A DNA stretch of 64,000 nucleotides, taken from an uncultured Reyranella sp. (lineage in GTDB: Bacteria > Pseudomonadota > Alphaproteobacteria > Reyranellales > Reyranellaceae). The notes beneath the pieces are model-generated. The model had not been told where the DNA came from. It worked only from the letters and a program-made list of their open reading frames with translations, and searched no databases. Location of the stretch: assembly GCF_945957355.1 (NCBI RefSeq), contig NZ_CAMFKM010000003.1, positions 310,001 through 374,000 on the forward strand. The letters run 5' to 3'. The position numbers and the translations under genes are program-made. Every line of letters starts with the position of its first letter. The stretch's first letter is position 1. Shown here piece after piece: positions 1 to 64,000 of this stretch.

Positions 1-944
1 CGGCAGGTGGTGTCGAGATTGCGGTGAAGGGGCGGGCGCTCGAACTGCAACGCGTTCGAGACATGCTGCACGCGCGCAACGAGGCGGCGGCCCGCGAGCC
101 GAAGGGTGCGGCGTCGACATCGAGGCAGAGCACGCGCGCGACGATCCAGTTGCAGAACGTGATCGTGAAGCGGGGATCCCTCGGATACCTCAACGGTCGC
201 CTGGAGATGAGAGGCGACCGCGTGGCCTCGGCGGATCTCACCATGGGCGGCGGCAAGGGCTCGACCTTCCGGGTGACGCCGGCCGGGCAGGGCCGCACGC
301 TGTTCTTCTACGTCGCCGATTTCGGCCAGCTGCTGACGGAGGCGGGCTGGATCGACGGACTGGTCAACGGCTACCTGCACATCGAAGGGAAGTTCAACGA
401 TACCTGGGCCGACCCGCCGCTCGAAGGCACGCTGAAGATGGGGCCCTTCCGGCTCCAGCGCGTGAATGCCCGTCGCGACATCGGCACGCTGAATTCCGCG
501 ATTGACGGCTTGAACAGCGCCGGGAATGCGCTGCAGCAGTTCGACAGCCTGAGCGCCAATCTGGTCAAGACGGGAGATCTGATCCAGGTCCGTAACGGGC
601 GGACGAGCGGTCAATCCATCGGGCTGACCACCCAGGGTGTCATCGACCTGGGCAACGATACGGCGCGGCTCAACGGCATCGTCGTGCCGGCCTTCGCGCT
701 GAACAATATTCTGTCGAACGTGCCGCTTCTCGGGCCGCTGCTGACCGGCGGCAAGGACGGCGGCATGTTCGCCGTCTCCTATCAGCTGCATGGTCCGTTC
801 GACGACCTCAAGACCGACGTGAACATGATGTCGGCGATGGCGCCGGGCGCCCTACGCGATCTGTTCAGCCCGCCCGCCAGCACGGGCGGTGCCCCCGCCG
901 CCCCGCCGCCGGCCGGATCATCGGATGGGCAGCGCGCGCCCTGA
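1..944 (+). CDS. AsmA-like / DUF3971 envelope protein, C-terminal part (5' end outside window)
   Basis: The frame is already open at the first complete codon (base 3), so the gene begins upstream and only about 313 residues of its end are visible; the GTG at 24 in the ORF track is an internal codon. The sequence alternates hydrophobic and polar residues as in long beta-sheet proteins and contains stretches such as WIDGLVNGYLHIEG and GTLKMGPFRLQRVNARRD. This resembles the AsmA-like C-terminal region of YhdP/DUF3971 proteins, which in relatives bridge inner and outer membrane and help move phospholipids. The last 20 residues are Ala/Pro-rich. It runs convergently into tyrS. The family call is by pattern only. 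Confidence 0.6.
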   Translation, partial: AGGVEIAVKGRALELQRVRDMLHARNEAAAREPKGAASTSRQSTRATIQLQNVIVKRGSLGYLNGRLEMRGDRVASADLTMGGGKGSTFRVTPAGQGRTLFFYVADFGQLLTEAGWIDGLVNGYLHIEGKFNDTWADPPLEGTLKMGPFRLQRVNARRDIGTLNSAIDGLNSAGNALQQFDSLSANLVKTGDLIQVRNGRTSGQSIGLTTQGVIDLGNDTARLNGIVVPAFALNNILSNVPLLGPLLTGGKDGGMFAVSYQLHGPFDDLKTDVNMMSAMAPGALRDLFSPPASTGGAPAAPPPAGSSDGQRAP

Positions 945-963
945 CGAAGGCTAGACGGCGCGC
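934..963. terminator. hairpin at the convergent AsmA-like/tyrS junction
   Basis: GCGCGCC (934-940) pairs with GGCGCGC (957-963). The 16-nt loop contains both converging stop codons. There is no T-run, so this is only a possible bidirectional terminator. Confidence 0.3.
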
Positions 964-2204
964 ACCAGCACGTGGCGCTTGCGGCCCGCCGAGAGCTTCA
1001 GCGTTCCTTCCGAATCGAGATCGCCTTCGCCGACGACCACCGTATCGCTGGCGATCGACTTGTCGTTCAGGCGCCCGCCGCCGCCCTTGATCAGCTTGCG
1101 TGCCTCGTTCCGGCTGTCGGCGAGGCCGGCTTCGTGCATCAGTTCGAACGCCGCGATGCCCGCCTTGAGCTTGGCCAGCGGCACTTCGACCGTGGGCAGC
1201 GTGTCGGCCTTGGTGCCTTCCTCGAAGGTGCGGCGCGCCGTTTCGGCCGCACTCTCGGCAGCCTCGCGGCCGTGTGCCAGCGTGGTGACTTCGGTCGCCA
1301 GGATCTTCTTGGCCTCGTTGATCTCCTGGCCCTGCAACGCTTCGAGGCGCGCCACCTCCGACAGCGGCAGGTCTGTGAACAGCTTCAGGAAGCGGCCGAC
1401 GTCGGCGTCCTCGGTGTTACGCCAGTATTGCCAGAAATCGTAGGGCGAGAGCCGCTCGGGATTGAGCCATACGGCGCCGGCCGCGGTCTTGCCCATCTTG
1501 GCGCCCGACGCCGTCGCCAGCAGGGGTGAGGTGAGGGCGAAGAGTTCGGCGCCCTGCATGCGCCGGCCGAGATCGGCGCCCATGACGATGTTGCCCCACT
1601 GGTCCGAACCGCCCAGCTGCACGATGCAGTTGTGGCGCTTGTTCAGCTCCACGAAATCGTAGGACTGCAGGATCATGTAGTTGAATTCGAGGAACGACAG
1701 CGGCTGGTCTCGCTCGAGACGCAGCTTCACCGAGTCCATGGTGAGCATGCGATTGACCGAGAAGTGCCGGCCCACGTCGCGCAGCAGCGGGATGTAGAGG
1801 AGGCCATCGAGCCACTCGGCGTTGTTGGCCATGACCGCATCGGTCGCGCCCTCGCCGAAGGTGAGGTAGTTGGCGAAGCTTCTCTTGATGCTCGCCATGT
1901 TGGCGTCGATCTGCGCCGTGGTCAGGAGTTGGCGCGTCTCGTCGCGGCCCGACGGGTCTCCGACCTTGGTCGTGCCGCCGCCCATCAGCGCGATCGGCTT
2001 GTGGCCGCTCTTCTGCCACCAGCGCAGCAGCATGATCTGCAACAGGTGGCCTACATGCAGCGAATCGGCGGTGCAGTCGAAACCGATATAGGCCGTGCGG
2101 ACGCCGCTCGAGAGCAGCTCGTCGAGACGGGCTGTGTCGCTGCACTGATGCACCATGCCGCGCTCGTGCACGATACGCATGAAATCCGACTTGAAACCCG
2201 ACAT
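951..2204 (-). CDS. tyrS: tyrosyl-tRNA synthetase
   Basis: Charges tRNA-Tyr with tyrosine in the cytoplasm. The 417-residue class I synthetase has the HIGH-type motif HVGHLLQ in the Rossmann fold, tyrosine-site elements ([22 protein letters not shown]) and the KMSKS-equivalent loop KMGKT, a common variant in this enzyme. A C-terminal S4 RNA-binding domain follows ([16 protein letters not shown]). The track ORF starts at 2261, but the family start [10 protein letters not shown] lies at 2204, which leaves a 66-bp divergent gap to anmK. The length is normal for bacterial TyrRS. Confidence 0.97.
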
Positions 2205-2270
2205 CTTCCGCTCGGTCCGTTGCGTGGCTGATTGTCCCTGAAGGCGCCGGGGGTGTAACACATTCCCCCC

Positions 2271-3353
2271 ATGGCTTCATCCTTCCTGCGGGCCCTTGGC
2301 CTGATGAGCGGCACCTCGGTCGATGGTGTCGACGTGGCGCTGATCGAGACCGATGGCGAGCGCGTGGCCGCGTTCGGGCCGACCCTGACCGTGCCTTATC
2401 CGGACGAGGACCGCCGCACTATCCGTGCGGCGTTCGGCGCCACGGCGGAGACCGAAGCGACGCGAGCCGCCGAACGGGTCGTCACCGAGATGCATGTGGC
2501 GGCCGTTCGCGCCTGGGCCCAAAGGACGGGCATCGCGCCCGACACTATCGATCTCGTGGGCTTCCATGGCCAGACCATCACGCATCAGCCCGACCGCCAC
2601 TTCACCTGGCAGATCGGCGACGGCGCCGCGCTCGCGCGGGCGCTGGGCGTGCGGGTCATAAACGACCTGCGCACGGCCGACGTGACGGCGGGCGGGCAGG
2701 GCGCGCCGCTGGTCCCTGTATATCACGCGGCCCTCGCGGCCGACCTGACTCGGCCGCTCGCCGTCGTGAACATCGGCGGCGTCGGCAACGTCACCTGGAT
2801 CGGCGCCGACGGGTCGCTGCTGGCCTTCGACACGGGCCCGGGCAACGGACCAATCGACGACTGGTGCGCGCGCCGGGCCGGGCAACGCTACGACAAGGAC
2901 GGTACGCTGGCGGCGGCCGGCAAGGTCGATCGCGCCAGGGTGGAACGCTTCGCGGAGCACCGCTTCTTCGCGAAGGCGCCGCCCAAGTCTCTCGATCGCG
3001 GCGACTTCAACGATGCCTGGGCCGAAGGGCTGAGCGTTGCCGACGGCGCCGCGACGCTGACGCGCGGCACGGCCCGCGCCATCGCGCTGGCGGCGAAGCA
3101 CTTTCCGGCGCCGGTGTCACGATGGGTGATCTGCGGCGGCGGTGCGCGCAATCCGACACTGCTGCGTGCCATCGCCGAGGAGACGGCGGCCAAGGTGGTG
3201 ACGGCAGAGGATCTGGGATGGGACGGCGATGCGCTGGAAGCGCAGGCCTTCGCATTCCTGGCGGTGCGTTCCCTGCGCGGCCTGCCGCTGACGTTTCCCG
3301 GGACCACCGGCGTGCCGCATCCGATGACGGGCGGCCGGCTCAGCCAACCTTGA
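2271..3353 (+). CDS. anmK: anhydro-N-acetylmuramic acid kinase
   Basis: Phosphorylates and opens 1,6-anhydro-N-acetylmuramic acid released from cell-wall turnover, giving MurNAc-6-phosphate for recycling. The 360-residue protein has the ASKHA-fold signatures of Anm[20 protein letters not shown] near the N-terminus, [33 protein letters not shown] (catalytic Asp region) and [12 protein letters not shown]. The gene starts 66 bp from divergent tyrS, an arrangement common in proteobacteria. It converges on the next gene with a short hairpin in between. Confidence 0.96.
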
Positions 3354-3370
3354 TCAGCAGCCCCTGATCA
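3351..3370. terminator. stop-codon hairpin between anmK and hydrolase
   Basis: TGATCAG (3351-3357) and CTGATCA (3364-3370) form a perfect 7-bp stem with a 6-nt loop. The left arm begins with the anmK TGA and the right arm ends with the complement of the opposing TGA, so it sits exactly where both transcripts should end. Confidence 0.4.
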
Positions 3371-4042
3371 GGGCTCCTTGTTGCTCGTCGCACGACCCGG
3401 CGGATTGAGCAGGCTCTTGGCGACGTACTTGTCGACATCGACCGCGAGCTTGTCGAGCGAGTCGTGGAAGAAGTGGTTGGCGCCCTTGATGGTGCGCGAC
3501 TCGACCGTGATGCCCTTCTGGAGCGACAGGCGCGCCACCAGCTTCTGGATGTCGGCCTGCGGCACGACCTCGTCCTTCTCCGCGCCGACGATCAGGCCGG
3601 AAGACGGGCAGGGGGCGAGGAAGGCGAAGTCATAGGAATTGGCGGGCGGCGCCACCGAGACGAAGCAGTCGATCTCGGGCCGGCGCATCAGGAGCTGCAT
3701 GCCGATCCAGGCGCCGAACGAGTAGCCGGCGATCCAGCACGACTTGGCGTCGGCATTCATGCCCTGCAGCCAGTCGAGGGCCGCGGCAGCGTCGGACAGT
3801 TCGCCCATGCCGTTGTCGAAGCGCCCCTGGCTGCGGCCGACGCCGCGCGTATTGAAGCGCAGCACCGAGAAGCCGCGATTCACGAAGACGTGGAACAGCG
3901 AGAACACGACCTTGTGGTTCATCGTCCCGCCATATTGCGGGTGCGGATGCAGGATCAGCGCGATCGGCGCGCGTTCTTCCTTGCTCTGGTGATAGCGACC
4001 CTCAAGGCGACCTTCGGGGCCGGTGAACATCACGTCAGGCAT
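3368..4042 (-). CDS. alpha/beta hydrolase of the small dienelactone/esterase-like type
   Basis: A 224-residue cytoplasmic alpha/beta hydrolase. Visible features are an early HPHPQYGGTMNHKV segment (oxyanion-hole HP motif typical of this bacterial group), the nucleophile elbow GYSFGAWIG (Ser), an acid residue near IVGAEKDEVVP and the catalytic His in GANHFFHDSL. There is no signal peptide. This family commonly sits just upstream of, and divergent from, the Rrf2/IscR-desulfurase cluster in alphaproteobacteria, as here. The substrate is unknown. Confidence 0.85.
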   Translation of the reverse strand: MPDVMFTGPEGRLEGRYHQSKEERAPIALILHPHPQYGGTMNHKVVFSLFHVFVNRGFSVLRFNTRGVGRSQGRFDNGMGELSDAAAALDWLQGMNADAKSCWIAGYSFGAWIGMQLLMRRPEIDCFVSVAPPANSYDFAFLAPCPSSGLIVGAEKDEVVPQADIQKLVARLSLQKGITVESRTIKGANHFFHDSLDKLAVDVDKYVAKSLLNPPGRATSNKEP

Positions 4043-4115
4043 CGAGACTCCGGTTTTTCACCCTGATCGACCCTCCGGTCGTAACTGATCTGACAGTGGC
4101 ATATGGGGATTCTCG

Positions 4116-4148
4116 ATACTTGACCAACTCACTGGGATTTACTAAGTC
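4116..4148 (+). promoter_or_regulatory. candidate IscR type-1 site overlapping the iscR promoter
   Basis: ATACTTGACCAACTCACTGGGATTT begins at 4116 (4116-4140). By my hand alignment it agrees with 19 of 25 positions of the E. coli type-1 IscR consensus, and the left half is perfect. It includes a -35 element TTGACC (4120-4125); 17 bp further lies a weak -10, TAAGTC (4143-4148). The iscR GTG is about 130 bp downstream, with an SD AGGAGG at 4271. Negative autoregulation by [2Fe-2S]-IscR is the expected reading. Confidence 0.5.
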
Positions 4149-4281
4149 CGAGCGACGCAGTTGGTTTTTTCCCAGAACCCCTGTCTGGGGCGCTGGCATA
4201 TCGTAGCAACGCCTTGGTTTTCAAGAACTTTAGGCGTTTCCATAGCGAAGACCGGCCGATTCCGGCCGTGAGGAGGATGCT

Positions 4282-4758
4282 GTGAAGCTCAGCACCAAGG
4301 GACGTTACGCCGTCATGGCGATGGTTGATCTGGCCAGACACGCCCAGGCGAAGCCGGTCAGCCTGTCGGATATCGCCACCCGTCAGGAAATTTCCCTTTC
4401 ATATCTCGAGCAGCTTTTCGCCCGTCTGCGGCGCGCCGGTCTCGTGAAGAGCGTCCGTGGTCCCGGCGGCGGCTATCGCCTGGCCAGGGGCTCGGCGGAC
4501 ACCAGGGTGTCGGAAATCATCCTGGCGGTGGACGAGCCGATCAGCGCCACGCGCTGCACCGAGATGGGCGCGACCGGCTGCCGGGCCGACCGCAGCAAGT
4601 GCCTGACGCACGACCTGTGGGAGGAACTCGGCAACCAGATCCACCTCTTCCTGAGCTCGGTGACCCTGCTCGACGTGCTGGAGCGCAAGCTCGCGTCGCG
4701 GTTCATCGAGGCGCCGTCGGCGGCGAACACCGAATCCTCGTTGGCCGCCGCCAGCTAG
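4282..4758 (+). CDS. iscR: Rrf2-family iron-sulfur regulator IscR
   Basis: Senses Fe-S status and controls the isc operon. The 158-residue protein has an N-terminal winged helix (MKLSTKGRYAVMAMVDLARH; wing SVRGPGGGYRLAR) and three cysteines for a [2Fe-2S] cluster in RCTEMGATGCRADRSKCLTH; the conserved CLTH His is also present. The start is a GTG with a strong SD (AGGAGG, 5-nt spacing). It is first in the isc operon, and an IscR-like site lies in its own promoter. Cysteine spacing is slightly wider than in E. coli, as is usual in alphaproteobacteria. Confidence 0.94.
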   Translation: MKLSTKGRYAVMAMVDLARHAQAKPVSLSDIATRQEISLSYLEQLFARLRRAGLVKSVRGPGGGYRLARGSADTRVSEIILAVDEPISATRCTEMGATGCRADRSKCLTHDLWEELGNQIHLFLSSVTLLDVLERKLASRFIEAPSAANTESSLAAAS

Positions 4759-4784
4759 TTTCGCCAGTTGGTTTCGAAAGTCCG

Positions 4785-5915
4785 ATGTCCGCTCTCGCTT
4801 ACCTGGACCACAACGCCACTAGCCCCCTGAGGCCGGCGGCGTTCGATGCCATGGTGGAAGCGCTGCGCGCGGGCGGCAATCCCTCGTCGGTCCATACGGC
4901 CGGCCGCAAGGCGCGGGCGATCGTCGACAGGGCGCGCCGGGAGGTGGCGTCGCTTGTGGGGGCCCGCGCCACGGAGACGATTTTTACGTCGGGCGGTACC
5001 GAGGCCAACAACCTGGCCCTGGCGGGTACCGGGCGGCGGCGGGTGCTGGTGTCGGCCATCGAACATGACAGCGTTCGCCAAGCCGTGCCGCAGGCGGAAA
5101 TCCTGCCTGTCGATGGTGACGGTGTTCTCGATCTCGCCGCACTGGAGCGCGCGCTCGCGGCGCCGGCCGAGCCGGCGCTGGTGTCGGTGATGCTGGCGAA
5201 CAACGAAACCGGTGTACTGCAGCCGCTCGCCGAAATCGTGCGCCTGGCGCAAGCGGCCGGTGCGCTGGTGCATTGCGATGCCGTCCAGGGAGCGGGGAAG
5301 GTGCCGGTCGATTTCCGGGGCCTCGGCGTCGACTACCTGAGTCTGTCCGCCCACAAGCTGGGTGGCCCGACCGGTGTCGGGGCTCTGGTGGTTCGGAACG
5401 GTGCGCCATTCTCGACGGATCGCCGGGGCGGAGGACAGGAGTCCAATCGCCGTGCCGGGACCGAGAATGTCTCCGGCATTGCCGGCTTCGGCGCCGCTGC
5501 CAGTGAGGCGGCCTCGGGCCTGGACGTATCGGGATTTCGTGACCGGCTCGAACTTGCCCTTGTCCAGATTGCGGCAGGGGCAAATGTTTTCGGTGCAAGG
5601 GCGTCGAGGATTGGCAATACCACGTGCATATCGATGCCCGGCGTGCCGGCTGAAACGCAGGTCATGGCGCTCGATCTTGCCGGCGTCTGCATCAGTGCGG
5701 GCGCCGCCTGCTCGTCCGGCAAGGTGCAGCGGTCTCCGGTGCTCGAAGCGATGGGCGTACCGGCGGCGGAAGCGGCCTGCGCGATCCGGATCAGTCTCGG
5801 ATGGAATACCGAGGCGGCCGATATCGAACGCTTGATTGCCGCATGGCAGGACCTATATATCCGAGTGAATAAGTCGGATATTTCCCACACCCATCGTAGG
5901 GCCAGGGCGGCGTAG
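4785..5915 (+). CDS. cysteine desulfurase, NifS/IscS-like paralog (first of two)
   Basis: A PLP enzyme that removes sulfur from cysteine. The real start is the ATG at 4785 (MSALAYLDHNATSPLRP), not the 4599 ORF start, giving 376 residues. PLP-site residues are visible in TSGGTEANNL, IEHDSV and SAHKLGGPTGVGAL (Schiff-base Lys); the persulfide Cys is in SAGAACSSGKVQ. It is shorter and more divergent than the IscS encoded next. In many alphaproteobacteria a similar desulfurase follows iscR and precedes sufB; here it precedes iscS. Whether it serves ISC or another sulfur acceptor is unknown. Confidence 0.88.
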   Translation: MSALAYLDHNATSPLRPAAFDAMVEALRAGGNPSSVHTAGRKARAIVDRARREVASLVGARATETIFTSGGTEANNLALAGTGRRRVLVSAIEHDSVRQAVPQAEILPVDGDGVLDLAALERALAAPAEPALVSVMLANNETGVLQPLAEIVRLAQAAGALVHCDAVQGAGKVPVDFRGLGVDYLSLSAHKLGGPTGVGALVVRNGAPFSTDRRGGGQESNRRAGTENVSGIAGFGAAASEAASGLDVSGFRDRLELALVQIAAGANVFGARASRIGNTTCISMPGVPAETQVMALDLAGVCISAGAACSSGKVQRSPVLEAMGVPAAEAACAIRISLGWNTEAADIERLIAAWQDLYIRVNKSDISHTHRRARAA

Positions 5916-5933
5916 GAGTTTCAAGGGGTTAGC

Positions 5934-7172
5934 ATGACAGCCATTACCCAAATCCGGCGCAACGATCAGCCGATCTACCTGGACTATCAGGCCACCACGC
6001 CCATGGACCCGCGGGTCCTGGAGGCGATGATGCCCTATTTTACCCACAAGTTCGGCAACTCGGGTTCGCGCAGCCACGCCTACGGCTGGGAAGCCGAGGA
6101 AGGCACGGAGAAGGCGCGCGCCCAGGTCGCCAGGCTGATCGGGGCCGACGAGAAGGAAGTCATCTTCACTTCCGGCGCCACCGAGTCTAACAACCTCGCG
6201 ATCCGCGGTGTGGCCGAGTTCTACAAGGACCGGAAGAACCACATCATCACGACGGTGACCGAGCACAAGTGCGTGCTCGATACCTGCCGCCATCTGGAGC
6301 AACAGGGCTTCGAGGTCACGTACCTGCCGGTGCAGAAGGACGGGCTGCTGGATCTCGACGTGCTGCGTGCGGCGATCACCGACAAGACGGTCCTCGTCTC
6401 GGTCATGGCCGTGAACAACGAGATCGGCGTCATCCAGCCGTTGGCCGAGATCGGCAGGATCTGCCGCGAAAAGAAAGTCTTCTTCCACACCGACGCGGCC
6501 CAGGCTGCCGGCAAGATCCCTCTCGATGTCGAGGCGCTCAACGTCGACCTGATGAGCATCTCGGGTCACAAGATCTACGGGCCCAAGGGCATTGGGGCGC
6601 TCTACGTCCGCCGCAAGCCCCGGGTGCGGCTGGTGCCGATGATCGTCGGCGGTGGCCAGGAGCGCGGTTTCCGCTCCGGTACCCTGCCGACGCCGCTGTG
6701 CGTCGGTCTGGGCGAGGCGGCCGAGATCTGCATGAAGGAGATGGACGCCGAGGCCAAGCGGCTGAAGAAGCTGCAGGAGCGCATGCTGAACGGCTTGCGG
6801 GCCAAGCTCACGGATATCGTCGTCAACGGCGACCTCGAGCACCGTATTCCGGGCAACCTCAACATCAGCTTCGCGTATGTCGAAGGCGAGTCGCTGATGA
6901 TGGGCATCAAGAACCTGGCGGTTTCGTCCGGTTCGGCCTGCACCTCGGCCTCGCTCGAGCCCAGCTACGTGCTGCGCGCCCTGGGCGTCGAGGAAGACAT
7001 GGCGCACACGTCGCTGCGTATCGGCCTCGGCCGCTTCACGACGGAGCACGAGGTCGATACCGCGGTCGATGAGCTCGTGCGCCACGTCAACAAGCTGCGC
7101 GAGATGAGCCCGCTCTGGGAGATGGCCCAGGAAGGCATCGATATCAAATCCATCGAGTGGGCTGCCCACTGA
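5934..7172 (+). CDS. iscS: cysteine desulfurase IscS
   Basis: The main sulfur donor for cluster assembly on IscU and for tRNA thiolation by MnmA, encoded 5 kb downstream. The 412-residue protein matches IscS throughout: [21 protein letters not shown], the PLP-Lys motif [17 protein letters not shown], and the mobile catalytic Cys in [20 protein letters not shown]. The C-terminus is [13 protein letters not shown], the IscS tail that contacts IscU in model systems. It is separated by 18 bp from the paralog upstream and by 36 bp from iscU. Confidence 0.97.
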
Positions 7173-7208
7173 CGTTTCGGGCGCTGCTCGAGAATTGAGG
7201 AGAATGTC

Positions 7209-7619
7209 ATGGCTTACAGCGAGAAGCTGATCGATCACTACGAGAACCCGCGCAACATCGGGTCGTTCGACAAGACGGCCGGGGATGTCGGCACCGGCCT
7301 GGTCGGCGCACCGGCCTGCGGCGACGTGATGAAGCTGCAGATCAAGGTCGGCGCCGACGGGCTGATCGAGGACGCCAAGTTCAAGACCTTCGGCTGCGGC
7401 TCCGCGATCGCCTCCAGCTCGCTCGTCACCGAGTGGGTGAAGGGCAAGACGATCGACGAGGCCGAGGCGATCAAGAACACCGACATCGCGCGTCACCTGG
7501 CGCTGCCGCCGGTGAAGATCCACTGCTCTGTCCTTGCCGAGGACGCGATCAAGGCGGCGATTGCCGACTATCGTGCCAAGGCCGCTAAGAAGGACGACAA
7601 GGCCGACGCGGCCGAGTAG
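7209..7619 (+). CDS. iscU: iron-sulfur cluster scaffold IscU
   Basis: Scaffold on which [2Fe-2S] and [4Fe-4S] clusters are built. The 136 residues begin MAYSEKLIDHYENPRNIGSFDK. The three cluster cysteines are in GAPACGDVM (with the Asp that controls release), FGCGSAIASSS and IHCSVLAEDAI. The LPPVK motif recognised by the Hsp70 HscA is present (HLALPPVKIHC). The Lys/Asp-rich tail (KAAKKDDKADAAE) is a modest extension. It sits in the canonical position between iscS and iscA. Confidence 0.97.
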   Translation: MAYSEKLIDHYENPRNIGSFDKTAGDVGTGLVGAPACGDVMKLQIKVGADGLIEDAKFKTFGCGSAIASSSLVTEWVKGKTIDEAEAIKNTDIARHLALPPVKIHCSVLAEDAIKAAIADYRAKAAKKDDKADAAE

Positions 7620-7639
7620 CCATTCCGGAGCACATTCGT

Positions 7640-8032
7640 ATGACCACGACCACCGAGACTCCCAAGCCCGCAGCGGCCGCGCCGCGGCCGCGCCGCCCCC
7701 GTCCGAAGCTCATGACGGTGACGCCGCTCGCGGCCGAGCGCGTGAAGGCGCTGATCGACGGTCGTGGCAAGCCGACGGCGGGCGTCCGGATCGGCGTGCG
7801 TACCAAGGGCTGCTCGGGCTTGAGCTACACGCTGGAGTTCGCCGACAAGCAGGAGCCGATGGACGAGGTCATCGAGGCCGAGGGCATCAAGCTTCTGGTC
7901 GACCCCAAGGCTTCGCTGTTCCTGATCGGCACCGAGATGGACTACGAGGAAGAGAAGCTGAAGTCGGGCTTCGTGTTCCGGAACCCGAACGAGAAGGGCC
8001 GCTGCGGCTGCGGCGAATCCTTCCACGTCTGA
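7640..8032 (+). CDS. iscA: A-type iron-sulfur carrier IscA
   Basis: Accepts or delivers clusters or iron to apo-proteins. The three invariant cysteines are in RTKGCSGLSYTLEF and the C-terminal RCGCGESFHV. The 130-residue protein is longer than E. coli IscA because of a roughly 23-residue Ala/Pro/Arg-rich N-terminal extension (TPKPAAAAPRPRRPRPK), which is probably disordered. It lies between iscU and hscB with short gaps, so it is co-transcribed. Confidence 0.95.
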   Translation: MTTTTETPKPAAAAPRPRRPRPKLMTVTPLAAERVKALIDGRGKPTAGVRIGVRTKGCSGLSYTLEFADKQEPMDEVIEAEGIKLLVDPKASLFLIGTEMDYEEEKLKSGFVFRNPNEKGRCGCGESFHV

Positions 8033-8041
8033 AGACCGGTC

Positions 8042-8554
8042 ATGGATCATTTCGCGCGGCTGGGACTGCCGGCGGCGCTCGATCTCGACGCCGCCGCGCT
8101 GGACAGGGCCTATTTCGCGCTTCAGCGGCAGTGGCATCCCGACCGGTTCGTCTCCCGGTCGCCCGAGGAACGGGCGCGAGCCTCGGCGGAGGCTGCGTCT
8201 CTCAACGAAGCCTACCGCACCCTGAAGGACCCGCTCAGCCGCGCCTTCTACATGGCCGAGCGGGCCGGCGTGGAACTGCCGGGCGACGGCAAGACCATCG
8301 ACGACCCGGACCTGCTGATGGAAGCCATGGAAGCGCGCGAGGCGCTGCATGACGCCGAAACGCTCGAAGCGGTCGACACGCTGGCCGCTGATGCGCGCCA
8401 GGATGTCCGGAAGGCGCTGGCGGGGCTCGCCAGTTTGTTCTTGGCAAACGACAGGGCCGCCATCAGAAAGACGCTCCTTCGCCTGCGTTACCTCGACAAG
8501 TTCGCCGAGGAAGCGCGGGCACGACGCATGAATATTGAACGGTCGACTTCATGA
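8042..8554 (+). CDS. hscB: co-chaperone HscB (J-domain)
   Basis: Brings IscU to HscA and stimulates its ATPase. The 170-residue protein has an N-terminal J-domain with the HPD motif (RQWHPDRFV) and a C-terminal three-helix IscU-binding domain containing the conserved [12 protein letters not shown] segment. Its stop overlaps the hscA start (ATGA at 8551), which indicates translational coupling. Size and order are canonical. Confidence 0.95.
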
Positions 8555-10446
8555 CCTTGCTGGAGATCCACGAGCCGGGTGAAACGCCCCTGCCGCATGC
8601 CGGCGAGGGCTCGCTGGCGGTCGGCATCGATCTCGGCACGACCAACTCCGTGGTTGCCATCGCGCGCGACGGGACACCCGCGGCGCTGCACGACGAGACG
8701 GGCAGGGCGCTGGTGCCATCGGTGGTGGCCTATCCCGAGGCGGGCGGCGTACTGGTCGGTGACGATGCGCGCGCTCTGGTGGGCAGTGAGCCGCGCAACG
8801 TTGTGGCGTCGATCAAGCGCCTGATGGGCCGTGGCGCCGCCGACCTTCATGCCGTGGCCGGCGTGCTGCCCTATGAGGTCGAGCCAGGCACCGGCGAAAC
8901 CGATATGGTCAAGCTTCGCATCGGCGGCAGGGCGCGTTCGCCGGTCGAGATTTCCGCCGAGATCCTGAAGGCCCTGCGCACCCGTGCCGAGGCCGCGCTG
9001 GAAATGCCGGTCGAACGGGCCGTCATCACCGTGCCGGCCTATTTCGACGATGCCGCGCGCACCGCGACCCGCGACGCCGCGCGGGTTGCCGGTCTCGAAG
9101 TGCTGCGGCTGGTCAACGAGCCGACGGCGGCCGCACTGGCCTACGGCCTCGACAAGGGCTCCGAGGGACTCTACGCGGTCTACGATCTGGGCGGCGGCAC
9201 GTTCGACTTCTCGCTGCTGCGGCTCGAAAAGGGCGTGTTCCAGGTGCTCGCCACTGGCGGCGATACAGCGCTGGGGGGCGACGATTTCGACCGCGCCATC
9301 GCAGAGCGCATGCTGGGTGAGCGCACCCGCGATGGCTTGGCCGACGAGGTCGACGAGACCGCGGTCAAGGCCGCGCTGGCGTTGGCCCGCCACATGAAGG
9401 AACAGCTTTCCGACCGCGACCAGACCTCGGGCCGTCTCGAGGTCGCCGGCGTCCCGTCCTTCCACACGCTGACGCGCGACGGGTTCGACGCGATGGTGGG
9501 CGCCTATGTCGCGCGCACCCTCGACATCTCGCGCAACGTGCTGGCCGATGCCGGCATGGCTGCGGCGGACATAGAGGGTGTCGTGCTGGTCGGTGGTTCG
9601 ACGCGCGTGCCGCTGGTACGAGCCAAGGTCGCCGAAATGACCGGCAAGCCGCCGCTCACCGACATCGACCCCGACGAGGTCGTGGCGCTGGGCGCCGCCC
9701 TGCAGGCCGAGGCCTTGACCGGCGGCGGCGACACGCTGCTGCTCGACGTGACGCCGCTGTCGCTCGGCCTCGAGACGATGGGCGGCATCGTCGAGAAGAT
9801 CGTGCCGCGCAACACGCCGATCCCGGCGCAGCTCGCGCAGGATTTCACGACCTACCAGGACGGCCAGAGTGCCATGGCGATCCACGTGGTGCAGGGCGAG
9901 CGCGAGATGGTCGCCGACTGCCGCAGCCTGGCCCGCTTCGAGCTTTCGGGCATTCCGCCGATGACGGCGGGTGCGGCCCGCATCCGCGTTAGCTTCGCGG
10001 TCGATGCCGACGGGCTGCTCACCGTTTCGGCGGAGGAGCGCACGACCGGCGTTGCCCAGCGCGTTGAGGTGAAGCCGTCCTATGGCCTCAGCCACGAGGA
10101 CATGGCCGACATGCTCTACGACGGCATGGACAATGCCGAGGCCGACATGAACCTGCGCCTCCTGACCGAGGCGAGGGTCGAGGCAAGGCGTGGCATTCTG
10201 GCGCTGGAGGCAGCCCTCGCGAAGGATGGCAAACTGCTGTCGGGCGAAGAGCGCGCGGCGATCGATGCGGCGCGGGCGCGGCTGGAAACGGCGATGGAAG
10301 GCGAGAGCCGGGACGAGATCAATGCAGCGGCCGAGGCGCTCGAGGTGCTGGCCAAGCCTTTCGCGGAGCGGCGCATGGACCGCGGCATCCGGGAGGCGCT
10401 GTCAGGCATGTCCATGGGCGAGCTGGAAAACCGGGTCGGCGAGTAG
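8551..10446 (+). CDS. hscA: Hsp70-class chaperone HscA
   Basis: Uses ATP to drive cluster transfer from IscU. The 631-residue Hsp70 has the actin-like ATPase motifs [45 protein letters not shown] and [11 protein letters not shown], followed by a substrate-binding domain ([18 protein letters not shown]). It is shorter than DnaK and lacks DnaK's acidic C-terminal tail, as is typical for HscA. It is translationally coupled to hscB and followed 19 bp later by fdx. Confidence 0.96.
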
Positions 10447-10465
10447 CAGAGCAAGAGAGCGAGAG

Positions 10466-10801
10466 ATGCCGAAGATGACGTTTGTCCTGCGGGACGGGAC
10501 GCGCAAGGAAGTCGATGCGCCGCTGGGCCTTTCGGTGCTCGAGATCGCGCACCGGAACCACGTCGACATCGAGGGCGCCTGCGAGGGCTCGCTCGCCTGT
10601 TCGACCTGCCATGTCGTGGTCGAGAACGTCTGGTTCGAGAAGCTCGCACCCGCCAGCGACGACGAGGAGGACATGCTCGACCTTGCGTTCGGTCTCACGC
10701 ACACGTCGCGCCTGGGATGCCAGATCCGCATGACCGAAGCGCTCGACGGGCTGGTGGTCAAGCTGCCGGCGGCGACCCGCAACATGATGGTCGACAAGTA
10801 G
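10466..10801 (+). CDS. fdx: [2Fe-2S] ferredoxin of the ISC system
   Basis: Electron donor for cluster assembly, probably reduced by the ferredoxin-NADP reductase at 17.2 kb (inference). The correct start [11 protein letters not shown] is the ATG at 10466, giving 111 residues; the longer track ORF runs back into hscA. The cluster cysteines are C-x5-C-x2-C in [16 protein letters not shown] and a distal Cys in SRLGCQIRM. This adrenodoxin-like spacing separates it from plant-type ferredoxins. The order hscA-fdx-iscX is canonical. Confidence 0.96.
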
Positions 10802-10810
10802 GAGAGGCCG

Positions 10811-11017
10811 ATGGCCCGCAAGTTGCGCTGGACCGACGTGCAGGACATCGCGATCGAGCTTGAGGAGCGTCATCCCGACGTCGACAATGTCAACCTGCGC
10901 TTCACCGACCTGCATCGCTGGGTGATGGAGCTGCCGGATTTCGCCGACGATGCCGCGCGCTCGAACGAGAAGATCCTGGAAGCGATCCAGGCGGCCTGGA
11001 TCGACGAGCGCGACTAG
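10811..11017 (+). CDS. iscX: IscX (Fe-S assembly regulator)
   Basis: A 68-residue acidic protein with the IscX hallmarks LRWTDVQDIAIELEERHPDVD, NLRFTDLHRWVMELPDF and IQAAWIDERD. In E. coli IscX binds IscS and tunes cluster formation according to iron. It is the last gene of the isc operon, 9 bp after fdx. The family is small and the match is near full length, so the call is firm. Confidence 0.94.
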   Translation: MARKLRWTDVQDIAIELEERHPDVDNVNLRFTDLHRWVMELPDFADDAARSNEKILEAIQAAWIDERD

Positions 11018-11088
11018 GTCGGCGCTTGCCTGGCGCCGCAATTTGGCCGGAAATATGGGCGACACATAATGATCCGGGAGGGGTCCCC

Positions 11089-11658
11089 ATGATGGCGTCG
11101 AGAGTGCGTCCTCTGCTGCTGCCGCTGGTGCTGGCAGCGGGACTGGGCGCTTGTGCGTCCAACGCCGTTCAGCCCGGCATCGTCAGTTCTACGGGGCCGG
11201 TCTATGGCGGACCGGCGAGCGCGCCGCCGCCGCCAGGCGCGTCGACCCAGGTCGCCTACGCCACACCGGTTGGTGGGCAAGGTCGCGTCGTCTCGATTCG
11301 TGAGGTCGGTCTGGCGGGTAGCGGCGGTTCGGGTAGCGGCAACGGGGCCCTGATGGGCGGCATCATCGGCGGAGGCGTCGGTGCCACGATCGGCGCCATC
11401 ACCAGTCAGACGGTGGGTGGCGGTCTGGTCGGCCTGCTGCTCGGCACGGTCGGTGGTGCGATCGCCGGTACCATCGCCGACGGTCAGCGCAGCGGCGGTC
11501 GCGGCATCGAGGTCACGGTGCAGCGTGACGACGGGCAGAGCGTCACCGTGGCGCAGCGCGATGACGGGGACGTCCAGTTGGGTGACCGCGTACAGATCGT
11601 GCAGGATGGTCGCGGTGTGGCGCGGGTGGTGCGGGATACGTCGCGCAACCCGGATTGA
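11089..11658 (+). CDS. glycine-zipper outer-membrane lipoprotein (copy 1 of tandem pair)
   Basis: Start chosen at ATG 11089, which has an SD-like GGGAGGGG upstream and gives a proper lipoprotein signal with lipobox LGAC (ASNAVQPG follows the Cys). The 189-residue protein has a central glycine-zipper hairpin (GGIIGGGVGATIGAI, LLLGTVGGAIAGTIAD) as in 17-kDa surface antigen/SlyB-like proteins, and then a conserved beta segment GIEVTVQRDDGQSVTVAQRDD. It probably sits in the outer membrane with a structural or envelope-stress role. The next gene is a close paralog. Confidence 0.85.
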   Translation: MMASRVRPLLLPLVLAAGLGACASNAVQPGIVSSTGPVYGGPASAPPPPGASTQVAYATPVGGQGRVVSIREVGLAGSGGSGSGNGALMGGIIGGGVGATIGAITSQTVGGGLVGLLLGTVGGAIAGTIADGQRSGGRGIEVTVQRDDGQSVTVAQRDDGDVQLGDRVQIVQDGRGVARVVRDTSRNPD

Positions 11659-11703
11659 GTTCCTCACGTTTTCTGATCGAAGAGTGCGAAAGGTGTCTTT
11701 CTG

Positions 11704-12219
11704 ATGTTCGGCTCATGGCGTGTCGGCCTTCTCGTTCCAGCCGTCCTCGCGTTGGGACTGGGCGCCTGCAATGGCAGCAGCGGCACGGTACAGCCCGGCG
11801 TGGTCAACACTTCCTCGCAAGGCGCGAGTTATCGCGGTGAGCAGGGACGGGTGGTCTCGATCCGTGAAGTGCAGGTGCGTGGAAGCCGCGGCTCGGGCGT
11901 GAGCGACGGCACGCTGATTGGCGGCGGCCTGGGTGCGGTCGGCGGTGCCGTGGCCGGCGGTGCCATCACCAACTCGGCGGGCGGCGCGGTGGTCGGCGGC
12001 CTGCTGGGGGCCGTGGCAGGCGGCATTGCAGGCACGGCAATCGACCAGAACGCCCCCCGGCGCGGCATCGAAGTCACGGTGCAGCGCGACGACGGCCAGC
12101 GCGTGACCGTTGCACAGCCCGACGACGGCGACATCCAGATGGGCGACCGTGTCGCCATCGTCTACGACCGCAATGGCGTCGCCAAGGTCGTCCGCGACAG
12201 CGGCTACCGCCGCGATTAG
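11704..12219 (+). CDS. glycine-zipper outer-membrane lipoprotein (copy 2)
   Basis: A 171-residue paralog of the preceding gene with the same layout: signal peptide with lipobox LGAC, QGRVVSIREV segment, glycine zipper (GGGLGAVGGAVAGGA, GGLLGAVAGGIAGTAID), then GIEVTVQRDDGQRVTVAQPDDGD. It lies 45 bp downstream of copy 1 in the same orientation. The two copies share the C-terminal module almost residue for residue, so they arose by tandem duplication. The first copy has a longer Pro-rich linker after the lipobox. Confidence 0.85.
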   Translation: MFGSWRVGLLVPAVLALGLGACNGSSGTVQPGVVNTSSQGASYRGEQGRVVSIREVQVRGSRGSGVSDGTLIGGGLGAVGGAVAGGAITNSAGGAVVGGLLGAVAGGIAGTAIDQNAPRRGIEVTVQRDDGQRVTVAQPDDGDIQMGDRVAIVYDRNGVAKVVRDSGYRRD

Positions 12220-12264
12220 CCGCGGCTGGCGGGGCCAGGGGGCGAAGCCTATATAGGCCGCGCC

Positions 12265-13404
12265 ATGTCACCTCCCTCTTCCCTGAATTCCCTCGGCCTC
12301 GACAAGCCGCCCGCGGATACCCGCGTGGTGGTCGCTATGTCGGGCGGCGTGGATTCGTCGGTGACGGCGGCACTCCTCAAGGAGCAGGGCTACGACGTCG
12401 TGGGCGTCACCCTGCAGCTCTACGACCATGGCGTCGCGGTGGGCAAGGCGGGCGCCTGCTGCGCCGGCCAGGACATCCAGGACGCGCGCCAGGTGGCGGA
12501 GCGTCTCGGGATTCCGCACTACGTGCTCGACTATGAAAGCCGTTTCCGCGCCGAGGTGATGGAGTCCTTCGCCGATGCCTATGCGCGCGGCGAGACGCCG
12601 GTGCCCTGCATCGCCTGCAACCGCACCGTCAAGTTCCGCGACCTGCTGCGCACGGCGCGCGAGCTCGGCGCCGAGGCGCTGGCGACCGGCCACTATGTCC
12701 GCCGTGTGATGGGCGAGGCGGGACCGGAGTTGCATCGCGGTGCCGACCCGGCGCGCGACCAGAGCTATTTCCTGTTCGGCACGACGCGCGAGCAGCTCGA
12801 CTTCCTGCGCTTTCCGCTCGGCGACCTGCCCAAGAGCGAGACACGCGCGCTCGCCGGGCGCTTCGATCTCGTGGTGGCGAACAAGCCCGACAGCCAGGAC
12901 ATCTGCTTCGTCCCACAGGGCAATTATGCGTCGGTCGTCCAGAAGTTGCGGCCGGAGGCCGTCGAGCCGGGCGACATCGTCGACATGGCGGGAAATGTCG
13001 TCGGCCGTCACGAGGGCATCGTGCGCTACACGGTTGGCCAGCGTCGCGGCCTGGCGCTGGGCGGGCGCGACGGCACCGATAACGATCCCCTCTATGTCGT
13101 GCGCCTCGAGCCCAAGACCCGCCGCGTGGTCGTGGGTCCGAGGTCGGCGCTCGGCCGTGACGAGATCACGCTATATGACGTGAACTGGCTGGATTTTCCT
13201 CACGAGGGACGTCTGCCGGTGCAGGTTCGCGTGCGCTCCAGCCAGTCCTTGCGTCCTGCGGAGATCGAGCTGACGGCGGAGGGGGCGGTCGTGCGCTTCG
13301 CCGAGCCGGAAATCGGCGTGTCGCCGGGACAGGCTTGCGTGATCTACGACGCCGCGACAGGCAGTCGCGTGCTGGGCGGCGGCTTCATCCGACGCTCGCC
13401 ATGA
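12265..13404 (+). CDS. mnmA: tRNA-specific 2-thiouridylase MnmA
   Basis: Thiolates U34 of tRNA-Lys, -Glu and -Gln using sulfur passed from IscS. The 379-residue protein has the PP-loop [15 protein letters not shown], the catalytic cysteine in [15 protein letters not shown] and the partner cysteine in [13 protein letters not shown], followed by the C-terminal beta-barrel domain. ATG start 12265. Closeness to the isc operon fits its dependence on IscS, though the promoter is probably its own. Confidence 0.96.
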
Positions 13405-13447
13405 AGCTGTAATCGTCGCGTCACCGGTTGCCCGGATAAGGCCGGGC

Positions 13448-14446
13448 ATGACGAGCGAACACACCCAGCGTCCTTTCTCGCGCCGCGATTCCCTCGCGGC
13501 GCTCCTCCTGGCGTTTGCCGCGGCGGCCCCTTCCGGGGCGCGCGCGGACGACTATCCCGCCAAGCCGGTCAAGCTGATCATTCCCTACCCGCCGGGCGGC
13601 GGCACCGACATCACCGGGCGCGCGATGGCGGCGCGCCTGTCCGACGTGCTCGGGCAGACCGTGGTCATCGAGAACAAGCCCGGCGCCACCGGCATGATCG
13701 GCGCCGCGAGCGTCGCGAAGGCGCCGGCCGACGGCTACACGGTCCTGTTCGGCGCGGCGAGTGAAATGGCGATCAACGCCAGCCTGTTCAAGAACATGAC
13801 CTACGATCCGCGCACCGACTTCGAGCCGGTGACCCTGGTGGCGACTTTCCCCCTGGTCTTCGTCGCGCCGGCGAACTCGACGCGATCGCTGAAGGAGCTG
13901 ATCGAAGCCGCGCGCACCAGGCCCGACACGGTGAGCTACGGATCGATCGGCAGCGGCAGCCCGCAGCATCTCGCGGCCGAGCTTCTGTCGAGCATGGCCA
14001 AGGCAAAGTTTCTCCACATTCCCTACAAGGGCTCGGGTCCGCTGGTGCAGGATGCCGTGGGCGGGCACATCGACATGGCCGTGAGCAGCGTGCCGCCGGC
14101 CGTGCCGCTGGTCCGCTCGGGCAAGCTGCGGGCGCTCGCCGTGACCTCGGCGGCGAGGTCGGAGGCCTTGCCCGACGTGCCGACGATGGCCGAGCTGGGT
14201 TTCCCCGGCTACGAGTTCAACACCTGGGTCGGTGTCGCGGTGCCGAAGGGTACACCGAAGGAGATCGTGGATCGGCTGCGCGTCGGGCTCGTCGGCGCGC
14301 TGGCTGCCGCCGAGGTCCAGAGCGCGCTGCGCGACCAGGGTGCGGTACCGGTCGGCTCGACGGCCGAGCAGTTCCGCCAGTTCGTGCGCGACGAGGTGGC
14401 GAAGAGCGATCGCATCGTTTCGCAGGCAGGCATCCAGCCGGAATGA
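13448..14446 (+). CDS. Bug/TctC-family periplasmic solute receptor (copy 1)
   Basis: A 332-residue extracytoplasmic binding protein of the Bug (tripartite tricarboxylate transporter) family. It has an N-terminal twin-arginine-like signal (RRDSLAALLLAFAAAAPSGARA), then the family core PVKLIIPYPPGGGTDITGR, VIENKPGATGMIGA, and a C-terminal lobe with LPDVPTMAELGFPGYEF. Ligands in the family are carboxylic acids, amino acids or aromatic acids. No TctA/TctB membrane genes are nearby, which is usual for the many orphan Bug receptors of such bacteria. Confidence 0.9.
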   Translation: MTSEHTQRPFSRRDSLAALLLAFAAAAPSGARADDYPAKPVKLIIPYPPGGGTDITGRAMAARLSDVLGQTVVIENKPGATGMIGAASVAKAPADGYTVLFGAASEMAINASLFKNMTYDPRTDFEPVTLVATFPLVFVAPANSTRSLKELIEAARTRPDTVSYGSIGSGSPQHLAAELLSSMAKAKFLHIPYKGSGPLVQDAVGGHIDMAVSSVPPAVPLVRSGKLRALAVTSAARSEALPDVPTMAELGFPGYEFNTWVGVAVPKGTPKEIVDRLRVGLVGALAAAEVQSALRDQGAVPVGSTAEQFRQFVRDEVAKSDRIVSQAGIQPE

Positions 14447-14465
14447 CGATTTCCCGAGGCCGGGC

Positions 14466-15749
14466 ATGGTCTATCATGGTCTGATGAACGTTTCCCGGCC
14501 CCGTAGGGCGATCCTGATCGTATGCGACGGCCTCGGTGCCGAGTGGGTCAGCGAAGCCCACACGCCGACCCTGGCGCGCCTGCTGGCCGGCCATTTCCGC
14601 GCCGACGATCATCGCGCGGTCTTTCCCTCGGTCACACGCGTCTCCGCCGCCTCGATCGCGACCGGCTGTTTTCCCGGCCGCCACGGCCTCGAAGGCAACC
14701 AGATGGCGCTGGTCGAGGACGGCCGCATCACCGTGCACAATGTCGGCGCGCCGTCCTTCCGACAGACCATGCGCCGCGTGACGGGCCGCACCCTGCGTGT
14801 TCCCACGATGGCCGAGCGGCTGGCTAAGTCGGGCGGCCAGGTCGCCTATTCGAACGTCTCGCCCGGTGCGGCGTATTTTCTCGATCCCGATCATTTCGGC
14901 ACGGTGCTGCACCGCGCCGGCTCGTTCGGCCCCGGTGGAACGTCGCTCACCGGTGACGCCCATCTCGACGTGAGCCACGATCTCGACGGCGACATCGAGA
15001 TGACCCGGCGCTTCTGCGAAGAGGTCGTGCCGTCCGACGGCTTCCGGTTGGCCATCCTGTGGCTCGCGAACCCCGACCTCACCCTGCACCACGATCCGCT
15101 GGGCTCGCCCGCGCATATCCATGCGCTGGAGATCACCGACCGGCTGGTGGCGCAGGTCGTCGAGACGGTGGCGGCGCATGAGCAGCGGTTCGATACGTTG
15201 CTGGCTGTCGGTTCGGACCACGGCCACGAGACGATCGGCCGCTCCGTCCATATCGGCAACTGGCTGGCGGAGAACGGCCTCGAGCGCGAACGGAGCGAGG
15301 CCCGCGTTGGCGTCGCGTCGCAGGGCACCTCGGCACTGATCTACGCGATGGGTGCGGCCAGAGCGGCGGTCGAAGATCTGTTGCCGAAGATGCACCGTGA
15401 ACCGTGGGCCGGTTCGATCCTGACCGGCGAGGCGCTGGCCGCGACCGGCCTGACGGCTGACGCGCTGGTGGCCGCCGTGGACACCACCCGTCACGACGAA
15501 CGCAACGACCATGGCGTCGCCGGCACGCGTTGGCTGGTCGAGGACGGCGAGGGTACGCCGGAAATCGGCTGCGGCCACCATGGCGGCCTGGGACCGGCCG
15601 AAACCCGTCCGTTCCTGACCTTCATCCATACCGCGTTCGGCCAGGGCGAGGCCGGCCGGCCGACGAGCCTCGTCGACATTGCGCCCACGATCCTGCGCTT
15701 CCTGGGGGAGGCGGCGGGCGACATGGACGGCGCCCCGGTCGGCGCCTGA
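14466..15749 (+). CDS. alkaline-phosphatase-superfamily phosphodiesterase / nucleotide pyrophosphatase
   Basis: A 427-residue metal-dependent hydrolase of the type I phosphodiesterase branch. Metal-binding and nucleophile motifs are in order: ILIVCDGLGAEWV (Asp), PSVTRVSAASIATGCFPGRHG (Ser/Thr nucleophile), GSDHGHETI (Asp-His) and the C-terminal GCGHHGGL His. ATG 14466 is preferred because GAGG lies 6 nt upstream; ATG 14484 is possible. There is no signal peptide, so it is probably cytoplasmic. The substrate is not deducible. Confidence 0.82.
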   Translation: MVYHGLMNVSRPRRAILIVCDGLGAEWVSEAHTPTLARLLAGHFRADDHRAVFPSVTRVSAASIATGCFPGRHGLEGNQMALVEDGRITVHNVGAPSFRQTMRRVTGRTLRVPTMAERLAKSGGQVAYSNVSPGAAYFLDPDHFGTVLHRAGSFGPGGTSLTGDAHLDVSHDLDGDIEMTRRFCEEVVPSDGFRLAILWLANPDLTLHHDPLGSPAHIHALEITDRLVAQVVETVAAHEQRFDTLLAVGSDHGHETIGRSVHIGNWLAENGLERERSEARVGVASQGTSALIYAMGAARAAVEDLLPKMHREPWAGSILTGEALAATGLTADALVAAVDTTRHDERNDHGVAGTRWLVEDGEGTPEIGCGHHGGLGPAETRPFLTFIHTAFGQGEAGRPTSLVDIAPTILRFLGEAAGDMDGAPVGA

Positions 15750-15807
15750 GCGATGCCGCTCGTTTCTTGACAGATCGAGGCTCGGCCGCATAAAAGCGCG
15801 CACCCGT

Positions 15808-15884
15808 GGCTGGGTAGCTCAGCTGGTTAGAGCACGGCACTCATAATGCCGGGGTCGGCGGTTCAAGTCCGCCCCCAGCTACCA
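15808..15884 (+). tRNA. tRNA-Met (CAT anticodon, elongator type)
   Basis: A 77-nt cloverleaf: acceptor GGCTGGG pairs with CCCAGCT (one G-U), D-stem GCTC/GAGC, anticodon stem CGGCA/TGCCG around CTCATAA (anticodon CAT), T-stem GGCGG/CCGCC around TTCAAGT, and an encoded CCA. The first G-U pair replaces a full Watson-Crick pair, but the initiator-type C1-A72 mismatch is absent, so it is elongator Met rather than initiator. tRNA-Ile2 (lysidine-modified CAT) is less likely on overall sequence. Confidence 0.95.
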
Positions 15885-15889
15885 ACTCC
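15875..15889 (+). other. putative attachment-site copy at the tRNA-Met 3' end
   Basis: CCAGCTACCAACTCC (15875-15889) spans the tRNA 3' end. A 14/15 match, CCAGCTACCAATTCC, lies at 17150-17164, about 1.3 kb away. Such duplications mark tRNA-targeted integration, but the repeat is short and no integrase is present. Confidence 0.35.
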
Positions 15890-15891
15890 CT

Positions 15892-15928
15892 CACCAACCG
15901 ATTGAAAACCTTCCACAATCGGTTGGTG
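15892..15928. terminator. strong hairpin downstream of tRNA-Met
   Basis: CACCAACCGATTG (15892-15904) and CAATCGGTTGGTG (15916-15928) are perfect 13-bp arms around an 11-nt loop. It lies just after the tRNA and downstream of the leftward hydrolase gene, so it can stop both transcripts. There is no clear T-run. Confidence 0.5.
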
Positions 15929-16044
15929 GGAGCAGGGAGAGCCTGATCGGAGGGAGCCGATCGACGTTTGGTGCCCAGCATGGGCGTCGCGTGGCGGTTT
16001 CGCAGCGATTTGCGAAACGACGAATTGCACCCAGACTTCAAATC

Positions 16045-16764
16045 TCAGGTGTCTGCCAGAAGCCGGAAGCGTCGACCCTTCCGACGTCCCTTCAATTTGA
16101 AATGATGTTCACCGGAGACGTACTCCCCGGCGGCAATTGCCGCGGCCACATCGGGATGAGTCCTCAGGTAGAAGGCCTCGTCGAAACGCGCCCCCTTGAC
16201 CGGCAACTGTCTTTGAACGCTATCCAGAAACTTTATCACCTGCTGGGCAACCGCGTCCCACCCGGACGGTGGCAAATCAAAATCATGGTCGGTGTCCACA
16301 AATCTCACGGTTACTGCCGGCGAAAGCGCGTAGTTTTCGGTGATGTCGATTGCTCCGTAGGCATCCCGCGTCCCCTGGAAGATCAGCGTAGGGACCGTGA
16401 TATGCGCGAGGTGGCTGAAGCGGATCGGCTCCAACACACTATTCGGATGTCGGAACGGGTAAGCGAAGCAGATGACCGCTTTGACCGGCCGACGCATGGC
16501 AAACACGGTCGCCACGCGGCCGCCGGATGATCTTCCGATCAACACTTCCTGCCCTGCTTCGCCATGCGCTGGAACCATTTTCTCCAGGAGCGCCACTCGC
16601 TCCGATACATCGAGGCGCGAAGGCAATTCCTCGCTTCGAACTTTTATCTCCTCTCTGCCGATCCACCTGGAGAACACCGGCGCAAGCCGCTGCCGAGCTG
16701 CATCCTCGACAGCCGTTCTTTTCAGGAATGAATCGCCTGAAAGAAAATAGGCAGGACCAAACAT
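16045..16764 (-). CDS. alpha/beta-hydrolase-like protein with C-terminal PDVAAAI module
   Basis: A 239-residue protein in a patch visibly less GC-rich than its surroundings. It resembles KANL3/Tex30-like alpha/beta hydrolases: nucleophile elbow VLIGRSSGGRVAT, then PVKAVICFAYPFRHP, VPTLIFQGTRDAYG (acid) and DTDHDFD (His). The last 40 residues (FDEAFYLRTHPDVAAAIAAG, then SGEHHFKLKGRRKGRR) are a module I know from the ends of glycosyltransferases and secreted proteins of alphaproteobacteria; its join to a hydrolase is unusual. ATG 16764 is preferred (AAGGGAG upstream); the track start is a TTG one codon earlier. Confidence 0.7.
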   Translation of the reverse strand: MFGPAYFLSGDSFLKRTAVEDAARQRLAPVFSRWIGREEIKVRSEELPSRLDVSERVALLEKMVPAHGEAGQEVLIGRSSGGRVATVFAMRRPVKAVICFAYPFRHPNSVLEPIRFSHLAHITVPTLIFQGTRDAYGAIDITENYALSPAVTVRFVDTDHDFDLPPSGWDAVAQQVIKFLDSVQRQLPVKGARFDEAFYLRTHPDVAAAIAAGEYVSGEHHFKLKGRRKGRRFRLLADT

Positions 16765-16907
16765 CAAACTGACACTCCCTTGAACTCATGGACTGACGTG
16801 AACGACGGCAGGAGCCACCTTTTGCCTTTGCCGGCACAGGAGCCGCAGTATGGACTCGCCTGAGCGGTGGGAGCCACTTGCGGCAAATCCTTGCGCCGCA
16901 ATGCCCC

Positions 16908-17105
16908 GGGCTCCCCGGGGGCTATCGCATGTCGCCCGTTTACCCGTCGTCTCGACTGAAGCCGAGCGTCGAGGCGGAGTGGAGAGACCTTCACTCCGCG
17001 AATAGCCAGCGTTTGGTGGAGCGAAGGTCTTTCCACTTCGCGCTGCGCGCTTTGGTCGAGACGACGGAAAGCTTCACATGCCTTAGCCCTAGGGCTCCCC
17101 GGGGG
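16908..17105. repeat. direct 14-mers GGGCTCCCCGGGGG flanking a palindrome
   Basis: The 14-mer occurs at 16908-16921 and again at 17092-17105, in the same orientation on either side of the long palindrome. The second copy extends to GCTCCCC-G-GGGGAGC, itself a hairpin. The symmetry suggests a discrete repeated element, possibly a small non-autonomous mobile unit. Confidence 0.5.
16944..17067. repeat. 124-bp imperfect palindrome (REP/MITE-like)
   Basis: The outer arms are perfect: CCGTCGTCTCGAC (16944-16956) and GTCGAGACGACGG (17055-17067). Further in, AGTGGAGAGACCTTCACTCC on the left is closely complementary to GGAGCGAAGGTCTTTCCACT on the right. The element should fold into one long hairpin as RNA or cruciform DNA. 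It has no coding potential. Confidence 0.65.
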
Positions 17106-17149
17106 AGCGGCAAAGTCCTTGATGTCCTCTTTTGCGGCAAAGGTCGCCG

Positions 17150-17164
17150 CCAGCTACCAATTCC
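17150..17164 (+). other. second copy of tRNA-Met 3' end (putative att site)
   Basis: CCAGCTACCAATTCC matches the tRNA 3' junction (15875-15889) at 14 of 15 bases. The 9 bases before it (AGGTCGCCG) match the tRNA's AGTCCGCCC at 6 of 9. It bounds the lower-GC patch on its right side. Confidence 0.35.
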
Positions 17165-17237
17165 GGCCCTGGTTCTGCGCCTCTGAGGTGCGGCCAAGGG
17201 CCTTTCATTTGCGCAGCAGGTGGGCCAATTTGTGACC

Positions 17238-18260
17238 ATGGCCCACGGACACGCGCAGCAGACCGACGTCATCATCATTGGGGCGGGGCCGGTTGGCCTC
17301 TTTGCCGTTTTCGAGTGCGGCATGGTCCGCCTGAACTGCCATGTCATCGATGTGCTGGACGATGCCGGTGGTCAGTGCACGGCGCTGTATCCCGAGAAGC
17401 CGATCTACGACATTCCCGGCTTCCCCCGGATCGAGGCAGCCGAGCTGATCGTCCGCCTGAAGGCCCAGGCGGCGGCCTTCCGGCCGGTCTATCACCTGGG
17501 CGAGCAGGTTCAGGCGCTGGAGCCGCTGACCGGCGGGTTCTGGCGGGTGACGACGTCCAAGGGCACCGTGCTGCAGGCCAAGGCGGTGATCATCGCCGCC
17601 GGTGTCGGTGCTTTCGGCCCCAACCGTCCGCCGCTGCCGGGCATCGAGGCCTACGAAGGCAAGAGCGTCTTCTACTACGTCACCCAGCGCGAGGCCTTTC
17701 GTGGCAAGCGCGTGGTGATCGCCGGGGGCGGCGACACGGCGGTCGACTGGGCGCTGTCGCTGGCCGAGATCGCCGGCCGCGTGTCGGTGATCCACCGCCG
17801 CGACAGGTTCCGCGCCGCGCCCGACAGCGAGGCACGGCTCAAGGCGCTGGCGAAGCAGGGCAAGGTCGACCTCGTCGTGCCGTACCAGCTCCACGGGCTC
17901 GAAGGCGAGGATGGCCAGCTCACGGCGGTAACGGTCGCCACGCTCGAAGGGGCGACGAAGCGCATCGAAGCCGACGTGCTGCTGCCGTTCTTCGGCCTGT
18001 CGATGTCGCTGGGGCCGATCGCCGACTGGGGACTTGCGCTGGAACGCAACCAGATCGAGGTCGATCCCGCGACGGCGGCGACGAGCAAGGCCGGGATCTT
18101 CGGTGTGGGCGACGTCGTCACCTATCCGGGCAAGCTGAAGCTGATCCTGACCGGCTTCGCCGAAGCCGCGATCGCGGCGCGTTCGGCCTACGCGCTGATC
18201 CACCCCGAGACGCCGCTGCACTTCGAGTATTCGACGACCTCGGGCGTGCCCGACGCCTAG
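17238..18260 (+). CDS. ferredoxin/flavodoxin-NADP+ reductase, thioredoxin-reductase-like type
   Basis: A 340-residue FAD enzyme that passes electrons between NADPH and ferredoxin; it could reduce the Fdx encoded at 10.5 kb (inference). The N-terminal FAD site is DVIIIGAGPVGLFAVFECG and the family signature GGQCTALYPEKPIYDIPGFP. The NADPH site is VVIAGGGDTAVDWALSL, followed by the FAD motif GVGDVVTYPGKLKLILTGF. The CxxC of true thioredoxin reductase is absent. ATG 17238 gives the family-like N-terminus; the track's GTG 17220 adds six residues. Confidence 0.9.
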   Translation: MAHGHAQQTDVIIIGAGPVGLFAVFECGMVRLNCHVIDVLDDAGGQCTALYPEKPIYDIPGFPRIEAAELIVRLKAQAAAFRPVYHLGEQVQALEPLTGGFWRVTTSKGTVLQAKAVIIAAGVGAFGPNRPPLPGIEAYEGKSVFYYVTQREAFRGKRVVIAGGGDTAVDWALSLAEIAGRVSVIHRRDRFRAAPDSEARLKALAKQGKVDLVVPYQLHGLEGEDGQLTAVTVATLEGATKRIEADVLLPFFGLSMSLGPIADWGLALERNQIEVDPATAATSKAGIFGVGDVVTYPGKLKLILTGFAEAAIAARSAYALIHPETPLHFEYSTTSGVPDA

Positions 18261-18269
18261 GAAATCGGC

Positions 18270-19013
18270 TTGGACGACTTCTGTCCCGATGCGAAACTCG
18301 GTTACCTCCGGAGCCGGACGCGGTTCGCGCCTGGCGAGAAGCTTCGGCTGGACGAGGCCTATCGACTTGCGCACCTGCCGCTAATCGCTCCGGACCATCC
18401 CGACGTCATACGTTCGCGGCTGGGCGCGACCTATCGCATGGGGCGGCACGAACGCATCTTCTCGCTGGTGTTGCCGGTTCCTCCCGATGCGCTGGAGAAG
18501 TCCGTCGCCTATCGGGAGCTGGAGCTCGCGCTCAGGCAATCGCCCTTCGGGAGCAAGATCGCCTGGGACCTTCTGGCAAGACGTCGGGCGAAGCTCCACG
18601 CAACGATCTGCGGATCTCTCTCGAAAGACGTGCCGCACCTTGTCTCCGACGTTGAACGGGCGGCACTCAGGCGGCTCGGCCCATTGCGCGTCGAACTGCG
18701 AGGCCTGTTCTCCGGCAACGTCAATGTCGGCCGCCTCTACCTTCGCGTCTATCCGGAGTGCCGGAACGGCGCGAACTCGCTACGGGAGATTCAACGGATC
18801 CTCGGCAGACCGGAAACGGACCTGTACCTCGTCGGTCTGTTCAACTTCCTGGATCACCTGGACTCCATGGAAGCGGAGGCACTGCGCGACCTCATCGAGC
18901 GGTGGTGGGACCGTCCCATCCTCACGATCGACGTGGTCTCGCTGTGGCTCCTCGGTGCCTCCGACGACCTCGTCCTGGATGCCAGGATCGAAGACGTGAT
19001 TCCCCTGGCATGA
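18270..19013 (+). CDS. 2H-phosphoesterase (LigT)-like protein, second catalytic motif missing
   Basis: A 247-residue protein I do not recognise as a named family. The order of elements follows the LigT/2H fold: a strand HERIFSLVLPVP, the first HxT motif in KLHATICGSL, the mid-segment LRVELRGLFSGNVNVGRLYLRV, an amphipathic helix REIQRILG, and a C-terminal strand pair TIDVVSLWLLGASDDL ending IEDVIPLA. Where the second HxT should be, the sequence reads LYLVGLFNF. If the fold is right, the catalytic pair is incomplete and the protein may bind rather than cut a nucleotide or RNA. It starts 9 bp after the FNR gene, so it is probably co-transcribed. Confidence 0.55.
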   Translation: MDDFCPDAKLGYLRSRTRFAPGEKLRLDEAYRLAHLPLIAPDHPDVIRSRLGATYRMGRHERIFSLVLPVPPDALEKSVAYRELELALRQSPFGSKIAWDLLARRRAKLHATICGSLSKDVPHLVSDVERAALRRLGPLRVELRGLFSGNVNVGRLYLRVYPECRNGANSLREIQRILGRPETDLYLVGLFNFLDHLDSMEAEALRDLIERWWDRPILTIDVVSLWLLGASDDLVLDARIEDVIPLA

Positions 19014-19020
19014 GCCGCGG

Positions 19021-20093
19021 TCAAGCCGCCACCGAGAGCTTGCGCAGCGCCGCGAGACGGCGCGCATAGGGCGGGTCGTTCTCCGGCACGAGGGCCGGCG
19101 GCACGATGCTTTCGGCGAAGTGGCAGGCCACGACCTGGCCCTCGACGCCGCTGCCGTCCTGCAGCGGGCGCAACGCAGGCTCCTCCTGACGGCAGCGGTC
19201 CTGGGCGTAGGCGCAGCGCGTGTGGAAGCGGCAACCGCGGGGCGGATTGAGCGGGCTCGGCACGTCGCCGGCCAGCCGGATGCGGGCGCGCTGGGCGGTC
19301 GGATCGGGCACCGGCACGGCCGACAACAGTGCCTGCGTGTAGGGGTGCCGCGGCCGGGCGAACAGGCTGCGCTTGGGCGCCAGTTCGACGATCTTGCCGA
19401 GATACATGACCGCGACCCGGTCGGAGATGTGGCGCACGACGGCGAGGTCGTGGGCGATGAAGATATAGGACAGCCCCAGCTTGCGCTTCAGGTCCTGCAA
19501 CAGGTTGATGACCTGCGCCTGGATCGACACGTCGAGCGCCGAGACCGGCTCGTCGCAGACGATCAGCTTGGGCTGCGAGGCCAGCGCCCGGGCGATGCCG
19601 ATGCGCTGGCGCTGGCCGCCGGAGAATTCGTGCGGGTAGCGCAGCGCGTGCCACGCCGAAAGGCCGACCTCGCCCAGCAGCTCGTCGATGCGTTTGCGCA
19701 GGGCCGCGCCTGAGGCGATCCCGTGCAGGCGCAGCGGTTCGGCCAACGTCTCGCCCACGGTCAGCCGCGGATTCAGCGACGCGTAGGGATCCTGGAAGAT
19801 GATCTGCATGTCGCGGCGCAGGTCGCGCAGCGCTCCCCGCGAAAGGCCGCGCACGTCGCGACCCTCGAAGCGGATGGTGCCCTGAGTCGCCTCGATCAGG
19901 CGCAGCACCAGCCGGCCCGTCGTCGACTTCCCGCAGCCCGATTCGCCGACCAGCGCCAGCGTCTCGCCCGGCGCCACGTCGAAGGTGAGACCATCGACCG
20001 CGCGCACGATGCCGACCGCGCTCTGGAATACGATGCCGCGCTTTACCGGGAAGTGCTTGGCGAGGCCGGCGACGGAGAGGAGGGGCTCGGTGC

Positions 20094-20097
<4 letters not shown>
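19021..20097 (-). CDS. peptide/nickel-type ABC transporter ATP-binding protein (DppF/OppF type)
   Basis: The second ATPase of a peptide-family importer. The 358 residues start at ATG 20097 ([16 protein letters not shown]); the longer track start runs into the neighbour. Walker A is [11 protein letters not shown], the signature LSGGQ-type is [15 protein letters not shown] and Walker B is [12 protein letters not shown]. The C-terminal oligopeptide-transporter Cys-rich extension is present ([17 protein letters not shown]), a site that can carry an Fe-S cluster in relatives. Its start overlaps the stop of the DppD-type gene (ATGA). Confidence 0.93.
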
Positions 20098-21101
<1,004 letters not shown>

Positions 21102-21109
21102 GTTGCGCC

Positions 21110-22573
21110 TTACGTCACAGGCCGGGACTGCGGCAGGCGATCGCGCGTGCCGTAGACCGGGGGCGCGAGCTGGTCGGCGGTGCGGCCGGCCCAATCGCGC
21201 TGGCTCACCGTTTCGAGCCGCTTTCGCTGGCCTTCGACCAGACCGGCGGTCGCGGCTTCGACATCCACCGTCAGGACCTTGCCGTCCTTCACGACCTGAT
21301 TGCCGTCGACATAGACGTGGCGGATGGCGCGGTCGCCCGCCGAGTAGATCAGGCTGCGCACCGGCTCGTGGGCCGGCTGCATGTAGGGATGGCTCATGTC
21401 GACCAGCGAGAAGTCGGCCTTGCAGCCCGGCGCGAGGCGTCCAAGGTCGGACCGGCGCAGCATCCGGGCGCCGCCGATCGTGGCCGCCTCGAAGGCGTGC
21501 CGCGTCGTGCCCATCTTGTAGTTCATGGTGACGGCGCGGGCGAGGTAGCAGACCAGCCGCATCTCATCGAGCATGTTGTGCGGGAAGGTGTCGGTGCCGA
21601 TGCCGACCGTGATGCCCGCATCCATGTAGCGGCCGATCGAATTCATCACCATGCCGCGCCGCACGAAGACGGTCGGGCAGTGTGCGACGGACGCGCCGGA
21701 GTCGCGTAGCCGCTCGAAGTCGTTGGCATGCGGATAGTGGATCTGCGGATGGTCGTTCAGGAAGATGCCATGGCCGATGATGAGGTCGGGTCCCAGCACG
21801 CCGATCGAGTCGAGCCATTCGATGGGCGTCTTGCCGTGGCGATGGACCATCTCGTGGAACTCGACGACGGCCTGGCAGGCATGGGTCTGCATCGGCAGGC
21901 CGCGACGCCTGGCTTCCTGCAGGGCTTCCTTGAAGAAGCCCTCGCGGCAGGTATCGATCTGCGCCGGCCCGACCATCCCGGAAATGCGGCCGCTGGGATG
22001 TTTCGCGGCCTCGTCGAGCGTCGCCATCGAGGCTTCGAAGGCCTTCTCGCCGGCTTTCTCGTCCCAGGCATATTCGACCGTGTGACCGTTCTTCGTGTAC
22101 CAGACGCCCTGGCGCATCATCGGGCAGACGACGGCGCGGATGCCGGTCGCCGCGAGATCGTCGGCCCAGCCGGGGCGCGCCATCGACAGGTCGGTGATGG
22201 TCGTCACGCCGCTCTTCAACAGCTCGGAGACCGCCACCTTGGACGAGGGGCCGGCATCCTCGGGGTTGAGCCCAAAGACCGTCAGGTATTCGTAGAGCGA
22301 GCTCTGTCCGAGCTTGTCGCTGCCATACTCCTCGGTCAGGCCCTTGTTGGCAGGCTCGGAGAAGGGATGGCTGTGCACGTTCACGAGGCCGGGGATGGCC
22401 ATCATCCCCTTGCCGTCGATGGTCGTGTCGACCGGGCCCGTGTAATCCGGTCCGACATGGGCGATCTCGTTGCCCTTGAACACGAGATCTGCATTTTCGA
22501 GATAGACGTGCCGCCCTTCGGCCTCGTCCCACGCAACGACGTGGTCGAGGCCGGCGATCTTGGTCGTCTTCAT
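21110..22573 (-). CDS. metal-dependent amidohydrolase (TrzA/AtzA/MtaD type)
   Basis: A 487-residue hydrolase whose real start is ATG 22573 ([20 protein letters not shown]); the 900-aa track ORF is an artefact of an open frame through the next gene. Metal ligands are visible in [34 protein letters not shown] and [10 protein letters not shown], the pattern of the deaminase/chlorohydrolase branch (guanine, cytosine or triazine deaminases, MTA/SAH deaminase). It is encoded inside the importer operon between the binding protein and the ATPases, so it probably acts on the imported compound. The substrate is unknown. Confidence 0.88.
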
Positions 22574-22608
22574 ACGCGCTTCGCTCCGGTTGCTTGGCTG
22601 ACTGCTGG

Positions 22609-24183
22609 TTATTTGTAGGCGAGGCCCAGGCCCTTGTAGAGGCCGCAGCCATAATTGCCGTGGGCCTTGATGGGCTTCAGTTTGGCGCCTGCCACGACGA
22701 ACAGCGGCTCGTGGAACAGCGGGATCCAGACGAAGGCATCGTGCACCTTCTGCTGCACCGCCTGATACGAGGCGGCGCGCGTGGCTTCGTCGAGGGCAGT
22801 GGAGCCCTTGTCGAGCAGCTCGTCGGTTTCCTTGTCCTTCCAGTTCATGCGGTTCGGGGTCGGCGCATTGGTCGACCGGAAGTAGAGGTTCAGTGCGTCG
22901 CCCGCGCTGACATACGGGAAGCTCATGCCGAAGGCGTCGAACTCCTGCGTGGCGAGCTTGCCCCAGGCGACCGTCGCGTCGAACAGCTGGATCTGCAGGT
23001 CGACGCCGACCTTGCGCAGGTCGCCCTGCACGGCTTCGGCGATCTCCTTGAAAGCGCCGGAGATGCCATAGATGACCGGCGCCAGCTTCTTGCCGTCCTT
23101 GTAACGGAAGCCGTCGGCGCCTTTCTTCCAGCCCGCCTCGTCGAGCAGCCTGTCGGCCTCCTTGATGTTCTCGCCATAGGCCGCCCGGTTGAGCTTGCCG
23201 TTGAAGTCGAGGACGTTGGGCATCAGCATCGTCGAGGCCGGATCGGCGAAGCCGAAGGTCACGGCCTCGGTGATCGCCTTCTGGTCGACGGCGAGGTTCA
23301 TCGCCTGGCGGACGCGCACGTCGTTGACCAGCTCCTTGTCGACCTTGAAGCCGATGAAGTAGGTCCAGAAGAAGTTCTCGGCCTTGGTCACCGAGAGGTT
23401 CTTGTTGGACTGCAGCTCCTTGATCGACCAGTAGGGCACGTACTGGCTGGCATCGGCCTGGCCGGCCTGCAGCGCGGTAACGCGGGTGTTCTCTTCCGGC
23501 ACCACCTTCCAGATCACCTTGTCGACCTGCGCCTCGGTGTAGTCGTAGATCGGCGGGCCCCACTTGTAGCCCTTGTGCTTGCTGAGCACCGTCGAGTCGC
23601 GCGGCGTCCAGCTCTCGAAGCAGTAGGGGCCGGTCCCGTCGAAGCCCTTCACGCCGAAGTCGGCGCCGAGCTGCTTGGCCTGCTCCACGTTCAGCACCGT
23701 GTGGAAGTACTGCGTCATCTGGTAGAGCAGCTCGGAGAACGGCTTCTTGAGCTTGTACTCGACGGTAAAGTCGTCGGGTGCGGTCACCTTGTCGACGTCG
23801 CCCATGCGCCACTTCACGAGACCCTTGGTCTCGGGATCGAGCCAGCGTTCGTAGGTGGCCACAACATCCTTGGCCGTCATCTTCTTGCCGCTGCAGAAGG
23901 TGACGTCGTCGCGCAGCTTGAACGTGTAGGTGAGACCGTCCGGCGACACCGTCCAGCTCTTAGCGAGGCCCGGCTTCAACGTCTTCATGTCGAAGTCGAG
24001 GTTCACCATGGTGTCACCCATCATGTAGATGACCTCGGCGCCCGAGCGGGCGGTCGACTTGTGCGGATCGTAGCGGTCGGTGTCGATCTCGCGCACGATC
24101 GTCACGCTCTTCTGCGCCATCGCCGGTGCCGCAATACCTGCTACGGCCATCGCGGCCAGCGTTGCCACTGTCAACTTTCTCAT
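22609..24183 (-). CDS. peptide-type ABC transporter periplasmic binding protein (SBP family 5)
   Basis: A 524-residue periplasmic receptor. Start ATG 24183 has a perfect SD (AGGAGG, 7-nt spacing); the track start two codons upstream does not. A Sec signal peptide (MRKLTVATLAAMAVAGIAAPAMAQ) precedes the SBP_bac_5 core: DRYDPHKSTARSGAEVIYMM, LAKSWTVSPDGLTYTFKLRD, TAKDVVATYERWLDP, NFFWTYFIGFKV. It lies between the permease and amidohydrolase genes of the leftward operon. Ligands in this family range from peptides to nickel and drugs; the amidohydrolase beside it suggests a nitrogenous heterocycle (inference). Confidence 0.93.
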   Translation of the reverse strand: MRKLTVATLAAMAVAGIAAPAMAQKSVTIVREIDTDRYDPHKSTARSGAEVIYMMGDTMVNLDFDMKTLKPGLAKSWTVSPDGLTYTFKLRDDVTFCSGKKMTAKDVVATYERWLDPETKGLVKWRMGDVDKVTAPDDFTVEYKLKKPFSELLYQMTQYFHTVLNVEQAKQLGADFGVKGFDGTGPYCFESWTPRDSTVLSKHKGYKWGPPIYDYTEAQVDKVIWKVVPEENTRVTALQAGQADASQYVPYWSIKELQSNKNLSVTKAENFFWTYFIGFKVDKELVNDVRVRQAMNLAVDQKAITEAVTFGFADPASTMLMPNVLDFNGKLNRAAYGENIKEADRLLDEAGWKKGADGFRYKDGKKLAPVIYGISGAFKEIAEAVQGDLRKVGVDLQIQLFDATVAWGKLATQEFDAFGMSFPYVSAGDALNLYFRSTNAPTPNRMNWKDKETDELLDKGSTALDEATRAASYQAVQQKVHDAFVWIPLFHEPLFVVAGAKLKPIKAHGNYGCGLYKGLGLAYK

Positions 24184-24207
24184 GCCCACACCTCCTGCTG
24201 TTTCGAG

Positions 24208-25113
24208 TTATTGCCTCAACTTCGGATCGAGGGCGTCGCGCAGCGCATCCCCCAGGACATTGAATGCGAGCACCACGAGGAAGATCGCTGCGCAGGGCAG
24301 GGTCGAAACGTGTGGTGCGATCGACAGGAACTTGCGGCCGTCGGCAGCCATGCTGCCCAGCTCGGCGGTCGGCGGCTGGGCGCCAAGGCCGAGGAACGAG
24401 AGCGCGGCGCCCAGCAGGATCGCCTGGCCGAGCTGTAGGGTCATGTAAATCAGGATGGTCGGCCAGCAGTTGAGGGCGAGATACCGCCAGATCAGCGCCC
24501 CGTCGCCGAGACCGACCGCGCGGCCCGCTTCCATGTATTCCTGCTGCATGATCGACTGCGCGGCCCCGCGGGCGATGCGGGCAATCGACGGGACCGAGGC
24601 GATGCTGAGGGCGACCACGAGAGAGAAGAGGCCGGTGCCCATGACGGCCGCGATGGCCAGGCCGAACAGGATCGAGGGGAAGGAGAGCAGCACATCGACC
24701 AGGCGCATGAGCGGCTGGTCGAGGCGTTTGAAATAGGCCGCGCTCAAGCCGATCAGCGCGCCCAGTCCGCCGCCGACCATGACGGCGACGATGCCGATGC
24801 CCAGGGTGGCGCGCAGCCCGAACAGGATCCGGCTGAGCATGTCGCGGCCCTGGTTGTCGGCGCCCAGCAGGAAATCCGGGCAGCGCGCGCCGCCGATCGG
24901 GCAGAGGCGCAGCCGCATGTTGGAGGCATAGGGGTCGAAGGGCGCGATCCAGGGCGCGAGGATCGCCGCCCCGACGATCACGATGAGGAAGAGCGCCGCG
25001 AGGGCGGCCGGCGGATCGCGCAGGATGCGCCGCCATATGGCGTTCTTGCGCCGGATCGCTGCGATGGCGCTCTGGTCGGCCTGGCTCTGCAGGGGAAGGG
25101 CGGCGTCGGTCAT
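24208..25113 (-). CDS. peptide-type ABC transporter permease (DppC type)
   Basis: A 301-residue inner-membrane permease starting MTDAALPLQSQ at 25113; the 650-aa ORF in the track is spurious upstream of this. Domains: an N-terminal OppC_N helix (LAALFLIVIVGAAILAPWIA), a periplasmic loop with the family's HxLGTDxxGRD-like element (FLLGADNQGRDMLSRI), then about five helices with the EAA loop EYMEAGRAVGLGDGALIWRY. It overlaps the DppB-type gene by 4 bp. Confidence 0.92.
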   Translation of the reverse strand: MTDAALPLQSQADQSAIAAIRRKNAIWRRILRDPPAALAALFLIVIVGAAILAPWIAPFDPYASNMRLRLCPIGGARCPDFLLGADNQGRDMLSRILFGLRATLGIGIVAVMVGGGLGALIGLSAAYFKRLDQPLMRLVDVLLSFPSILFGLAIAAVMGTGLFSLVVALSIASVPSIARIARGAAQSIMQQEYMEAGRAVGLGDGALIWRYLALNCWPTILIYMTLQLGQAILLGAALSFLGLGAQPPTAELGSMAADGRKFLSIAPHVSTLPCAAIFLVVLAFNVLGDALRDALDPKLRQ

Positions 25114-26048
25114 CCGCGGGCGATCCTCGGATCGAGATAGGCGTAGAGGACGTCGACCAGCAGGTTGATCGACATGAAGCCGACGGCGAGGATCAGGATC
25201 GCACCCTGTGCCAACGGGAAGTCGCTCGAGGTGATGGCGCCAACCGCCATGCGGCCGACGCCCGGCCAGGCGAACATGGTCTCGGTCACGATGGAGCCGC
25301 CCAGCAGGAAGCCGATCTGCAGGCCGACCAGCGTGATGACGGGGATCATCGCATTGCGCAGCGCATGGCGGATCGTCACGCGCCAGTCCGAGGCGCCCTT
25401 GGCGCGGGCGGTGCGCACATAGTCGGCGCCCAGCGTTTCCAGAAGGGAGGTCCGGGTCATGCGCGCAACCGGGCCGATGAAGACGGCGCCCAGGGTCACG
25501 GCCGGCAGGATGATGCTCATGAAGCCGTCGGCGGTCCAAATCGGCCCGTTGCGCCCCTGGAAGGGCAACAGGCCTGCACCTCCGACATACTGGATCAGGA
25601 GCAGGCCGACCCAGAAGATCGGCACCGACACGCCCATGACCGAGAGCGCCATGATCGCGCGGTCGATCACCGTGCCGCGGCGGCGGGCGGCGAGGGTCCC
25701 CAGGGTGATGCCGAGCGGCACCGCCCAGATCAGGCAGGCCAGCATCAGCTCGATGGTCGGCCAGAGGGTGAGGGCGATCTCGTCGACGACGGCGCGGTTG
25801 GAGATCATGGAGCGGCCGAGATCGAGTTGGAAGACGCGGCCCAGATAGCGCCCGAACTGGACCCAGAGCGGCTGGTTCAGCCCGAGGTCGTTGCGGATGG
25901 CGTCGATCTCCGCTTTCGTTGCGGTCGGTCCGGCGACGACCGTTGCCGGATCCGTGGGCACGACCTGCAGCAGCAGGAAGCCGATGAGCAGCACCCCCAG
26001 CAGGACCGGAAACGAAATCATCAATCGATGAGCGATATGCCGCGCCAT
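25110..26048 (-). CDS. peptide-type ABC transporter permease (DppB type)
   Basis: First gene of the leftward importer operon; 312 residues with about six membrane helices. The N-terminal helix is LMISFPVLLGVLLIGFLLLQ, and the EAA loop is DYVRTARAKGASDWRVTIRH. It pairs with the DppC-type permease (4-bp overlap). The start faces the hydantoinase operon across a 136-bp divergent region; I see no clear sigma-54 site on this strand. Confidence 0.92.
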   Translation of the reverse strand: MARHIAHRLMISFPVLLGVLLIGFLLLQVVPTDPATVVAGPTATKAEIDAIRNDLGLNQPLWVQFGRYLGRVFQLDLGRSMISNRAVVDEIALTLWPTIELMLACLIWAVPLGITLGTLAARRRGTVIDRAIMALSVMGVSVPIFWVGLLLIQYVGGAGLLPFQGRNGPIWTADGFMSIILPAVTLGAVFIGPVARMTRTSLLETLGADYVRTARAKGASDWRVTIRHALRNAMIPVITLVGLQIGFLLGGSIVTETMFAWPGVGRMAVGAITSSDFPLAQGAILILAVGFMSINLLVDVLYAYLDPRIARG

Positions 26049-26121
26049 TTACTTCGACACCTGCCCCGCTTCGGGTAAGAACGCTTGCCACCGCCGCAAC
26101 GCTCGACAAGCGCCCGGCGAC

Positions 26122-26137
26122 TGGCATGATCGCTGCA
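26122..26137 (+). promoter_or_regulatory. candidate sigma-54 promoter of the hydantoinase operon
   Basis: TGGCATGATCGCTGCA matches the RpoN consensus TGGCACG-N4-TTGCW except for two bases; GG and GC are 10 bp apart. A start site near 26147 would give a leader of about 38 nt before ATG 26185. An inverted repeat TGCAAC (26134-26139)/GTTGCA (26154-26159) overlaps its -12 side. Confidence 0.4.
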
Positions 26138-26184
26138 ACCTCATTCCTGGGGTGTTGCAAGAACCGCGCCGAGGAAGGTCGACG

Positions 26185-27141
26185 ATGTCATCAGGAAAGC
26201 TGAACGAGCAGGCAAAGGGCGTTTACATCATCGCCGCCACGCCCTTCACGGACGAGGGCGCGGTCGACCTGCAGAGCGTCGACAGCTTGACCGATTTTTA
26301 TTTGGGCTGCGGCGTACATGGATTCACGCTGCTCGGCATGATGGGCGAGGCGCACAAGCTCACGGCCGACGAATCTCTTTCGGTGGTCAACCGCGTGATC
26401 GGCCGGGCCCAGGGCCGGCAGGTGATCGTGGGTGTAAGCCATGCCGGACTGGAGAACGTTCGTCGTCTCTCGCACGAGGCGATGATGGCTGGCGCCGCCG
26501 GCGTGATGGTCGCGCCGCCTCCCGGCCTCAAGGGCGACGAGGGCCTCTACAATTATTATACGCAGGTCTTCCAGGCGCTCGGCCCGCACATCCCGGTCGT
26601 GTACCAGGATTATCCGCAGACCACCGGTGTCTACTTGCCGGTCAACGTGTTCGAGCGGCTGGTCGACGAGTTCCCGCAACTCGTCATGCTGAAGCACGAG
26701 GACGCACCAGGTCTCGCCAAGCTGACAAAGGTGCGCGAGGGCGAGAAGAAGCCGGGCCGGCGTCGGGTGTCGATACTCGTCGGCAATGGCGGGCTCTACT
26801 ATCCGCAGGAGATGCGTCGCGGCGCCGACGGCGCGATGACCGGCTTTGCCTGGCCCGAGATGCTGGTGCAGGTCTATGACCTCTTCGCTCAGGGAAAGGC
26901 GGAGGAGGCCGAGGACCTGTTCGACATCTATCTGCCCCTGGTGCGCCACGAGGTACAGCCGGCGATCGGCCTGGCGCTGCGCAAGGAAGTGCTGTTCCGG
27001 CGCGGGGCCATCAAGAGCCCGAAGCAGCGGGCGCCCGGTTCGTCGCTGACGGCGGCGGACAAGAGCGAACTCGATGGAATGATTGCGCGCCTCGAGCGGC
27101 GTCTGGCGGCCGCCGGCCGTCTCGCCAAGGCGGCGGAGTAG
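26185..27141 (+). CDS. DapA-family (dihydrodipicolinate synthase/NAL-like) lyase or aldolase
   Basis: A 318-residue class I aldolase-family protein. ATG 26185 with SD GAGGAAGG is preferred to the GTG at 26152. Family features: GVYIIAATPFTDEGAVDL at the N-terminus, GFTLLGMMGEAHKL (substrate carboxylate loop), IPVVYQDYPQTTGVYL (catalytic Tyr) and LVMLKHEDAPG (Schiff-base Lys). The long C-terminal extension after residue 270 is Arg/Ala-rich. It heads the hydantoinase operon, so it probably acts on a 2-oxo acid or pathway product rather than in lysine synthesis; its exact reaction is unknown. Confidence 0.85.
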   Translation: MSSGKLNEQAKGVYIIAATPFTDEGAVDLQSVDSLTDFYLGCGVHGFTLLGMMGEAHKLTADESLSVVNRVIGRAQGRQVIVGVSHAGLENVRRLSHEAMMAGAAGVMVAPPPGLKGDEGLYNYYTQVFQALGPHIPVVYQDYPQTTGVYLPVNVFERLVDEFPQLVMLKHEDAPGLAKLTKVREGEKKPGRRRVSILVGNGGLYYPQEMRRGADGAMTGFAWPEMLVQVYDLFAQGKAEEAEDLFDIYLPLVRHEVQPAIGLALRKEVLFRRGAIKSPKQRAPGSSLTAADKSELDGMIARLERRLAAAGRLAKAAE

Positions 27142-27146
27142 GAAGA

Positions 27147-28616
27147 ATGGCTGAGTATGATTTGATCGTTCGCAACGCGAAGATCGTTACGGCCGAGCGC
27201 CAGACCGAGGGTGACATCGCCGTCAAGGATGGCCAGGTCGTCGAGATCGGCCCCGACCTCAAGGGCAAGGGCACGCGGGAGATCGATGCCGGGGCTAAGT
27301 TCGTGCTGCCGGGTGGCGTCGACAGCCACTGCCACATCGAACAGAAGTCGGGCATGGGCGTGATGTGCGCCGACGATTTCTATACCGGCACCGTCTCCGC
27401 CGCGTTCGGCGGCACCACCACGGTCATTCCCTTCGCCGCCCAGCATCGCGGCATGTCGCTGCGCCAGGTGGTGAACGACTATCACGAGGCGGCGACGCCA
27501 AAGGCGGTGATCGACTACGCTTTCCACCTGATCGTCACCGATCCGACACCGCAGGCACTGGGTCAGGAGCTGCCGGCGCTGATCAAGGACGGCTACACCT
27601 CGTTCAAGATCTACATGACCTACGACGCTATGAAGGTCAGCGACTACCAGATCCTCGACATCCTGGCCGTGGCGCGGCGCGACGGTGCGCTGGTCATGGT
27701 GCATGCCGAGAACCACGACATGATCCAGTGGCTGGCGCATCACCTGGTCGACCAGGGCCATGGCGCGCCGAAGTTCCACGCCATCGCCCATGCCCGCATC
27801 GCCGAGGCCGAGGCGACCAACCGCGCGATCTCGCTGGCGCGGCTGGTCGATGCGCCGCTGCTGCTGGTCCACATGTCCGAGATCGAGGCGATCGAGACGC
27901 TGCGCCAGGCGCAGAAGAAGGGGCTGAAGATCTTCGGCGAGACCTGCCCGCAATACATCGCGCTGACCGCCGACGACATGGACAAGCCCGGCGTCGAGGG
28001 CGCCATGTGGTGCTGCAGCCCGCCGCCGCGCGATTCGGCGGCACAGGAAGCCGTTTGGGCGGCGCTGAAGGACGGCACGTTCCAGACCTTTTCGTCCGAC
28101 CATGCGCCGTACCAGTTCAATGCCGGCGGCAAGATTCCCAAGGGCGATAAGACGACCTTCAAGGAGATGGCGAACGGCGTGCCCGGCCTCGAGATCCGCC
28201 TGCCGATGCTGTTCTCGGAAGGCGTCCAGAAGGGCCGCATCACCCTGCAGCAGTTCGTGGCGCTGACTTCCGCCAACCACGCCAAGCTCTATGGCCTCTA
28301 TCCGAGGAAGGGCACGATCGCGGTCGGCTCCGATGCCGACTTCGCGATCTGGGATGCCGACAAGGATGTGACGGTCACCTGGAAGGACCTGCACGACAAT
28401 GTCGGCTACACGCCCTACGAGGGACGTCAGCTCAAGGGCTGGCCTGTCACCGTGGTGAGCCGTGGCCGTGTCGTCGTCGAAGACGGCAAGCTCAACGCCG
28501 AGCGGGGCTCGGGCCAGTTCCTGCCCTGCGCCTCGCCCGATTCGTCCAGGCCCATCGGCCAGAGCGCGCCCGAACTGCAGGCCATGTCGCGCTTCGGCCT
28601 GAAGCCGCTGTTCTAG
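27147..28616 (+). CDS. dihydropyrimidinase / D-hydantoinase
   Basis: Opens the ring of 5,6-dihydropyrimidines or 5-monosubstituted hydantoins to N-carbamoyl amino acids. The 489-residue amidohydrolase has the binuclear zinc site: DSHCHIEQ (HxH), YTSFKIYMTYD (the Lys that is carboxylated), VHAENHDM, VHMSEIEAIE and SDHAPYQF (Asp). The family tag FGETCPQY is present. It lies 5 bp after the DapA-like gene and just before the carbamoylase, the order expected for a degradative pair. Confidence 0.94.
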   Translation: MAEYDLIVRNAKIVTAERQTEGDIAVKDGQVVEIGPDLKGKGTREIDAGAKFVLPGGVDSHCHIEQKSGMGVMCADDFYTGTVSAAFGGTTTVIPFAAQHRGMSLRQVVNDYHEAATPKAVIDYAFHLIVTDPTPQALGQELPALIKDGYTSFKIYMTYDAMKVSDYQILDILAVARRDGALVMVHAENHDMIQWLAHHLVDQGHGAPKFHAIAHARIAEAEATNRAISLARLVDAPLLLVHMSEIEAIETLRQAQKKGLKIFGETCPQYIALTADDMDKPGVEGAMWCCSPPPRDSAAQEAVWAALKDGTFQTFSSDHAPYQFNAGGKIPKGDKTTFKEMANGVPGLEIRLPMLFSEGVQKGRITLQQFVALTSANHAKLYGLYPRKGTIAVGSDADFAIWDADKDVTVTWKDLHDNVGYTPYEGRQLKGWPVTVVSRGRVVVEDGKLNAERGSGQFLPCASPDSSRPIGQSAPELQAMSRFGLKPLF

Positions 28617-28629
28617 AGGAGTGAAGCAA

Positions 28630-29580
28630 GTGTCCCGCCGTCTCAAAGTCTCTTCCGCCCAGCTGGGTCCGATCCATCTCGCCGACAGCCGCGCGAGCGT
28701 GGTCAAGCGCATGATCGAGATGCTGAAGGAGGCCGACAGCCGCGGCTCCAAGTTCGTCGTGTTTCCCGAACTCGCGCTCACGACCTTCTTCCCGCGCTAC
28801 TGGATGGAGGATCCCAACGAGGTCGAGAAGTACTTCGAGAGCCAGATGCCGAGCCCGGACACGCTGCCGCTGTTCGAGCTGGCGCGCGAGAAGGGCATCG
28901 GCTTCTACCTGGGCTATGCGGAGCGGACCGAGGAAGAGGGATCGACGCATCACTTCAACACGTCGATCCTGGTGGGACCCGACGGCAGGCTGATTGGCAA
29001 GTACCGAAAGGTCCATCTGCCCGGCCACGACGAGCATCGTCCGACGGTGCCGTACCAGCATCTCGAGAAGAAGTACTTCGAGGTCGGCAACCTGGGCTTC
29101 AACGTCTGGAAGATGTTCAAGGACGAGGTGATCGTCGGCCAGTGCATCTGCAACGATCGCCGCTGGCCGGAGACGTTCCGCGTCATGGCGCTGAAGGGCG
29201 CCGAGATGGTGGTGCTGGGCTACAACACGCCCAGCGACAACGTCTACGCGCCGCATGAGCCGCCGTACCTGCGTGTGTTCCACCACATGCTGTCGTTGCA
29301 GGCAGCTGCCTATCAGAACGGCATCTGGGTCGTGGCGACGGCCAAGGCCGGCAAGGAAGACGGGTTCTGGCTGCATGGCGGTTCGGTGATCGTCGCGCCG
29401 ACTGGCGAGATCGTGGCCAAGGGCACGACCGAGGACGACGAGGTCATCTCCTACGATTGTGACCTCGGCCTCGGGGAATACATCCGCAACACCACCTTCA
29501 ACTTCGCCAAGCACCGCCGCCCGGAGCACTACAAGCTGATCAGCGAGCGCACCGGCGTGAAGCTCGAACCGTCGAACTGA
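28630..29580 (+). CDS. N-carbamoyl-D-amino-acid amidohydrolase (nitrilase superfamily)
   Basis: Hydrolyses N-carbamoyl-D-amino acids to D-amino acids, CO2 and ammonia. The 316-residue protein matches the D-carbamoylase branch: catalytic Glu in VFPELALTTFFPRYW, Lys in YRKVHLPGHDE, Cys in CICNDRRWPE, with GKYRK and YQNGIWVV as in known DCases. GTG 28630 has SD GAGGAG at 8-nt spacing; the track's GTG 28621 overlaps that SD. It follows the hydantoinase gene by 13 bp. A beta-ureidopropionase role in pyrimidine breakdown is the main alternative. Confidence 0.9.
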   Translation: MSRRLKVSSAQLGPIHLADSRASVVKRMIEMLKEADSRGSKFVVFPELALTTFFPRYWMEDPNEVEKYFESQMPSPDTLPLFELAREKGIGFYLGYAERTEEEGSTHHFNTSILVGPDGRLIGKYRKVHLPGHDEHRPTVPYQHLEKKYFEVGNLGFNVWKMFKDEVIVGQCICNDRRWPETFRVMALKGAEMVVLGYNTPSDNVYAPHEPPYLRVFHHMLSLQAAAYQNGIWVVATAKAGKEDGFWLHGGSVIVAPTGEIVAKGTTEDDEVISYDCDLGLGEYIRNTTFNFAKHRRPEHYKLISERTGVKLEPSN

Positions 29581-29591
29581 GGAACAGGGTC

Positions 29592-30215
29592 ATGCAATAC
29601 GCCGCTTCCGACGTTAATCCGCACGATCGCTACAAGATCCTGACGGCCTTCGTGCTGCCGCGGCCGATCGCCTGGGTGACGACGCTGGGGCCGACGGGCG
29701 TCGTCAACGCCGCGCCGTTCAGCTTCTTCAACGTCTTTGCCGAGGACCCGCCGCTCTGCATGTTCGCCATCAACAAGCGGCCGGACGGGCGCCTCAAGGA
29801 CACCTGGACCAACATCCAGCGCACCGGCGAGTTCGTGGTCAACCTGACCGACGAGCCGCTGGCGCTCAAGATGCACCAATCGAGCGGTGATTTTCCGCCG
29901 GACGTCGGCGAGCCGGACTATCTCGGCCTGAAGCTCGCGCCGTCGGTCGACATCAAGACGCCGCGCCTGGCCGACGCGCCATGGGCGATGGAGTGCAAGA
30001 CCTGGCAGGTCATCAACGTGAAGGACGACCGCCAGCTCGTGATCGGCGAGGGCTCGCGCTTCCACATCCGCGACGAGCTGTGGGACCCCAAGGCGATGCG
30101 CGTGCACATGGACAAGTACCATCCGGTCGGCCGCATGTTCGCCGACCGCTATTGCCGCACCGACGACCGCATGGAGTTTCCCGCGGCGCCGGTCGTCAAG
30201 GCTGCGGCCGAGTGA
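29592..30215 (+). CDS. flavin reductase-like FMN-binding split-barrel protein
   Basis: A 207-residue cytoplasmic protein of the flavin_reduct family: ILTAFVLPRPIAWVTTLGP, VVNAAPFSFFNVFAEDPP (FMN phosphate loop), FVVNLTDEPLALKMHQSSG. It starts 11 bp after the carbamoylase gene, so it ends the hydantoinase operon. Members either supply reduced flavin to a monooxygenase or reduce substrates directly; no partner oxygenase is visible here. It converges on the racemase gene. Confidence 0.88.
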   Translation: MQYAASDVNPHDRYKILTAFVLPRPIAWVTTLGPTGVVNAAPFSFFNVFAEDPPLCMFAINKRPDGRLKDTWTNIQRTGEFVVNLTDEPLALKMHQSSGDFPPDVGEPDYLGLKLAPSVDIKTPRLADAPWAMECKTWQVINVKDDRQLVIGEGSRFHIRDELWDPKAMRVHMDKYHPVGRMFADRYCRTDDRMEFPAAPVVKAAAE

Positions 30216-30231
30216 CGGTCCGCCCCCGTCG

Positions 30232-30894
30232 TTAGCTCCAATTCAGTCGGCTGCGGCCGATCGCCATCGAGACCGCGGCCTGGCTGGGCTCGACCACGGG
30301 CAGGCCGACGTGGCGCTGCAGGCGGTCGCGGTAGCGCGCCATGCCGGCGCAGCCCATCACCAGCACGTCGGCGCCGTCCTCGTCGCGCAGCTCGGCGGCG
30401 ACCTCGGCCATGCGGCTGAAGGTACGGGCCTCGTCGGCGAGCTCGACGACCCCGAGCCCGATCGCCCGGTCGCCCGCCATGCGATCGTTGAGGCCCATCT
30501 GGCCGACGTAGCGCAGGTGACGCGGGATCGACTTGCGCAGGATCGAGATCACGCCGAAGCGCTGCCCGAGGGTGAGGGCGGTCAGGATGCCGCACTCGGC
30601 GATGCCCAGCACCGGTCTGGTCGTCAGTTCGCGCGCGGCATGCAGGCCGGGGTCCGAATAGCAGGCGATCACGAAGGCCGAGCAGTCCCTGTCGCGTTGC
30701 TTCACCATGGCGCCGATCAGGGGAACGACCTGCTCGACATGTCCCTGGTTCTCGATGCCGGGCGGACCGTCCTTCAGCGTCACGCATTCGATGGTCGGAC
30801 CACCGGTGATGCGCAACGGCTCCATGGCGGTGTCGATGCCGCGGGTGACGGCTTCGGTGGAGTTGGGATTGATGACGAGGATGCGGTCGGACAT
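30232..30894 (-). CDS. hydantoin/Asp-Glu racemase family protein
   Basis: A 220-residue racemase of the HyuE/Asp-Glu-hydantoin family. The start is ATG 30894 (MSDRILVINPNSTEAVTR), which carries the diagnostic INPNS motif. The two catalytic cysteines are in VIACYSDPG and MGCAGMARY. Next to a hydantoinase and D-carbamoylase it is best read as the enzyme that racemises 5-substituted hydantoins so that both enantiomers can be used. It is transcribed against the operon, converging on the flavin-reductase-like gene. Confidence 0.88.
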   Translation of the reverse strand: MSDRILVINPNSTEAVTRGIDTAMEPLRITGGPTIECVTLKDGPPGIENQGHVEQVVPLIGAMVKQRDRDCSAFVIACYSDPGLHAARELTTRPVLGIAECGILTALTLGQRFGVISILRKSIPRHLRYVGQMGLNDRMAGDRAIGLGVVELADEARTFSRMAEVAAELRDEDGADVLVMGCAGMARYRDRLQRHVGLPVVEPSQAAVSMAIGRSRLNWS

Positions 30895-30905
30895 GGGCCG
30901 CAAGA

Positions 30906-30921
30906 TGGCCTCTAAATTGCT
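30906..30921 (+). promoter_or_regulatory. candidate sigma-54 promoter of the amino-acid ABC operon
   Basis: TGGCCTCTAAATTGCT has the -24 TGGC and -12 TTGCT elements with GG and GC exactly 10 bp apart; only the AC of TGGCAC differs. A start site near 30932 gives a leader of about 50 nt to ATG 30983. It lies between the divergent racemase gene and the binding-protein gene. Confidence 0.45.
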
Positions 30922-30982
30922 ATTCAACAATGCCTGATCTAACGTTGCCGCTTGGGGATTTCATGGGAAGGAAACTGAGAAA

Positions 30983-31831
30983 ATGCTGAACCGTCGCTTT
31001 GCCGCGCTGGCCCTCGCGGCCCTGATGTGCGCGAGCCCCGCGTTGGCCCAGGACAAGAAGCCGCCGTTGCGCACCGGCGTCGATGGCACCTTCGCACCGC
31101 ACGCCATGCCGAAGCTGGGCGGCGGTGTCGAAGGCTTCCAGATCGACGTCTTCACCGAGGCCGCCAAGCGCATGAAGCGCGACATCACGATCGATGCCGT
31201 GAGCTTCTCCACCCTGATCCCGGGCATGCAGTCAGGCCGCTACGACTTCATCGCGGCACCGACCACGGTGACCAAGGAGCGCGCCGAGAACATGCTGTTC
31301 ACCGCCGGCTACCTGTGGACCGCGTTCCAGTTCGGCATCAAGAAGGGCAGCGCGCCGATCAAGAGCTGGGCCGACCTGAAAGGCAAGGCCGTGGCCGTGA
31401 ACAAGGGCACGCCCTACGAGACGCTCGCCAAGAAGATGGCAGAGCAGCACGGCTTCACCGTGCAGGTCTACGACACGCAGCCCGACGCCACGCAGGCCGT
31501 TCTCTCCGGCCGCGCCTACGCGACGCTGGGTGGCAACACCACGATCGTCTACGCGGCGTCCAAGAACCCGCAGTTCATCGCCGACCTCGAACTCGCCGAA
31601 ACGCGCGCCCACTGGGCCGCGCCCGTCCCGAAGGACAATCCCAAGCTTCGCGCCGAGCTGCAGGATGCGCTCGACTGCATGAAGAAGGACGGCACCATGG
31701 CAAAGTTCTACGAGAAGTGGTTCAACAAGAAGCCGGCGGCCGACGATCTCGCGGTCGTGGTCACGCCGGGATACGGCGTGCCGGGCATGCCGGGCTACGA
31801 TCCGACGCCGCATGAGCTGAAGTGCAACTGA
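30983..31831 (+). CDS. polar amino-acid ABC transporter periplasmic binding protein
   Basis: A 282-residue SBP_bac_3 receptor with a signal peptide (MLNRRFAALALAALMCASPALAQ). Core motifs are LRTGVDGTFAPHAM, FQIDVFTEAAKRM, VSFSTLIPGMQSGRYDFIAA and DLKGKAVAVNKGTPYE. The C-terminal tail after the fold (GYGVPGMPGYDPTPHELKCN) is an odd Gly/Pro extension. It is first in an SBP-ATPase-permease-permease operon. Its position next to the hydantoin genes suggests uptake of an amino-acid-like substrate or of carbamoyl derivatives (inference). Confidence 0.92.
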   Translation: MLNRRFAALALAALMCASPALAQDKKPPLRTGVDGTFAPHAMPKLGGGVEGFQIDVFTEAAKRMKRDITIDAVSFSTLIPGMQSGRYDFIAAPTTVTKERAENMLFTAGYLWTAFQFGIKKGSAPIKSWADLKGKAVAVNKGTPYETLAKKMAEQHGFTVQVYDTQPDATQAVLSGRAYATLGGNTTIVYAASKNPQFIADLELAETRAHWAAPVPKDNPKLRAELQDALDCMKKDGTMAKFYEKWFNKKPAADDLAVVVTPGYGVPGMPGYDPTPHELKCN

Positions 31832-31837
31832 CGTTAT

Positions 31838-31860
31838 CGTCGCCTCCGGTCGAGGCGACG
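31838..31860 (+). terminator. hairpin between binding-protein and ATPase genes
   Basis: CGTCGCCT (31838-31845) pairs perfectly with AGGCGACG (31853-31860), with a 7-nt loop. It lies in the 39-bp gap after the SBP gene without a T-run. Such hairpins often stabilise the SBP message so that the receptor is made in excess. Confidence 0.45.
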
Positions 31861-31870
31861 GATTAGGCTC

Positions 31871-32614
31871 ATGGCAACGAATCACATCGTCGACGCGCGC
31901 GCCATCCACAAGCATTTCGGCACCCTTCATGTCCTGAAGGGTGTCGATCTGAAGGTAGACGAGCGCGAGCTGGTCTTCATCATCGGGCCGTCGGGCTCGG
32001 GCAAGTCGACCTTGCTGCGCTGCCTCAACCGGCTGGAGGAACCGTCCTCCGGCTCGATTGTGGTCGACGGCATCGACATGCTGAACCCGAAGACCGACAT
32101 CAACCATGCCCGTCGCCGCATCGGCATGGTTTTCCAGTCGTTCAACCTCTATCCGCACATGACGGCGCTGGGGAACGTGACGCTGGCGCTGCGCAAGGTG
32201 GCCGGCAAGGGCCGCGCCGAGGCCGAGGCTCTCGGTCGGGCGGCGCTGGAGCGCGTGGGCCTCGCCGAACGCGCCGACCACACGCCGGGCCAGCTTTCCG
32301 GTGGTCAGCAGCAGCGGGTCGCCATCGCCCGTTCAATTGCGCTGGAGCCGCGCGTGATGCTGTTCGACGAGCCGACCAGTGCACTCGATCCGGAACTGGT
32401 CGGGTCGGTGCTCGAGGTGATGCGCGGCCTGCGCGAAAGCGGCATGACGATGATCGTCGTCAGCCATGAGATGGGCTTCGCGCGCAACGCGGCCGACCGG
32501 GTCGTGTTCATGGATGACGGGCTGACCGTGGAGCAGGGGCCGCCCGCGGCGATCTTCGAGAACCCGACCCACGAACGCACGCGCGCCTTCATCGGCCAGA
32601 TCCAGCGGCACTGA
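31871..32614 (+). CDS. polar amino-acid ABC transporter ATP-binding protein (GlnQ/HisP type)
   Basis: A 247-residue ATPase. Walker A is GPSGSGKSTLLRCLN, the signature LSGGQQQRVAIARSI, Walker B VMLFDEPTSALDPELV, and the switch His is in VVSHEMGFARNAADRVVFMD. These are the standard features of the amino-acid importer subfamily. It acts with the two permeases encoded immediately downstream (13 bp to the first). Confidence 0.95.
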   Translation: MATNHIVDARAIHKHFGTLHVLKGVDLKVDERELVFIIGPSGSGKSTLLRCLNRLEEPSSGSIVVDGIDMLNPKTDINHARRRIGMVFQSFNLYPHMTALGNVTLALRKVAGKGRAEAEALGRAALERVGLAERADHTPGQLSGGQQQRVAIARSIALEPRVMLFDEPTSALDPELVGSVLEVMRGLRESGMTMIVVSHEMGFARNAADRVVFMDDGLTVEQGPPAAIFENPTHERTRAFIGQIQRH

Positions 32615-32627
32615 GGGCCGCACGGCA

Positions 32628-33308
32628 ATGAGCGGCTGGGACAAGTTCGTCGAGACCTTCTTCAACGCGAAGGTGATGGTGAAGTACCTGCCGGATATCC
32701 TGTCCGGTGTGGTGGTCACCATCGAGCTCGCGCTGCTGATCATCGTCACCGGCCTCGGGGCGGGGCTAGCGCTGGCCCTGCTGCGCAGCCTGGCCATCCG
32801 GCCGCTCAACTGGCTGATCATCTTCATCGTCGACCTGTTCCGCTCGCTGCCGCCGCTGGTCATCATCGTGCTGATGTATTTCGGGCTGCCCTACGCAGGG
32901 CCGGCCCCGTCGGGATTCGTATCGACCTGGCTATCGCTCGCCTTCGTGCTGATGGCCTTCTCCGAGGAGATTTTCTGGGCTGGAATCACATCGATCCCGA
33001 AGGGCCAGTGGGAGGCCGCGCGCTCGACCGGCCTGTCGTTCGGCCAGACCCTGTTCAACGTGGTGCTGCCGCAGGCTTTCCGGCTCACCATCCCGCCGCT
33101 GACCAACCGCACCATCGCCATCACCAAGGGAACGGCGCTCGGCACCGTCGTGGCCGTGACCGAGATCCTCGGGCAGGCGAGTTCGGCCATGTCCAACTCG
33201 TACAATCCCTCGCCGCTGATGATGGGCGCGGCGGCCTATGTCGTCCTGTTCCTCCCCGTGGTCGTCGCGGCGCGCTGGATCGAGACCAGGTTCGCGTGGA
33301 AGCGATGA
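32628..33308 (+). CDS. polar amino-acid ABC transporter permease 1
   Basis: A 226-residue membrane protein of the HEQRo/GlnP-HisMQ family with about five helices (VVVTIELALLIIVTGLGAGLALALL first). The motif FRSLPPLVIIVLMYFGLP and the EAA loop WEAARSTGLSFGQTLFNVVLPQAF are visible. Its stop overlaps the start of the second permease (ATGA at 33305), so the two are translationally coupled and probably form a heterodimer. Confidence 0.93.
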   Translation: MSGWDKFVETFFNAKVMVKYLPDILSGVVVTIELALLIIVTGLGAGLALALLRSLAIRPLNWLIIFIVDLFRSLPPLVIIVLMYFGLPYAGPAPSGFVSTWLSLAFVLMAFSEEIFWAGITSIPKGQWEAARSTGLSFGQTLFNVVLPQAFRLTIPPLTNRTIAITKGTALGTVVAVTEILGQASSAMSNSYNPSPLMMGAAAYVVLFLPVVVAARWIETRFAWKR

Positions 33309-33970
33309 TCGAGGCCTTCTTCAACATCGAGATCATGAAGGCGGCCTGGCCCATCGTGCTGACGGGCCTCTGGAACACGATCCTGCTGTCGCTGATCGTC
33401 GTGCCGCTCGGCCTGCTGGGCGGCCTGATCCTGGCGCTGCTCGCCTCGATCAGGCATCCGCTTGTGCGCTGGCCGCTGATGGCCTGGGTCGACTTCTTCC
33501 GGGCCTTCCCGCCGCTGGTGCTCCTGGTCCTGCTGTTCGCGGGCCTTCCGTTCGCCGGCCTCGAACTGGGCGGCTTCGCCTGCGTGGCGATCGCCTTCTT
33601 CCTGAACACCGGCTCCTACTACGGCGAGATCTTCCGCGCCGGCATCGATTCCGTGCCCGCCGGCCAGGTCGAGGCAGCACGGTCCACCGGCCTCACCCGG
33701 ATGCAGGCCATGCGCTACGTCGTGCTGCCCCAGGCGGTGCGCAACGTGATGCCGGACCTGCTCTCCAATACGCTGGAAGTCGTGAAGCTCACGTCGCTGG
33801 GTTCGGTGGTCGCCGTGCCGGAACTGCTCTACGAGGCCCGGCAGGCGCAGAGCATCACCTACAATCCCACGCCAATCGTGATGGCCGCCGTGATCTACTT
33901 CCTGCTGCTTTGGCCGGTCGTGCGGCTGTTGAGCCGGTTGGAGAATCGCGCGCTGGCCGGCCGCCGCTGA
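33305..33970 (+). CDS. polar amino-acid ABC transporter permease 2
   Basis: A 221-residue permease starting MIEAFFNIEIMK at ATG 33305; the track ORF extends spuriously upstream. It has FFRAFPPLVLLVLLFAGLP and the EAA loop VEAARSTGLTRMQAMRYVVLPQAV, paralogous to the preceding gene. It closes the operon and converges on the MliC-like gene, with a hairpin spanning both stops. Confidence 0.93.
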   Translation: MIEAFFNIEIMKAAWPIVLTGLWNTILLSLIVVPLGLLGGLILALLASIRHPLVRWPLMAWVDFFRAFPPLVLLVLLFAGLPFAGLELGGFACVAIAFFLNTGSYYGEIFRAGIDSVPAGQVEAARSTGLTRMQAMRYVVLPQAVRNVMPDLLSNTLEVVKLTSLGSVVAVPELLYEARQAQSITYNPTPIVMAAVIYFLLLWPVVRLLSRLENRALAGRR

Positions 33971-33986
33971 CGGCGCGGCGTCAGCG
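33965..33986. terminator. stop-codon hairpin between permease and MliC-like genes
   Basis: CGCTGACG (33965-33972) and CGTCAGCG (33979-33986) form a perfect 8-bp GC-rich stem with a 6-nt loop. The stem contains the permease TGA and the opposing gene's TGA. It is likely a bidirectional terminator, although T-runs are lacking. Confidence 0.4.
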
Positions 33987-34370
33987 CTTCGGTGCGCAGC
34001 CGCGGTAGGTCACGGTCTGGTTGGCGCCTTCCTCGACGAAGGCGGTGTCGCCCTTGCTCCAGAAAACGAAAGTGCCGCTCGCATCGGCATAGCGGATTCC
34101 CGAGCCTGAGAGCGTCTGCGGCAGGCTGAACTTGCGCCCGTCGCTCAGCTGCACCACGACCCGCCCGCCGGGAATCGGCCGTCCGTCGGCTCCGACGCTC
34201 GATTTGCCGTCATAGTAGTCCGCGACGATCGTCTTGTTCTGCTCACACTGGTAGCGGACCGTGGACATGGGGGCGCCGGGAGGCGGCGCTTTCAGGGGCG
34301 GACCGTCATTGCACGCCGAAATTGCTGGCGTGAACAGAAGGGCAGCGGCCAAAGCCGGGAGACGAGGCAT
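33981..34370 (-). CDS. MliC-like lipoprotein (C-type lysozyme inhibitor fold)
   Basis: The preferred start at 34370 gives a lipoprotein signal (MPRLPALAAALLFTPAISAC, lipobox ISAC); 129 residues. The domain follows the MliC pattern: VRYQCEQNKTIVADYYDG, VVVQLSDGRKFSLPQTLSGSG, IRYADASGTFVFWSKGDTAFVE, and a C-terminal Cys (YRGCAPKR) able to pair with the YQC cysteine. In relatives it protects peptidoglycan from host or competitor lysozyme. It is a single gene, convergent with the ABC operon. Confidence 0.75.
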   Translation of the reverse strand: MPRLPALAAALLFTPAISACNDGPPLKAPPPGAPMSTVRYQCEQNKTIVADYYDGKSSVGADGRPIPGGRVVVQLSDGRKFSLPQTLSGSGIRYADASGTFVFWSKGDTAFVEEGANQTVTYRGCAPKR

Positions 34371-34444
34371 ATCCGAACACCGGACCGCAAAGAGGGAACG
34401 AATTTTCCTCAACGCCGCCAATGGCCGAAAGTTTCGCGACGCCG

Positions 34445-34846
34445 TCAATCGCGCGCGAGGGCCTCGATCAGGTCGAGCGTCTTCGTCCGCAGGCTCTTGC
34501 TCCGGATCTTGTAGTAGGCACGGACCAGTTCGAGCGTTTCGCGCTTGGTGTTGAGATCGCCATCGGCCGACTTGCTGGCGGCCTTGGGGCGGCCGGGCTT
34601 GCGCTTGGTCCCGGCGGCGGCGGGGTCCATGCCATCGAAGAAGTGGGTCACGGGGACGTCGAGGACCTTGGCGAACTCGAACAGGCGGCTGGAGCTGATG
34701 CGGTTGAAGCCGCGTTCGTACTTCTGAACCTGCTGGAAAGTAAGACCCACGGCCTTGCCGAGATCCGTCTGGCTCATGCCGAGGAGCGCGCGCCGTTGCC
34801 GTAGCCGGTTTCCGACGTGAGTGTCTACGGGATGGGAAAGAGCCAA
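34445..34846 (-). CDS. XRE-family transcriptional regulator with AT-hook-like tail
   Basis: A 133-residue regulator. The start is taken as TTG 34846 because a perfect SD (GGAGG) lies 5 nt upstream and family members begin near SHPVDTHVG; the track start adds 53 unlikely residues. The helix-turn-helix is RLRQRRALLGMSQTDLGKAVGLTFQQVQKYERG (quoted in part: MSQTDLGKAVGLTFQQVQKY). After it comes KRKPGRPKAASKS, an AT-hook-like GRP core flanked by basic residues, then a helical C-terminus (LVRAYYKIRSKSLRTKTLDL). It is divergent from the Bug receptor gene, a possible target. Confidence 0.85.
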   Translation of the reverse strand: MALSHPVDTHVGNRLRQRRALLGMSQTDLGKAVGLTFQQVQKYERGFNRISSSRLFEFAKVLDVPVTHFFDGMDPAAAGTKRKPGRPKAASKSADGDLNTKRETLELVRAYYKIRSKSLRTKTLDLIEALARD

Positions 34847-35038
34847 ATGATCCTCCGAAATACGCTGTGGATATCGCACGCGGGGCTTACAGCCACCTTT
34901 CGATCGATACGGTGATGCACGTCCAGGCGCGAAACTTCGCAGCACGGACCTCGCGGGCGAGAGGCGGTTGCCGACGGGGTGCAAGCTCCATACCCTCCGG
35001 GTCAAGCGGCAAAGACCGCAATCCCGGAGGACTTCACG

Positions 35039-36007
35039 ATGCTGTCAACTATCCGAGGCGCCCTCGCATGCCTGCTTGCGCTGGCCGTTGTGCAGCCGGC
35101 CGCCGCCCAGACGAACTGGCCGGACAAACCGGTCAAGATCGTGGTTGGCTTCACGGCGGGAAGCTCGACGGACGTCACGGCGCGGATGTTCGCACAGAAG
35201 TTTTCCGAGGCCTGGGGCCAACCGGTGATCGTGGAAAACATCGCCGGCAATTCGGGCGCGATCGGTGTCGACCGTGTCGCCAAGGCGGCGCCCGATGGAT
35301 ACACGCTGATGTGGTCGGGAAACGCCGCCATCACCATCCTGCCCTCGATGCAGGCCCTCCCGTTCGATCCGCTGAAGGATCTCACGCCGATCTCGACCTC
35401 GCTCGTCATGCCATCGCTGTTCATGGTGAACAACGATCTGCCGGTGAAATCGATCCCTGAGCTGATTGCCTACGCCAAGGCCAATCCGGGGAAACTGTCC
35501 TACGGCACGCCGGGCGTCGGCACGCCGCAGCACATTGCGGGCGAGCTGTTCTGCTTCCTGGCGGGCATCAGGATGGAGCACATTCCCTATCGCGGCGCGA
35601 ACATGGCGGATCTCATGAGCGGTGTGGTCCAGGTCGGCATCCAGAATGCCGGCGCGGCGATGCCGCTGGTACGCGACGGCCGCGTGCGCGGCATTGCGGT
35701 TACTTCGTTGAAGCGGACCCGGAGTGCGCCCAACCTGCCGACGCTCGCGGAGCAGGGCTTTCCGGGTTTCGAGGCGACTTCGTGGTTTGCCCTGCTCGGG
35801 CCTGCCGACCTGCCAAAGCCGATCGTGGACAAGGTGCGGGCGGAGTCGCTGAAGGTGCTGGCCGATCCCGAGATGGAAAAGAAATTCACCACCATGGGTC
35901 TCGACCTCCTCGGCAGCACGCCGGAGGAAACCCGGGCCGCCATAGCCGCCGACATCCCCAAGTGGGCCAAGGTCATCAAGGACGCAAACATCAAGACGGC
36001 GAAGTAG
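35039..36007 (+). CDS. Bug/TctC-family periplasmic solute receptor (copy 2)
   Basis: A 322-residue receptor. ATG 35039 with SD CGGAGG is chosen over the track start 34979. Signal peptide MLSTIRGALACLLALAVVQPAAAQ; core motifs PVKIVVGFTAGSSTDVTAR, VENIAGNSGAIGVDRVA and PTLAEQGFPGFEATSWF. It is clearly related to the 13.4-kb copy but not a recent duplicate. It is divergent from the XRE regulator with 192 bp between them. The ligand is unknown. Confidence 0.9.
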   Translation: MLSTIRGALACLLALAVVQPAAAQTNWPDKPVKIVVGFTAGSSTDVTARMFAQKFSEAWGQPVIVENIAGNSGAIGVDRVAKAAPDGYTLMWSGNAAITILPSMQALPFDPLKDLTPISTSLVMPSLFMVNNDLPVKSIPELIAYAKANPGKLSYGTPGVGTPQHIAGELFCFLAGIRMEHIPYRGANMADLMSGVVQVGIQNAGAAMPLVRDGRVRGIAVTSLKRTRSAPNLPTLAEQGFPGFEATSWFALLGPADLPKPIVDKVRAESLKVLADPEMEKKFTTMGLDLLGSTPEETRAAIAADIPKWAKVIKDANIKTAK

Positions 36008-36015
36008 CCGCCGGC

Positions 36016-36390
36016 TCAGTACTCTTCGATCACCTGTCCGTTGGGATGGATCGTGACCCTCTTCGGCACGCCCTGAGGCCGGGTCGGCACGGGGTCGCGG
36101 CTGACCCTGGCGCGCCAGGAGCCGTCATTCTGCTCTTCCAGTCTCTGAACCTTGTAGCCCTGGTTCTCGAGTCGGTCGCGCTGCAGGGAGTAGGTGTTGG
36201 GCTGCGGCGCCGGCGGCGCCATGACCGGCGCGGGCGGGGCGACGGGAGGCGGCGGCAGGGCGCCGGGCGACATGGTGTCGGGCATGCGGCCGCCATTGCC
36301 GATCGAGCCTGGCACCAATTGGCCGAAGGCCGTGTCCGCCGCGGCGACCAGGGCCATCACGAAGACGAGGGTGAGCAGGGTGGGACGCAT
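36016..36390 (-). CDS. small secreted protein with PepSY-like C-terminus (paralog 1 of 3)
   Basis: A 124-residue exported protein: signal peptide MRPTLLTLVFVMALVAAADTAFG, a Pro-rich middle (LPPPPVAPPAPVMAPPAPQP), and a C-terminal domain LENQGYKVQRLEEQNDGSWRARV ending VTIHPNGQVIEEY. The last part aligns with two other window proteins (39662-39994 and 45903-46202), suggesting a PepSY/SPY-like fold: a helix, then a GxW beta-turn, then a D/N-x-x-G tail. Function unknown. Start at 36390; the track ORF begins too far upstream. Confidence 0.7.
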   Translation of the reverse strand: MRPTLLTLVFVMALVAAADTAFGQLVPGSIGNGGRMPDTMSPGALPPPPVAPPAPVMAPPAPQPNTYSLQRDRLENQGYKVQRLEEQNDGSWRARVSRDPVPTRPQGVPKRVTIHPNGQVIEEY

Positions 36391-36445
36391 GCGGTTTATA
36401 TAGGGTGTCTGCCCCGGTCTTGCTAAGAGGGGGCGGGGGAACCGA

Positions 36446-37912
36446 ATGAAGATCAAGGGCGCGGCGTCGCGTAAGTTGCTTTCCGATATCCTGGCGTCGG
36501 CCGCCCACGCCGCGCCCTTGCCCAAGGTCCTGGGCCCCATCAGCATCGTGTTCATGGGCATCGGCGCCATCATCGGCGCCGGCATTTTCGTCCTGACAGG
36601 CACGGCCGCGGCCCTCTATGCCGGGCCCGCCGTGGTCGTGTCCTTTATGCTGGCCGGCATCGCCTGTGCGTTCGTGGCGCTCTGCTACGCGGAGCTGGCG
36701 GCGCTGATGCCCGTTTCCGGCAGCACCTATACCTACACCTATGCGAGCCTGGGCCAGCTCGCGGCATGGCTGGTCGGCTGGAACCTCATCCTCGAATATT
36801 CGATCGGTGCGGCTGCAGTCGCCGTCGGCTGGTCGGGTTACTTCAACGGCACTCTGGCCTCCGTCGGTCTTGCCATTCCGCCCCGGCTGTCGGTCTCGAC
36901 CGGCCAGGCCGTCCAGCTCGCCGACGGCTCGACGACGACCGCGATTGCCAACCTGCCGGCCGCGGCGATCGTGGCGCTTCTGACGCTCCTGCTGGTCCTG
37001 GGGACGCGCGAGTCGGCGCGACTCAACAACTTCATGGTGGCGCTCAAGCTGCTCGTCATCCTGGCGTTCATCGGCTTCGGGATCAGCCATGTCTCGGTCG
37101 CGAACTGGCAGCCGTTCGTGCCGCCGAATGCCGGCACATTCGGGACCTTCGGATGGAGCGGCGTCCTGCACGGCGCCTCGGTCGTATTCTTCACCTACAT
37201 CGGATTCGACGCCGTCTCCAATTGTGCGCAGGAAGCAAGGCGGCCCCAGCGCGACATGCCGATCGGCATCCTGGGCGCACTCGTGATCTCGACGGTCCTC
37301 TATGTGATGGTGGCGGGCGTGCTGGTCGGCGTCGTGCCGTACCATCAACTGAACGTGGCGGCCCCGGTCGGGCTGGCGGTCGATCACATGGGCATTGGCT
37401 GGTTCGCCGCGCTGATCCAGCTCGGCGCAATGATCGGGATCACGACGGCGATCCTCGTTCTGCTCTACGGACAGGGTCGGATTTTCGCGACCATGGCAAA
37501 TGACGGCCTGATGCCGTCGCTGTTCAGCCGCGTTCATCCGCGGCTGAAGACGCCCTGGATGAGTCAGATCCTGATCGGCTTGATCGTGGCTGCAATCGCC
37601 GCCGTGGCCCCGATCGAGACGCTGAGCGAGCTGGTCGGCGTGGGCACGCTGTTCTCGTTCCTGATGGTCTGTGCGTCGGTGGTGAGGCTTCGACACCTGG
37701 AGCCGCATGCCCCGCGTCCATTCCGGGTACCCGCCGTCCCGTTGGTGCCGATACTCGGCATCCTGTCCTGCCTTGGCCTGATGGTCGGACTGGCGCCGGT
37801 GACATGGGCGCGACTCGTCCTCTGGATCGCGATCGGGCTGGTCATCTACTTCGCCTACGGCCGATCGCGCGCCACCCGTCGCTTGCCGGGTGGCGCTCAA
37901 AGCAGGGAGTGA
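36446..37912 (+). CDS. APC-family amino-acid permease (CAT/YfnA-like)
   Basis: A 488-residue inner-membrane transporter with about 12 helices. The APC signature is IGAIIGAGIFVLTGTAA in helix 1, followed by LCYAELAALMPVSGSTYTYTY in helix 2-3 and FFTYIGFDAVSNCAQEARRP in helix 6. These are typical of cationic or neutral amino-acid permeases. It is a single gene; its end overlaps the convergent benzoylformate decarboxylase gene by 16 bp, so the two transcripts are antisense at their ends. Confidence 0.92.
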   Translation: MKIKGAASRKLLSDILASAAHAAPLPKVLGPISIVFMGIGAIIGAGIFVLTGTAAALYAGPAVVVSFMLAGIACAFVALCYAELAALMPVSGSTYTYTYASLGQLAAWLVGWNLILEYSIGAAAVAVGWSGYFNGTLASVGLAIPPRLSVSTGQAVQLADGSTTTAIANLPAAAIVALLTLLLVLGTRESARLNNFMVALKLLVILAFIGFGISHVSVANWQPFVPPNAGTFGTFGWSGVLHGASVVFFTYIGFDAVSNCAQEARRPQRDMPIGILGALVISTVLYVMVAGVLVGVVPYHQLNVAAPVGLAVDHMGIGWFAALIQLGAMIGITTAILVLLYGQGRIFATMANDGLMPSLFSRVHPRLKTPWMSQILIGLIVAAIAAVAPIETLSELVGVGTLFSFLMVCASVVRLRHLEPHAPRPFRVPAVPLVPILGILSCLGLMVGLAPVTWARLVLWIAIGLVIYFAYGRSRATRRLPGGAQSRE

Positions 37913-39498
37913 CGTTTCCGCGTGAGGGGCACGACGACGACGCTCGCGCCAGGGCGGGCAAGGGCCGCGGCAACGGCCGCCGTCACCTGTGCGCCGGTCT
38001 TGGCCAGCGTCGCCGGTGCTCCGTAGCCTTTCGCCAGGGCTTCGAGATCGATGCCGGGCAGATCGAGGCCGGGCACGTTCGGTGTCTCCTCGAGTTCGGC
38101 GAAGGATTTCAAGATGGCATATTCGTGGTTCTGCAAGACGACGAAGACCACGTGCGCCTTCTGCTGAACCGCGGTGTAGAGCGCCTGGATCGAATACTGG
38201 AACGAGCCGTCTCCCATGAGGGCGATCACCGGCCGATTGCGACCGCTGCTTCGCTCCGCCAGTGCAAGCCCTACCGCAGCCGGCATGTCCCAGCCGAGGC
38301 CGCCAGAGGCGAAAGTGTAGAAGCTATCGGGCTTTGCGATGCGGAACTGGTCCTGCATCTCAGCCACGACGGAGGGCGCTTCCTCGACGAGCACGTAGTC
38401 CGCCGGGCAGGCGTCGCGGACAGCGGCCATGATCGCCTCGGCGGCCAAAGGCTGCGCTTCCATGTCGGGCTTCTTCGGCGCAGCGCGCAGGGGCGCGGAC
38501 ACGGATGAGGTCCGCTTCTTCAAGAACGGCTGGATCGCCTCGAGGAAGAGCTTGGCATCGGATACCAGACTGTCGCCGACCGGCGCCTTGGACGACATGT
38601 TCGGGTCGTCGGTGACGTGAAGCAACCGCATCCCCTTCGGCAGATAGTCTCCACCGACATAGGGATAGTAGCGGAAGACCGGCGCCCCGACGACGATCGC
38701 GAGGTCGTGGCCTTCCAGCTTCTTGCCCAGCGGGCCGATCGCGGACGGAAGCGCGCCGGCATGTTGGCGATGGCTTTCGGGGAAGGGCGTGCGCTCTGCA
38801 AAGGGCGCGGTCCAGACCGGGACGCCGAGCGCTTCGGCGAAGCGGACGCCCTCGTCCCACGCCTGGCTGCGGGCGATGTCCGAGCCATAGACGATGACGG
38901 GCGACCTGGCGGCATTGATGCGCTCCGCGAATTCGGCGACGCGCGCGGGATCGGGGCCGACGCGCGTGGCGATCGTGCGGAAGGCATCGATCTCGGGCAT
39001 CGGCCTGTCCCAGTCGTCGAGCGGTAGGGAAAGGAATACCGGTCCGGCAGGCTGCTGCAGGGCCGTCGCATAGGCGCGCATGAATGCGGCGGGGATGTCC
39101 TCGGCGCGCGAGGGCTCATACGACCACTTCACCCAAGGCCGCGGCAAAGTCACGGCGTCGATGTTGGTCAGGAGTGGCTCGAGCAGCAGCATCTCGCGGG
39201 TCTGCTGGCCGGCGGTGATGATCAAGGGAGTCTTGTTCTGGTAAGCGGTCACGATACAGCCGAGCGCGTTGCCCATGCCGGCCCCGGTATGCACGTTGAC
39301 GATGACCGGCTTGCGGAGACCCTGGGAGATGCCGTCGGCGATACCGACGACGCTGGCTTCCTGCAGGGCCAGCACGTAATCGAAATCTACAGGGAAATTC
39401 TTTAGGAACGTCTCTTCGGTCGAGCCAGGATTGCCGACGATGGTCGTCAGGCCAAGCTTGCGGAGCAGGTCGAAGGTTACGTCCTTGACGGTGCGCAT
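37897..39498 (-). CDS. mdlC: benzoylformate decarboxylase (ThDP-dependent)
   Basis: Decarboxylates benzoylformate to benzaldehyde, a step of mandelate breakdown. The 533-residue ThDP enzyme has the cofactor glutamate in GNPGSTEETFL, the aligned TVVALQEA-like segment VLALQEASVVGIADG, and the ThDP-Mg motif GDGSFQYSIQALYTA ending in QNHEY. NVHTGAGMGNALG and LPRPWVKWSYEPSRAEDIP favour benzoylformate decarboxylase over acetolactate synthase. No mandelate dehydrogenase or racemase is nearby, so the natural 2-oxo acid may differ. Confidence 0.85.
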   Translation of the reverse strand: MRTVKDVTFDLLRKLGLTTIVGNPGSTEETFLKNFPVDFDYVLALQEASVVGIADGISQGLRKPVIVNVHTGAGMGNALGCIVTAYQNKTPLIITAGQQTREMLLLEPLLTNIDAVTLPRPWVKWSYEPSRAEDIPAAFMRAYATALQQPAGPVFLSLPLDDWDRPMPEIDAFRTIATRVGPDPARVAEFAERINAARSPVIVYGSDIARSQAWDEGVRFAEALGVPVWTAPFAERTPFPESHRQHAGALPSAIGPLGKKLEGHDLAIVVGAPVFRYYPYVGGDYLPKGMRLLHVTDDPNMSSKAPVGDSLVSDAKLFLEAIQPFLKKRTSSVSAPLRAAPKKPDMEAQPLAAEAIMAAVRDACPADYVLVEEAPSVVAEMQDQFRIAKPDSFYTFASGGLGWDMPAAVGLALAERSSGRNRPVIALMGDGSFQYSIQALYTAVQQKAHVVFVVLQNHEYAILKSFAELEETPNVPGLDLPGIDLEALAKGYGAPATLAKTGAQVTAAVAAALARPGASVVVVPLTRKRHSLL

Positions 39499-39601
39499 GC
39501 CGAATGTCCCTCGTCAGACCGAGCGTGAAGGCCTGCATCCTAGACGGCGGCCATGACGGCGGCACGGCATTCTTTGCGGTGCCCGGACGCAGGCATACGA
39601 A

Positions 39602-39632
39602 CGGAGCGCCCCATGAGGGATAGGGCGCTCCG
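39602..39632 (-). terminator. hairpin downstream of the 39.7-kb secreted-protein gene
   Basis: CGGAGCGCCC (39602-39611) and GGGCGCTCCG (39623-39632) form a perfect 10-bp stem with an 11-nt loop. On the minus strand it is followed by TTCGT, a weak T-rich tail. It separates the small secreted-protein gene from the benzoylformate decarboxylase gene. Confidence 0.55.
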
Positions 39633-39661
39633 CCGTACCGCAGGCGTGTAGGGTGTGGCTC

Positions 39662-39994
39662 CTACTGCTCGCGGATATTTCCCTTCGGGTCGAGCGTCAC
39701 CGCGACCTCGACGTTGTTGCGCATCGCCTTGGCGGTCCAGTTGCCGGCCGTGTCCCGTGTCAACGACTTCACGCCGTTGTAGCCTTTCGCCTCGAGCTGG
39801 GCCTTGGCCGCAGCCTCGGCGGCCGTGGCGTTCGGCGAAGTTGCCGGCAAGTTGGTGTTCGGATTGCTGGTCTGGCCCGGCATCGAGTTCATGTCACGGC
39901 CGGCCGGCGTGCTCGGCTGCATCGTCTGCGCGAACGAGGCGGTGCCGATCCCGGTCATGGCAAGCGCGGCGAGCGTCATGAGGGTCTTCTTCAT
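39662..39994 (-). CDS. small secreted PepSY-like protein (paralog 2 of 3)
   Basis: A 110-residue exported protein: signal peptide MKKTLMTLAALAMTGIGTASFAQ, a low-complexity linker with Asn/Thr/Pro (TSNPNTNLPATSPN), then the C-terminal domain AKAQLEAKGYNGVKSLTRD, GNWTAKAMRNNVEVAVTLDP and KGNIREQ. The last 55 residues align closely with the 45.9-kb paralog. It is probably periplasmic. No function can be assigned. Confidence 0.78.
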   Translation of the reverse strand: MKKTLMTLAALAMTGIGTASFAQTMQPSTPAGRDMNSMPGQTSNPNTNLPATSPNATAAEAAAKAQLEAKGYNGVKSLTRDTAGNWTAKAMRNNVEVAVTLDPKGNIREQ

Positions 39995-40152
39995 GGTATT
40001 CCTCCGTGGCGGGTGAATGGCGTGGGCTGTGCCGGATCAACGTCGCCCCCGTGGAAGGTGTTGCATCGGATCGCAGAAAGCGATCGTCAGGAAATGGCCC
40101 TGATCTCAACGCGCTATCCGCACACTTCTCCAGCCGCTAATGACAAGTCTCG

Positions 40153-40599
40153 ATGAGCGATTTCGTCTTGAGCCATGGTGGTCTGTTCGCCGCCGCCTTC
40201 CTCGCCGCGACGGTGTTTCCCTTCCAGTCCGAACTGGTGCTGGTCGGCCTGCTGGTTGCCGAGCCGACCCATTGGCCCACGCTGCTGCTGGTGGCCAGCG
40301 TGGGCAATACGCTGGGATCGGCAGTCAACTGGGTCCTGGGCCGTTTGATCGAGCGCTACCATGACCGGGCGTGGTTTCCGGTGAAGGCGCGCGATTATGA
40401 GCGCGTCGAGCGCTGGTATGCCCGATGGGGTGTATGGTCCCTGCTGTTCGCATGGTTGCCGTTCGGCGGGGACGCCCTCACCGTGGTGGCCGGCGCGATG
40501 CGAACGCCGCTGCTGCCGTTCCTCGTGCTGGTCGCGATCGGCAAGACGGCCCGGTATGCCGTCCTTGTCGCTGCAACGGTGGGATGGTTCGTCGGGTGA
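40153..40599 (+). CDS. YqaA/DedA-like membrane protein
   Basis: A 148-residue inner-membrane protein of the VTT/SNARE-associated (DedA superfamily) small branch, as in E. coli YqaA. It starts MSDFVLSHGGLFAAAFLAAT and has TVFPFQSELVLVGLL, a glycine-rich helix with VGNTLGSAVNWVLGR, and the amphipathic loop RVERWYARWGVWSLLFAWLPFGGDALTVVAG. Larger relatives act in lipid flipping and membrane energetics; the role here is unknown. The next gene's sigma-54 promoter begins 9 bp after its stop. Confidence 0.85.
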   Translation: MSDFVLSHGGLFAAAFLAATVFPFQSELVLVGLLVAEPTHWPTLLLVASVGNTLGSAVNWVLGRLIERYHDRAWFPVKARDYERVERWYARWGVWSLLFAWLPFGGDALTVVAGAMRTPLLPFLVLVAIGKTARYAVLVAATVGWFVG

Positions 40600-40607
40600 A
40601 AACTGCG

Positions 40608-40623
40608 TGGCACCGAATTTGCT
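40608..40623 (+). promoter_or_regulatory. near-perfect sigma-54 promoter of the SBP/amidohydrolase operon
   Basis: TGGCACCGAATTTGCT fits TGGCAC-N5-TTGCW at every defined position, with GG (40609-40610) and GC (40621-40622) 10 bp apart. A start site near 40633 gives a leader of about 27 nt, with SD GGAGG at 40651 before ATG 40661. It marks this operon as RpoN-dependent and probably nitrogen-controlled. Confidence 0.7.
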
Positions 40624-40660
40624 TCCTCTCGCAGTGCTCGACACGGACAGGGAGGCAGCC

Positions 40661-41659
40661 ATGCAGTCATCATCGTTCCGCCGACGTACCGGATTGGCGG
40701 CGCTTGCGCTGACGCTGCTGTCCGCCATGCCGGCGCTGGCCCAGGACAAGGTCCGCTTCCAGACCGACTGGATCCCGTCAGGCGAGCACGCGATGTACTA
40801 TGGCGCGTGGAGCAAGGGCATCTACGCCAAGCACGGCATCGACATCACCATCACGCGCGGATACGGCTCCGGCGACACGGTCACCAAGGTGGCATCGGGC
40901 GCAGCCGATTTCGGCGTCGCCGACATCGCGGCCGTCATGACGGCAAGGGCCCGCACCAACGTGCCGGTCAAGACCATCGCCGTGCTCTACAATGAATCGC
41001 CGCATTCGCTGTTCGTGCTGAAGAGTTCGGGCATCACGACCTTCAAGGGCCTCGAGGGGAAGAAGATCGGCATTACCCCGGGCAACAGCCATCGCTTCTA
41101 TTTCCCCGAAGTCGCCAAGAAGGCGGGGACCGATCCCAACAAGCTGATCTGGACGAACATGGACGGGGCGGCGATGGCGGCGCAGCTCATCGCCAAGAAC
41201 ATCGATGCCGCGCCGTTCTATTCGATCCATTACTATTACATCAACAAGGCCGCGGTGAAGGCGGGCGAGGAGATCCTGCCGCTGCCGTTCGTCGAGGTCG
41301 GCTTCAAGATCTACGCCGCCTCGCTCATCACCACCGACAAGATGATCCAGGACAAGCCGGACCTGGTGAGGCGTTTCCTGGCCGCGACCAAGGAAGCCTT
41401 CGAATGGGCCGCGGCCAATCCCGAGGAAGCCTGCAAGCTGCATGTCGCGCGCTTTCCCGAGGTCGAGCTCGACGACTGCATGGGCAGCGTGAAGGCGGTG
41501 ATGAAGTTCGTCTTCAACGACCACAGCAAGGAATTCGGCTGGGGCAAGGAAAGCCCGGAGCGGCTCAAGTTCTCGTGGGAGACGATCGCCACGGCGAACG
41601 AGCTGAAGCCCGGGTTCGACTACAAGACCGCGATCGACACGAGCAAGGTCACCAAGTAG
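40661..41659 (+). CDS. NMT1/SsuA-like ABC transporter periplasmic binding protein
   Basis: A 332-residue receptor of the nitrate/sulfonate/taurine/pyrimidine-precursor type. ATG 40661 follows SD GGAGG. Signal peptide FRRRTGLAALALTLLSAMPALAQ, then VRFQTDWIPSGEHAMYYGAW (as in ThiY/RutR-regulated pyrimidine binders), GYGSGDTVTKVASGAADFGVAD and FKGLEGKKIGITPG. It is first in an SBP-ATPase-permease-amidohydrolase operon behind a strong sigma-54 promoter. The W-x-P-S-x-E-H opening suggests an aromatic or pyrimidine-like ligand (inference). Confidence 0.9.
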   Translation: MQSSSFRRRTGLAALALTLLSAMPALAQDKVRFQTDWIPSGEHAMYYGAWSKGIYAKHGIDITITRGYGSGDTVTKVASGAADFGVADIAAVMTARARTNVPVKTIAVLYNESPHSLFVLKSSGITTFKGLEGKKIGITPGNSHRFYFPEVAKKAGTDPNKLIWTNMDGAAMAAQLIAKNIDAAPFYSIHYYYINKAAVKAGEEILPLPFVEVGFKIYAASLITTDKMIQDKPDLVRRFLAATKEAFEWAAANPEEACKLHVARFPEVELDDCMGSVKAVMKFVFNDHSKEFGWGKESPERLKFSWETIATANELKPGFDYKTAIDTSKVTK

Positions 41660-41669
41660 GGGGCGGGAA

Positions 41670-42452
41670 GTGATCTCGCTCAATCGGGTCACGCGCATCT
41701 TCAACAGTCGTGACGGAGACCAGGTCACGGCGCTCCAGGACGTGTCGCTGGAGATCGGCCGCAACGAGTTCATCACTCTCGTGGGGCCCTCGGGCTGCGG
41801 CAAGTCCACCCTGTTGCGCATCGTGGCCGGCCTGATCCTGCCGACGGCGGGCCGGGCCTTCATCGGAGGGCAGGAGATCACCGAGCCGAGGGCGGAAACC
41901 GGGATCGTGTTCCAGGCGCCGACACTGCTGCCCTGGGCCAGCGTGCTCGACAACGTGCTGTTCCCGCTGCGCATGATGCACCGCATCGATTCCACCAGCA
42001 CCGACAAGGCGATGGCGCTACTCAAGCTGGTCGGCCTCCAGGGCTTCGAAGGCAAGTCGCCGCGCGAGCTGTCGGGCGGGATGCAGCAGCGGGTCGCCAT
42101 CTGCCGGGCGCTGGTGCACGATCCGGACATCCTGCTGATGGACGAGCCGTTCGGGGCGCTCGACGCGCTGACGCGCGAAGAGATGACCATGGAGCTGCTG
42201 CGCATCTGGAGCGAGCGGCCCAAGACCGTGCTGTTCGTGACGCACTCGATCACGGAGGCCGTTGTGCTGGCCGATCGCGTGGTCGTGATGTCGCCGCGGC
42301 CCGGCCGGATCGCCGAGATCATCGATATCGGCCTGCCGCGCCCGCGCAGCTTCGAGACGGAGGCCTCGCCGGAATTCCACGAGGCCAGCCAGCGCATCCG
42401 CCAACTCATCTTCGGAACACGCCATGTCGGTCCAGGCCGCGCCGCCGCTTGA
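41670..42452 (+). CDS. SsuB/TauB-like ABC transporter ATP-binding protein
   Basis: A 260-residue ATPase with GTG start 41670. Walker A is GPSGCGKSTLLRIVAG, the signature LSGGMQQRVAICRAL, Walker B DILLMDEPFGALD, and the switch His is in LFVTHSITEAVVLADRVVVM. LPWASVLDNVLFPLRM is typical of the nitrate/taurine importer ATPases. The 3' end overlaps the permease gene by 29 bp. Confidence 0.94.
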   Translation: MISLNRVTRIFNSRDGDQVTALQDVSLEIGRNEFITLVGPSGCGKSTLLRIVAGLILPTAGRAFIGGQEITEPRAETGIVFQAPTLLPWASVLDNVLFPLRMMHRIDSTSTDKAMALLKLVGLQGFEGKSPRELSGGMQQRVAICRALVHDPDILLMDEPFGALDALTREEMTMELLRIWSERPKTVLFVTHSITEAVVLADRVVVMSPRPGRIAEIIDIGLPRPRSFETEASPEFHEASQRIRQLIFGTRHVGPGRAAA

Positions 42453-43254
42453 AGAGCGGCCGAAGCCGCCCCGACGACGAAGGAGGAGCGCCGCCCTCTA
42501 TGAGATGGTGGTGCCGCTGCTGGCCACGATCGGGCTGTTCGTGGCATGGGAGGGCGCTTGCCGCCTCTTCCAGATTCCTGGCTATCTCGTGCCGTCGCCG
42601 GTCGATATCTGGAACGAAACGATGGCCATCGGCCCCACCGTGGCCGGCCATACGATGGCGACCTTCAAGACCGTCATGCTGGGGTTCGTGGTCTCGATCC
42701 TCATCAGCCTGCCGCTGGCGGTAGTCCTCACCGCTTCGCCCGCCATCGCGGCGGCCGTCTATCCCTTCCTGGTCTGGACCCAGTCGATCCCCAAGGTAGC
42801 GCTCGCTCCGATCCTCGTGGTGTTGCTCGGAACCAACGAATTGCCGCGCATCGTCATCACCGTGCTGGTGGCGTTCTTCCCGCTGGTCATCTCGATCGCG
42901 ACCGGGCTCCTCTCGGTACCTCCGGAGCTGATCGAACTGAGCCGTGCCTGCCGCGCCTCGAAGCTCAGCGAGTTGCTGCGGATCAGGCTACCCTATGCGA
43001 TTCCCTTCATCTTCGCAGGCCTCAAGGTCGCGATCTCGCTCGCCGTTGTCGGCGCCGTCGTCGCCGAGTTCGTCAACGCCGATGCCGGATTGGGTTTCCT
43101 GATCCAGACCTCGACGGCGTTCTTCAAGGTGCCCGTGGCATTCGGGGCACTTATCATCCTGTCGGTGATGGGTGTCGTTCTGTTCCAGATCGTGGTGGTC
43201 GCCGAACGGGTGTTCTTCCCATGGTCGAGCAGCAATGCGACTCCGGGTGCCTGA
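42424..43254 (+). CDS. SsuC/TauC-like ABC transporter permease
   Basis: A 276-residue permease with a Pro/Arg-rich cytoplasmic N-terminus (PPLEERPKPPRRRRRSAA) and about six helices. The family motifs are FVVSILISLPLAVVLTAS, WTQSIPKVALAPILVVLLG and the EAA loop LIELSRACRASKLSELLRIRL. It overlaps the ATPase gene by 29 bp, so translation is coupled. The amidohydrolase gene begins 26 bp downstream. Confidence 0.92.
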   Translation: MSVQAAPPLEERPKPPRRRRRSAALYEMVVPLLATIGLFVAWEGACRLFQIPGYLVPSPVDIWNETMAIGPTVAGHTMATFKTVMLGFVVSILISLPLAVVLTASPAIAAAVYPFLVWTQSIPKVALAPILVVLLGTNELPRIVITVLVAFFPLVISIATGLLSVPPELIELSRACRASKLSELLRIRLPYAIPFIFAGLKVAISLAVVGAVVAEFVNADAGLGFLIQTSTAFFKVPVAFGALIILSVMGVVLFQIVVVAERVFFPWSSSNATPGA

Positions 43255-43280
43255 CCGACTGCGCAAGGGGAGTGTGTGAT

Positions 43281-44816
43281 ATGGCGAAAGCCTCCAAAGC
43301 CTCGATGACCGTGATCCGCGGCGGCCGCGTGGTGGACATCAAGGGGCATGCGGCCCCCAAGGCCGACATCCTGGTGAACGGCGATACCATCATGGAGATC
43401 GGGACGAAGGTCTCGGCGCCGGAGTCGGCCACCGTGATCGACGCCAGGGGCAAGCTGCTGCATCCCGGCCTGATCAACGGCCACACGCACAGCCACGGCA
43501 ACCTCGCCAAGGGCATGGTCGACCGCGTGACTCTCGAGCTGCTGCTGACGGCTGGCCCCTACATGAGCGGCGCTCGCACGCTCGAGGACAAGTACCTGTC
43601 GAGCCTGATCGGGGCTGCTGAGATGGTGATGAAAGGCTGCACCGCAGCCTATGACCTGGCGGCCGAGTTCCCCATGCCGACGGCTGAGGGCCTCGCTGCG
43701 ATCGGGCAGGCTTATGCCGATGTCGGCATGCGGGCCATGCTGGCGCCGATGGTCGCCGACACCAGCTTCTTCGAGGCGATCCCGGGCCTGATGGAGCAGC
43801 TGCCGCGGTCACTGCAGAAGGAGGTCGAGGCCTATAGGTTCTCGCCCTACAAGGCGAGCGTGAAGCAGATGAAGAAGGCGCTGCACGGCTGGAAGCTCGA
43901 CCGCCTGGGCGTTCATCTGGCGGTCGCGCCGACCATCCCGCATCACTGCAGCCGGGAGTTCCTGCTGGCCTGCCTGAAGCTCGCCAAGGACTACGATACC
44001 GGTCTTCATACCCATGTCTCCGAATCGAAAGTGCAGGTGATCGCCGGCTACCGGCTCTACGGGACTTCGCTCACCGCCTACATGGACTCGCTGGGCCTCG
44101 TCGGACCGAAGTTCACCGTGGCGCACGGTGTGTGGCTCGACGGGGACGACATGAAGCTGCTCGGCGACAAGGGGGCTTCGGTCTCGCATAATCCCGGCTC
44201 GAACATGGTGCTGGGCAACGGCATCGCCGACATGCGGGGCATGCTGGATGCCAAGGTCAATGTCGGCATCGGGACGGATGGCGCGAGCTGTTCGGACAAT
44301 CAGAACATGTACGAGAACATGCGGCTGGCTTCGATGGTCTCCAAGGTGCAGGGGCCGGATAACCGCGAGTGGATCACGACCGAGGAAGTGCTGCATGCGG
44401 CGACGGCGGGCAGCGCGCGGGCGCTGGGGCTCGGCGACAGGATCGGCAAACTGGAGGCTAGCTACAAGGCCGACATCGTGTTCCTCGACCTCGGGCACAT
44501 CAACTGGATCCCGTTCAATGATCCGACCAACCAGATCGTCCATACCGAGGACGGTTCCGCCGTGCATTCGGTGATGGTCGGCGGTCGCATGATCCTCGAG
44601 GACCGCAAGCTGCTGAACGTCGACATGGCCCAGCTTGCCCGCCTGGCCGAGAAGGCGCGGGAGCGGCTGGAGCGGGGCCGCAAGCCCGCCAAGGCGCTCT
44701 ACGACAAGCTCGAGAAGGTGGTGAACACGTTCTGTCCGGGGCTCGCCAAGCAGCCGCTACATATCGACCGGTTCGGCGGCGGGCACCATCACGGCCACCA
44801 CCCGCATCACCACTAG
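43281..44816 (+). CDS. metal-dependent amidohydrolase with His-rich C-terminal tail
   Basis: A 511-residue hydrolase/deaminase of the TrzA/MtaD/SsnA branch; the start is ATG 43281 (MAKASKASMTVIRGG) with AAGGGGAG upstream. Metal ligands are in NGHTHSHGN (HxH), LHTHVSES, VAHGVWLDGDD and GIGTDGASCSDN. The C-terminus ends GGGHHHGHHPHHH, nine His in 13 residues, which is not part of the catalytic fold and may store or acquire zinc. It is encoded as the last gene of the sigma-54 importer operon, so it probably deaminates or dechlorinates the imported heterocycle. Its stop shares CTAG with the convergent gene. Confidence 0.88.
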   Translation: MAKASKASMTVIRGGRVVDIKGHAAPKADILVNGDTIMEIGTKVSAPESATVIDARGKLLHPGLINGHTHSHGNLAKGMVDRVTLELLLTAGPYMSGARTLEDKYLSSLIGAAEMVMKGCTAAYDLAAEFPMPTAEGLAAIGQAYADVGMRAMLAPMVADTSFFEAIPGLMEQLPRSLQKEVEAYRFSPYKASVKQMKKALHGWKLDRLGVHLAVAPTIPHHCSREFLLACLKLAKDYDTGLHTHVSESKVQVIAGYRLYGTSLTAYMDSLGLVGPKFTVAHGVWLDGDDMKLLGDKGASVSHNPGSNMVLGNGIADMRGMLDAKVNVGIGTDGASCSDNQNMYENMRLASMVSKVQGPDNREWITTEEVLHAATAGSARALGLGDRIGKLEASYKADIVFLDLGHINWIPFNDPTNQIVHTEDGSAVHSVMVGGRMILEDRKLLNVDMAQLARLAEKARERLERGRKPAKALYDKLEKVVNTFCPGLAKQPLHIDRFGGGHHHGHHPHHH

Positions 44817-45160
44817 TAGCCGAGGCGCCAGCCTCTCTGCAGGTAGCCGTAGCGAACCAGACGCACGGCCATGACGCCGTTCAATGCAATGCCGCCGACG
44901 ACGGTTATGAGCATCAGCAGCATGCCTTCCAGCGAGGCGCTGAATAGGTAGACGATGACGGTGAGACCGAAGATTATCCCGCCGGCAATGGCGATCATGG
45001 CGAGAAGGTCAATGAAAGCCAGGAAGTAGAGTCGCTTCGAAAGCACGAAAAGCGGGCCGCCGAAGGCCGCCCAAGTATATGACCAGCGATCGATGACCAC
45101 GAGATCGTCGGTCTCGGCCTTGTCGAAGCGATAGGTTGGAAACAGTGCGTCTAGGATCAC
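44813..45160 (-). CDS. small membrane protein of unknown function (DUF2628-like)
   Basis: A 115-residue protein with a soluble N-terminus (YRFDKAETDDLVVIDRWSYTWAAFGGP) and two or three hydrophobic helices (LAFIDLLAMIAIAGGIIFGL, GMLLMLITVVGGIALNGVMA). The W-S-x-x-W-A-x-x-G-G-P segment, followed by helices and an R-x-x-x-Y-G-Y-L-x-x-G-W-R end, resembles DUF2628-type membrane proteins. Its stop overlaps that of the amidohydrolase gene (CTAG). No function can be given. Confidence 0.7.
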   Translation of the reverse strand: MILDALFPTYRFDKAETDDLVVIDRWSYTWAAFGGPLFVLSKRLYFLAFIDLLAMIAIAGGIIFGLTVIVYLFSASLEGMLLMLITVVGGIALNGVMAVRLVRYGYLQRGWRLGY

Positions 45161-45250
45161 TGGATTTCGGCAGCTTTCGGGGACTGGGGGGAGACGGAAT
45201 TTACCGTCGAACCTATCATGGCCTATGCAATTGAGCCAGCGACGGCACGC

Positions 45251-45817
45251 CTATGCGGCTGTAACGCCGATCAAGCTGTCGTGTAACCAGAACATGGCGA
45301 CGTAGGCTACGGTCCCCAGTCCGACGACCAGCAGATCGTTGATCGACCACCCCACCGGCGGAGCGCCCGTATCGCCCCGGCGCTTCAGGGCAATGCGATC
45401 GTAGACGGCCCAGGCAAGCAGACCGCCGAACACCAACATTGAGCCCAGGTCGCCGTTCACCAGGAGATGGGACAGGGCCCAGGCCTTCACTCCCACCAAC
45501 ATGGGATGCCGCAGCAGCGATTTGATCCGGCTCGGCGGCGCATACGCCGCCGTAAGGGCTACGAATGCAAACCACAGCAGAACCAGCGCAATTGGATGGA
45601 AAAGCGAGGGCGGGTTCCACACCTGGACGTAGCCCGCGCTGCGATAACTGCCGAAGCCGATGAAGATCAGGAGCAACCCGGCCGCGGACAGCAGGGAATA
45701 GATGCCCTTGTAAGCCGCGTCGCCCAAACGCCCGATAACCGCTGCCCGTGTTGACCGCAGGGTGGTGAAGAAATGAACGCCAAGAAACAGGGCCAGACCC
45801 AGGATCAACAGTGACAT
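45251..45817 (-). CDS. NnrU-family membrane protein
   Basis: A 188-residue inner-membrane protein starting MSLLILGLALFLGVHFF at 45817 (the track start is six codons longer). The NnrU pattern is clear: FFTTLRSTRAAVIGRLGDAAYKGIYSLLS, VWNPPSLFHPIALVLLWFAF, and RHPMLVGVKAWALSHLLVNGD. NnrU relatives are linked to denitrification and to an isoprene or carotenoid isomerase (Z-ISO); no denitrification genes are nearby. A perfect 11-bp palindrome lies 20-46 bp upstream. Confidence 0.85.
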   Translation of the reverse strand: MSLLILGLALFLGVHFFTTLRSTRAAVIGRLGDAAYKGIYSLLSAAGLLLIFIGFGSYRSAGYVQVWNPPSLFHPIALVLLWFAFVALTAAYAPPSRIKSLLRHPMLVGVKAWALSHLLVNGDLGSMLVFGGLLAWAVYDRIALKRRGDTGAPPVGWSINDLLVVGLGTVAYVAMFWLHDSLIGVTAA

Positions 45818-45836
45818 GCAGTCTCTATAGCACACA

Positions 45837-45863
45837 TATTATTGCGCATTAGGCGCAATAATA
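45837..45863. promoter_or_regulatory. perfect 11-bp-arm palindrome upstream of nnrU-like gene
   Basis: TATTATTGCGC (45837-45847) and GCGCAATAATA (45853-45863) flank a 5-nt loop. The AT-rich arms with a GC core stand out from the surroundings. It lies 20 bp upstream of the NnrU start codon and 39 bp downstream of the 45.9-kb gene's stop. It could be an operator or a terminator for the upstream minus-strand gene. Confidence 0.45.
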
Positions 45864-45902
45864 CGCGCATTGTTTGCGTGCAGGCTCGCCTGCACACCCG
45901 GG

Positions 45903-46202
45903 CTATCGTGAAGTCTGCGTGACACTCCCGGTCGTGTCGACGGAGACGGCGACCTCGACGTTGTTCTTGGTGGCGAGGGCCTCCCAGGAACCGTCCTCCT
46001 TGCGCTTGAGAGCCTTGATGTTGGTATAGCCGCTCGCCTCGATCTGCGTCCGAGCCGATGTAGCGGTCTGGGGGGCACTTCCGGGCATGCCGGCTGGCGG
46101 GGCAGCCGGCGTCGTTGACGTGCCGGTGGCCGGAGGCATCTGGGCATTTGCGCTCGACGCGGCGACGATCAGGGCCGCGGCCGTCGAAAGGACGGTTTTC
46201 AT
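45903..46202 (-). CDS. small secreted PepSY-like protein (paralog 3 of 3)
   Basis: A 99-residue exported protein: signal peptide MKTVLSTAAALIVAASSANAQ, a Thr/Pro/Ala linker (TGTSTTPAAPPAGMPGSA), then IEASGYTNIKALKRKEDG, SWEALATKNNVEVAVSVD and TTGSVTQTSR. The C-terminal 55 residues closely match the 39.7-kb paralog (NNVEVAV is identical). It is divergent from the MORN-repeat gene with 175 bp between starts. Confidence 0.78.
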   Translation of the reverse strand: MKTVLSTAAALIVAASSANAQMPPATGTSTTPAAPPAGMPGSAPQTATSARTQIEASGYTNIKALKRKEDGSWEALATKNNVEVAVSVDTTGSVTQTSR

Positions 46203-46377
46203 CGTAACACTCCTCGGACAAAGACTGTCCGGTCTAATGCGGAAATCCTCCAGGCGTTGCGAGGTTCTGCCCCGAATTCATCCCGGTACGATCATCATTC
46301 GGCCCCACATGGGGGCAACCGTACACTGGCCTGTCGCGTTCCATTTCCACGGTCGCAAGGCCGTTGAAGGGGTTCTC

Positions 46378-46947
46378 GTGAAGATTCTGCCCGTGCTTGT
46401 TTCCTCGGGACTTATGCTGACGGTTTTTCCGGTTCTGGCGCAGCAGCTCGCGCTTGCGCCGGGCCGGTCAGACTGCGCCGGCGCTGAGCCCGATCCGGTG
46501 GAGATCAGCTGGAATGCGCCTTGCCAACAGGGCGATTGGCTCTTCGAACCGGGCGTCGGTTGCCGCATGTGGGACTGGCACCCCGACAAGCACGACAAGG
46601 TGACGTGGAGCGGGGCGTGCCGCTCCTCGCTCAAGGAGGGCAACGGAGTGTCCCAGTGGACCGAACATGGCCTGCCGATCGATCGCTTCGAGGGCAGCTA
46701 CCGCAACGGGCGCCGCGAAGGTGCTGGCCGTTATGTCTGGAACGCAACCGATCGCTTCGAGGGCACCTACGCCAACGATTTGCCGAACGGATTCGGGACG
46801 GTAACGCTGGCGGGTACTACGCTTTCAGGCGAATGGCGCAATGGATGCCTGAAGACGGGCGACAAGGTCGTGGCGATCGGTGTTCCGCGGGCCAGTTGCG
46901 AGCATGAACCGGAATACACGGCCGAGACGGCGACCTTGCCTAATTAG
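46378..46947 (+). CDS. secreted MORN-repeat protein
   Basis: A 189-residue protein; GTG 46378 is preferred because it gives a clean signal peptide (VKILPVLVSSGLMLTVFPVLAQ) and has GAAGGGG upstream. Four Cys lie in the mature N-terminus (SDCAGAEP, APCQQGDW, VGCRMWDWHP, SGACRSSL), probably as disulfides. Then come MORN repeats FEGSYRNGRREGAGRYVW and FEGTYANDLPNGFGTVTL, and a partial third (SGEWRNGCLKTG). MORN hairpins bind lipid or act as scaffolds; a periplasmic location is suggested. Its stop overlaps that of chrA part 2 by 4 bp. Confidence 0.75.
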   Translation: MKILPVLVSSGLMLTVFPVLAQQLALAPGRSDCAGAEPDPVEISWNAPCQQGDWLFEPGVGCRMWDWHPDKHDKVTWSGACRSSLKEGNGVSQWTEHGLPIDRFEGSYRNGRREGAGRYVWNATDRFEGTYANDLPNGFGTVTLAGTTLSGEWRNGCLKTGDKVVAIGVPRASCEHEPEYTAETATLPN

Positions 46948-47477
46948 GCGATGTTGAAATAGTGCAGCGCCATGCCGATCAAGCCCGAGGCCACGATCGG
47001 ATAGGCGGGATTGATCTTGGTCCGCCACAGCAGCAGGAAGACTGCCAGCGCAATCACGCCGAAGAAGATCTCGGTGATCGCACCGCGTCCCATGATGATC
47101 GCACCGGCCAGCACGAGCCCGACCGCTACCGAACCGAGACCCGTCTGAATCGACGGGCGCCAGCGCCAGGTCGCAAGGTGGCTCCACAGGCGGCCGACGA
47201 AGAAGGTCAGCAGACCCGTCGGCAGGAAGAAGGCGACGAGGGCCACCAGCGCGCCGGGTATGTGCCCCACGACGGTGCCGATCGACGCCACCATCATCAT
47301 GTTCGGGCCGGGGGCGAGCTGGCCCAGGCTGTAGAAATGCAGCAGCTCCGGAAAGGTCAGCCAGTGATAGGTGTCGACCGTGAGCTCCTTCATTTCCGGG
47401 AAGGCGGCCATGCCGCCACCCACGGTCAGGAGCGACAGGTAGGCGAAGACGCCGGCGAGGTCCCAGAGCTGCTTCAC
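46944..47477 (-). CDS. chrA: chromate transporter, half 2 (CHR short-chain)
   Basis: A 177-residue membrane protein starting at GTG 47477 (VKQLWDLAGVFAYLSLLTVGGG) with AAGGA upstream. The CHR motifs are TVGGGMAAFPEMKE and LGQLAPGPNMMMVASIGTVVGH. It is the second of two CHR half-proteins; together they equal one long-chain ChrA with antiparallel halves. Its start overlaps the stop of half 1 (GTGA). It exports chromate or a similar oxyanion (family knowledge). Confidence 0.88.
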   Translation of the reverse strand: MKQLWDLAGVFAYLSLLTVGGGMAAFPEMKELTVDTYHWLTFPELLHFYSLGQLAPGPNMMMVASIGTVVGHIPGALVALVAFFLPTGLLTFFVGRLWSHLATWRWRPSIQTGLGSVAVGLVLAGAIIMGRGAITEIFFGVIALAVFLLLWRTKINPAYPIVASGLIGMALHYFNIA

Positions 47478-48046
47478 CGGACATCCTTGTCGTGCGGCCG
47501 GTGCCACCAGATGGCGATGATCCCGGCCACGATCAGCGCATACGGCACCGGCACCTTGAAGAAGGCCACAGCGACGGCCGTGGCCGCCACGAACACGTAG
47601 TCGGCTGCGGTCTTGAGCGTCTTGGCGCCGAGCTGGACAAGGACGACGACGACGAGGCCTACGGCGCCGGCCGCAATCCCGTGCAGGAAGGCCTTCGACC
47701 AGGGACCGTCTCCACCCGCACCATAGAGGAAACCTGCGGCGATCATGAGACTGGCGCCGGGGAGGCACATGCCCAGGGTGGCGACCAGGGCGCCCATGCC
47801 ACCCCTCAGGCGGTCGCCCACCAGGATCGACATGTTGGTTGCGTTGAGGCCGGGCAGGGTCTGGCTGATCGAGAGCAGCTCGACGAAGCTCAGATCGTCG
47901 AGCCAGCGCTGGCGCACGACGAGGCCGGTTCGCAGATAGGCGACCACGCCACCGCCCAGGCTCGTCGCGCCCATGACCAGGAAGACCCAGAAGAGCTTTC
48001 CGAGTGATGGCGGTGGCGGCGGCGATGGGGTTTCTGCGACGCTCAT
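47474..48046 (-). CDS. chrA: chromate transporter, half 1 (CHR short-chain)
   Basis: A 190-residue membrane protein with a Pro-rich N-terminus (ETPSPPPPPSLGKLFWVF). It has the CHR motifs TSLGGGVVAYLRTGLV and SISQTLPGLNATNMSILVGD. It forms a heterodimeric pair with the downstream half (4-bp overlap). Its start also overlaps the stop of the upstream uncharacterised gene (ATGA), so the three are translated as a unit. Confidence 0.88.
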   Translation of the reverse strand: MSVAETPSPPPPPSLGKLFWVFLVMGATSLGGGVVAYLRTGLVVRQRWLDDLSFVELLSISQTLPGLNATNMSILVGDRLRGGMGALVATLGMCLPGASLMIAAGFLYGAGGDGPWSKAFLHGIAAGAVGLVVVVLVQLGAKTLKTAADYVFVAATAVAVAFFKVPVPYALIVAGIIAIWWHRPHDKDVR

Positions 48047-48993
48047 TCGTGCGCTTGCGGCGGGTTGCCCTTAAGGCGGTACACGGCGCCGGTCTTGGTC
48101 GTGGTCAGCGTCAGCCAGTCGGCCGCAACCTGCTGGAGCTCCAGAAAGAACCTTTCGCAATGGTTCAGTGACTTGTGCTTGATGTCGTCGGGGCCTGCGA
48201 ACCGCAGCTGGAAGGCGAACTCGCCGACGAACGCATGGTGGTCACCGCGCGCGCGCCAAAGGCCGAGATTGGCCGTCGCCGCCGTGTGATGGCCGAAGTC
48301 GAGCAGGCAGATGTCCTGCAGCAGTTCCTCGACGATCGTCTGGTTGACGAGGGAGATGTCGTTGGGACCGTCACAGGAGATCGCACCCAGCGTCGGGAAG
48401 ATCTGGGTCAGCTCCGGCAGGGACATGTTGCCAAGCGACGACATCACGATCCGGGCCGCCTGGGGGGCCTGGCTGAGGCCGAACTCCACATTGTGCGAGA
48501 GCAGGCGCCGGATTCCGCCGATCCTCTCCTTGAGGGGCATGATCTCCAGCTTGAACTTGATCTTGTACTTGCCATCGATATGCGGCCGCACGTCGAGGGC
48601 CTGGGCCTTCACCATGTTGTCGCTGCGATATTTGAAGACGATCTCGGGATCGCCGATCGCGAAGCCGTCCTCATAGGCGATGCGCCGGCGGACGATGAAG
48701 TTGTTGTTGTAGAGATGGTAGCCACCGGTATCGAGGAACAGGACCTCGCGGACCTCGGGGCGCTGCTGGGATTTTGGCGTGTGCTGGTAGCCGACGCCGG
48801 TAGTGGCCGCGGCTCGCTGGACGAGTGCCGCGAACTCCTTGAAAACGCGGGCGGAGGTGAAGCGATCGGGCTTGAGGATCAGCTTGCACTGGAGGTACTG
48901 GATCTCATCGCAGCGTCGCCCGTCGGCGTAGAGACTGTCCTGACGCTCGGAAAGCCATTGCGCGATCTGCCCGTCATCCTGATGTGAATGCAT
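48043..48993 (-). CDS. uncharacterised CYTH-like protein coupled to the chromate transporter
   Basis: A 316-residue cytoplasmic protein I do not recognise by name. Between residues about 75 and 150 it resembles the CYTH/triphosphate-tunnel fold: EVLFLDTGGYHLYNNNFIVR, RRRIAYEDGFAI, PEIVFKYRS, then YKIKFKLEIMP as a possible basic/acidic strand. CYTH enzymes hold triphosphates in a beta-barrel; the match is by pattern only. The C-terminal half (GEFAFQLRFAGPDDI, HCERFFLELQQVAADWL) has no known counterpart. The stop overlaps the start of chromate half 1, suggesting a joint function in oxyanion stress (inference). Confidence 0.6.
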   Translation of the reverse strand: MHSHQDDGQIAQWLSERQDSLYADGRRCDEIQYLQCKLILKPDRFTSARVFKEFAALVQRAAATTGVGYQHTPKSQQRPEVREVLFLDTGGYHLYNNNFIVRRRIAYEDGFAIGDPEIVFKYRSDNMVKAQALDVRPHIDGKYKIKFKLEIMPLKERIGGIRRLLSHNVEFGLSQAPQAARIVMSSLGNMSLPELTQIFPTLGAISCDGPNDISLVNQTIVEELLQDICLLDFGHHTAATANLGLWRARGDHHAFVGEFAFQLRFAGPDDIKHKSLNHCERFFLELQQVAADWLTLTTTKTGAVYRLKGNPPQAHE

Positions 48994-49024
48994 TGTCTCT
49001 CCCTGACGATACCGTAGCGCCGCT

Positions 49025-49324
49025 CTATGGCGATGTCATCTGAGCCGACGCGGGCTGATCCACGCGGCCATAGGTGTCGACCTTGCCGTCGGTGAAGCAG
49101 ACGTAATAGCGATCCGACATCGACCAGGGCGTCCGGCTCCAGAAGTCCTTGAGCACGGTGTAGTAGGCGCAATCCTTGCCCGGCGAATGGGCGGACCCTT
49201 CGGGCGGCCCCATGACCGATCGCACCTGCTCGCGGTCCATCCCTGCCTGGAGGCGCTCGACATTGTCGCCGTGTACACAGCCGGCCAGAAGCAGGGGTGC
49301 AAGCAGACAGGGAAGATACTTCAT
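49025..49324 (-). CDS. SmpA/BamE-like small lipoprotein
   Basis: A 99-residue lipoprotein: signal MKYLPCLLAPLLLAGC with lipobox LAGC. The fold pattern is BamE/OmlA-like: VERLQAGMDREQVRSVMGPPEG (the LxxGMTxxxVxxxxGxP motif), then a beta segment CAYYTVLKDFWS and YYVCFTDGKVDTYGRV. It is too short to be canonical BamE. It lies 31 bp upstream of the CYTH-like gene on the same strand, so it may head that operon. Confidence 0.75.
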   Translation of the reverse strand: MKYLPCLLAPLLLAGCVHGDNVERLQAGMDREQVRSVMGPPEGSAHSPGKDCAYYTVLKDFWSRTPWSMSDRYYVCFTDGKVDTYGRVDQPASAQMTSP

Positions 49325-49405
49325 GGCTTTCTCCTGTGATTAGTAGGGTTGGGCCTCGCCGCCAACAATTGTCGTGCAGGCCCCTGACTGGCGCAATTCC
49401 GAACG

Positions 49406-50635
49406 ATGCGGTACGTCCACAGCATGCAAGACCACTCCAGATTCGTCGCGCCGGGCCTCCCGGCTTCGCTGAGCGGCGCCACCGCCGGCATGGCCGAAAC
49501 GCCCATTTCCGAAGTGGCGATGACCGTGTTCGGAGACCCGGACGTGGTGCCGCTCTGGTTCGGCGAGAGCGATCTCGTGACACCGGATTTCGTGCGCGAC
49601 GCCGCGGCCAAGGGGCTGCAGGCGGGCGAGACGTTCTATACGTGGCAGCGGGGAATCCCTGAGCTGCGGAGCGCGCTGTCGGCCTATACCGAACGCCTGT
49701 ATCGCATCAAGTGCCCGATCGAGCGCCTCACGGTGACGACCGGCGGCATGCAGGCGATCCTGCTGACCTGCCAGCTCCTGCTGGATCCGGGCGACAATAT
49801 CGTGATCGTCTCGCCGATCTGGCCGAACATCACCTCGGCCACCAGGCTGGTGGGCGGGGTTCCGAAGTATGTGGCGCTCGACCGCACGCCGGGCGGTGGT
49901 TGGAAGCTCGACCTCCAGAAGGTCTTCGATGCCGTCGATGACCGCACACGCGCGATCTTCGTCAACTCGCCGGGCAATCCGACCGGCTGGACGATGTCCA
50001 CCGAGGAGCAGGCGGCCCTGTTGGACTTCACCCGCAAGCGCGGCGTCTGGATCATGGCCGACGAAGTTTACGCTCGCCTGATCTACACGAAGCGACCCGA
50101 CGGCCGGCAGGCGGCGCCGTCCTTCCTCGAGCTCGCCGGTCCCGACGACCCGGTCATCGTGCTCAACAGCTTCTCCAAGCCGTGGGCCATGACGGGCTGG
50201 CGCCTGGGATGGCTCACCCATCCGGCGGCGCTGGGCGACCAGTTCGCCAAGCTGGTGCAGATCAACACCTCGGGCGTTCCCGCCTTCCTGCAGAAGGGTG
50301 CGGTAGCCGCGCTGGAGCAGGGCGATGATTTCGTCCACGAGATGGTCGAACGCTGCCGTGCCGGTGGGGAACTCGTGTTCCAGCGTCTTTCTGCGCTGCC
50401 GAAGGTGACGATCGCGCGGCCGGACGCGGCGTTCTACGCCTTCTTCTCGGTCGAGGGCGTGAGCGACACGCTGGCCTTCTGCAAGACGATGGCGAAGCAG
50501 TACAAGGTGGGCCTGGCCCCCGGCGAGGCCTTCGGGCCGGGCGGGCAGGGCAATGTCCGCCTGTGCTTCGCGTCGAGCGCGGAGCGGCTGAGCAAAGGCC
50601 TCGATCGCATCGAAGCGGCGGTCAAGGCGTTGTGA
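49406..50635 (+). CDS. class I/II PLP aminotransferase
   Basis: A 409-residue fold-type I aminotransferase of the aspartate aminotransferase group. PLP features: TGGMQAILLTCQLLLDPGDN, VNSPGNPTGWTMS (Asn), MADEVYARLIY (Asp/Tyr), and the Schiff-base Lys in LNSFSKPWAMTGWRLGW. PTTGWxLG-type context and the GLAPGEAFGPGGQGNVRL arginine (substrate carboxylate) are typical. ATG 49424 (MQDHSRFVAP) is an equally possible start. Substrate not deducible. It is followed 7 bp later by an ABC-2 exporter, perhaps in one transcript. Confidence 0.88.
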   Translation: MRYVHSMQDHSRFVAPGLPASLSGATAGMAETPISEVAMTVFGDPDVVPLWFGESDLVTPDFVRDAAAKGLQAGETFYTWQRGIPELRSALSAYTERLYRIKCPIERLTVTTGGMQAILLTCQLLLDPGDNIVIVSPIWPNITSATRLVGGVPKYVALDRTPGGGWKLDLQKVFDAVDDRTRAIFVNSPGNPTGWTMSTEEQAALLDFTRKRGVWIMADEVYARLIYTKRPDGRQAAPSFLELAGPDDPVIVLNSFSKPWAMTGWRLGWLTHPAALGDQFAKLVQINTSGVPAFLQKGAVAALEQGDDFVHEMVERCRAGGELVFQRLSALPKVTIARPDAAFYAFFSVEGVSDTLAFCKTMAKQYKVGLAPGEAFGPGGQGNVRLCFASSAERLSKGLDRIEAAVKAL

Positions 50636-50642
50636 TGCCGGT

Positions 50643-51416
50643 ATGCCAGCGCCTTCCTCCATCGCCGTCCATCACCTGCGCAAGGTGTATGGCGAGATCG
50701 TCGCCGTCGACGATCTGAGCTTCTCGGTGCCGCGCGGCGCGGTGCTGGGATTGCTCGGCGGCAATGGTGCGGGCAAGACGACGACCATCGCCATGCTGCT
50801 CGGCCTCCTCGAACCGACGGCCGGCAGCATCGAGATCCTCGGCGTCGACATGCTGAGACGACGCTACGCGGCGCTGCCGCGCATGAATTTCTCCTCGCCC
50901 TACGTCGACCTGCCGCATCGGCTGACGGTGCGCCAGAATTTGCAGTTCTACGGCCGGCTGTATGGCGTGAAGGGCCTGCGTCAGCGCATCGAGGAGATCG
51001 CCGAGCATATGCAGGTCTCGGCCTTCCTCGACCGGCAGGCGGGCAGGTTGTCGGCCGGGCAGAAGACGCGGGTGGCGCTGGCCAAGGCGCTGATCAACCG
51101 GCCGGATGTTCTGCTGCTCGACGAACCGACGGCGTCGCTCGACCCCGATACCGCCGACTGGGTGCGCGGCTATCTCGAAGCCTATCAGCGCGAGACCCAC
51201 GCCACGATCCTGCTCGCCTCGCACAACATGGCCGAGGTCGAGCGGCTGTGCGACGACGTGATCCTTCTGCAGGCCGGCAAGGTGTTCGAGCGCGGCAGCC
51301 CGCGCGAGCTGCTCGAGCGGTTCGGCCGCGAGGACATGGAGGAAGTGTTCCTCGACATGGCGCGCGGCCGGGGCCGCGGGCTCGACGCGCTGAAGCGGGA
51401 GGAGCGCGCGCCATGA
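50643..51416 (+). CDS. ABC-2 type exporter ATP-binding protein
   Basis: A 257-residue ATPase: Walker A LLGGNGAGKTTTIAMLLG, signature LSAGQKTRVALAKAL, Walker B VLLLDEPTASLD, and the switch His in LASHNMAEVERLCDDVILL. The ATPase subfamily (drug, polysaccharide or sodium exporters, CcmA/NatA-like) is suggested by the domain pattern. It overlaps the permease start (ATGA at 51413). Confidence 0.93.
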   Translation: MPAPSSIAVHHLRKVYGEIVAVDDLSFSVPRGAVLGLLGGNGAGKTTTIAMLLGLLEPTAGSIEILGVDMLRRRYAALPRMNFSSPYVDLPHRLTVRQNLQFYGRLYGVKGLRQRIEEIAEHMQVSAFLDRQAGRLSAGQKTRVALAKALINRPDVLLLDEPTASLDPDTADWVRGYLEAYQRETHATILLASHNMAEVERLCDDVILLQAGKVFERGSPRELLERFGREDMEEVFLDMARGRGRGLDALKREERAP

Positions 51417-52210
51417 GCGGCTCCTTGCAACGCATATACGCCCTCGTGTTGCGCCATATCTATCTCTGGCGCAGCTCGATCATGCGCTTGGTCGATTCGA
51501 TCTACTGGCCGGCCGTGCAGATGGTGATGTGGGGCTTCATGACCCAGTACCTTCTGCCCCAGGCATCGTTCGTGGCGCAGGCAGCCGGTGTGCTGCTGTC
51601 GGGACTGTTGCTGTGGGAGGTCGTGGTCCGCGGCAACCTCTCGCTGTCGATCGCTTTCCTGGAAGAGATCTGGTCGCGCAACCTCGGCCATCTCTTCGTC
51701 AGTCCCATCCGTTCCTGGGAATTGGCCGCCGGCATCATCGTCGCGTCGCTGCTGCGCACCCTGCTGGGCATGATCCCGGTCTCGCTGCTGGCCTGGGCGT
51801 TCTTCGGCTACTCGATCTACACGCTCGGCCTGCCGCTGCTCGCCTTCTTCGTGATCCTGCAGATGTTCTCCTGGTCGATCGGGCTCGCCATGTCGGGCCT
51901 CGTGATGCGGGTGGGGCAGAGCGCGGAGAGCTTCGCCTGGGCGGCCGTCTTCGTCCTGATGCCGGTGAGCGGAGTCTACTATCCCGTCTCGGTATTGCCG
52001 CACTGGCTGCAGGTCGTCGCCTGGGGATTGCCGCCGGCCTACATCTTCGAGGGCATGCGCTCCATCATGCTGGAGAACACGGTCCATTGGGACCTGCTGG
52101 CCGTCGCTTTCGGGCTGTCGGCCGTCTACCTGGTAATCGGTTTCCAGGTGTTCCAGTGGTTCTTCCGCTCCTCGCGCCAGGCCGGTTCCCTCCTCGGGCA
52201 AGGTGAGTAG
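51413..52210 (+). CDS. ABC-2 type exporter permease
   Basis: A 265-residue membrane protein starting MSGSLQRIYALVLRH at ATG 51413, with about six helices. The ABC-2 core is MRLVDSIYWPAVQMVMWGFM, EEIWSRNLGHLFVSPIRSWE (the conserved N-terminal region) and FVLMPVSGVYYPVSVLPHWLQ, the hallmark loop of ABC-2 exporters. It is coupled to its ATPase by a 4-bp overlap. Substrate unknown; the family covers lipids, polysaccharides and drugs. Confidence 0.9.
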   Translation: MSGSLQRIYALVLRHIYLWRSSIMRLVDSIYWPAVQMVMWGFMTQYLLPQASFVAQAAGVLLSGLLLWEVVVRGNLSLSIAFLEEIWSRNLGHLFVSPIRSWELAAGIIVASLLRTLLGMIPVSLLAWAFFGYSIYTLGLPLLAFFVILQMFSWSIGLAMSGLVMRVGQSAESFAWAAVFVLMPVSGVYYPVSVLPHWLQVVAWGLPPAYIFEGMRSIMLENTVHWDLLAVAFGLSAVYLVIGFQVFQWFFRSSRQAGSLLGQGE

Positions 52211-52236
52211 AATAGGGCCGTTTCCGGAGGTGAGTG

Positions 52237-52632
52237 ATGTTCAAGCACGTGATGGTTCCCGCTCTTCTATCGCTCGCCGCCGCAGCGTGTTCGACCGTAG
52301 ACAAATTGGGCAGCGAGCCCATCAAGCCGCCGAAGCCCGTGCCGGCTTGGTCGAGCGTCTATACAGTCCCCTATGACTCGATGGTGACCTGCCTCGCGGC
52401 CCCGGCGGCCAGCGGCTTCGTGGTGAACATCGAGCCGTCGTCGGCGCCGGGGACGACGACGGTCCTCTACGTGCCGCAGAGCGCCCCGCAGGCGGAGTCG
52501 CGCTATGTCGTGAAGCGCGTGCCCGACGGCACGATCCAGGTCGACTGGATCCGCGTCGGCACGGTGGGCGGTCTCGACTGGCTCGACGTGCAGGCCCGCC
52601 AGCGCGCCAACCGCTGCGGCGGGATCGGCTGA
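52237..52632 (+). CDS. hypothetical lipoprotein
   Basis: A 131-residue lipoprotein. ATG 52237 has SD GGAGG at 6-nt spacing; the track's GTG is one codon upstream. Signal MFKHVMVPALLSLAAAAC with lipobox AAAC, then a Pro/Lys linker (EPIKPPKPVPAWSSVYTVPY) and a small beta domain (FVVNIEPSSAPGTTTVLYVP, RYVVKRVPDGTIQVDWIRVG) ending in NRCGGIG. I do not recognise the family. It converges on mepA with a 5-bp gap. Confidence 0.72.
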   Translation: MFKHVMVPALLSLAAAACSTVDKLGSEPIKPPKPVPAWSSVYTVPYDSMVTCLAAPAASGFVVNIEPSSAPGTTTVLYVPQSAPQAESRYVVKRVPDGTIQVDWIRVGTVGGLDWLDVQARQRANRCGGIG

Positions 52633-52637
52633 TCCGG

Positions 52638-53465
52638 CTACCGGGCGTTCAGCACCGCAGTACAGGCCGCCGGCAGCTTCGGCCGGTAGGGCTTGGGCGG
52701 GGTGGTCGGCGGCACGAGCGGTGCCTTGCGGAACCATGATTCGAGCGCTTCGCCACAGCCGTCGTCGTGCGCATAGTCGGCCTGCGGCTGGCACTGCGGA
52801 TTGCCCGGCGGGCAGTAGAGTCTCACGTGGAAATGCGAATCGTGCCCGTACCAGGGGACCAGCTTGCGCAGCCACGAACGGTCGCCCCCGACCGTCTGGC
52901 AGAGCCGCTGCTTGATCCATTTGTTCACGAACATGCGGTCGAGGTTCGGCATCTGCGCGGCCGTTCTCAGCAGGAATACATGCTGCTCGTTGAAGACCGA
53001 GTCGTCGATCCCGCTGTCGTCGGCGAGCACCAGAGAGCGCAGGCGGGGATTTTCGCGGTCGGTGGGCGTGCGGCGCGCCCCGGGCTGCCGTTCGAACCAG
53101 ATGTCGGCATCGAGCCCGACCTGGTGGCTGGCATGGCCCGACGGGGCGGGCCCGCCACGCGGCTGGCCGATGTCGCCGATGTAGAGATGCGCCTGGCCGG
53201 CGGCCCGGATCTTCTCCGACAGGGTCTTGATAAACTCGATCGTGACCGGCTGGCCCCAGTAGCGGTTGCGGCTGACGCGGATGGCTTCATAGCCGGGCCC
53301 TTCCAACGGCAGCGCCTGCGCGCCCTGCAGGCAACCCGCGGTATAGAAACCGATCGACTGCGTCGGCCCGGGTGCCGGCGTCATCACGGTGGCCCAGTCA
53401 TCGGCGCGGGCCGCGTTCGTGAGGAAAAGGAGGGCCGCGAGCAGCGGAATCGCGAAGCGCATCAT
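52638..53465 (-). CDS. mepA: penicillin-insensitive murein endopeptidase
   Basis: Cuts D-Ala-meso-DAP cross-links of peptidoglycan in the periplasm. Start 53465 (MMRFAIPLLAALLFLTNAARA, a signal peptide) gives 275 residues; the longer track start overlaps the divergent gene. The LAS zinc site is visible: PSGHASHQVGLDADIWFE (H-x6-D) and DSHFHVRLYCPPGN (HxH). The paired cysteines CLQGAQALP and others are family features. Divergent from the enoyl-CoA hydratase gene with about 37 bp between starts. Confidence 0.93.
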   Translation of the reverse strand: MMRFAIPLLAALLFLTNAARADDWATVMTPAPGPTQSIGFYTAGCLQGAQALPLEGPGYEAIRVSRNRYWGQPVTIEFIKTLSEKIRAAGQAHLYIGDIGQPRGGPAPSGHASHQVGLDADIWFERQPGARRTPTDRENPRLRSLVLADDSGIDDSVFNEQHVFLLRTAAQMPNLDRMFVNKWIKQRLCQTVGGDRSWLRKLVPWYGHDSHFHVRLYCPPGNPQCQPQADYAHDDGCGEALESWFRKAPLVPPTTPPKPYRPKLPAACTAVLNAR

Positions 53466-53502
53466 CTTGTTGCCACGATAGTCGCTCGCTAAGACTTTGC
53501 CC

Positions 53503-54303
53503 ATGGCCGACTATGAGTTCCTCACTATCGACCGGCAGGGCGCCGTCACCTTCCTGACACTCAACCGGCCGCAGCGGCGCAATGCGCTGACGCACCGGAT
53601 GATGCTGGAACTGGAGGATGCCTTCGTGGGCGTCGGCAACGACGCGGCCTGCCGCGTGCTGGTTCTTCGCGGGGCGGGCGGGCATTTCTGCGCCGGGGGC
53701 GATCTCGACACGATGGCCGACCTGCCGCCCGTGCCGCCGGGTGGCACGGACCCGCTGCTCCCGACCTATCGCCAGTTCGGCAACGCGCTGCTGGCGCTGG
53801 AAGCCCTGCCGCAAGCCACCATCGCGGTGGTCGAAGGCTCGGCGGTCGGGGCGGGCTTCGGCATGGCCTGCTGTTCGGACGTCGTCATCCTGCGCGAGGA
53901 CGCCCGTTTCGGTATTCCCGAACCGAAGGTGGGCTTCATCCCGTCGCAGATCATACCGTTCCTGGTTCGGCGGCTCGGAGAAGGGCCGGTCCGCGATCTG
54001 GCGGTGACGGGTCGCGTGATCGATGCGGCCGAGGCGTATCGCCTGGGCGTGGGACGCTATCCCTGCCTGACGGACGCCGACGTCGAAGCCACGCTTCAGG
54101 GTCTGCTCGATGACATCCTGAAGATGGAACCCAAGGCGTTGGCCGTGGCCAAACGGCTGGTCCTGTCCTGCGCGAAGAAGGACGATCTCGACGTACTCGA
54201 CGAGGCGGCCGCGAGCCTGGTCGGCCTGCTGCGCGAGCCGGAGGCGGCCGAGGGCATCCGGCATTTCATGGCGAAGACGACGCCCTCATGGGCCAAGAGG
54301 TAG
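53503..54303 (+). CDS. enoyl-CoA hydratase/isomerase family protein
   Basis: A 266-residue crotonase-fold enzyme. ATG 53503 (MADYEFLTIDRQG) is chosen; the track begins with a TTG two codons upstream. The CoA oxyanion-hole elements are LRGAGGHFCAGGDLDTM and VEGSAVGAGFGMACCSDVVI. The general-base Glu of the hydratase site is at IPEPKVGF, suggesting hydratase or isomerase activity. It is separated by 2 bp from the TauD-like gene, so the two are co-transcribed. Confidence 0.9.
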   Translation: MADYEFLTIDRQGAVTFLTLNRPQRRNALTHRMMLELEDAFVGVGNDAACRVLVLRGAGGHFCAGGDLDTMADLPPVPPGGTDPLLPTYRQFGNALLALEALPQATIAVVEGSAVGAGFGMACCSDVVILREDARFGIPEPKVGFIPSQIIPFLVRRLGEGPVRDLAVTGRVIDAAEAYRLGVGRYPCLTDADVEATLQGLLDDILKMEPKALAVAKRLVLSCAKKDDLDVLDEAAASLVGLLREPEAAEGIRHFMAKTTPSWAKR

Positions 54304-54305
54304 AC

Positions 54306-55142
54306 ATGCGAAACTATCGCCACATTGAAGTGAGGCCGGTCGCTGGCGCCCTGGGCGCGGAGATCCACGGCGTCGACATCGCACAGGATCTCGACGCGGA
54401 AGTCGTGGCGGAGATGCGCCAGGCCTTCCTCGACCATCTCGTGATCTTCCTGCGCGATCAGACCGTGACGCCGCTGCAGCAGCTCGCCTTCGCGCGGAAG
54501 TTCGGCGAACCCGTCGAGTATCCTCAGCTCAAGGGGCTGCCGGAATCGCCGATGATCACGCCGGTGGTGAAGCTCGAGCACGAGCGCAACAATTTCGGCG
54601 GCATCTGGCACTCCGACACGACGTACCTGCAGATGCCGCCGATGGGCAGCATGCTGCTGGCGCGCGAGGTGCCGCCATTCGGTGGCGATACGATGTTCGC
54701 CAACCAGTACCTGGCCTACGAGGCGTTGTCGGACGGGCTGCGGGCGACACTCGACGGGCTGGTCGGCGTCAGCTCTTCCGCCAAGGCCGATGTCACCAAG
54801 ACCCGCGAGGACCGCATGAAGGCCGCGGGTGCCGAGCTGAAGGTGATGACGGCGGAGCATCCGATCGTGCGGACGCACCCGGAGACCGGCCGCAAGGCGC
54901 TCTACACATCCGATGCCCATACCGCCCACATCAAGGGCTGGGCGGAGAAGGAGAGCCTGCCGCTGCTGCGCTTCCTGTGGGAGCACCAGACGCGGCCGGA
55001 ATTCACCTGCCGCTTCCGCTGGGAACCGGGTTCGCTGGCCTTCTGGGACAATCGCTGCGCCATGCACAACCCGATCAACGATTACCACGGCTTCCGGCGC
55101 GTCATGCATCGGATCACGCTGGCCGGCGACAAGCCGCGATAG
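54306..55142 (+). CDS. TauD/TfdA-family 2-oxoglutarate dioxygenase
   Basis: A 278-residue Fe(II)/2OG oxygenase. ATG 54306 (MRNYRHIEVRPVAG), with AGAGG nearby, is preferred to the track GTG. The iron ligands are the HxD of GIWHSDTTYLQMPPMGSML and the distal His in NDYHGFRRVMHRITLAG; the 2OG-binding Arg follows (RRVMHR). Relatives remove sulfite from taurine or oxidise other small acids. The start is 2 bp after the enoyl-CoA hydratase stop, and the CNNM gene begins 11 bp after its stop. Confidence 0.9.
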   Translation: MRNYRHIEVRPVAGALGAEIHGVDIAQDLDAEVVAEMRQAFLDHLVIFLRDQTVTPLQQLAFARKFGEPVEYPQLKGLPESPMITPVVKLEHERNNFGGIWHSDTTYLQMPPMGSMLLAREVPPFGGDTMFANQYLAYEALSDGLRATLDGLVGVSSSAKADVTKTREDRMKAAGAELKVMTAEHPIVRTHPETGRKALYTSDAHTAHIKGWAEKESLPLLRFLWEHQTRPEFTCRFRWEPGSLAFWDNRCAMHNPINDYHGFRRVMHRITLAGDKPR

Positions 55143-55153
55143 GGGAGCTGCAC

Positions 55154-56464
55154 ATGTCGGGAGCGGGAGGATTGCTGGCGGTCCTGGTGCTGGTCGCGGC
55201 CAACGGGTTCTTCGTGGCTGCGGAATTCTCGCTGGTGGCCGTTCGCCGCAGCCGGGTGATCGAACTGGCCGCCTCGGGACGGATGAACGCCCAGGCACTG
55301 ATACGCGCGCTCGACCATTTGGATTCCAACCTTGCCGCCACGCAACTCGGCATCACCATCTCGTCGCTGGCGCTGGGCTGGATCGGCGAACCGGCGATCG
55401 GTCACCTGATCGAAAAGCCACTGGCGGACCTTTGGGGCACGACCGCGGGCATCAGCGCCTACGCCATCGCCGTCGGCATCTCCTTCGTCCTCATCACGGC
55501 CCTGCACATCGTGCTGGGGGAGCTGGCGCCCAAGAGCCTCGCGCTCCAGCGCAGCGAAAGCACGGCGCTGTGGGTCGTCCGGCCGCTCGGCCTGTTCCGG
55601 TGGCTGCTCAGCCCGGCGATCCTGGTGCTGAACGGTATGGGCAACCTCGTGCTGAGGCTGTTCGGATTGCGGCCGGGAGCGGGCGAGGAGTCCCTGCATT
55701 CGCCTGGCGAGTTGAAGCTGCTGGTCGAGGCCAGCCAGGATGCCGGTCTCCTGCAGGATGCGCAGGAAGAGGTCGTCGTGCGTGCGCTCGACATCGGCAA
55801 CCGTCGCATCGGGGAAATCATGACGCCGCGCACGGAGCTCGACTGGATCGACGTCGCCGACGATCGCGACGAGATCGCGCGTTGGGTTCTCGAAAGCCCG
55901 CATGAGCAGATGCTGGTCGGGCGAGGGAGCATCGACAACCTGCTGGGCGCCGTCAGCAAGACGGACCTGTTGAACCAGATGCTGCGGGGCGGCCCGCTCG
56001 ATCCGGGCGCGGCGGTGGCGACGCCGCTGATGGTCCATGAGGCCATGCCGATCTTCAAGGTACTGGAGCAGTTCAAGAAGACGCCCGTGCGCCTGGCCGT
56101 CGTGGTCGACGAGTATGGCGGCATCGAGGGCATTGTCACCCAGGCCGACTTGCTGGAGGCGCTGGCGGGCGACCTTCCGGCGGCGCCCGGCGAGGATCCC
56201 GACGTGGTCGAACGCGAGGATGGCTCGCTGCTGATCGACGGCATGGCGCCCGTCCACGCGACGCTGGACCGCCTGCAGCTCGACAAGCTGCCGGTCAGCA
56301 CCAGGTTCCACACGATCGCGGGCTTTGCGCTGGCCCAGCTCGGTCATCTGCCGGTGGCCGGCGAGCAGTTCACCTACGAAGACTGGACCTTCGAGATCGT
56401 CGACATGGATGGACGGCGCATCGACAAGCTGCTGGCGCGCCGGACGCCGACGCTCGAGGCTTAG
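55154..56464 (+). CDS. CNNM/CorC (UPF0053, hemolysin-like) membrane protein
   Basis: A 436-residue protein starting MSGAGGLLAVLVLVAANGFF at ATG 55154. Layout: an N-terminal DUF21 with four helices and the family motif FFVAAEFSLVAVRRSRV, ATQLGITISSLALGWIGEP; a cytoplasmic CBS pair (IMTPRTELDWIDVADDRDE to VVVDEYGGIEGIVTQADLLE); and a C-terminal CorC_HlyC domain (FHTIAGFALAQLGHLP). Relatives transport or export magnesium. The gene ends before a REP-like repeat. Confidence 0.92.
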   Translation: MSGAGGLLAVLVLVAANGFFVAAEFSLVAVRRSRVIELAASGRMNAQALIRALDHLDSNLAATQLGITISSLALGWIGEPAIGHLIEKPLADLWGTTAGISAYAIAVGISFVLITALHIVLGELAPKSLALQRSESTALWVVRPLGLFRWLLSPAILVLNGMGNLVLRLFGLRPGAGEESLHSPGELKLLVEASQDAGLLQDAQEEVVVRALDIGNRRIGEIMTPRTELDWIDVADDRDEIARWVLESPHEQMLVGRGSIDNLLGAVSKTDLLNQMLRGGPLDPGAAVATPLMVHEAMPIFKVLEQFKKTPVRLAVVVDEYGGIEGIVTQADLLEALAGDLPAAPGEDPDVVEREDGSLLIDGMAPVHATLDRLQLDKLPVSTRFHTIAGFALAQLGHLPVAGEQFTYEDWTFEIVDMDGRRIDKLLARRTPTLEA

Positions 56465-56487
56465 GGCGGGATGACTGTGGTCAAGGG

Positions 56488-56559
56488 GAGCGCGCAACTC
56501 CAGTTGCGCTCATATTCTTTTAATCGACGAAGCCTGAGCGCCACTGGAGTGGCGCGCTC
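56488..56559. repeat. paired 24-bp REP-like palindromes in inverted orientation
   Basis: GAGCGCGCAACTCCAGTTGCGCTC (56488-56511; a 20-nt core can be cited as GCGCAACTCCAGTTGCGC) and its inverted relative at 56536-56559 (core GCGCCACTGGAGTGGCGC) each hold perfect 8-bp arms and agree with each other's reverse complement at 22 of 24 positions. The 24-bp AT-rich spacer lies between. It sits between two convergent genes, as bacterial REP/BIME units do, and could stop both transcripts. Confidence 0.7.
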
Positions 56560-56570
56560 CGATGAGTCCG

Positions 56571-59006
56571 TCAGCGCGTCGCCGGATTGAGTGTGATCGT
56601 GCCGACGGCGCTGCGCGCCGTTTCGGCGCGTGTGCCGCCGATGTTGATGTAGGCGAGCTTCTGCCAGGGTTGGACGAAGTTGCGGGCCCACGGCGAGAGC
56701 ATGTTGCCCGACTGGCCGAGCGGGGTCGCGAAGCGGCTGTTCTCGAGATCGCTGAAATCGTAGATGCCGCGATAGCCGGCGCCGTGCACGGCGTCGAACG
56801 GCCGGTTGCCCCTGAAGGAGGGGGAGGCGCGGTTCAGCGTCTGGTTGCCGCCGTCGGACGGGTAGCGCACCGATGCGATGTCGCGCAGCAGCGGCACGCC
56901 GTCGAACAGCGGATGGCGATGCACCGCGAAGTGTTCCCGTCCCCACTGCCATTTGGTCATGTCGGGACCCTGACGGCGCGCGATCCAGTCGAGCGCCCGG
57001 TCTAGCGCCAGTGCGATCGCATCCTCGCACGATTCGGCCGGCTTCGTGCCGCCGTCGTCGCACCAGCCCGGCTTGTCGCGCAGGATGCGGATCATCAGGG
57101 GTACATTGGGCACGGCGATCGAATTGAAGAGATCCTCGCCCAGCTCGTCGGCGAGCAGACCGCGCTGCAGCTCGGTGATCCAGGCATTGTAGATCAGGGG
57201 TTCGGGCCGGCTCGCCAGCATGAACATGTTCCAGCGGCTCAGCAGGTCGCGCGCCTGGGCGGCGCGAGTGTTGCGCGCTGCGCCCTTCAGGAGGTAGGGC
57301 AGCATCTCGGCGGCATCGAGCGTGAGATTGTCGGCCTGCATGACGATCATGCCGTAGACCGGATGGCGCTCGACCTCACCCAGAAGCTCGGCAGCGCGGC
57401 GCTGGCGATAGGGCTCGGCCCAGTCCTTGCTGATGAAATGGCGATAGTCGTCGGGCACCAGGCGGCCATTGGCGTTGACGATCACGCCGCCGACCGGATT
57501 GTAGACGCGGGGCAGCTCCTCGAACGGCACGAAGCCCGCCCAGTCGTATTCGGAAGTCCAGCCCGGCACCGGCATCGAGCCGTCGCCCTTGCGCCGGATC
57601 GGCACGCGCGCCGGAGAGATCAGGCCGATGTTCCCCGACGTGTCCGCATAGACCATGTTCTGCATGGGCGAGACGATGCGGCGGGCAGCCGAGAGAAATT
57701 CGTCCCAGTTCTGCGCCGAGCCGACGCGCGCAAAGCCCTCTGCCGAGGTGTCGGCGCCGTCGAGTGCGGTCGCCTGGAGGGCGAGCACATGTCCCTGGGG
57801 CGTGAGGTTCTCGCCGTGGCGGACGAAGTCGTCGATCACCGGACCATGGCGCGTCTCGCGCACGCGCATGGTGATCGGATCGCCCCAGGCAACCTTGATG
57901 GTCTCTTCCCGTACCGCGAAGGGGCGGGCGCCGTCGGGCGTGATGTATCGGTTGGGATCGGTCGGATCGACGCGCTCGACGAAGATGTCCTGGCTGTCGA
58001 GATTGGTGGTCGTGAAGCCCCAGCCGATGATTCCGTTGTGGCCCAGCACCACGGCCGGCGAGCCGGGCGAGGTGGCGCCGCGGATGTCGAACCCTGGTCC
58101 GATCAGGCGGGCGAGATACCAGACGCCCGGAAAGGAGAAGCCGAGATGCGGGTCGTTGGCGAGCAGCGGGCGCCCCGACACGGCGTGCGCGCCCGAGAGC
58201 ACCCACTCGTTGGACGCTTCACGCTTGCGCGTCACCTCGTTGTCGGTGCCGCGGAAAATCCGGTCGAGGTCGATGTCCTTCACGGCGGCCATGACCATCG
58301 AGAGGGTCGAGTCCTTGCTGTCGCCGGACGGCTCGATCAGGAACTTCACCCCGTCCTCGCCGATCTTCTGCGACAGCCGCAGGCGCAGCAGCTCGGCGCG
58401 CCAGTTGCCGTCGAGGCCGAGCGCCATGAGCTTGGCCCAGACCAGCGAATCGGCCGGCCGCCATGGCTCGGGCCGGTAGCCGCCCGCGGACAGGAGCTTG
58501 ATCAGCGTGAGTTCGAGGCCGAACTGCTGATCGTCGTCTGACAGCCAGGCATTCACGCCGGCGGCATAGGCGTCGAGCCGGGCGCGCATGGCGGGCGAGA
58601 GGGCATTCACGCTTTCCGACGCGCGCCGGTAGACGCCCAGGCCGCGCATCGTCCGGTCGCTGTCCACGAGGCCGTTGCCGACCAGGGCGGGCGGCACGAG
58701 TTCCGCCAGTCGTCCCTGGCCGATGCGGCGCATCAGCTCCATCTGCCAGAAGCGGTCCTGGGCGTGGACGTAGCCCAGGGCGAAGGAAGCATCGTCGATC
58801 GAGCCCGCGATGATGTGCGGGACCGCATTCTTGTCGCGCAGGATCTCGACTGGAGCCTTCAGGCCGGCCACGTCCATCGTGCCGCTGTAACTCGGAAGGG
58901 CGCCGTGTACGTGGAAGTAGGTACCGGTGAGGAAGACCGCGAGCGCCAGCGCCGTGCCGGCCAGAACCTTTCCGAGGACGGCAGCGACGCGGACCAACAG
59001 CCTCAC
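56571..59006 (-). CDS. penicillin acylase family protein (Ntn hydrolase, S45)
   Basis: An 811-residue precursor of the penicillin-acylase/AHL-acylase type. The N-terminal signal-anchor (VAAVLGKVLAGTALALAVFL) is followed by the alpha-chain motif APVEILRDKNAVPHIIAGS and ALGYVHAQDRFWQMELMRR. The beta chain begins at Ser265 in REASNEWVLSGAHAVSGRP, the autocatalytic nucleophile; PLLANDPHLGF and NNG-type residues follow. Natural substrates range from acyl-homoserine lactones to phenylacetylated compounds and are unknown here. Located in the periplasm by family. Confidence 0.9.
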   Translation of the reverse strand: MRLLVRVAAVLGKVLAGTALALAVFLTGTYFHVHGALPSYSGTMDVAGLKAPVEILRDKNAVPHIIAGSIDDASFALGYVHAQDRFWQMELMRRIGQGRLAELVPPALVGNGLVDSDRTMRGLGVYRRASESVNALSPAMRARLDAYAAGVNAWLSDDDQQFGLELTLIKLLSAGGYRPEPWRPADSLVWAKLMALGLDGNWRAELLRLRLSQKIGEDGVKFLIEPSGDSKDSTLSMVMAAVKDIDLDRIFRGTDNEVTRKREASNEWVLSGAHAVSGRPLLANDPHLGFSFPGVWYLARLIGPGFDIRGATSPGSPAVVLGHNGIIGWGFTTTNLDSQDIFVERVDPTDPNRYITPDGARPFAVREETIKVAWGDPITMRVRETRHGPVIDDFVRHGENLTPQGHVLALQATALDGADTSAEGFARVGSAQNWDEFLSAARRIVSPMQNMVYADTSGNIGLISPARVPIRRKGDGSMPVPGWTSEYDWAGFVPFEELPRVYNPVGGVIVNANGRLVPDDYRHFISKDWAEPYRQRRAAELLGEVERHPVYGMIVMQADNLTLDAAEMLPYLLKGAARNTRAAQARDLLSRWNMFMLASRPEPLIYNAWITELQRGLLADELGEDLFNSIAVPNVPLMIRILRDKPGWCDDGGTKPAESCEDAIALALDRALDWIARRQGPDMTKWQWGREHFAVHRHPLFDGVPLLRDIASVRYPSDGGNQTLNRASPSFRGNRPFDAVHGAGYRGIYDFSDLENSRFATPLGQSGNMLSPWARNFVQPWQKLAYINIGGTRAETARSAVGTITLNPATR

Positions 59007-59010
59007 CGGG

Positions 59011-60168
59011 TCAGCCGCCCAGATAGGAGAGGATCGTATCGCGGTCGCCGTCGAGGTCGGGCGCGGCGGGGCGTGTCGTCGGATCGGGGAAGGCAGACAT
59101 CTTGAGCGGGTTGCCCGCCAGCTTCAGCATGCCGCCGCTGCCGTCCGGCACGTCGACCAGCATGTTGCGCGCGGCAACCTGCGGATGGGCGATGGCCTGG
59201 GCGATGTTGTTGATCGGTCCGCAGGGCACGCCGCCCTTGGACACGACGGCGATCCAGTGGTCGGTCGTGTCGGTCTTCAGGACGGACTCGATCTCGTCCT
59301 TCAACTTCTTCTGGCTCTTCTGGCGCAGGGCATTCGACGCGTAGGCAGGGTCGGTCGCCATGTCGGGGCGGCCGAGCGCCTCGCACATCTTGATGAACAG
59401 GCTGTCGTTGCCGGCGGCGATGATCATCGAGCCGTCGGCCGTGGCGAAGGCCTCGAAGGGCGTGATGGTCGGGTGGCGCGCACCGAGCGGACCGGGGATC
59501 TCCTTCTCGACCGTGTAGCGCATGATCGCGTTCTCGAGCAGCGCGAGCTGGCAGTCGAACATCGCGATGTCGACCTTGGTCGATTCACCGGTCTTGAGCC
59601 GGTGCACGAGTGCCGCGTTCACGGCGACGGCCGTGTAGAGGCCCGCGCCGATGTCACCGATCGACATGCCGACCCGGCTGGGCGGCTGGCCCTCGTTGCC
59701 TGTGATGCTCATCATGCCGCCCTGGCCCTGCATGACCATGTCGTAGGCAGGGTCCTTGGAGTTCGGGCCGGTGTGGCCGAAGCCCGAGGCCGAGGCGTAG
59801 ATCAGCTTAGGGTACCTGGCGTGCAGCGTCTCCCAGCCGTAGCCCAGCTTCTCCATCGTGCCGGGGCGGAAGTTCTCGACCACCACGTCGGCCTTCTCGA
59901 GCAGCTTCTCGAAGATCTTGCGGTGCTCGTCGTTCTTGAGGTCGAGCGCGATGCTCTCCTTGCCGCGGTTCACCGAGGCGAAATAGGTCGACTTGCCGTT
60001 CACGAAGGGGCCGTAGGCACGGGCATCGTCGCCGCCCTTGGGCGGCTCGACCTTGATCACCCGGGCGCCCATTTCGGCCATCAGAAGGGTACAATAGGGG
60101 CCCGCCAGGATGCGGGAGAGATCGACGACGAGAATGCCCGACAGGGGGCCCTTGGTATTCTGGGTCAT
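59011..60168 (-). CDS. CaiB/BaiF family CoA-transferase
   Basis: A 385-residue family III CoA-transferase. Motifs: GILVVDLSRILAGPYCTLLMAEMGA at the N-terminus, VIKVEPPKGGDDARAYGPF (CoA site), NRGKESIALDLKN, and the catalytic Asp in SKDPAYDMVMQGQGGMMSI. C-terminal part FEAFATADGSMIIAAGNDSLF is conserved. It moves CoA between carboxylic acids; the donor and acceptor are unknown. It ends 4 bp before the penicillin-acylase start and may be co-transcribed with it. Confidence 0.92.
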   Translation of the reverse strand: MTQNTKGPLSGILVVDLSRILAGPYCTLLMAEMGARVIKVEPPKGGDDARAYGPFVNGKSTYFASVNRGKESIALDLKNDEHRKIFEKLLEKADVVVENFRPGTMEKLGYGWETLHARYPKLIYASASGFGHTGPNSKDPAYDMVMQGQGGMMSITGNEGQPPSRVGMSIGDIGAGLYTAVAVNAALVHRLKTGESTKVDIAMFDCQLALLENAIMRYTVEKEIPGPLGARHPTITPFEAFATADGSMIIAAGNDSLFIKMCEALGRPDMATDPAYASNALRQKSQKKLKDEIESVLKTDTTDHWIAVVSKGGVPCGPINNIAQAIAHPQVAARNMLVDVPDGSGGMLKLAGNPLKMSAFPDPTTRPAAPDLDGDRDTILSYLGG

Positions 60169-60177
60169 GCCCGGTTC

Positions 60178-61053
60178 TTAGCCAGTGGATCGTCGTGAAT
60201 CCAGCCACACATTGGCCGCTGCCGCCGAGATGACGATGAGACCGCCGAACAAGGTGAGATCGTCCGGCTTTTCGCCATCGAACAGCCACACCCAGATCGG
60301 CCCCAGCACCAGTTCGAGCAGGCCGAGCAACGAGGCCTGGGCTGCCGGAATGCGTTTCAGGCTGGCCATGTAGAGCAGCAGGCCGACTGCGAGCTGACCC
60401 GGGCTGAGGGCAAACAGCCACGGAAGCTGCGACCAAGTGACGTTCCCGGGATACGCAAAAGGCAGCGCCACGAGGCCGGAAATGACGCCGGCGAGCCAGA
60501 TCGAGGGCGTCATGCCGATGTCACGGCGGTGGCGCACCACCACGTAGTTGCCGCTCATGCACAGCACGACGATGAAGGCGACGGCCATGCCCGCCAGGGC
60601 GCCGGGCTGCAGCGATCCGGCGACACTGATCGCCAGGCCGACGACCGCCGCCGCCATGGCGAGGATGGTGTGACCATGCAGGGGCTCGCGCAGGAACAGC
60701 CGGGCGGCAATCGCCGTGATGAACGGCGTCGCGCCAAACACGATCAGCACGTTCGCCACCGGCGCGAGGCCCAGCGCCAGGATGAAGCTCACGAAACCGC
60801 CGGAGAGCAAAATGGCGCTGAGCAGCAGGGCCGGCCCGCCGTTGCGCACGTCGATCAGGACTTGCCGTCGCTGCCAGATCAGGAGCGGCAGCATCGTCGC
60901 GACGAGAAGGGCCGAACGCCAGAAGGACACATCCCATGCGGGAAGGTCGATCCGTCGCACGATGACGCCGGCGGTGCTGAATGTGATTGCCGCCGCGACG
61001 GCGAACAGCACTCCGAGCAGCGGGGAACTTGGCGGGGTGACGGACGTTTTCAT
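60178..61053 (-). CDS. EamA/DMT-superfamily transporter
   Basis: A 291-residue inner-membrane protein with ten predicted helices in two EamA repeats (AITFSTAGVIVRRIDLPAWD opens the first; VLCMSGNYVVVRHRRDIGMT the second). The family exports amino acids, purines, drugs or metabolites. It begins at 61053 and is divergent from the YheT-like gene by only 29 bp. It stops 9 bp before the CaiB gene, so the two may form one leftward transcript. Confidence 0.9.
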   Translation of the reverse strand: MKTSVTPPSSPLLGVLFAVAAAITFSTAGVIVRRIDLPAWDVSFWRSALLVATMLPLLIWQRRQVLIDVRNGGPALLLSAILLSGGFVSFILALGLAPVANVLIVFGATPFITAIAARLFLREPLHGHTILAMAAAVVGLAISVAGSLQPGALAGMAVAFIVVLCMSGNYVVVRHRRDIGMTPSIWLAGVISGLVALPFAYPGNVTWSQLPWLFALSPGQLAVGLLLYMASLKRIPAAQASLLGLLELVLGPIWVWLFDGEKPDDLTLFGGLIVISAAAANVWLDSRRSTG

Positions 61054-61082
61054 CGCAACGAAAGCGTGAATACGGATCGACC

Positions 61083-62090
61083 GTGCCCCCGTCCATCGAT
61101 TCCCTCGATCTGCCGCCGTTCAAGCCACGCTTTCCGTGGTGGGGGCCGGACCTGCAGACCATAGCCATCCTGCTGACGGGGCGTGCGTCGGATCTCGCGC
61201 CGCATACCAGCGAGCGGATGGCTTTTCCCATGGCCGACCGGACTGGCGATATCCTCCTCGGAATGCTCGATAAGCCGGCTGAACCTGCCGAGCAGCGGCC
61301 TCTCGTGCTCCTGATTCACGGGCTGACGGGCAGCGAGGACAGTCCCTACATGCTGAACGCCGCACGATACCTGCTCGACAGCGGCTACTGCGTGTTGCGC
61401 CTGAACATGCGGGGATCCGGTCCCTCGCGGCCCTACTGCCGGGAGCACTATCACCTCGGACGTACCGCTGACTTCCGCCGCGTGCTCGCGCAACTGCCGG
61501 AGGATCTCACCGCAAACGGCGTGGTCGCCGTCGGCTATTCGCTGGGTGGGGCGATGCTGCTGAAGTATCTGGGCGAGGAGGGATCGTTCTCGCCCCTGTT
61601 GGGAGCCGCCACGATCTGCGCCCCGATCGACCTGATCCGGACCTGCAAGCACATGTCGCGGGCGCGCAACTGGCTCTATCAGGCCTACCTCCTGAACGAC
61701 ATGAAGGCCGAGGCGCTGGCGCCGGGGGCGCTGACGTCGCCGGAGGAGCGGGAGATCATCAGGGCGGCGCGGAGCGTCAGGGAATACGACGACCGGTTCA
61801 TCTCCCCGCGCTACGGCTTCCGCGGTGCCGAGGATTACTACGAGCTTTGCTCGCCGCTCGCCTTCATGCCCGAGATCCGCGTGCCGACGATGGTCATCGC
61901 CTCGTGCGACGATCCCTGGATTCCCGTCGAGTACTATCGGGAGTTCAACTGGGCCGACAATCCGTCTCTCGTGCCCCTGATGCCGCCGGCGGGCGGGCAT
62001 ATCGGCTTCCATGCCCATGACAGCACGCGGCCCTGGTGCGATCTCGCGGTGGAGAAATTCATCGACCGGCTTGCTACCATCGAGGCGTGA
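61083..62090 (+). CDS. YheT-family alpha/beta hydrolase (copy 1)
   Basis: A 335-residue hydrolase with GTG start 61083. The family opening FKPRFPWWGPDLQTIAI is present; the fold motifs are LIHGLTGSEDSPYM, LNMRGSGPSRPYCR, the nucleophile elbow GYSLGGAMLLKYLGEEG, acid in IASCDDPWIPVEYY and catalytic His in PAGGHIGFHAHD. Relatives are carboxylesterases of the AB-hydrolase YheT/EMB8 group. The GTGA overlap with copy 2 shows coupling. Confidence 0.88.
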   Translation: MPPSIDSLDLPPFKPRFPWWGPDLQTIAILLTGRASDLAPHTSERMAFPMADRTGDILLGMLDKPAEPAEQRPLVLLIHGLTGSEDSPYMLNAARYLLDSGYCVLRLNMRGSGPSRPYCREHYHLGRTADFRRVLAQLPEDLTANGVVAVGYSLGGAMLLKYLGEEGSFSPLLGAATICAPIDLIRTCKHMSRARNWLYQAYLLNDMKAEALAPGALTSPEEREIIRAARSVREYDDRFISPRYGFRGAEDYYELCSPLAFMPEIRVPTMVIASCDDPWIPVEYYREFNWADNPSLVPLMPPAGGHIGFHAHDSTRPWCDLAVEKFIDRLATIEA

Positions 62091-63064
62091 AGCTCGATCT
62101 CCCGCTGTTCCGTCCGCGCTTTCCCTGGTGGGGCGCCGATCTCCAGACCGTCGCCAACTTCGTACGCTCGGCAAAGCGGACGTTGGCTCCTCACGATTCC
62201 GAAAACTTGCTGATCGACCTGCGGGACGGCACGGGCGACCGTCTATTCTGCACGCTCGACAGACCCGCGGTACCCAGGCCCGGCACGCCGCTCACGATCC
62301 TGGTCCACGGGCTGACCGGCTCGCAGGAGAGCCAGTACATCTACAGCATGGCGTGCCGGCTGCTCGATGCCGGCGAACGGGTGCTGCGGGTCAACCTGCG
62401 GGGTGCCGGGCCGTCGCGGGCGACCTGCCGCGGGCAATACTATGCGGGCCGCAGCCACGACTTCCGCGCGCTGCTGGCGAACCTGCCAGCCGAGCTGACA
62501 CGCGATGGAATGCGCGCGGCGGGTTACTCACTGGGCGGCGCAATGCTTCTCAAATACCTCGGCGAGGAAGGAGAGGCCGCCCCTCTGCTTGCGGCGGCGA
62601 CAGTGTGCGCGCCCATCGACCTGTCCGCGACCTGCCGCCGGATGCTGGAGCGCCGCAACACGATCTACCATCGCTATATTCTCGGACAGATGAAGATCGA
62701 GGCAACGGCGGCGGGGGCGGAAATCACGGCGGCGGAGAGAGAGGCCATCCTCGGATCGCGTTCGGTCTGGGATTACGACGAAGTTTTCATCGCGCCGCGC
62801 CACGGCTTTGCCGGTGCGGAGGATTATTACGAACGCTGCAAGCCGGTCCATTTCATGGGCGGCATCCGCGTGCCGACATTGGTGCTGGGCGCGCTGGACG
62901 ATCCCTGGATTCCCGGTGCGCTCTACAGCAGCTACGACTGGGCAGGCAACAAGGCGCTGATGCCGCTGTTGCCGACGCGCGGCGGGCATGTCGGCTTCCA
63001 TGGCGCCGCCAGCCGCCATCCCTGGAGCGACGAGGCCATCATGAGGTTTTTCGATCGTGGGTGA
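62087..63064 (+). CDS. YheT-family alpha/beta hydrolase (copy 2)
   Basis: A 325-residue tandem paralog of the gene before it, starting at GTG 62087 (VKLDLPLFRPRFPWWGADLQ); the track start is upstream in the neighbour. It keeps GYSLGGAMLLKYLGEEG, the nucleophile elbow, ALDDPWIPGALY and RGGHVGFHGAASRHP, and the NLRGAGPSRATCRGQYY segment. The two copies align along their full length and overlap by 4 bp, so they arose by tandem duplication and are translated together. Their different loops suggest different substrates. Confidence 0.88.
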   Translation: MKLDLPLFRPRFPWWGADLQTVANFVRSAKRTLAPHDSENLLIDLRDGTGDRLFCTLDRPAVPRPGTPLTILVHGLTGSQESQYIYSMACRLLDAGERVLRVNLRGAGPSRATCRGQYYAGRSHDFRALLANLPAELTRDGMRAAGYSLGGAMLLKYLGEEGEAAPLLAAATVCAPIDLSATCRRMLERRNTIYHRYILGQMKIEATAAGAEITAAEREAILGSRSVWDYDEVFIAPRHGFAGAEDYYERCKPVHFMGGIRVPTLVLGALDDPWIPGALYSSYDWAGNKALMPLLPTRGGHVGFHGAASRHPWSDEAIMRFFDRG

Positions 63065-63074
63065 GGTGGAGCCG

Positions 63075-63200
63075 ATGGCGATGATCGTGGGCGTGGCCTG
63101 TTCAGCGGTCGCACTCGTCCTGGCATGGCGCGCCTATCGCGGCGCGGCAGAGGAGCAGGAACGGCGCAAGCGGGAACGCGAGGAGCGCGAACGCCGCTAG
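63075..63200 (+). CDS. 41-residue single-pass membrane protein with charged tail
   Basis: Too short for the ORF track. ATG 63075 follows GAGG at 8-nt spacing. MAMIVGVACSAVALVLAWRA forms one hydrophobic helix; the rest (EEQERRKREREERERR) is alternating Arg/Glu and probably a coiled coil. It begins 10 bp after the second YheT-like gene and ends by sharing CTAG with the Nudix gene's stop. It could be a small partner of the neighbouring hydrolases. Unverified, but placement, SD and codon use fit. Confidence 0.5.
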   Translation: MAMIVGVACSAVALVLAWRAYRGAAEEQERRKREREERERR

Positions 63201-63685
63201 CTGAGTTGCAGCGCCTCGACCGGAGGCCCGTCGCGCAGCAGGGCGGGCAGCAGCGTTCCGAGGGCAAGCGGCTCGAAGCGCTCGGACGACGAGGCGATCT
63301 CCTCGGCGGTCCACCAGCGATGGCCGAGCGTCCAGCTCCGTTCCTTCTCGTCAAGGCCCGACACGTCGATCTCGGTTCGGTCGGTGCGTGCCAGGAAGAA
63401 GCGCTCCCTGTGCAGCACGTCCTTGCCGCGCCAGCTCATGACTCGCTCTCGCGACCAGACCCAGCGCGGGGTGCCGATGACCGGCAGCCTGGTTTCCTCG
63501 CCGGCCTCGCGTACCGCGGCCTGGGCATAGTCCTCGCCCGGATCGACCATGCCGCCGATCATCACCCAGAAAGGATCGAAGAACGGCTTGGCCGGATCGA
63601 AGACGTGGGGATCGTGGACGTTGAACAGGAACAGCCGGTCCTGCGGATCGAGCAGGATCAGGCGGGCCGAGGGGCGTTCGATCAT
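63197..63685 (-). CDS. Nudix hydrolase
   Basis: A 162-residue Nudix protein starting MIERPSARLILLDPQDRLFL at 63685. The Nudix box reads GGMVDPGEDYAQAAVREAGEETRL; the canonical late Gly (GU) is replaced by Arg, while REAGEE keeps the metal-binding glutamates. It should hydrolyse a nucleoside diphosphate-X substrate such as ADP-ribose, a capped nucleotide or an oxidised dNTP. Its stop overlaps that of the small membrane ORF; it lies 10 bp downstream of the hemB stop on the same strand. Confidence 0.9.
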   Translation of the reverse strand: MIERPSARLILLDPQDRLFLFNVHDPHVFDPAKPFFDPFWVMIGGMVDPGEDYAQAAVREAGEETRLPVIGTPRWVWSRERVMSWRGKDVLHRERFFLARTDRTEIDVSGLDEKERSWTLGHRWWTAEEIASSSERFEPLALGTLLPALLRDGPPVEALQLS

Positions 63686-63695
63686 CGGCAGGCGA

Positions 63696-64000
<305 letters not shown>

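Follow-up and report, generated by a model that had tools for sequence, protein, structure and literature searches.

NtrC and sigma-54 are familiar from enteric bacteria as regulators of nitrogen uptake and ring catabolism, acting at promoters of the E. coli rutABCDEFG type (PMC8743547). In the alphaproteobacterium Caulobacter, ntrB-ntrC also controls glnK and nitrogen assimilation; its NtrC and NtrX are both reported to lack GAFTGA, and its NtrC is reported to act at sigma-70 promoters (PMC10274813). A further point of comparison is the ThiY/THI5 (NMT1) group of pyrimidine-binding importers. A literature search found no study of NtrC in Reyranella.

Here we describe a promoter and its operon in a 64,000-nucleotide stretch of DNA (the window; sites and genes given with window coordinates lie on the plus strand) from an uncultured Reyranella sp., whose genome comprises 5.79 Mb in 50 contigs and is 99.88% complete; a homology scan against named genomes places its relatives in Reyranella. 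Like the enteric systems, this genome has -24/-12 promoters, rpoN and ntrB/ntrC that appear to govern nitrogen uptake and the breakdown of ring compounds, and its rutA genes also have such a site. The operon, however, is a different one—an NMT1-type importer with a TRZ/ATZ amidohydrolase—and the genome differs further in a putative autoregulatory site at rpoN and in the lack of a detected TGCACCA-N3-TGGTGCA enhancer upstream of the operon. In contrast to its Caulobacter counterpart, Reyranella NtrC carries GAFTGA. The binding protein belongs to the same Pfam family as ThiY and THI5, which are among its nearest solved sequences, but it is tied to an amidohydrolase and a predicted sigma-54 promoter, not to a thiamine pathway. 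That this is a sigma-54/NtrC promoter is well supported by the sequence comparisons; it is of an ordinary, well-known kind and new in its location.

The site at 40608-40623 and its operon

The sequence TGGCACCGAATTTGCT, read directly in the window at 40608-40623, matches the sigma-54 consensus TGGCACNNNNNTTGCW at 11 of 11 defined bases with 0 mismatches, and it is the only perfect match on either strand of the window (0.02 expected from dinucleotide shuffles). Scored with an approximate RpoN matrix, it reaches 17.8, against 13.4 for the next-best site in the window. The original prediction of a near-perfect sigma-54 site at this position is thereby confirmed. Its -24 element, TGGCAC, occupies 40608-40613 (GG at 40609-40610), and its -12 element, TTGCT, occupies 40619-40623 (GC at 40621-40622); TGG and TGC are each invariant in 23 of 23 aligned orthologous rows. 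The spacing rule that places GG at -25/-24 and GC at -13/-12 predicts a transcription start at 40634. Downstream, a ribosome-binding site, GGGAGG (40650-40655), lies 5 nt before the ATG at 40661, which is 37 nt past the end of the sigma-54 site; GGGAGG-like sequence is found in most orthologues. No sigma-70-like promoter pair was seen adjoining the site.

Four genes follow: an NMT1/THI5-like periplasmic binding protein (40661-41659; Pfam NMT1, 1.6e-45; nearest PDB sequences 4nmy, THI5/THI13, and ThiY), an ABC transporter ATPase (41670-42452; taurine/nitrate-type subfamily by best hits, all of them below cut-off), an ABC transporter permease (42424-43254), and a TRZ/ATZ-type amidohydrolase of the cytosine/guanine deaminase-like superfamily (43254-44816; Pfam Amidohydro_1, 1.7e-55; start codon uncertain). 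The nearest solved structures to the amidohydrolase in the PDB are MTA/SAH deaminase, atrazine chlorohydrolase, 8-oxoguanine deaminase, and triazine hydrolase. None of the operon's proteins reaches an NCBIfam equivalog cut-off, and a substrate assignment for the amidohydrolase was dropped because every NCBIfam hit fell below its cut-off. Upstream lies a VTT-domain (DedA-like) gene (40153-40599), whose stop codon is separated from the start of the site by 8 nt; some relatives retain the promoter but lack this gene or carry it elsewhere.

Orthologues of the binding protein occur in 32 of 121 genomes, mostly Reyranella, and the genus set comprises 27 loci including that of the source genome. Thirteen of these loci have a perfect site and six a site with one mismatch (19 of 27 at one mismatch or fewer); three more carry a site with 2-3 mismatches at the corresponding position, where the remaining five have none (a match at -88 in L046 is probably unrelated). 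Across 23 aligned rows the mean column entropy is 0.27 bit for the 11 core positions, 0.94 for the spacer, and 1.59 for 40 flanking columns, and none of 20000 random column permutations gave a core as low; anchoring the rows on the site biases toward the core, while an unanchored alignment places the same columns together. Almost every locus read has the four genes linked. The site is retained at loci where the DedA gene is not immediately upstream. A Rhodobacteraceae MAG at 65% identity, in which these four genes also occur, carries TGGCACGGCTTTTGCG upstream. This conserved core on diverged flanks bears out the proposal that the importer and amidohydrolase are served by a sigma-54 promoter; however, with five of 27 genus orthologues lacking the site, and three of the five sharing another upstream block, such regulation is not universal. 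The shared block, in L044, L045, and L046, reads roughly CATA-N-C-TGT...TATGGGATATGTC and suggests a promoter switch.

Sigma-54 sites across the genome and their likely activator

Perfect sites number 8 in the genome, against 2 for the reversed pattern, and the form TGGCAY-N5-TTGCW occurs 17 times against 4. With positions judged by reading, 15 of these 17 lie shortly upstream of gene starts (the exceptions are C11:148694 and C32:4957), as do none of the 4 reversed controls. The genes behind them include glnK-amtB, rpoN, and two rutA—which serve as positive controls—as well as Bmp, NMT1, TRAP, and TctC binding proteins. Across the genus the same form is found 635 times against 199 reversed (46 genomes, summed by hand). 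Sites with one mismatch were rejected as regulon members; they number 118 in the genome against 171 in the reversed control and so carry no weight alone.

The single rpoN gene (one Sigma54_DBD match; three sigma-54 domains above cut-off) has a perfect site 46 nt before its start codon (L015 4725-4740; G000:C2:370724), which suggests that it is autoregulated. Both rutA-like pyrimidine monooxygenase genes lie directly behind TGGCATG-N4-TTGCT (L138 2055 and L282 1501); one copy scores above the TIGR03612 cut-off and the second was identified by sequence. A separate observation concerns L146 2056 and L147 2009, where identical sites, TTGCACGCATCTTGCA, each stand upstream of a MNER-LR-L-KVKA protein; TTGCACGCATCTTGCA is a recurring element that departs from the sigma-54 consensus at one base.

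The original prediction of one RpoN regulon over 20 kb of the window holds for 40608 and, as described below, for a site at 30906, but not for one at 26122, and it was drawn too narrowly, given 15 of 17 promoter-placed sites genome-wide. The predicted nitrogen regulon spans the genome, with about 15 strong sites, and is not a 20-kb cluster.

The inventory of possible activators is short. Matches to PF00158 in the genome are NtrC, NtrX, and a weak third that is ClpB by sequence; further stretches encoding GAFTGA were excluded, as they are not PF00158 proteins. NtrC (TIGR01818 score 691.7; cut-off 558.6) has the receiver-domain (REC) Asp, GAFTGA, and, as its Walker B, the normal FLDE, and its gene is adjoined by that for NtrB, which falls narrowly under the cut-off of its model (L019 8030-9505 and 9502-10611). 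NtrX, assigned above a curated cut-off, has ELFGTDGDTEAEALRVSGAFE in place of GAFTGA and a degenerate Walker B (LKE for LDE). The report that Caulobacter NtrC has no GAFTGA makes its presence in Reyranella NtrC a meaningful check. The original prediction, which named NtrC as the likely activator, had considered activator genes of the window alone; over the whole genome NtrC is the one good candidate. It remains the likely activator, as it alone bears GAFTGA, although no NtrC box was found.

Putting these elements together, RNA polymerase with sigma-54 would read the -24/-12 promoter at 40608-40623, and under nitrogen limitation phosphorylated NtrC—the sole GAFTGA-bearing enhancer-binding protein found—would open it. 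The resulting transcript would carry the binding protein, ATPase, permease, and amidohydrolase, whose products may import and hydrolyse a nitrogenous compound, probably ring-shaped. The promoter would count among the roughly 15 strong sites of a genome-wide nitrogen regulon that also takes in glnK-amtB, rpoN, and two rutA genes.

Two weaker sites and a putative ring-compound cluster

Two further sigma-54 sites had been proposed in the window, near 26.2 and 31.0 kb: TGGCATGATCGCTGCA at 26122-26137 and TGGCCTCTAAATTGCT at 30906-30921, each with 2 mismatches to the consensus. The window holds 20 sites with two mismatches or fewer, against 25.6 expected by chance, so by sequence alone neither can be told from noise.

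Comparison supports the site at 30906, which lies in the intergenic stretch that separates a divergent Asp/Glu/hydantoin racemase gene from a family-3 binding-protein ABC operon. Among orthologous upstream regions, 61 of 70 have a GG/GC-bearing site with at most two mismatches, most commonly TGGCCTCTAAATTGCT or TGGCCCCTAAATTGCT. Outside the genus but within the family (L189, L194, L195, L200, L212, L213), both elements are kept while the flanks differ: L189 has a perfect site, TGGCACCTGAATTGCA, L194 and L195 have TGGCCCCTGAATTGCA, L200 has TGGCCCGTCGTTTGCT, and L212 and L213 are of the TGGCACGC type. As it is conserved into other genera and once perfect, we take the site as a real sigma-54 promoter, probably weak in this genome. 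Hydantoin racemase is among the enriched targets in a survey of sigma-54 regulons (PMC12316311). The stretch 30906-30980 contains ATTGCTATTCAACAATGCCTGATCTAACGT, which includes both an imperfect palindrome across the -12 element and the pair TTGCTA-N17-TAACGT. Because conservation here reaches well past the sigma-54 core, a further regulator or an overlapping second promoter may also act at this position.

The site at 26122 fares differently. Its TGGCATGAT half is conserved, but many orthologues lack the -12 GC. Of 62 orthologues, 54 retain TGGCAYRAT, and only 36 of the 54 also have the GC; the 18 without it include other genera, and several of these have an ATG about 10 nt later. In many orthologues TCGACA-N16-CATGAT fits a sigma-70 promoter, and the proposed site is better read as its extended -10 (TGG-CATGAT). 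Since the two elements are not jointly conserved, we do not count 26122 as RpoN-dependent, and the proposed site near 26.2 kb was not borne out. A genuine weak sigma-54 promoter here, which would bring all three operons into one RpoN regulon, could draw on the full TGGCATGATCGCTGCA in 25 of 62 orthologues and on TGGCACAATCGCTGCA at this position in L100 and L219; against the losses of GC and the sigma-70 fit, we consider it unlikely. A double role for sigma-54 and sigma-70 may exist in the window's own lineage. In 26122-26186 and its orthologues, a conserved TGGCATGATC stands shortly before the ATG. Some relatives have it about 10 nt away, which hints at leaderless transcripts in them.

Between 26 and 34 kb, the neighbouring cluster has genes for a DHDPS-like lyase, a D-hydantoinase/dihydropyrimidinase (which scores above cut-off), a nitrilase-family amidase, a flavin reductase, and the family-3 importer. 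Directly after the importer-amidohydrolase operon, G003 has this cluster and G080 the DHDPS-like gene. This linkage and the cluster's enzymes support a common function of operon and cluster on nitrogenous ring compounds. The proposed theme of heterocyclic nitrogen scavenging is plausible from the enzyme families, with a ring compound as the putative substrate of the importer and amidohydrolase.

Competing explanations and meaning for Reyranella

We consider it very probable that 40608-40623 is a functional, NtrC-opened sigma-54 promoter of a nitrogen importer/amidohydrolase operon within a genome-wide regulon. The site, its conservation, the operon, and the set of rpoN and activator genes are read from sequence; NtrC binding, induction by nitrogen limitation, and the substrate are the parts we infer. 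The site could instead depend on sigma-54 but be opened by NtrX, or by an unassembled or unrecognised activator that possibly answers a non-nitrogen signal. The NtrC-box scan leaves room for this: in the 350 bp upstream of 40608 no NtrC box (TGCACCA-N3-TGGTGCA) scores above background (best 10 of 14), although the glnK control fails likewise, as do the other mapped sites of the genome and window. Some Reyranella genomes also carry 3 or 4 PF00158 proteins, and the assembly in 50 contigs could hide a gene. A separate search for TGC-N11-GCA dyads in the 400 bp upstream gave none at 40608 and one at the Bmp promoter. Yet at 99.88% completeness NtrC and NtrX are the only real PF00158 hits, and NtrX has neither GAFTGA nor an intact Walker B. 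By hand count, 22 of 31 good Reyranella genomes have exactly two PF00158 proteins; more are found in seven. Another activator is thus quite improbable.

Far less probable still is a chance match or relic, with the operon transcribed by read-through or from an unrecognised sigma-70 promoter. The VTT-domain gene, on the same strand and ending 8 nt before the site, would permit read-through, and one-mismatch sites are not enriched in the genome (118 against 171); but perfect sites outnumber their reversed control (8 against 2), the core is conserved across strongly diverged flanks and varied upstream contexts, and no sigma-70-like pair lies near 40608.

With NtrC as the preferred activator, the results provide a testable, sequence-defined nitrogen regulon for the alphaproteobacterial genus Reyranella. 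Comparing orthologues shows how a genuine weak RpoN site such as 30906 can be told from a look-alike such as 26122, and the operon offers an entry point to the substrate of an NMT1-type importer linked with a TRZ/ATZ amidohydrolase. With so simple a set of activators, a single ntrC deletion should shut off all sigma-54 promoters. We lean toward the view that in this Reyranella genome, and perhaps in most of the genus, sigma-54 has a single competent activator, NtrC, which would make RpoN effectively a dedicated nitrogen-scavenging sigma factor, acting on its own gene and on numerous importer operons, among them the one described here.
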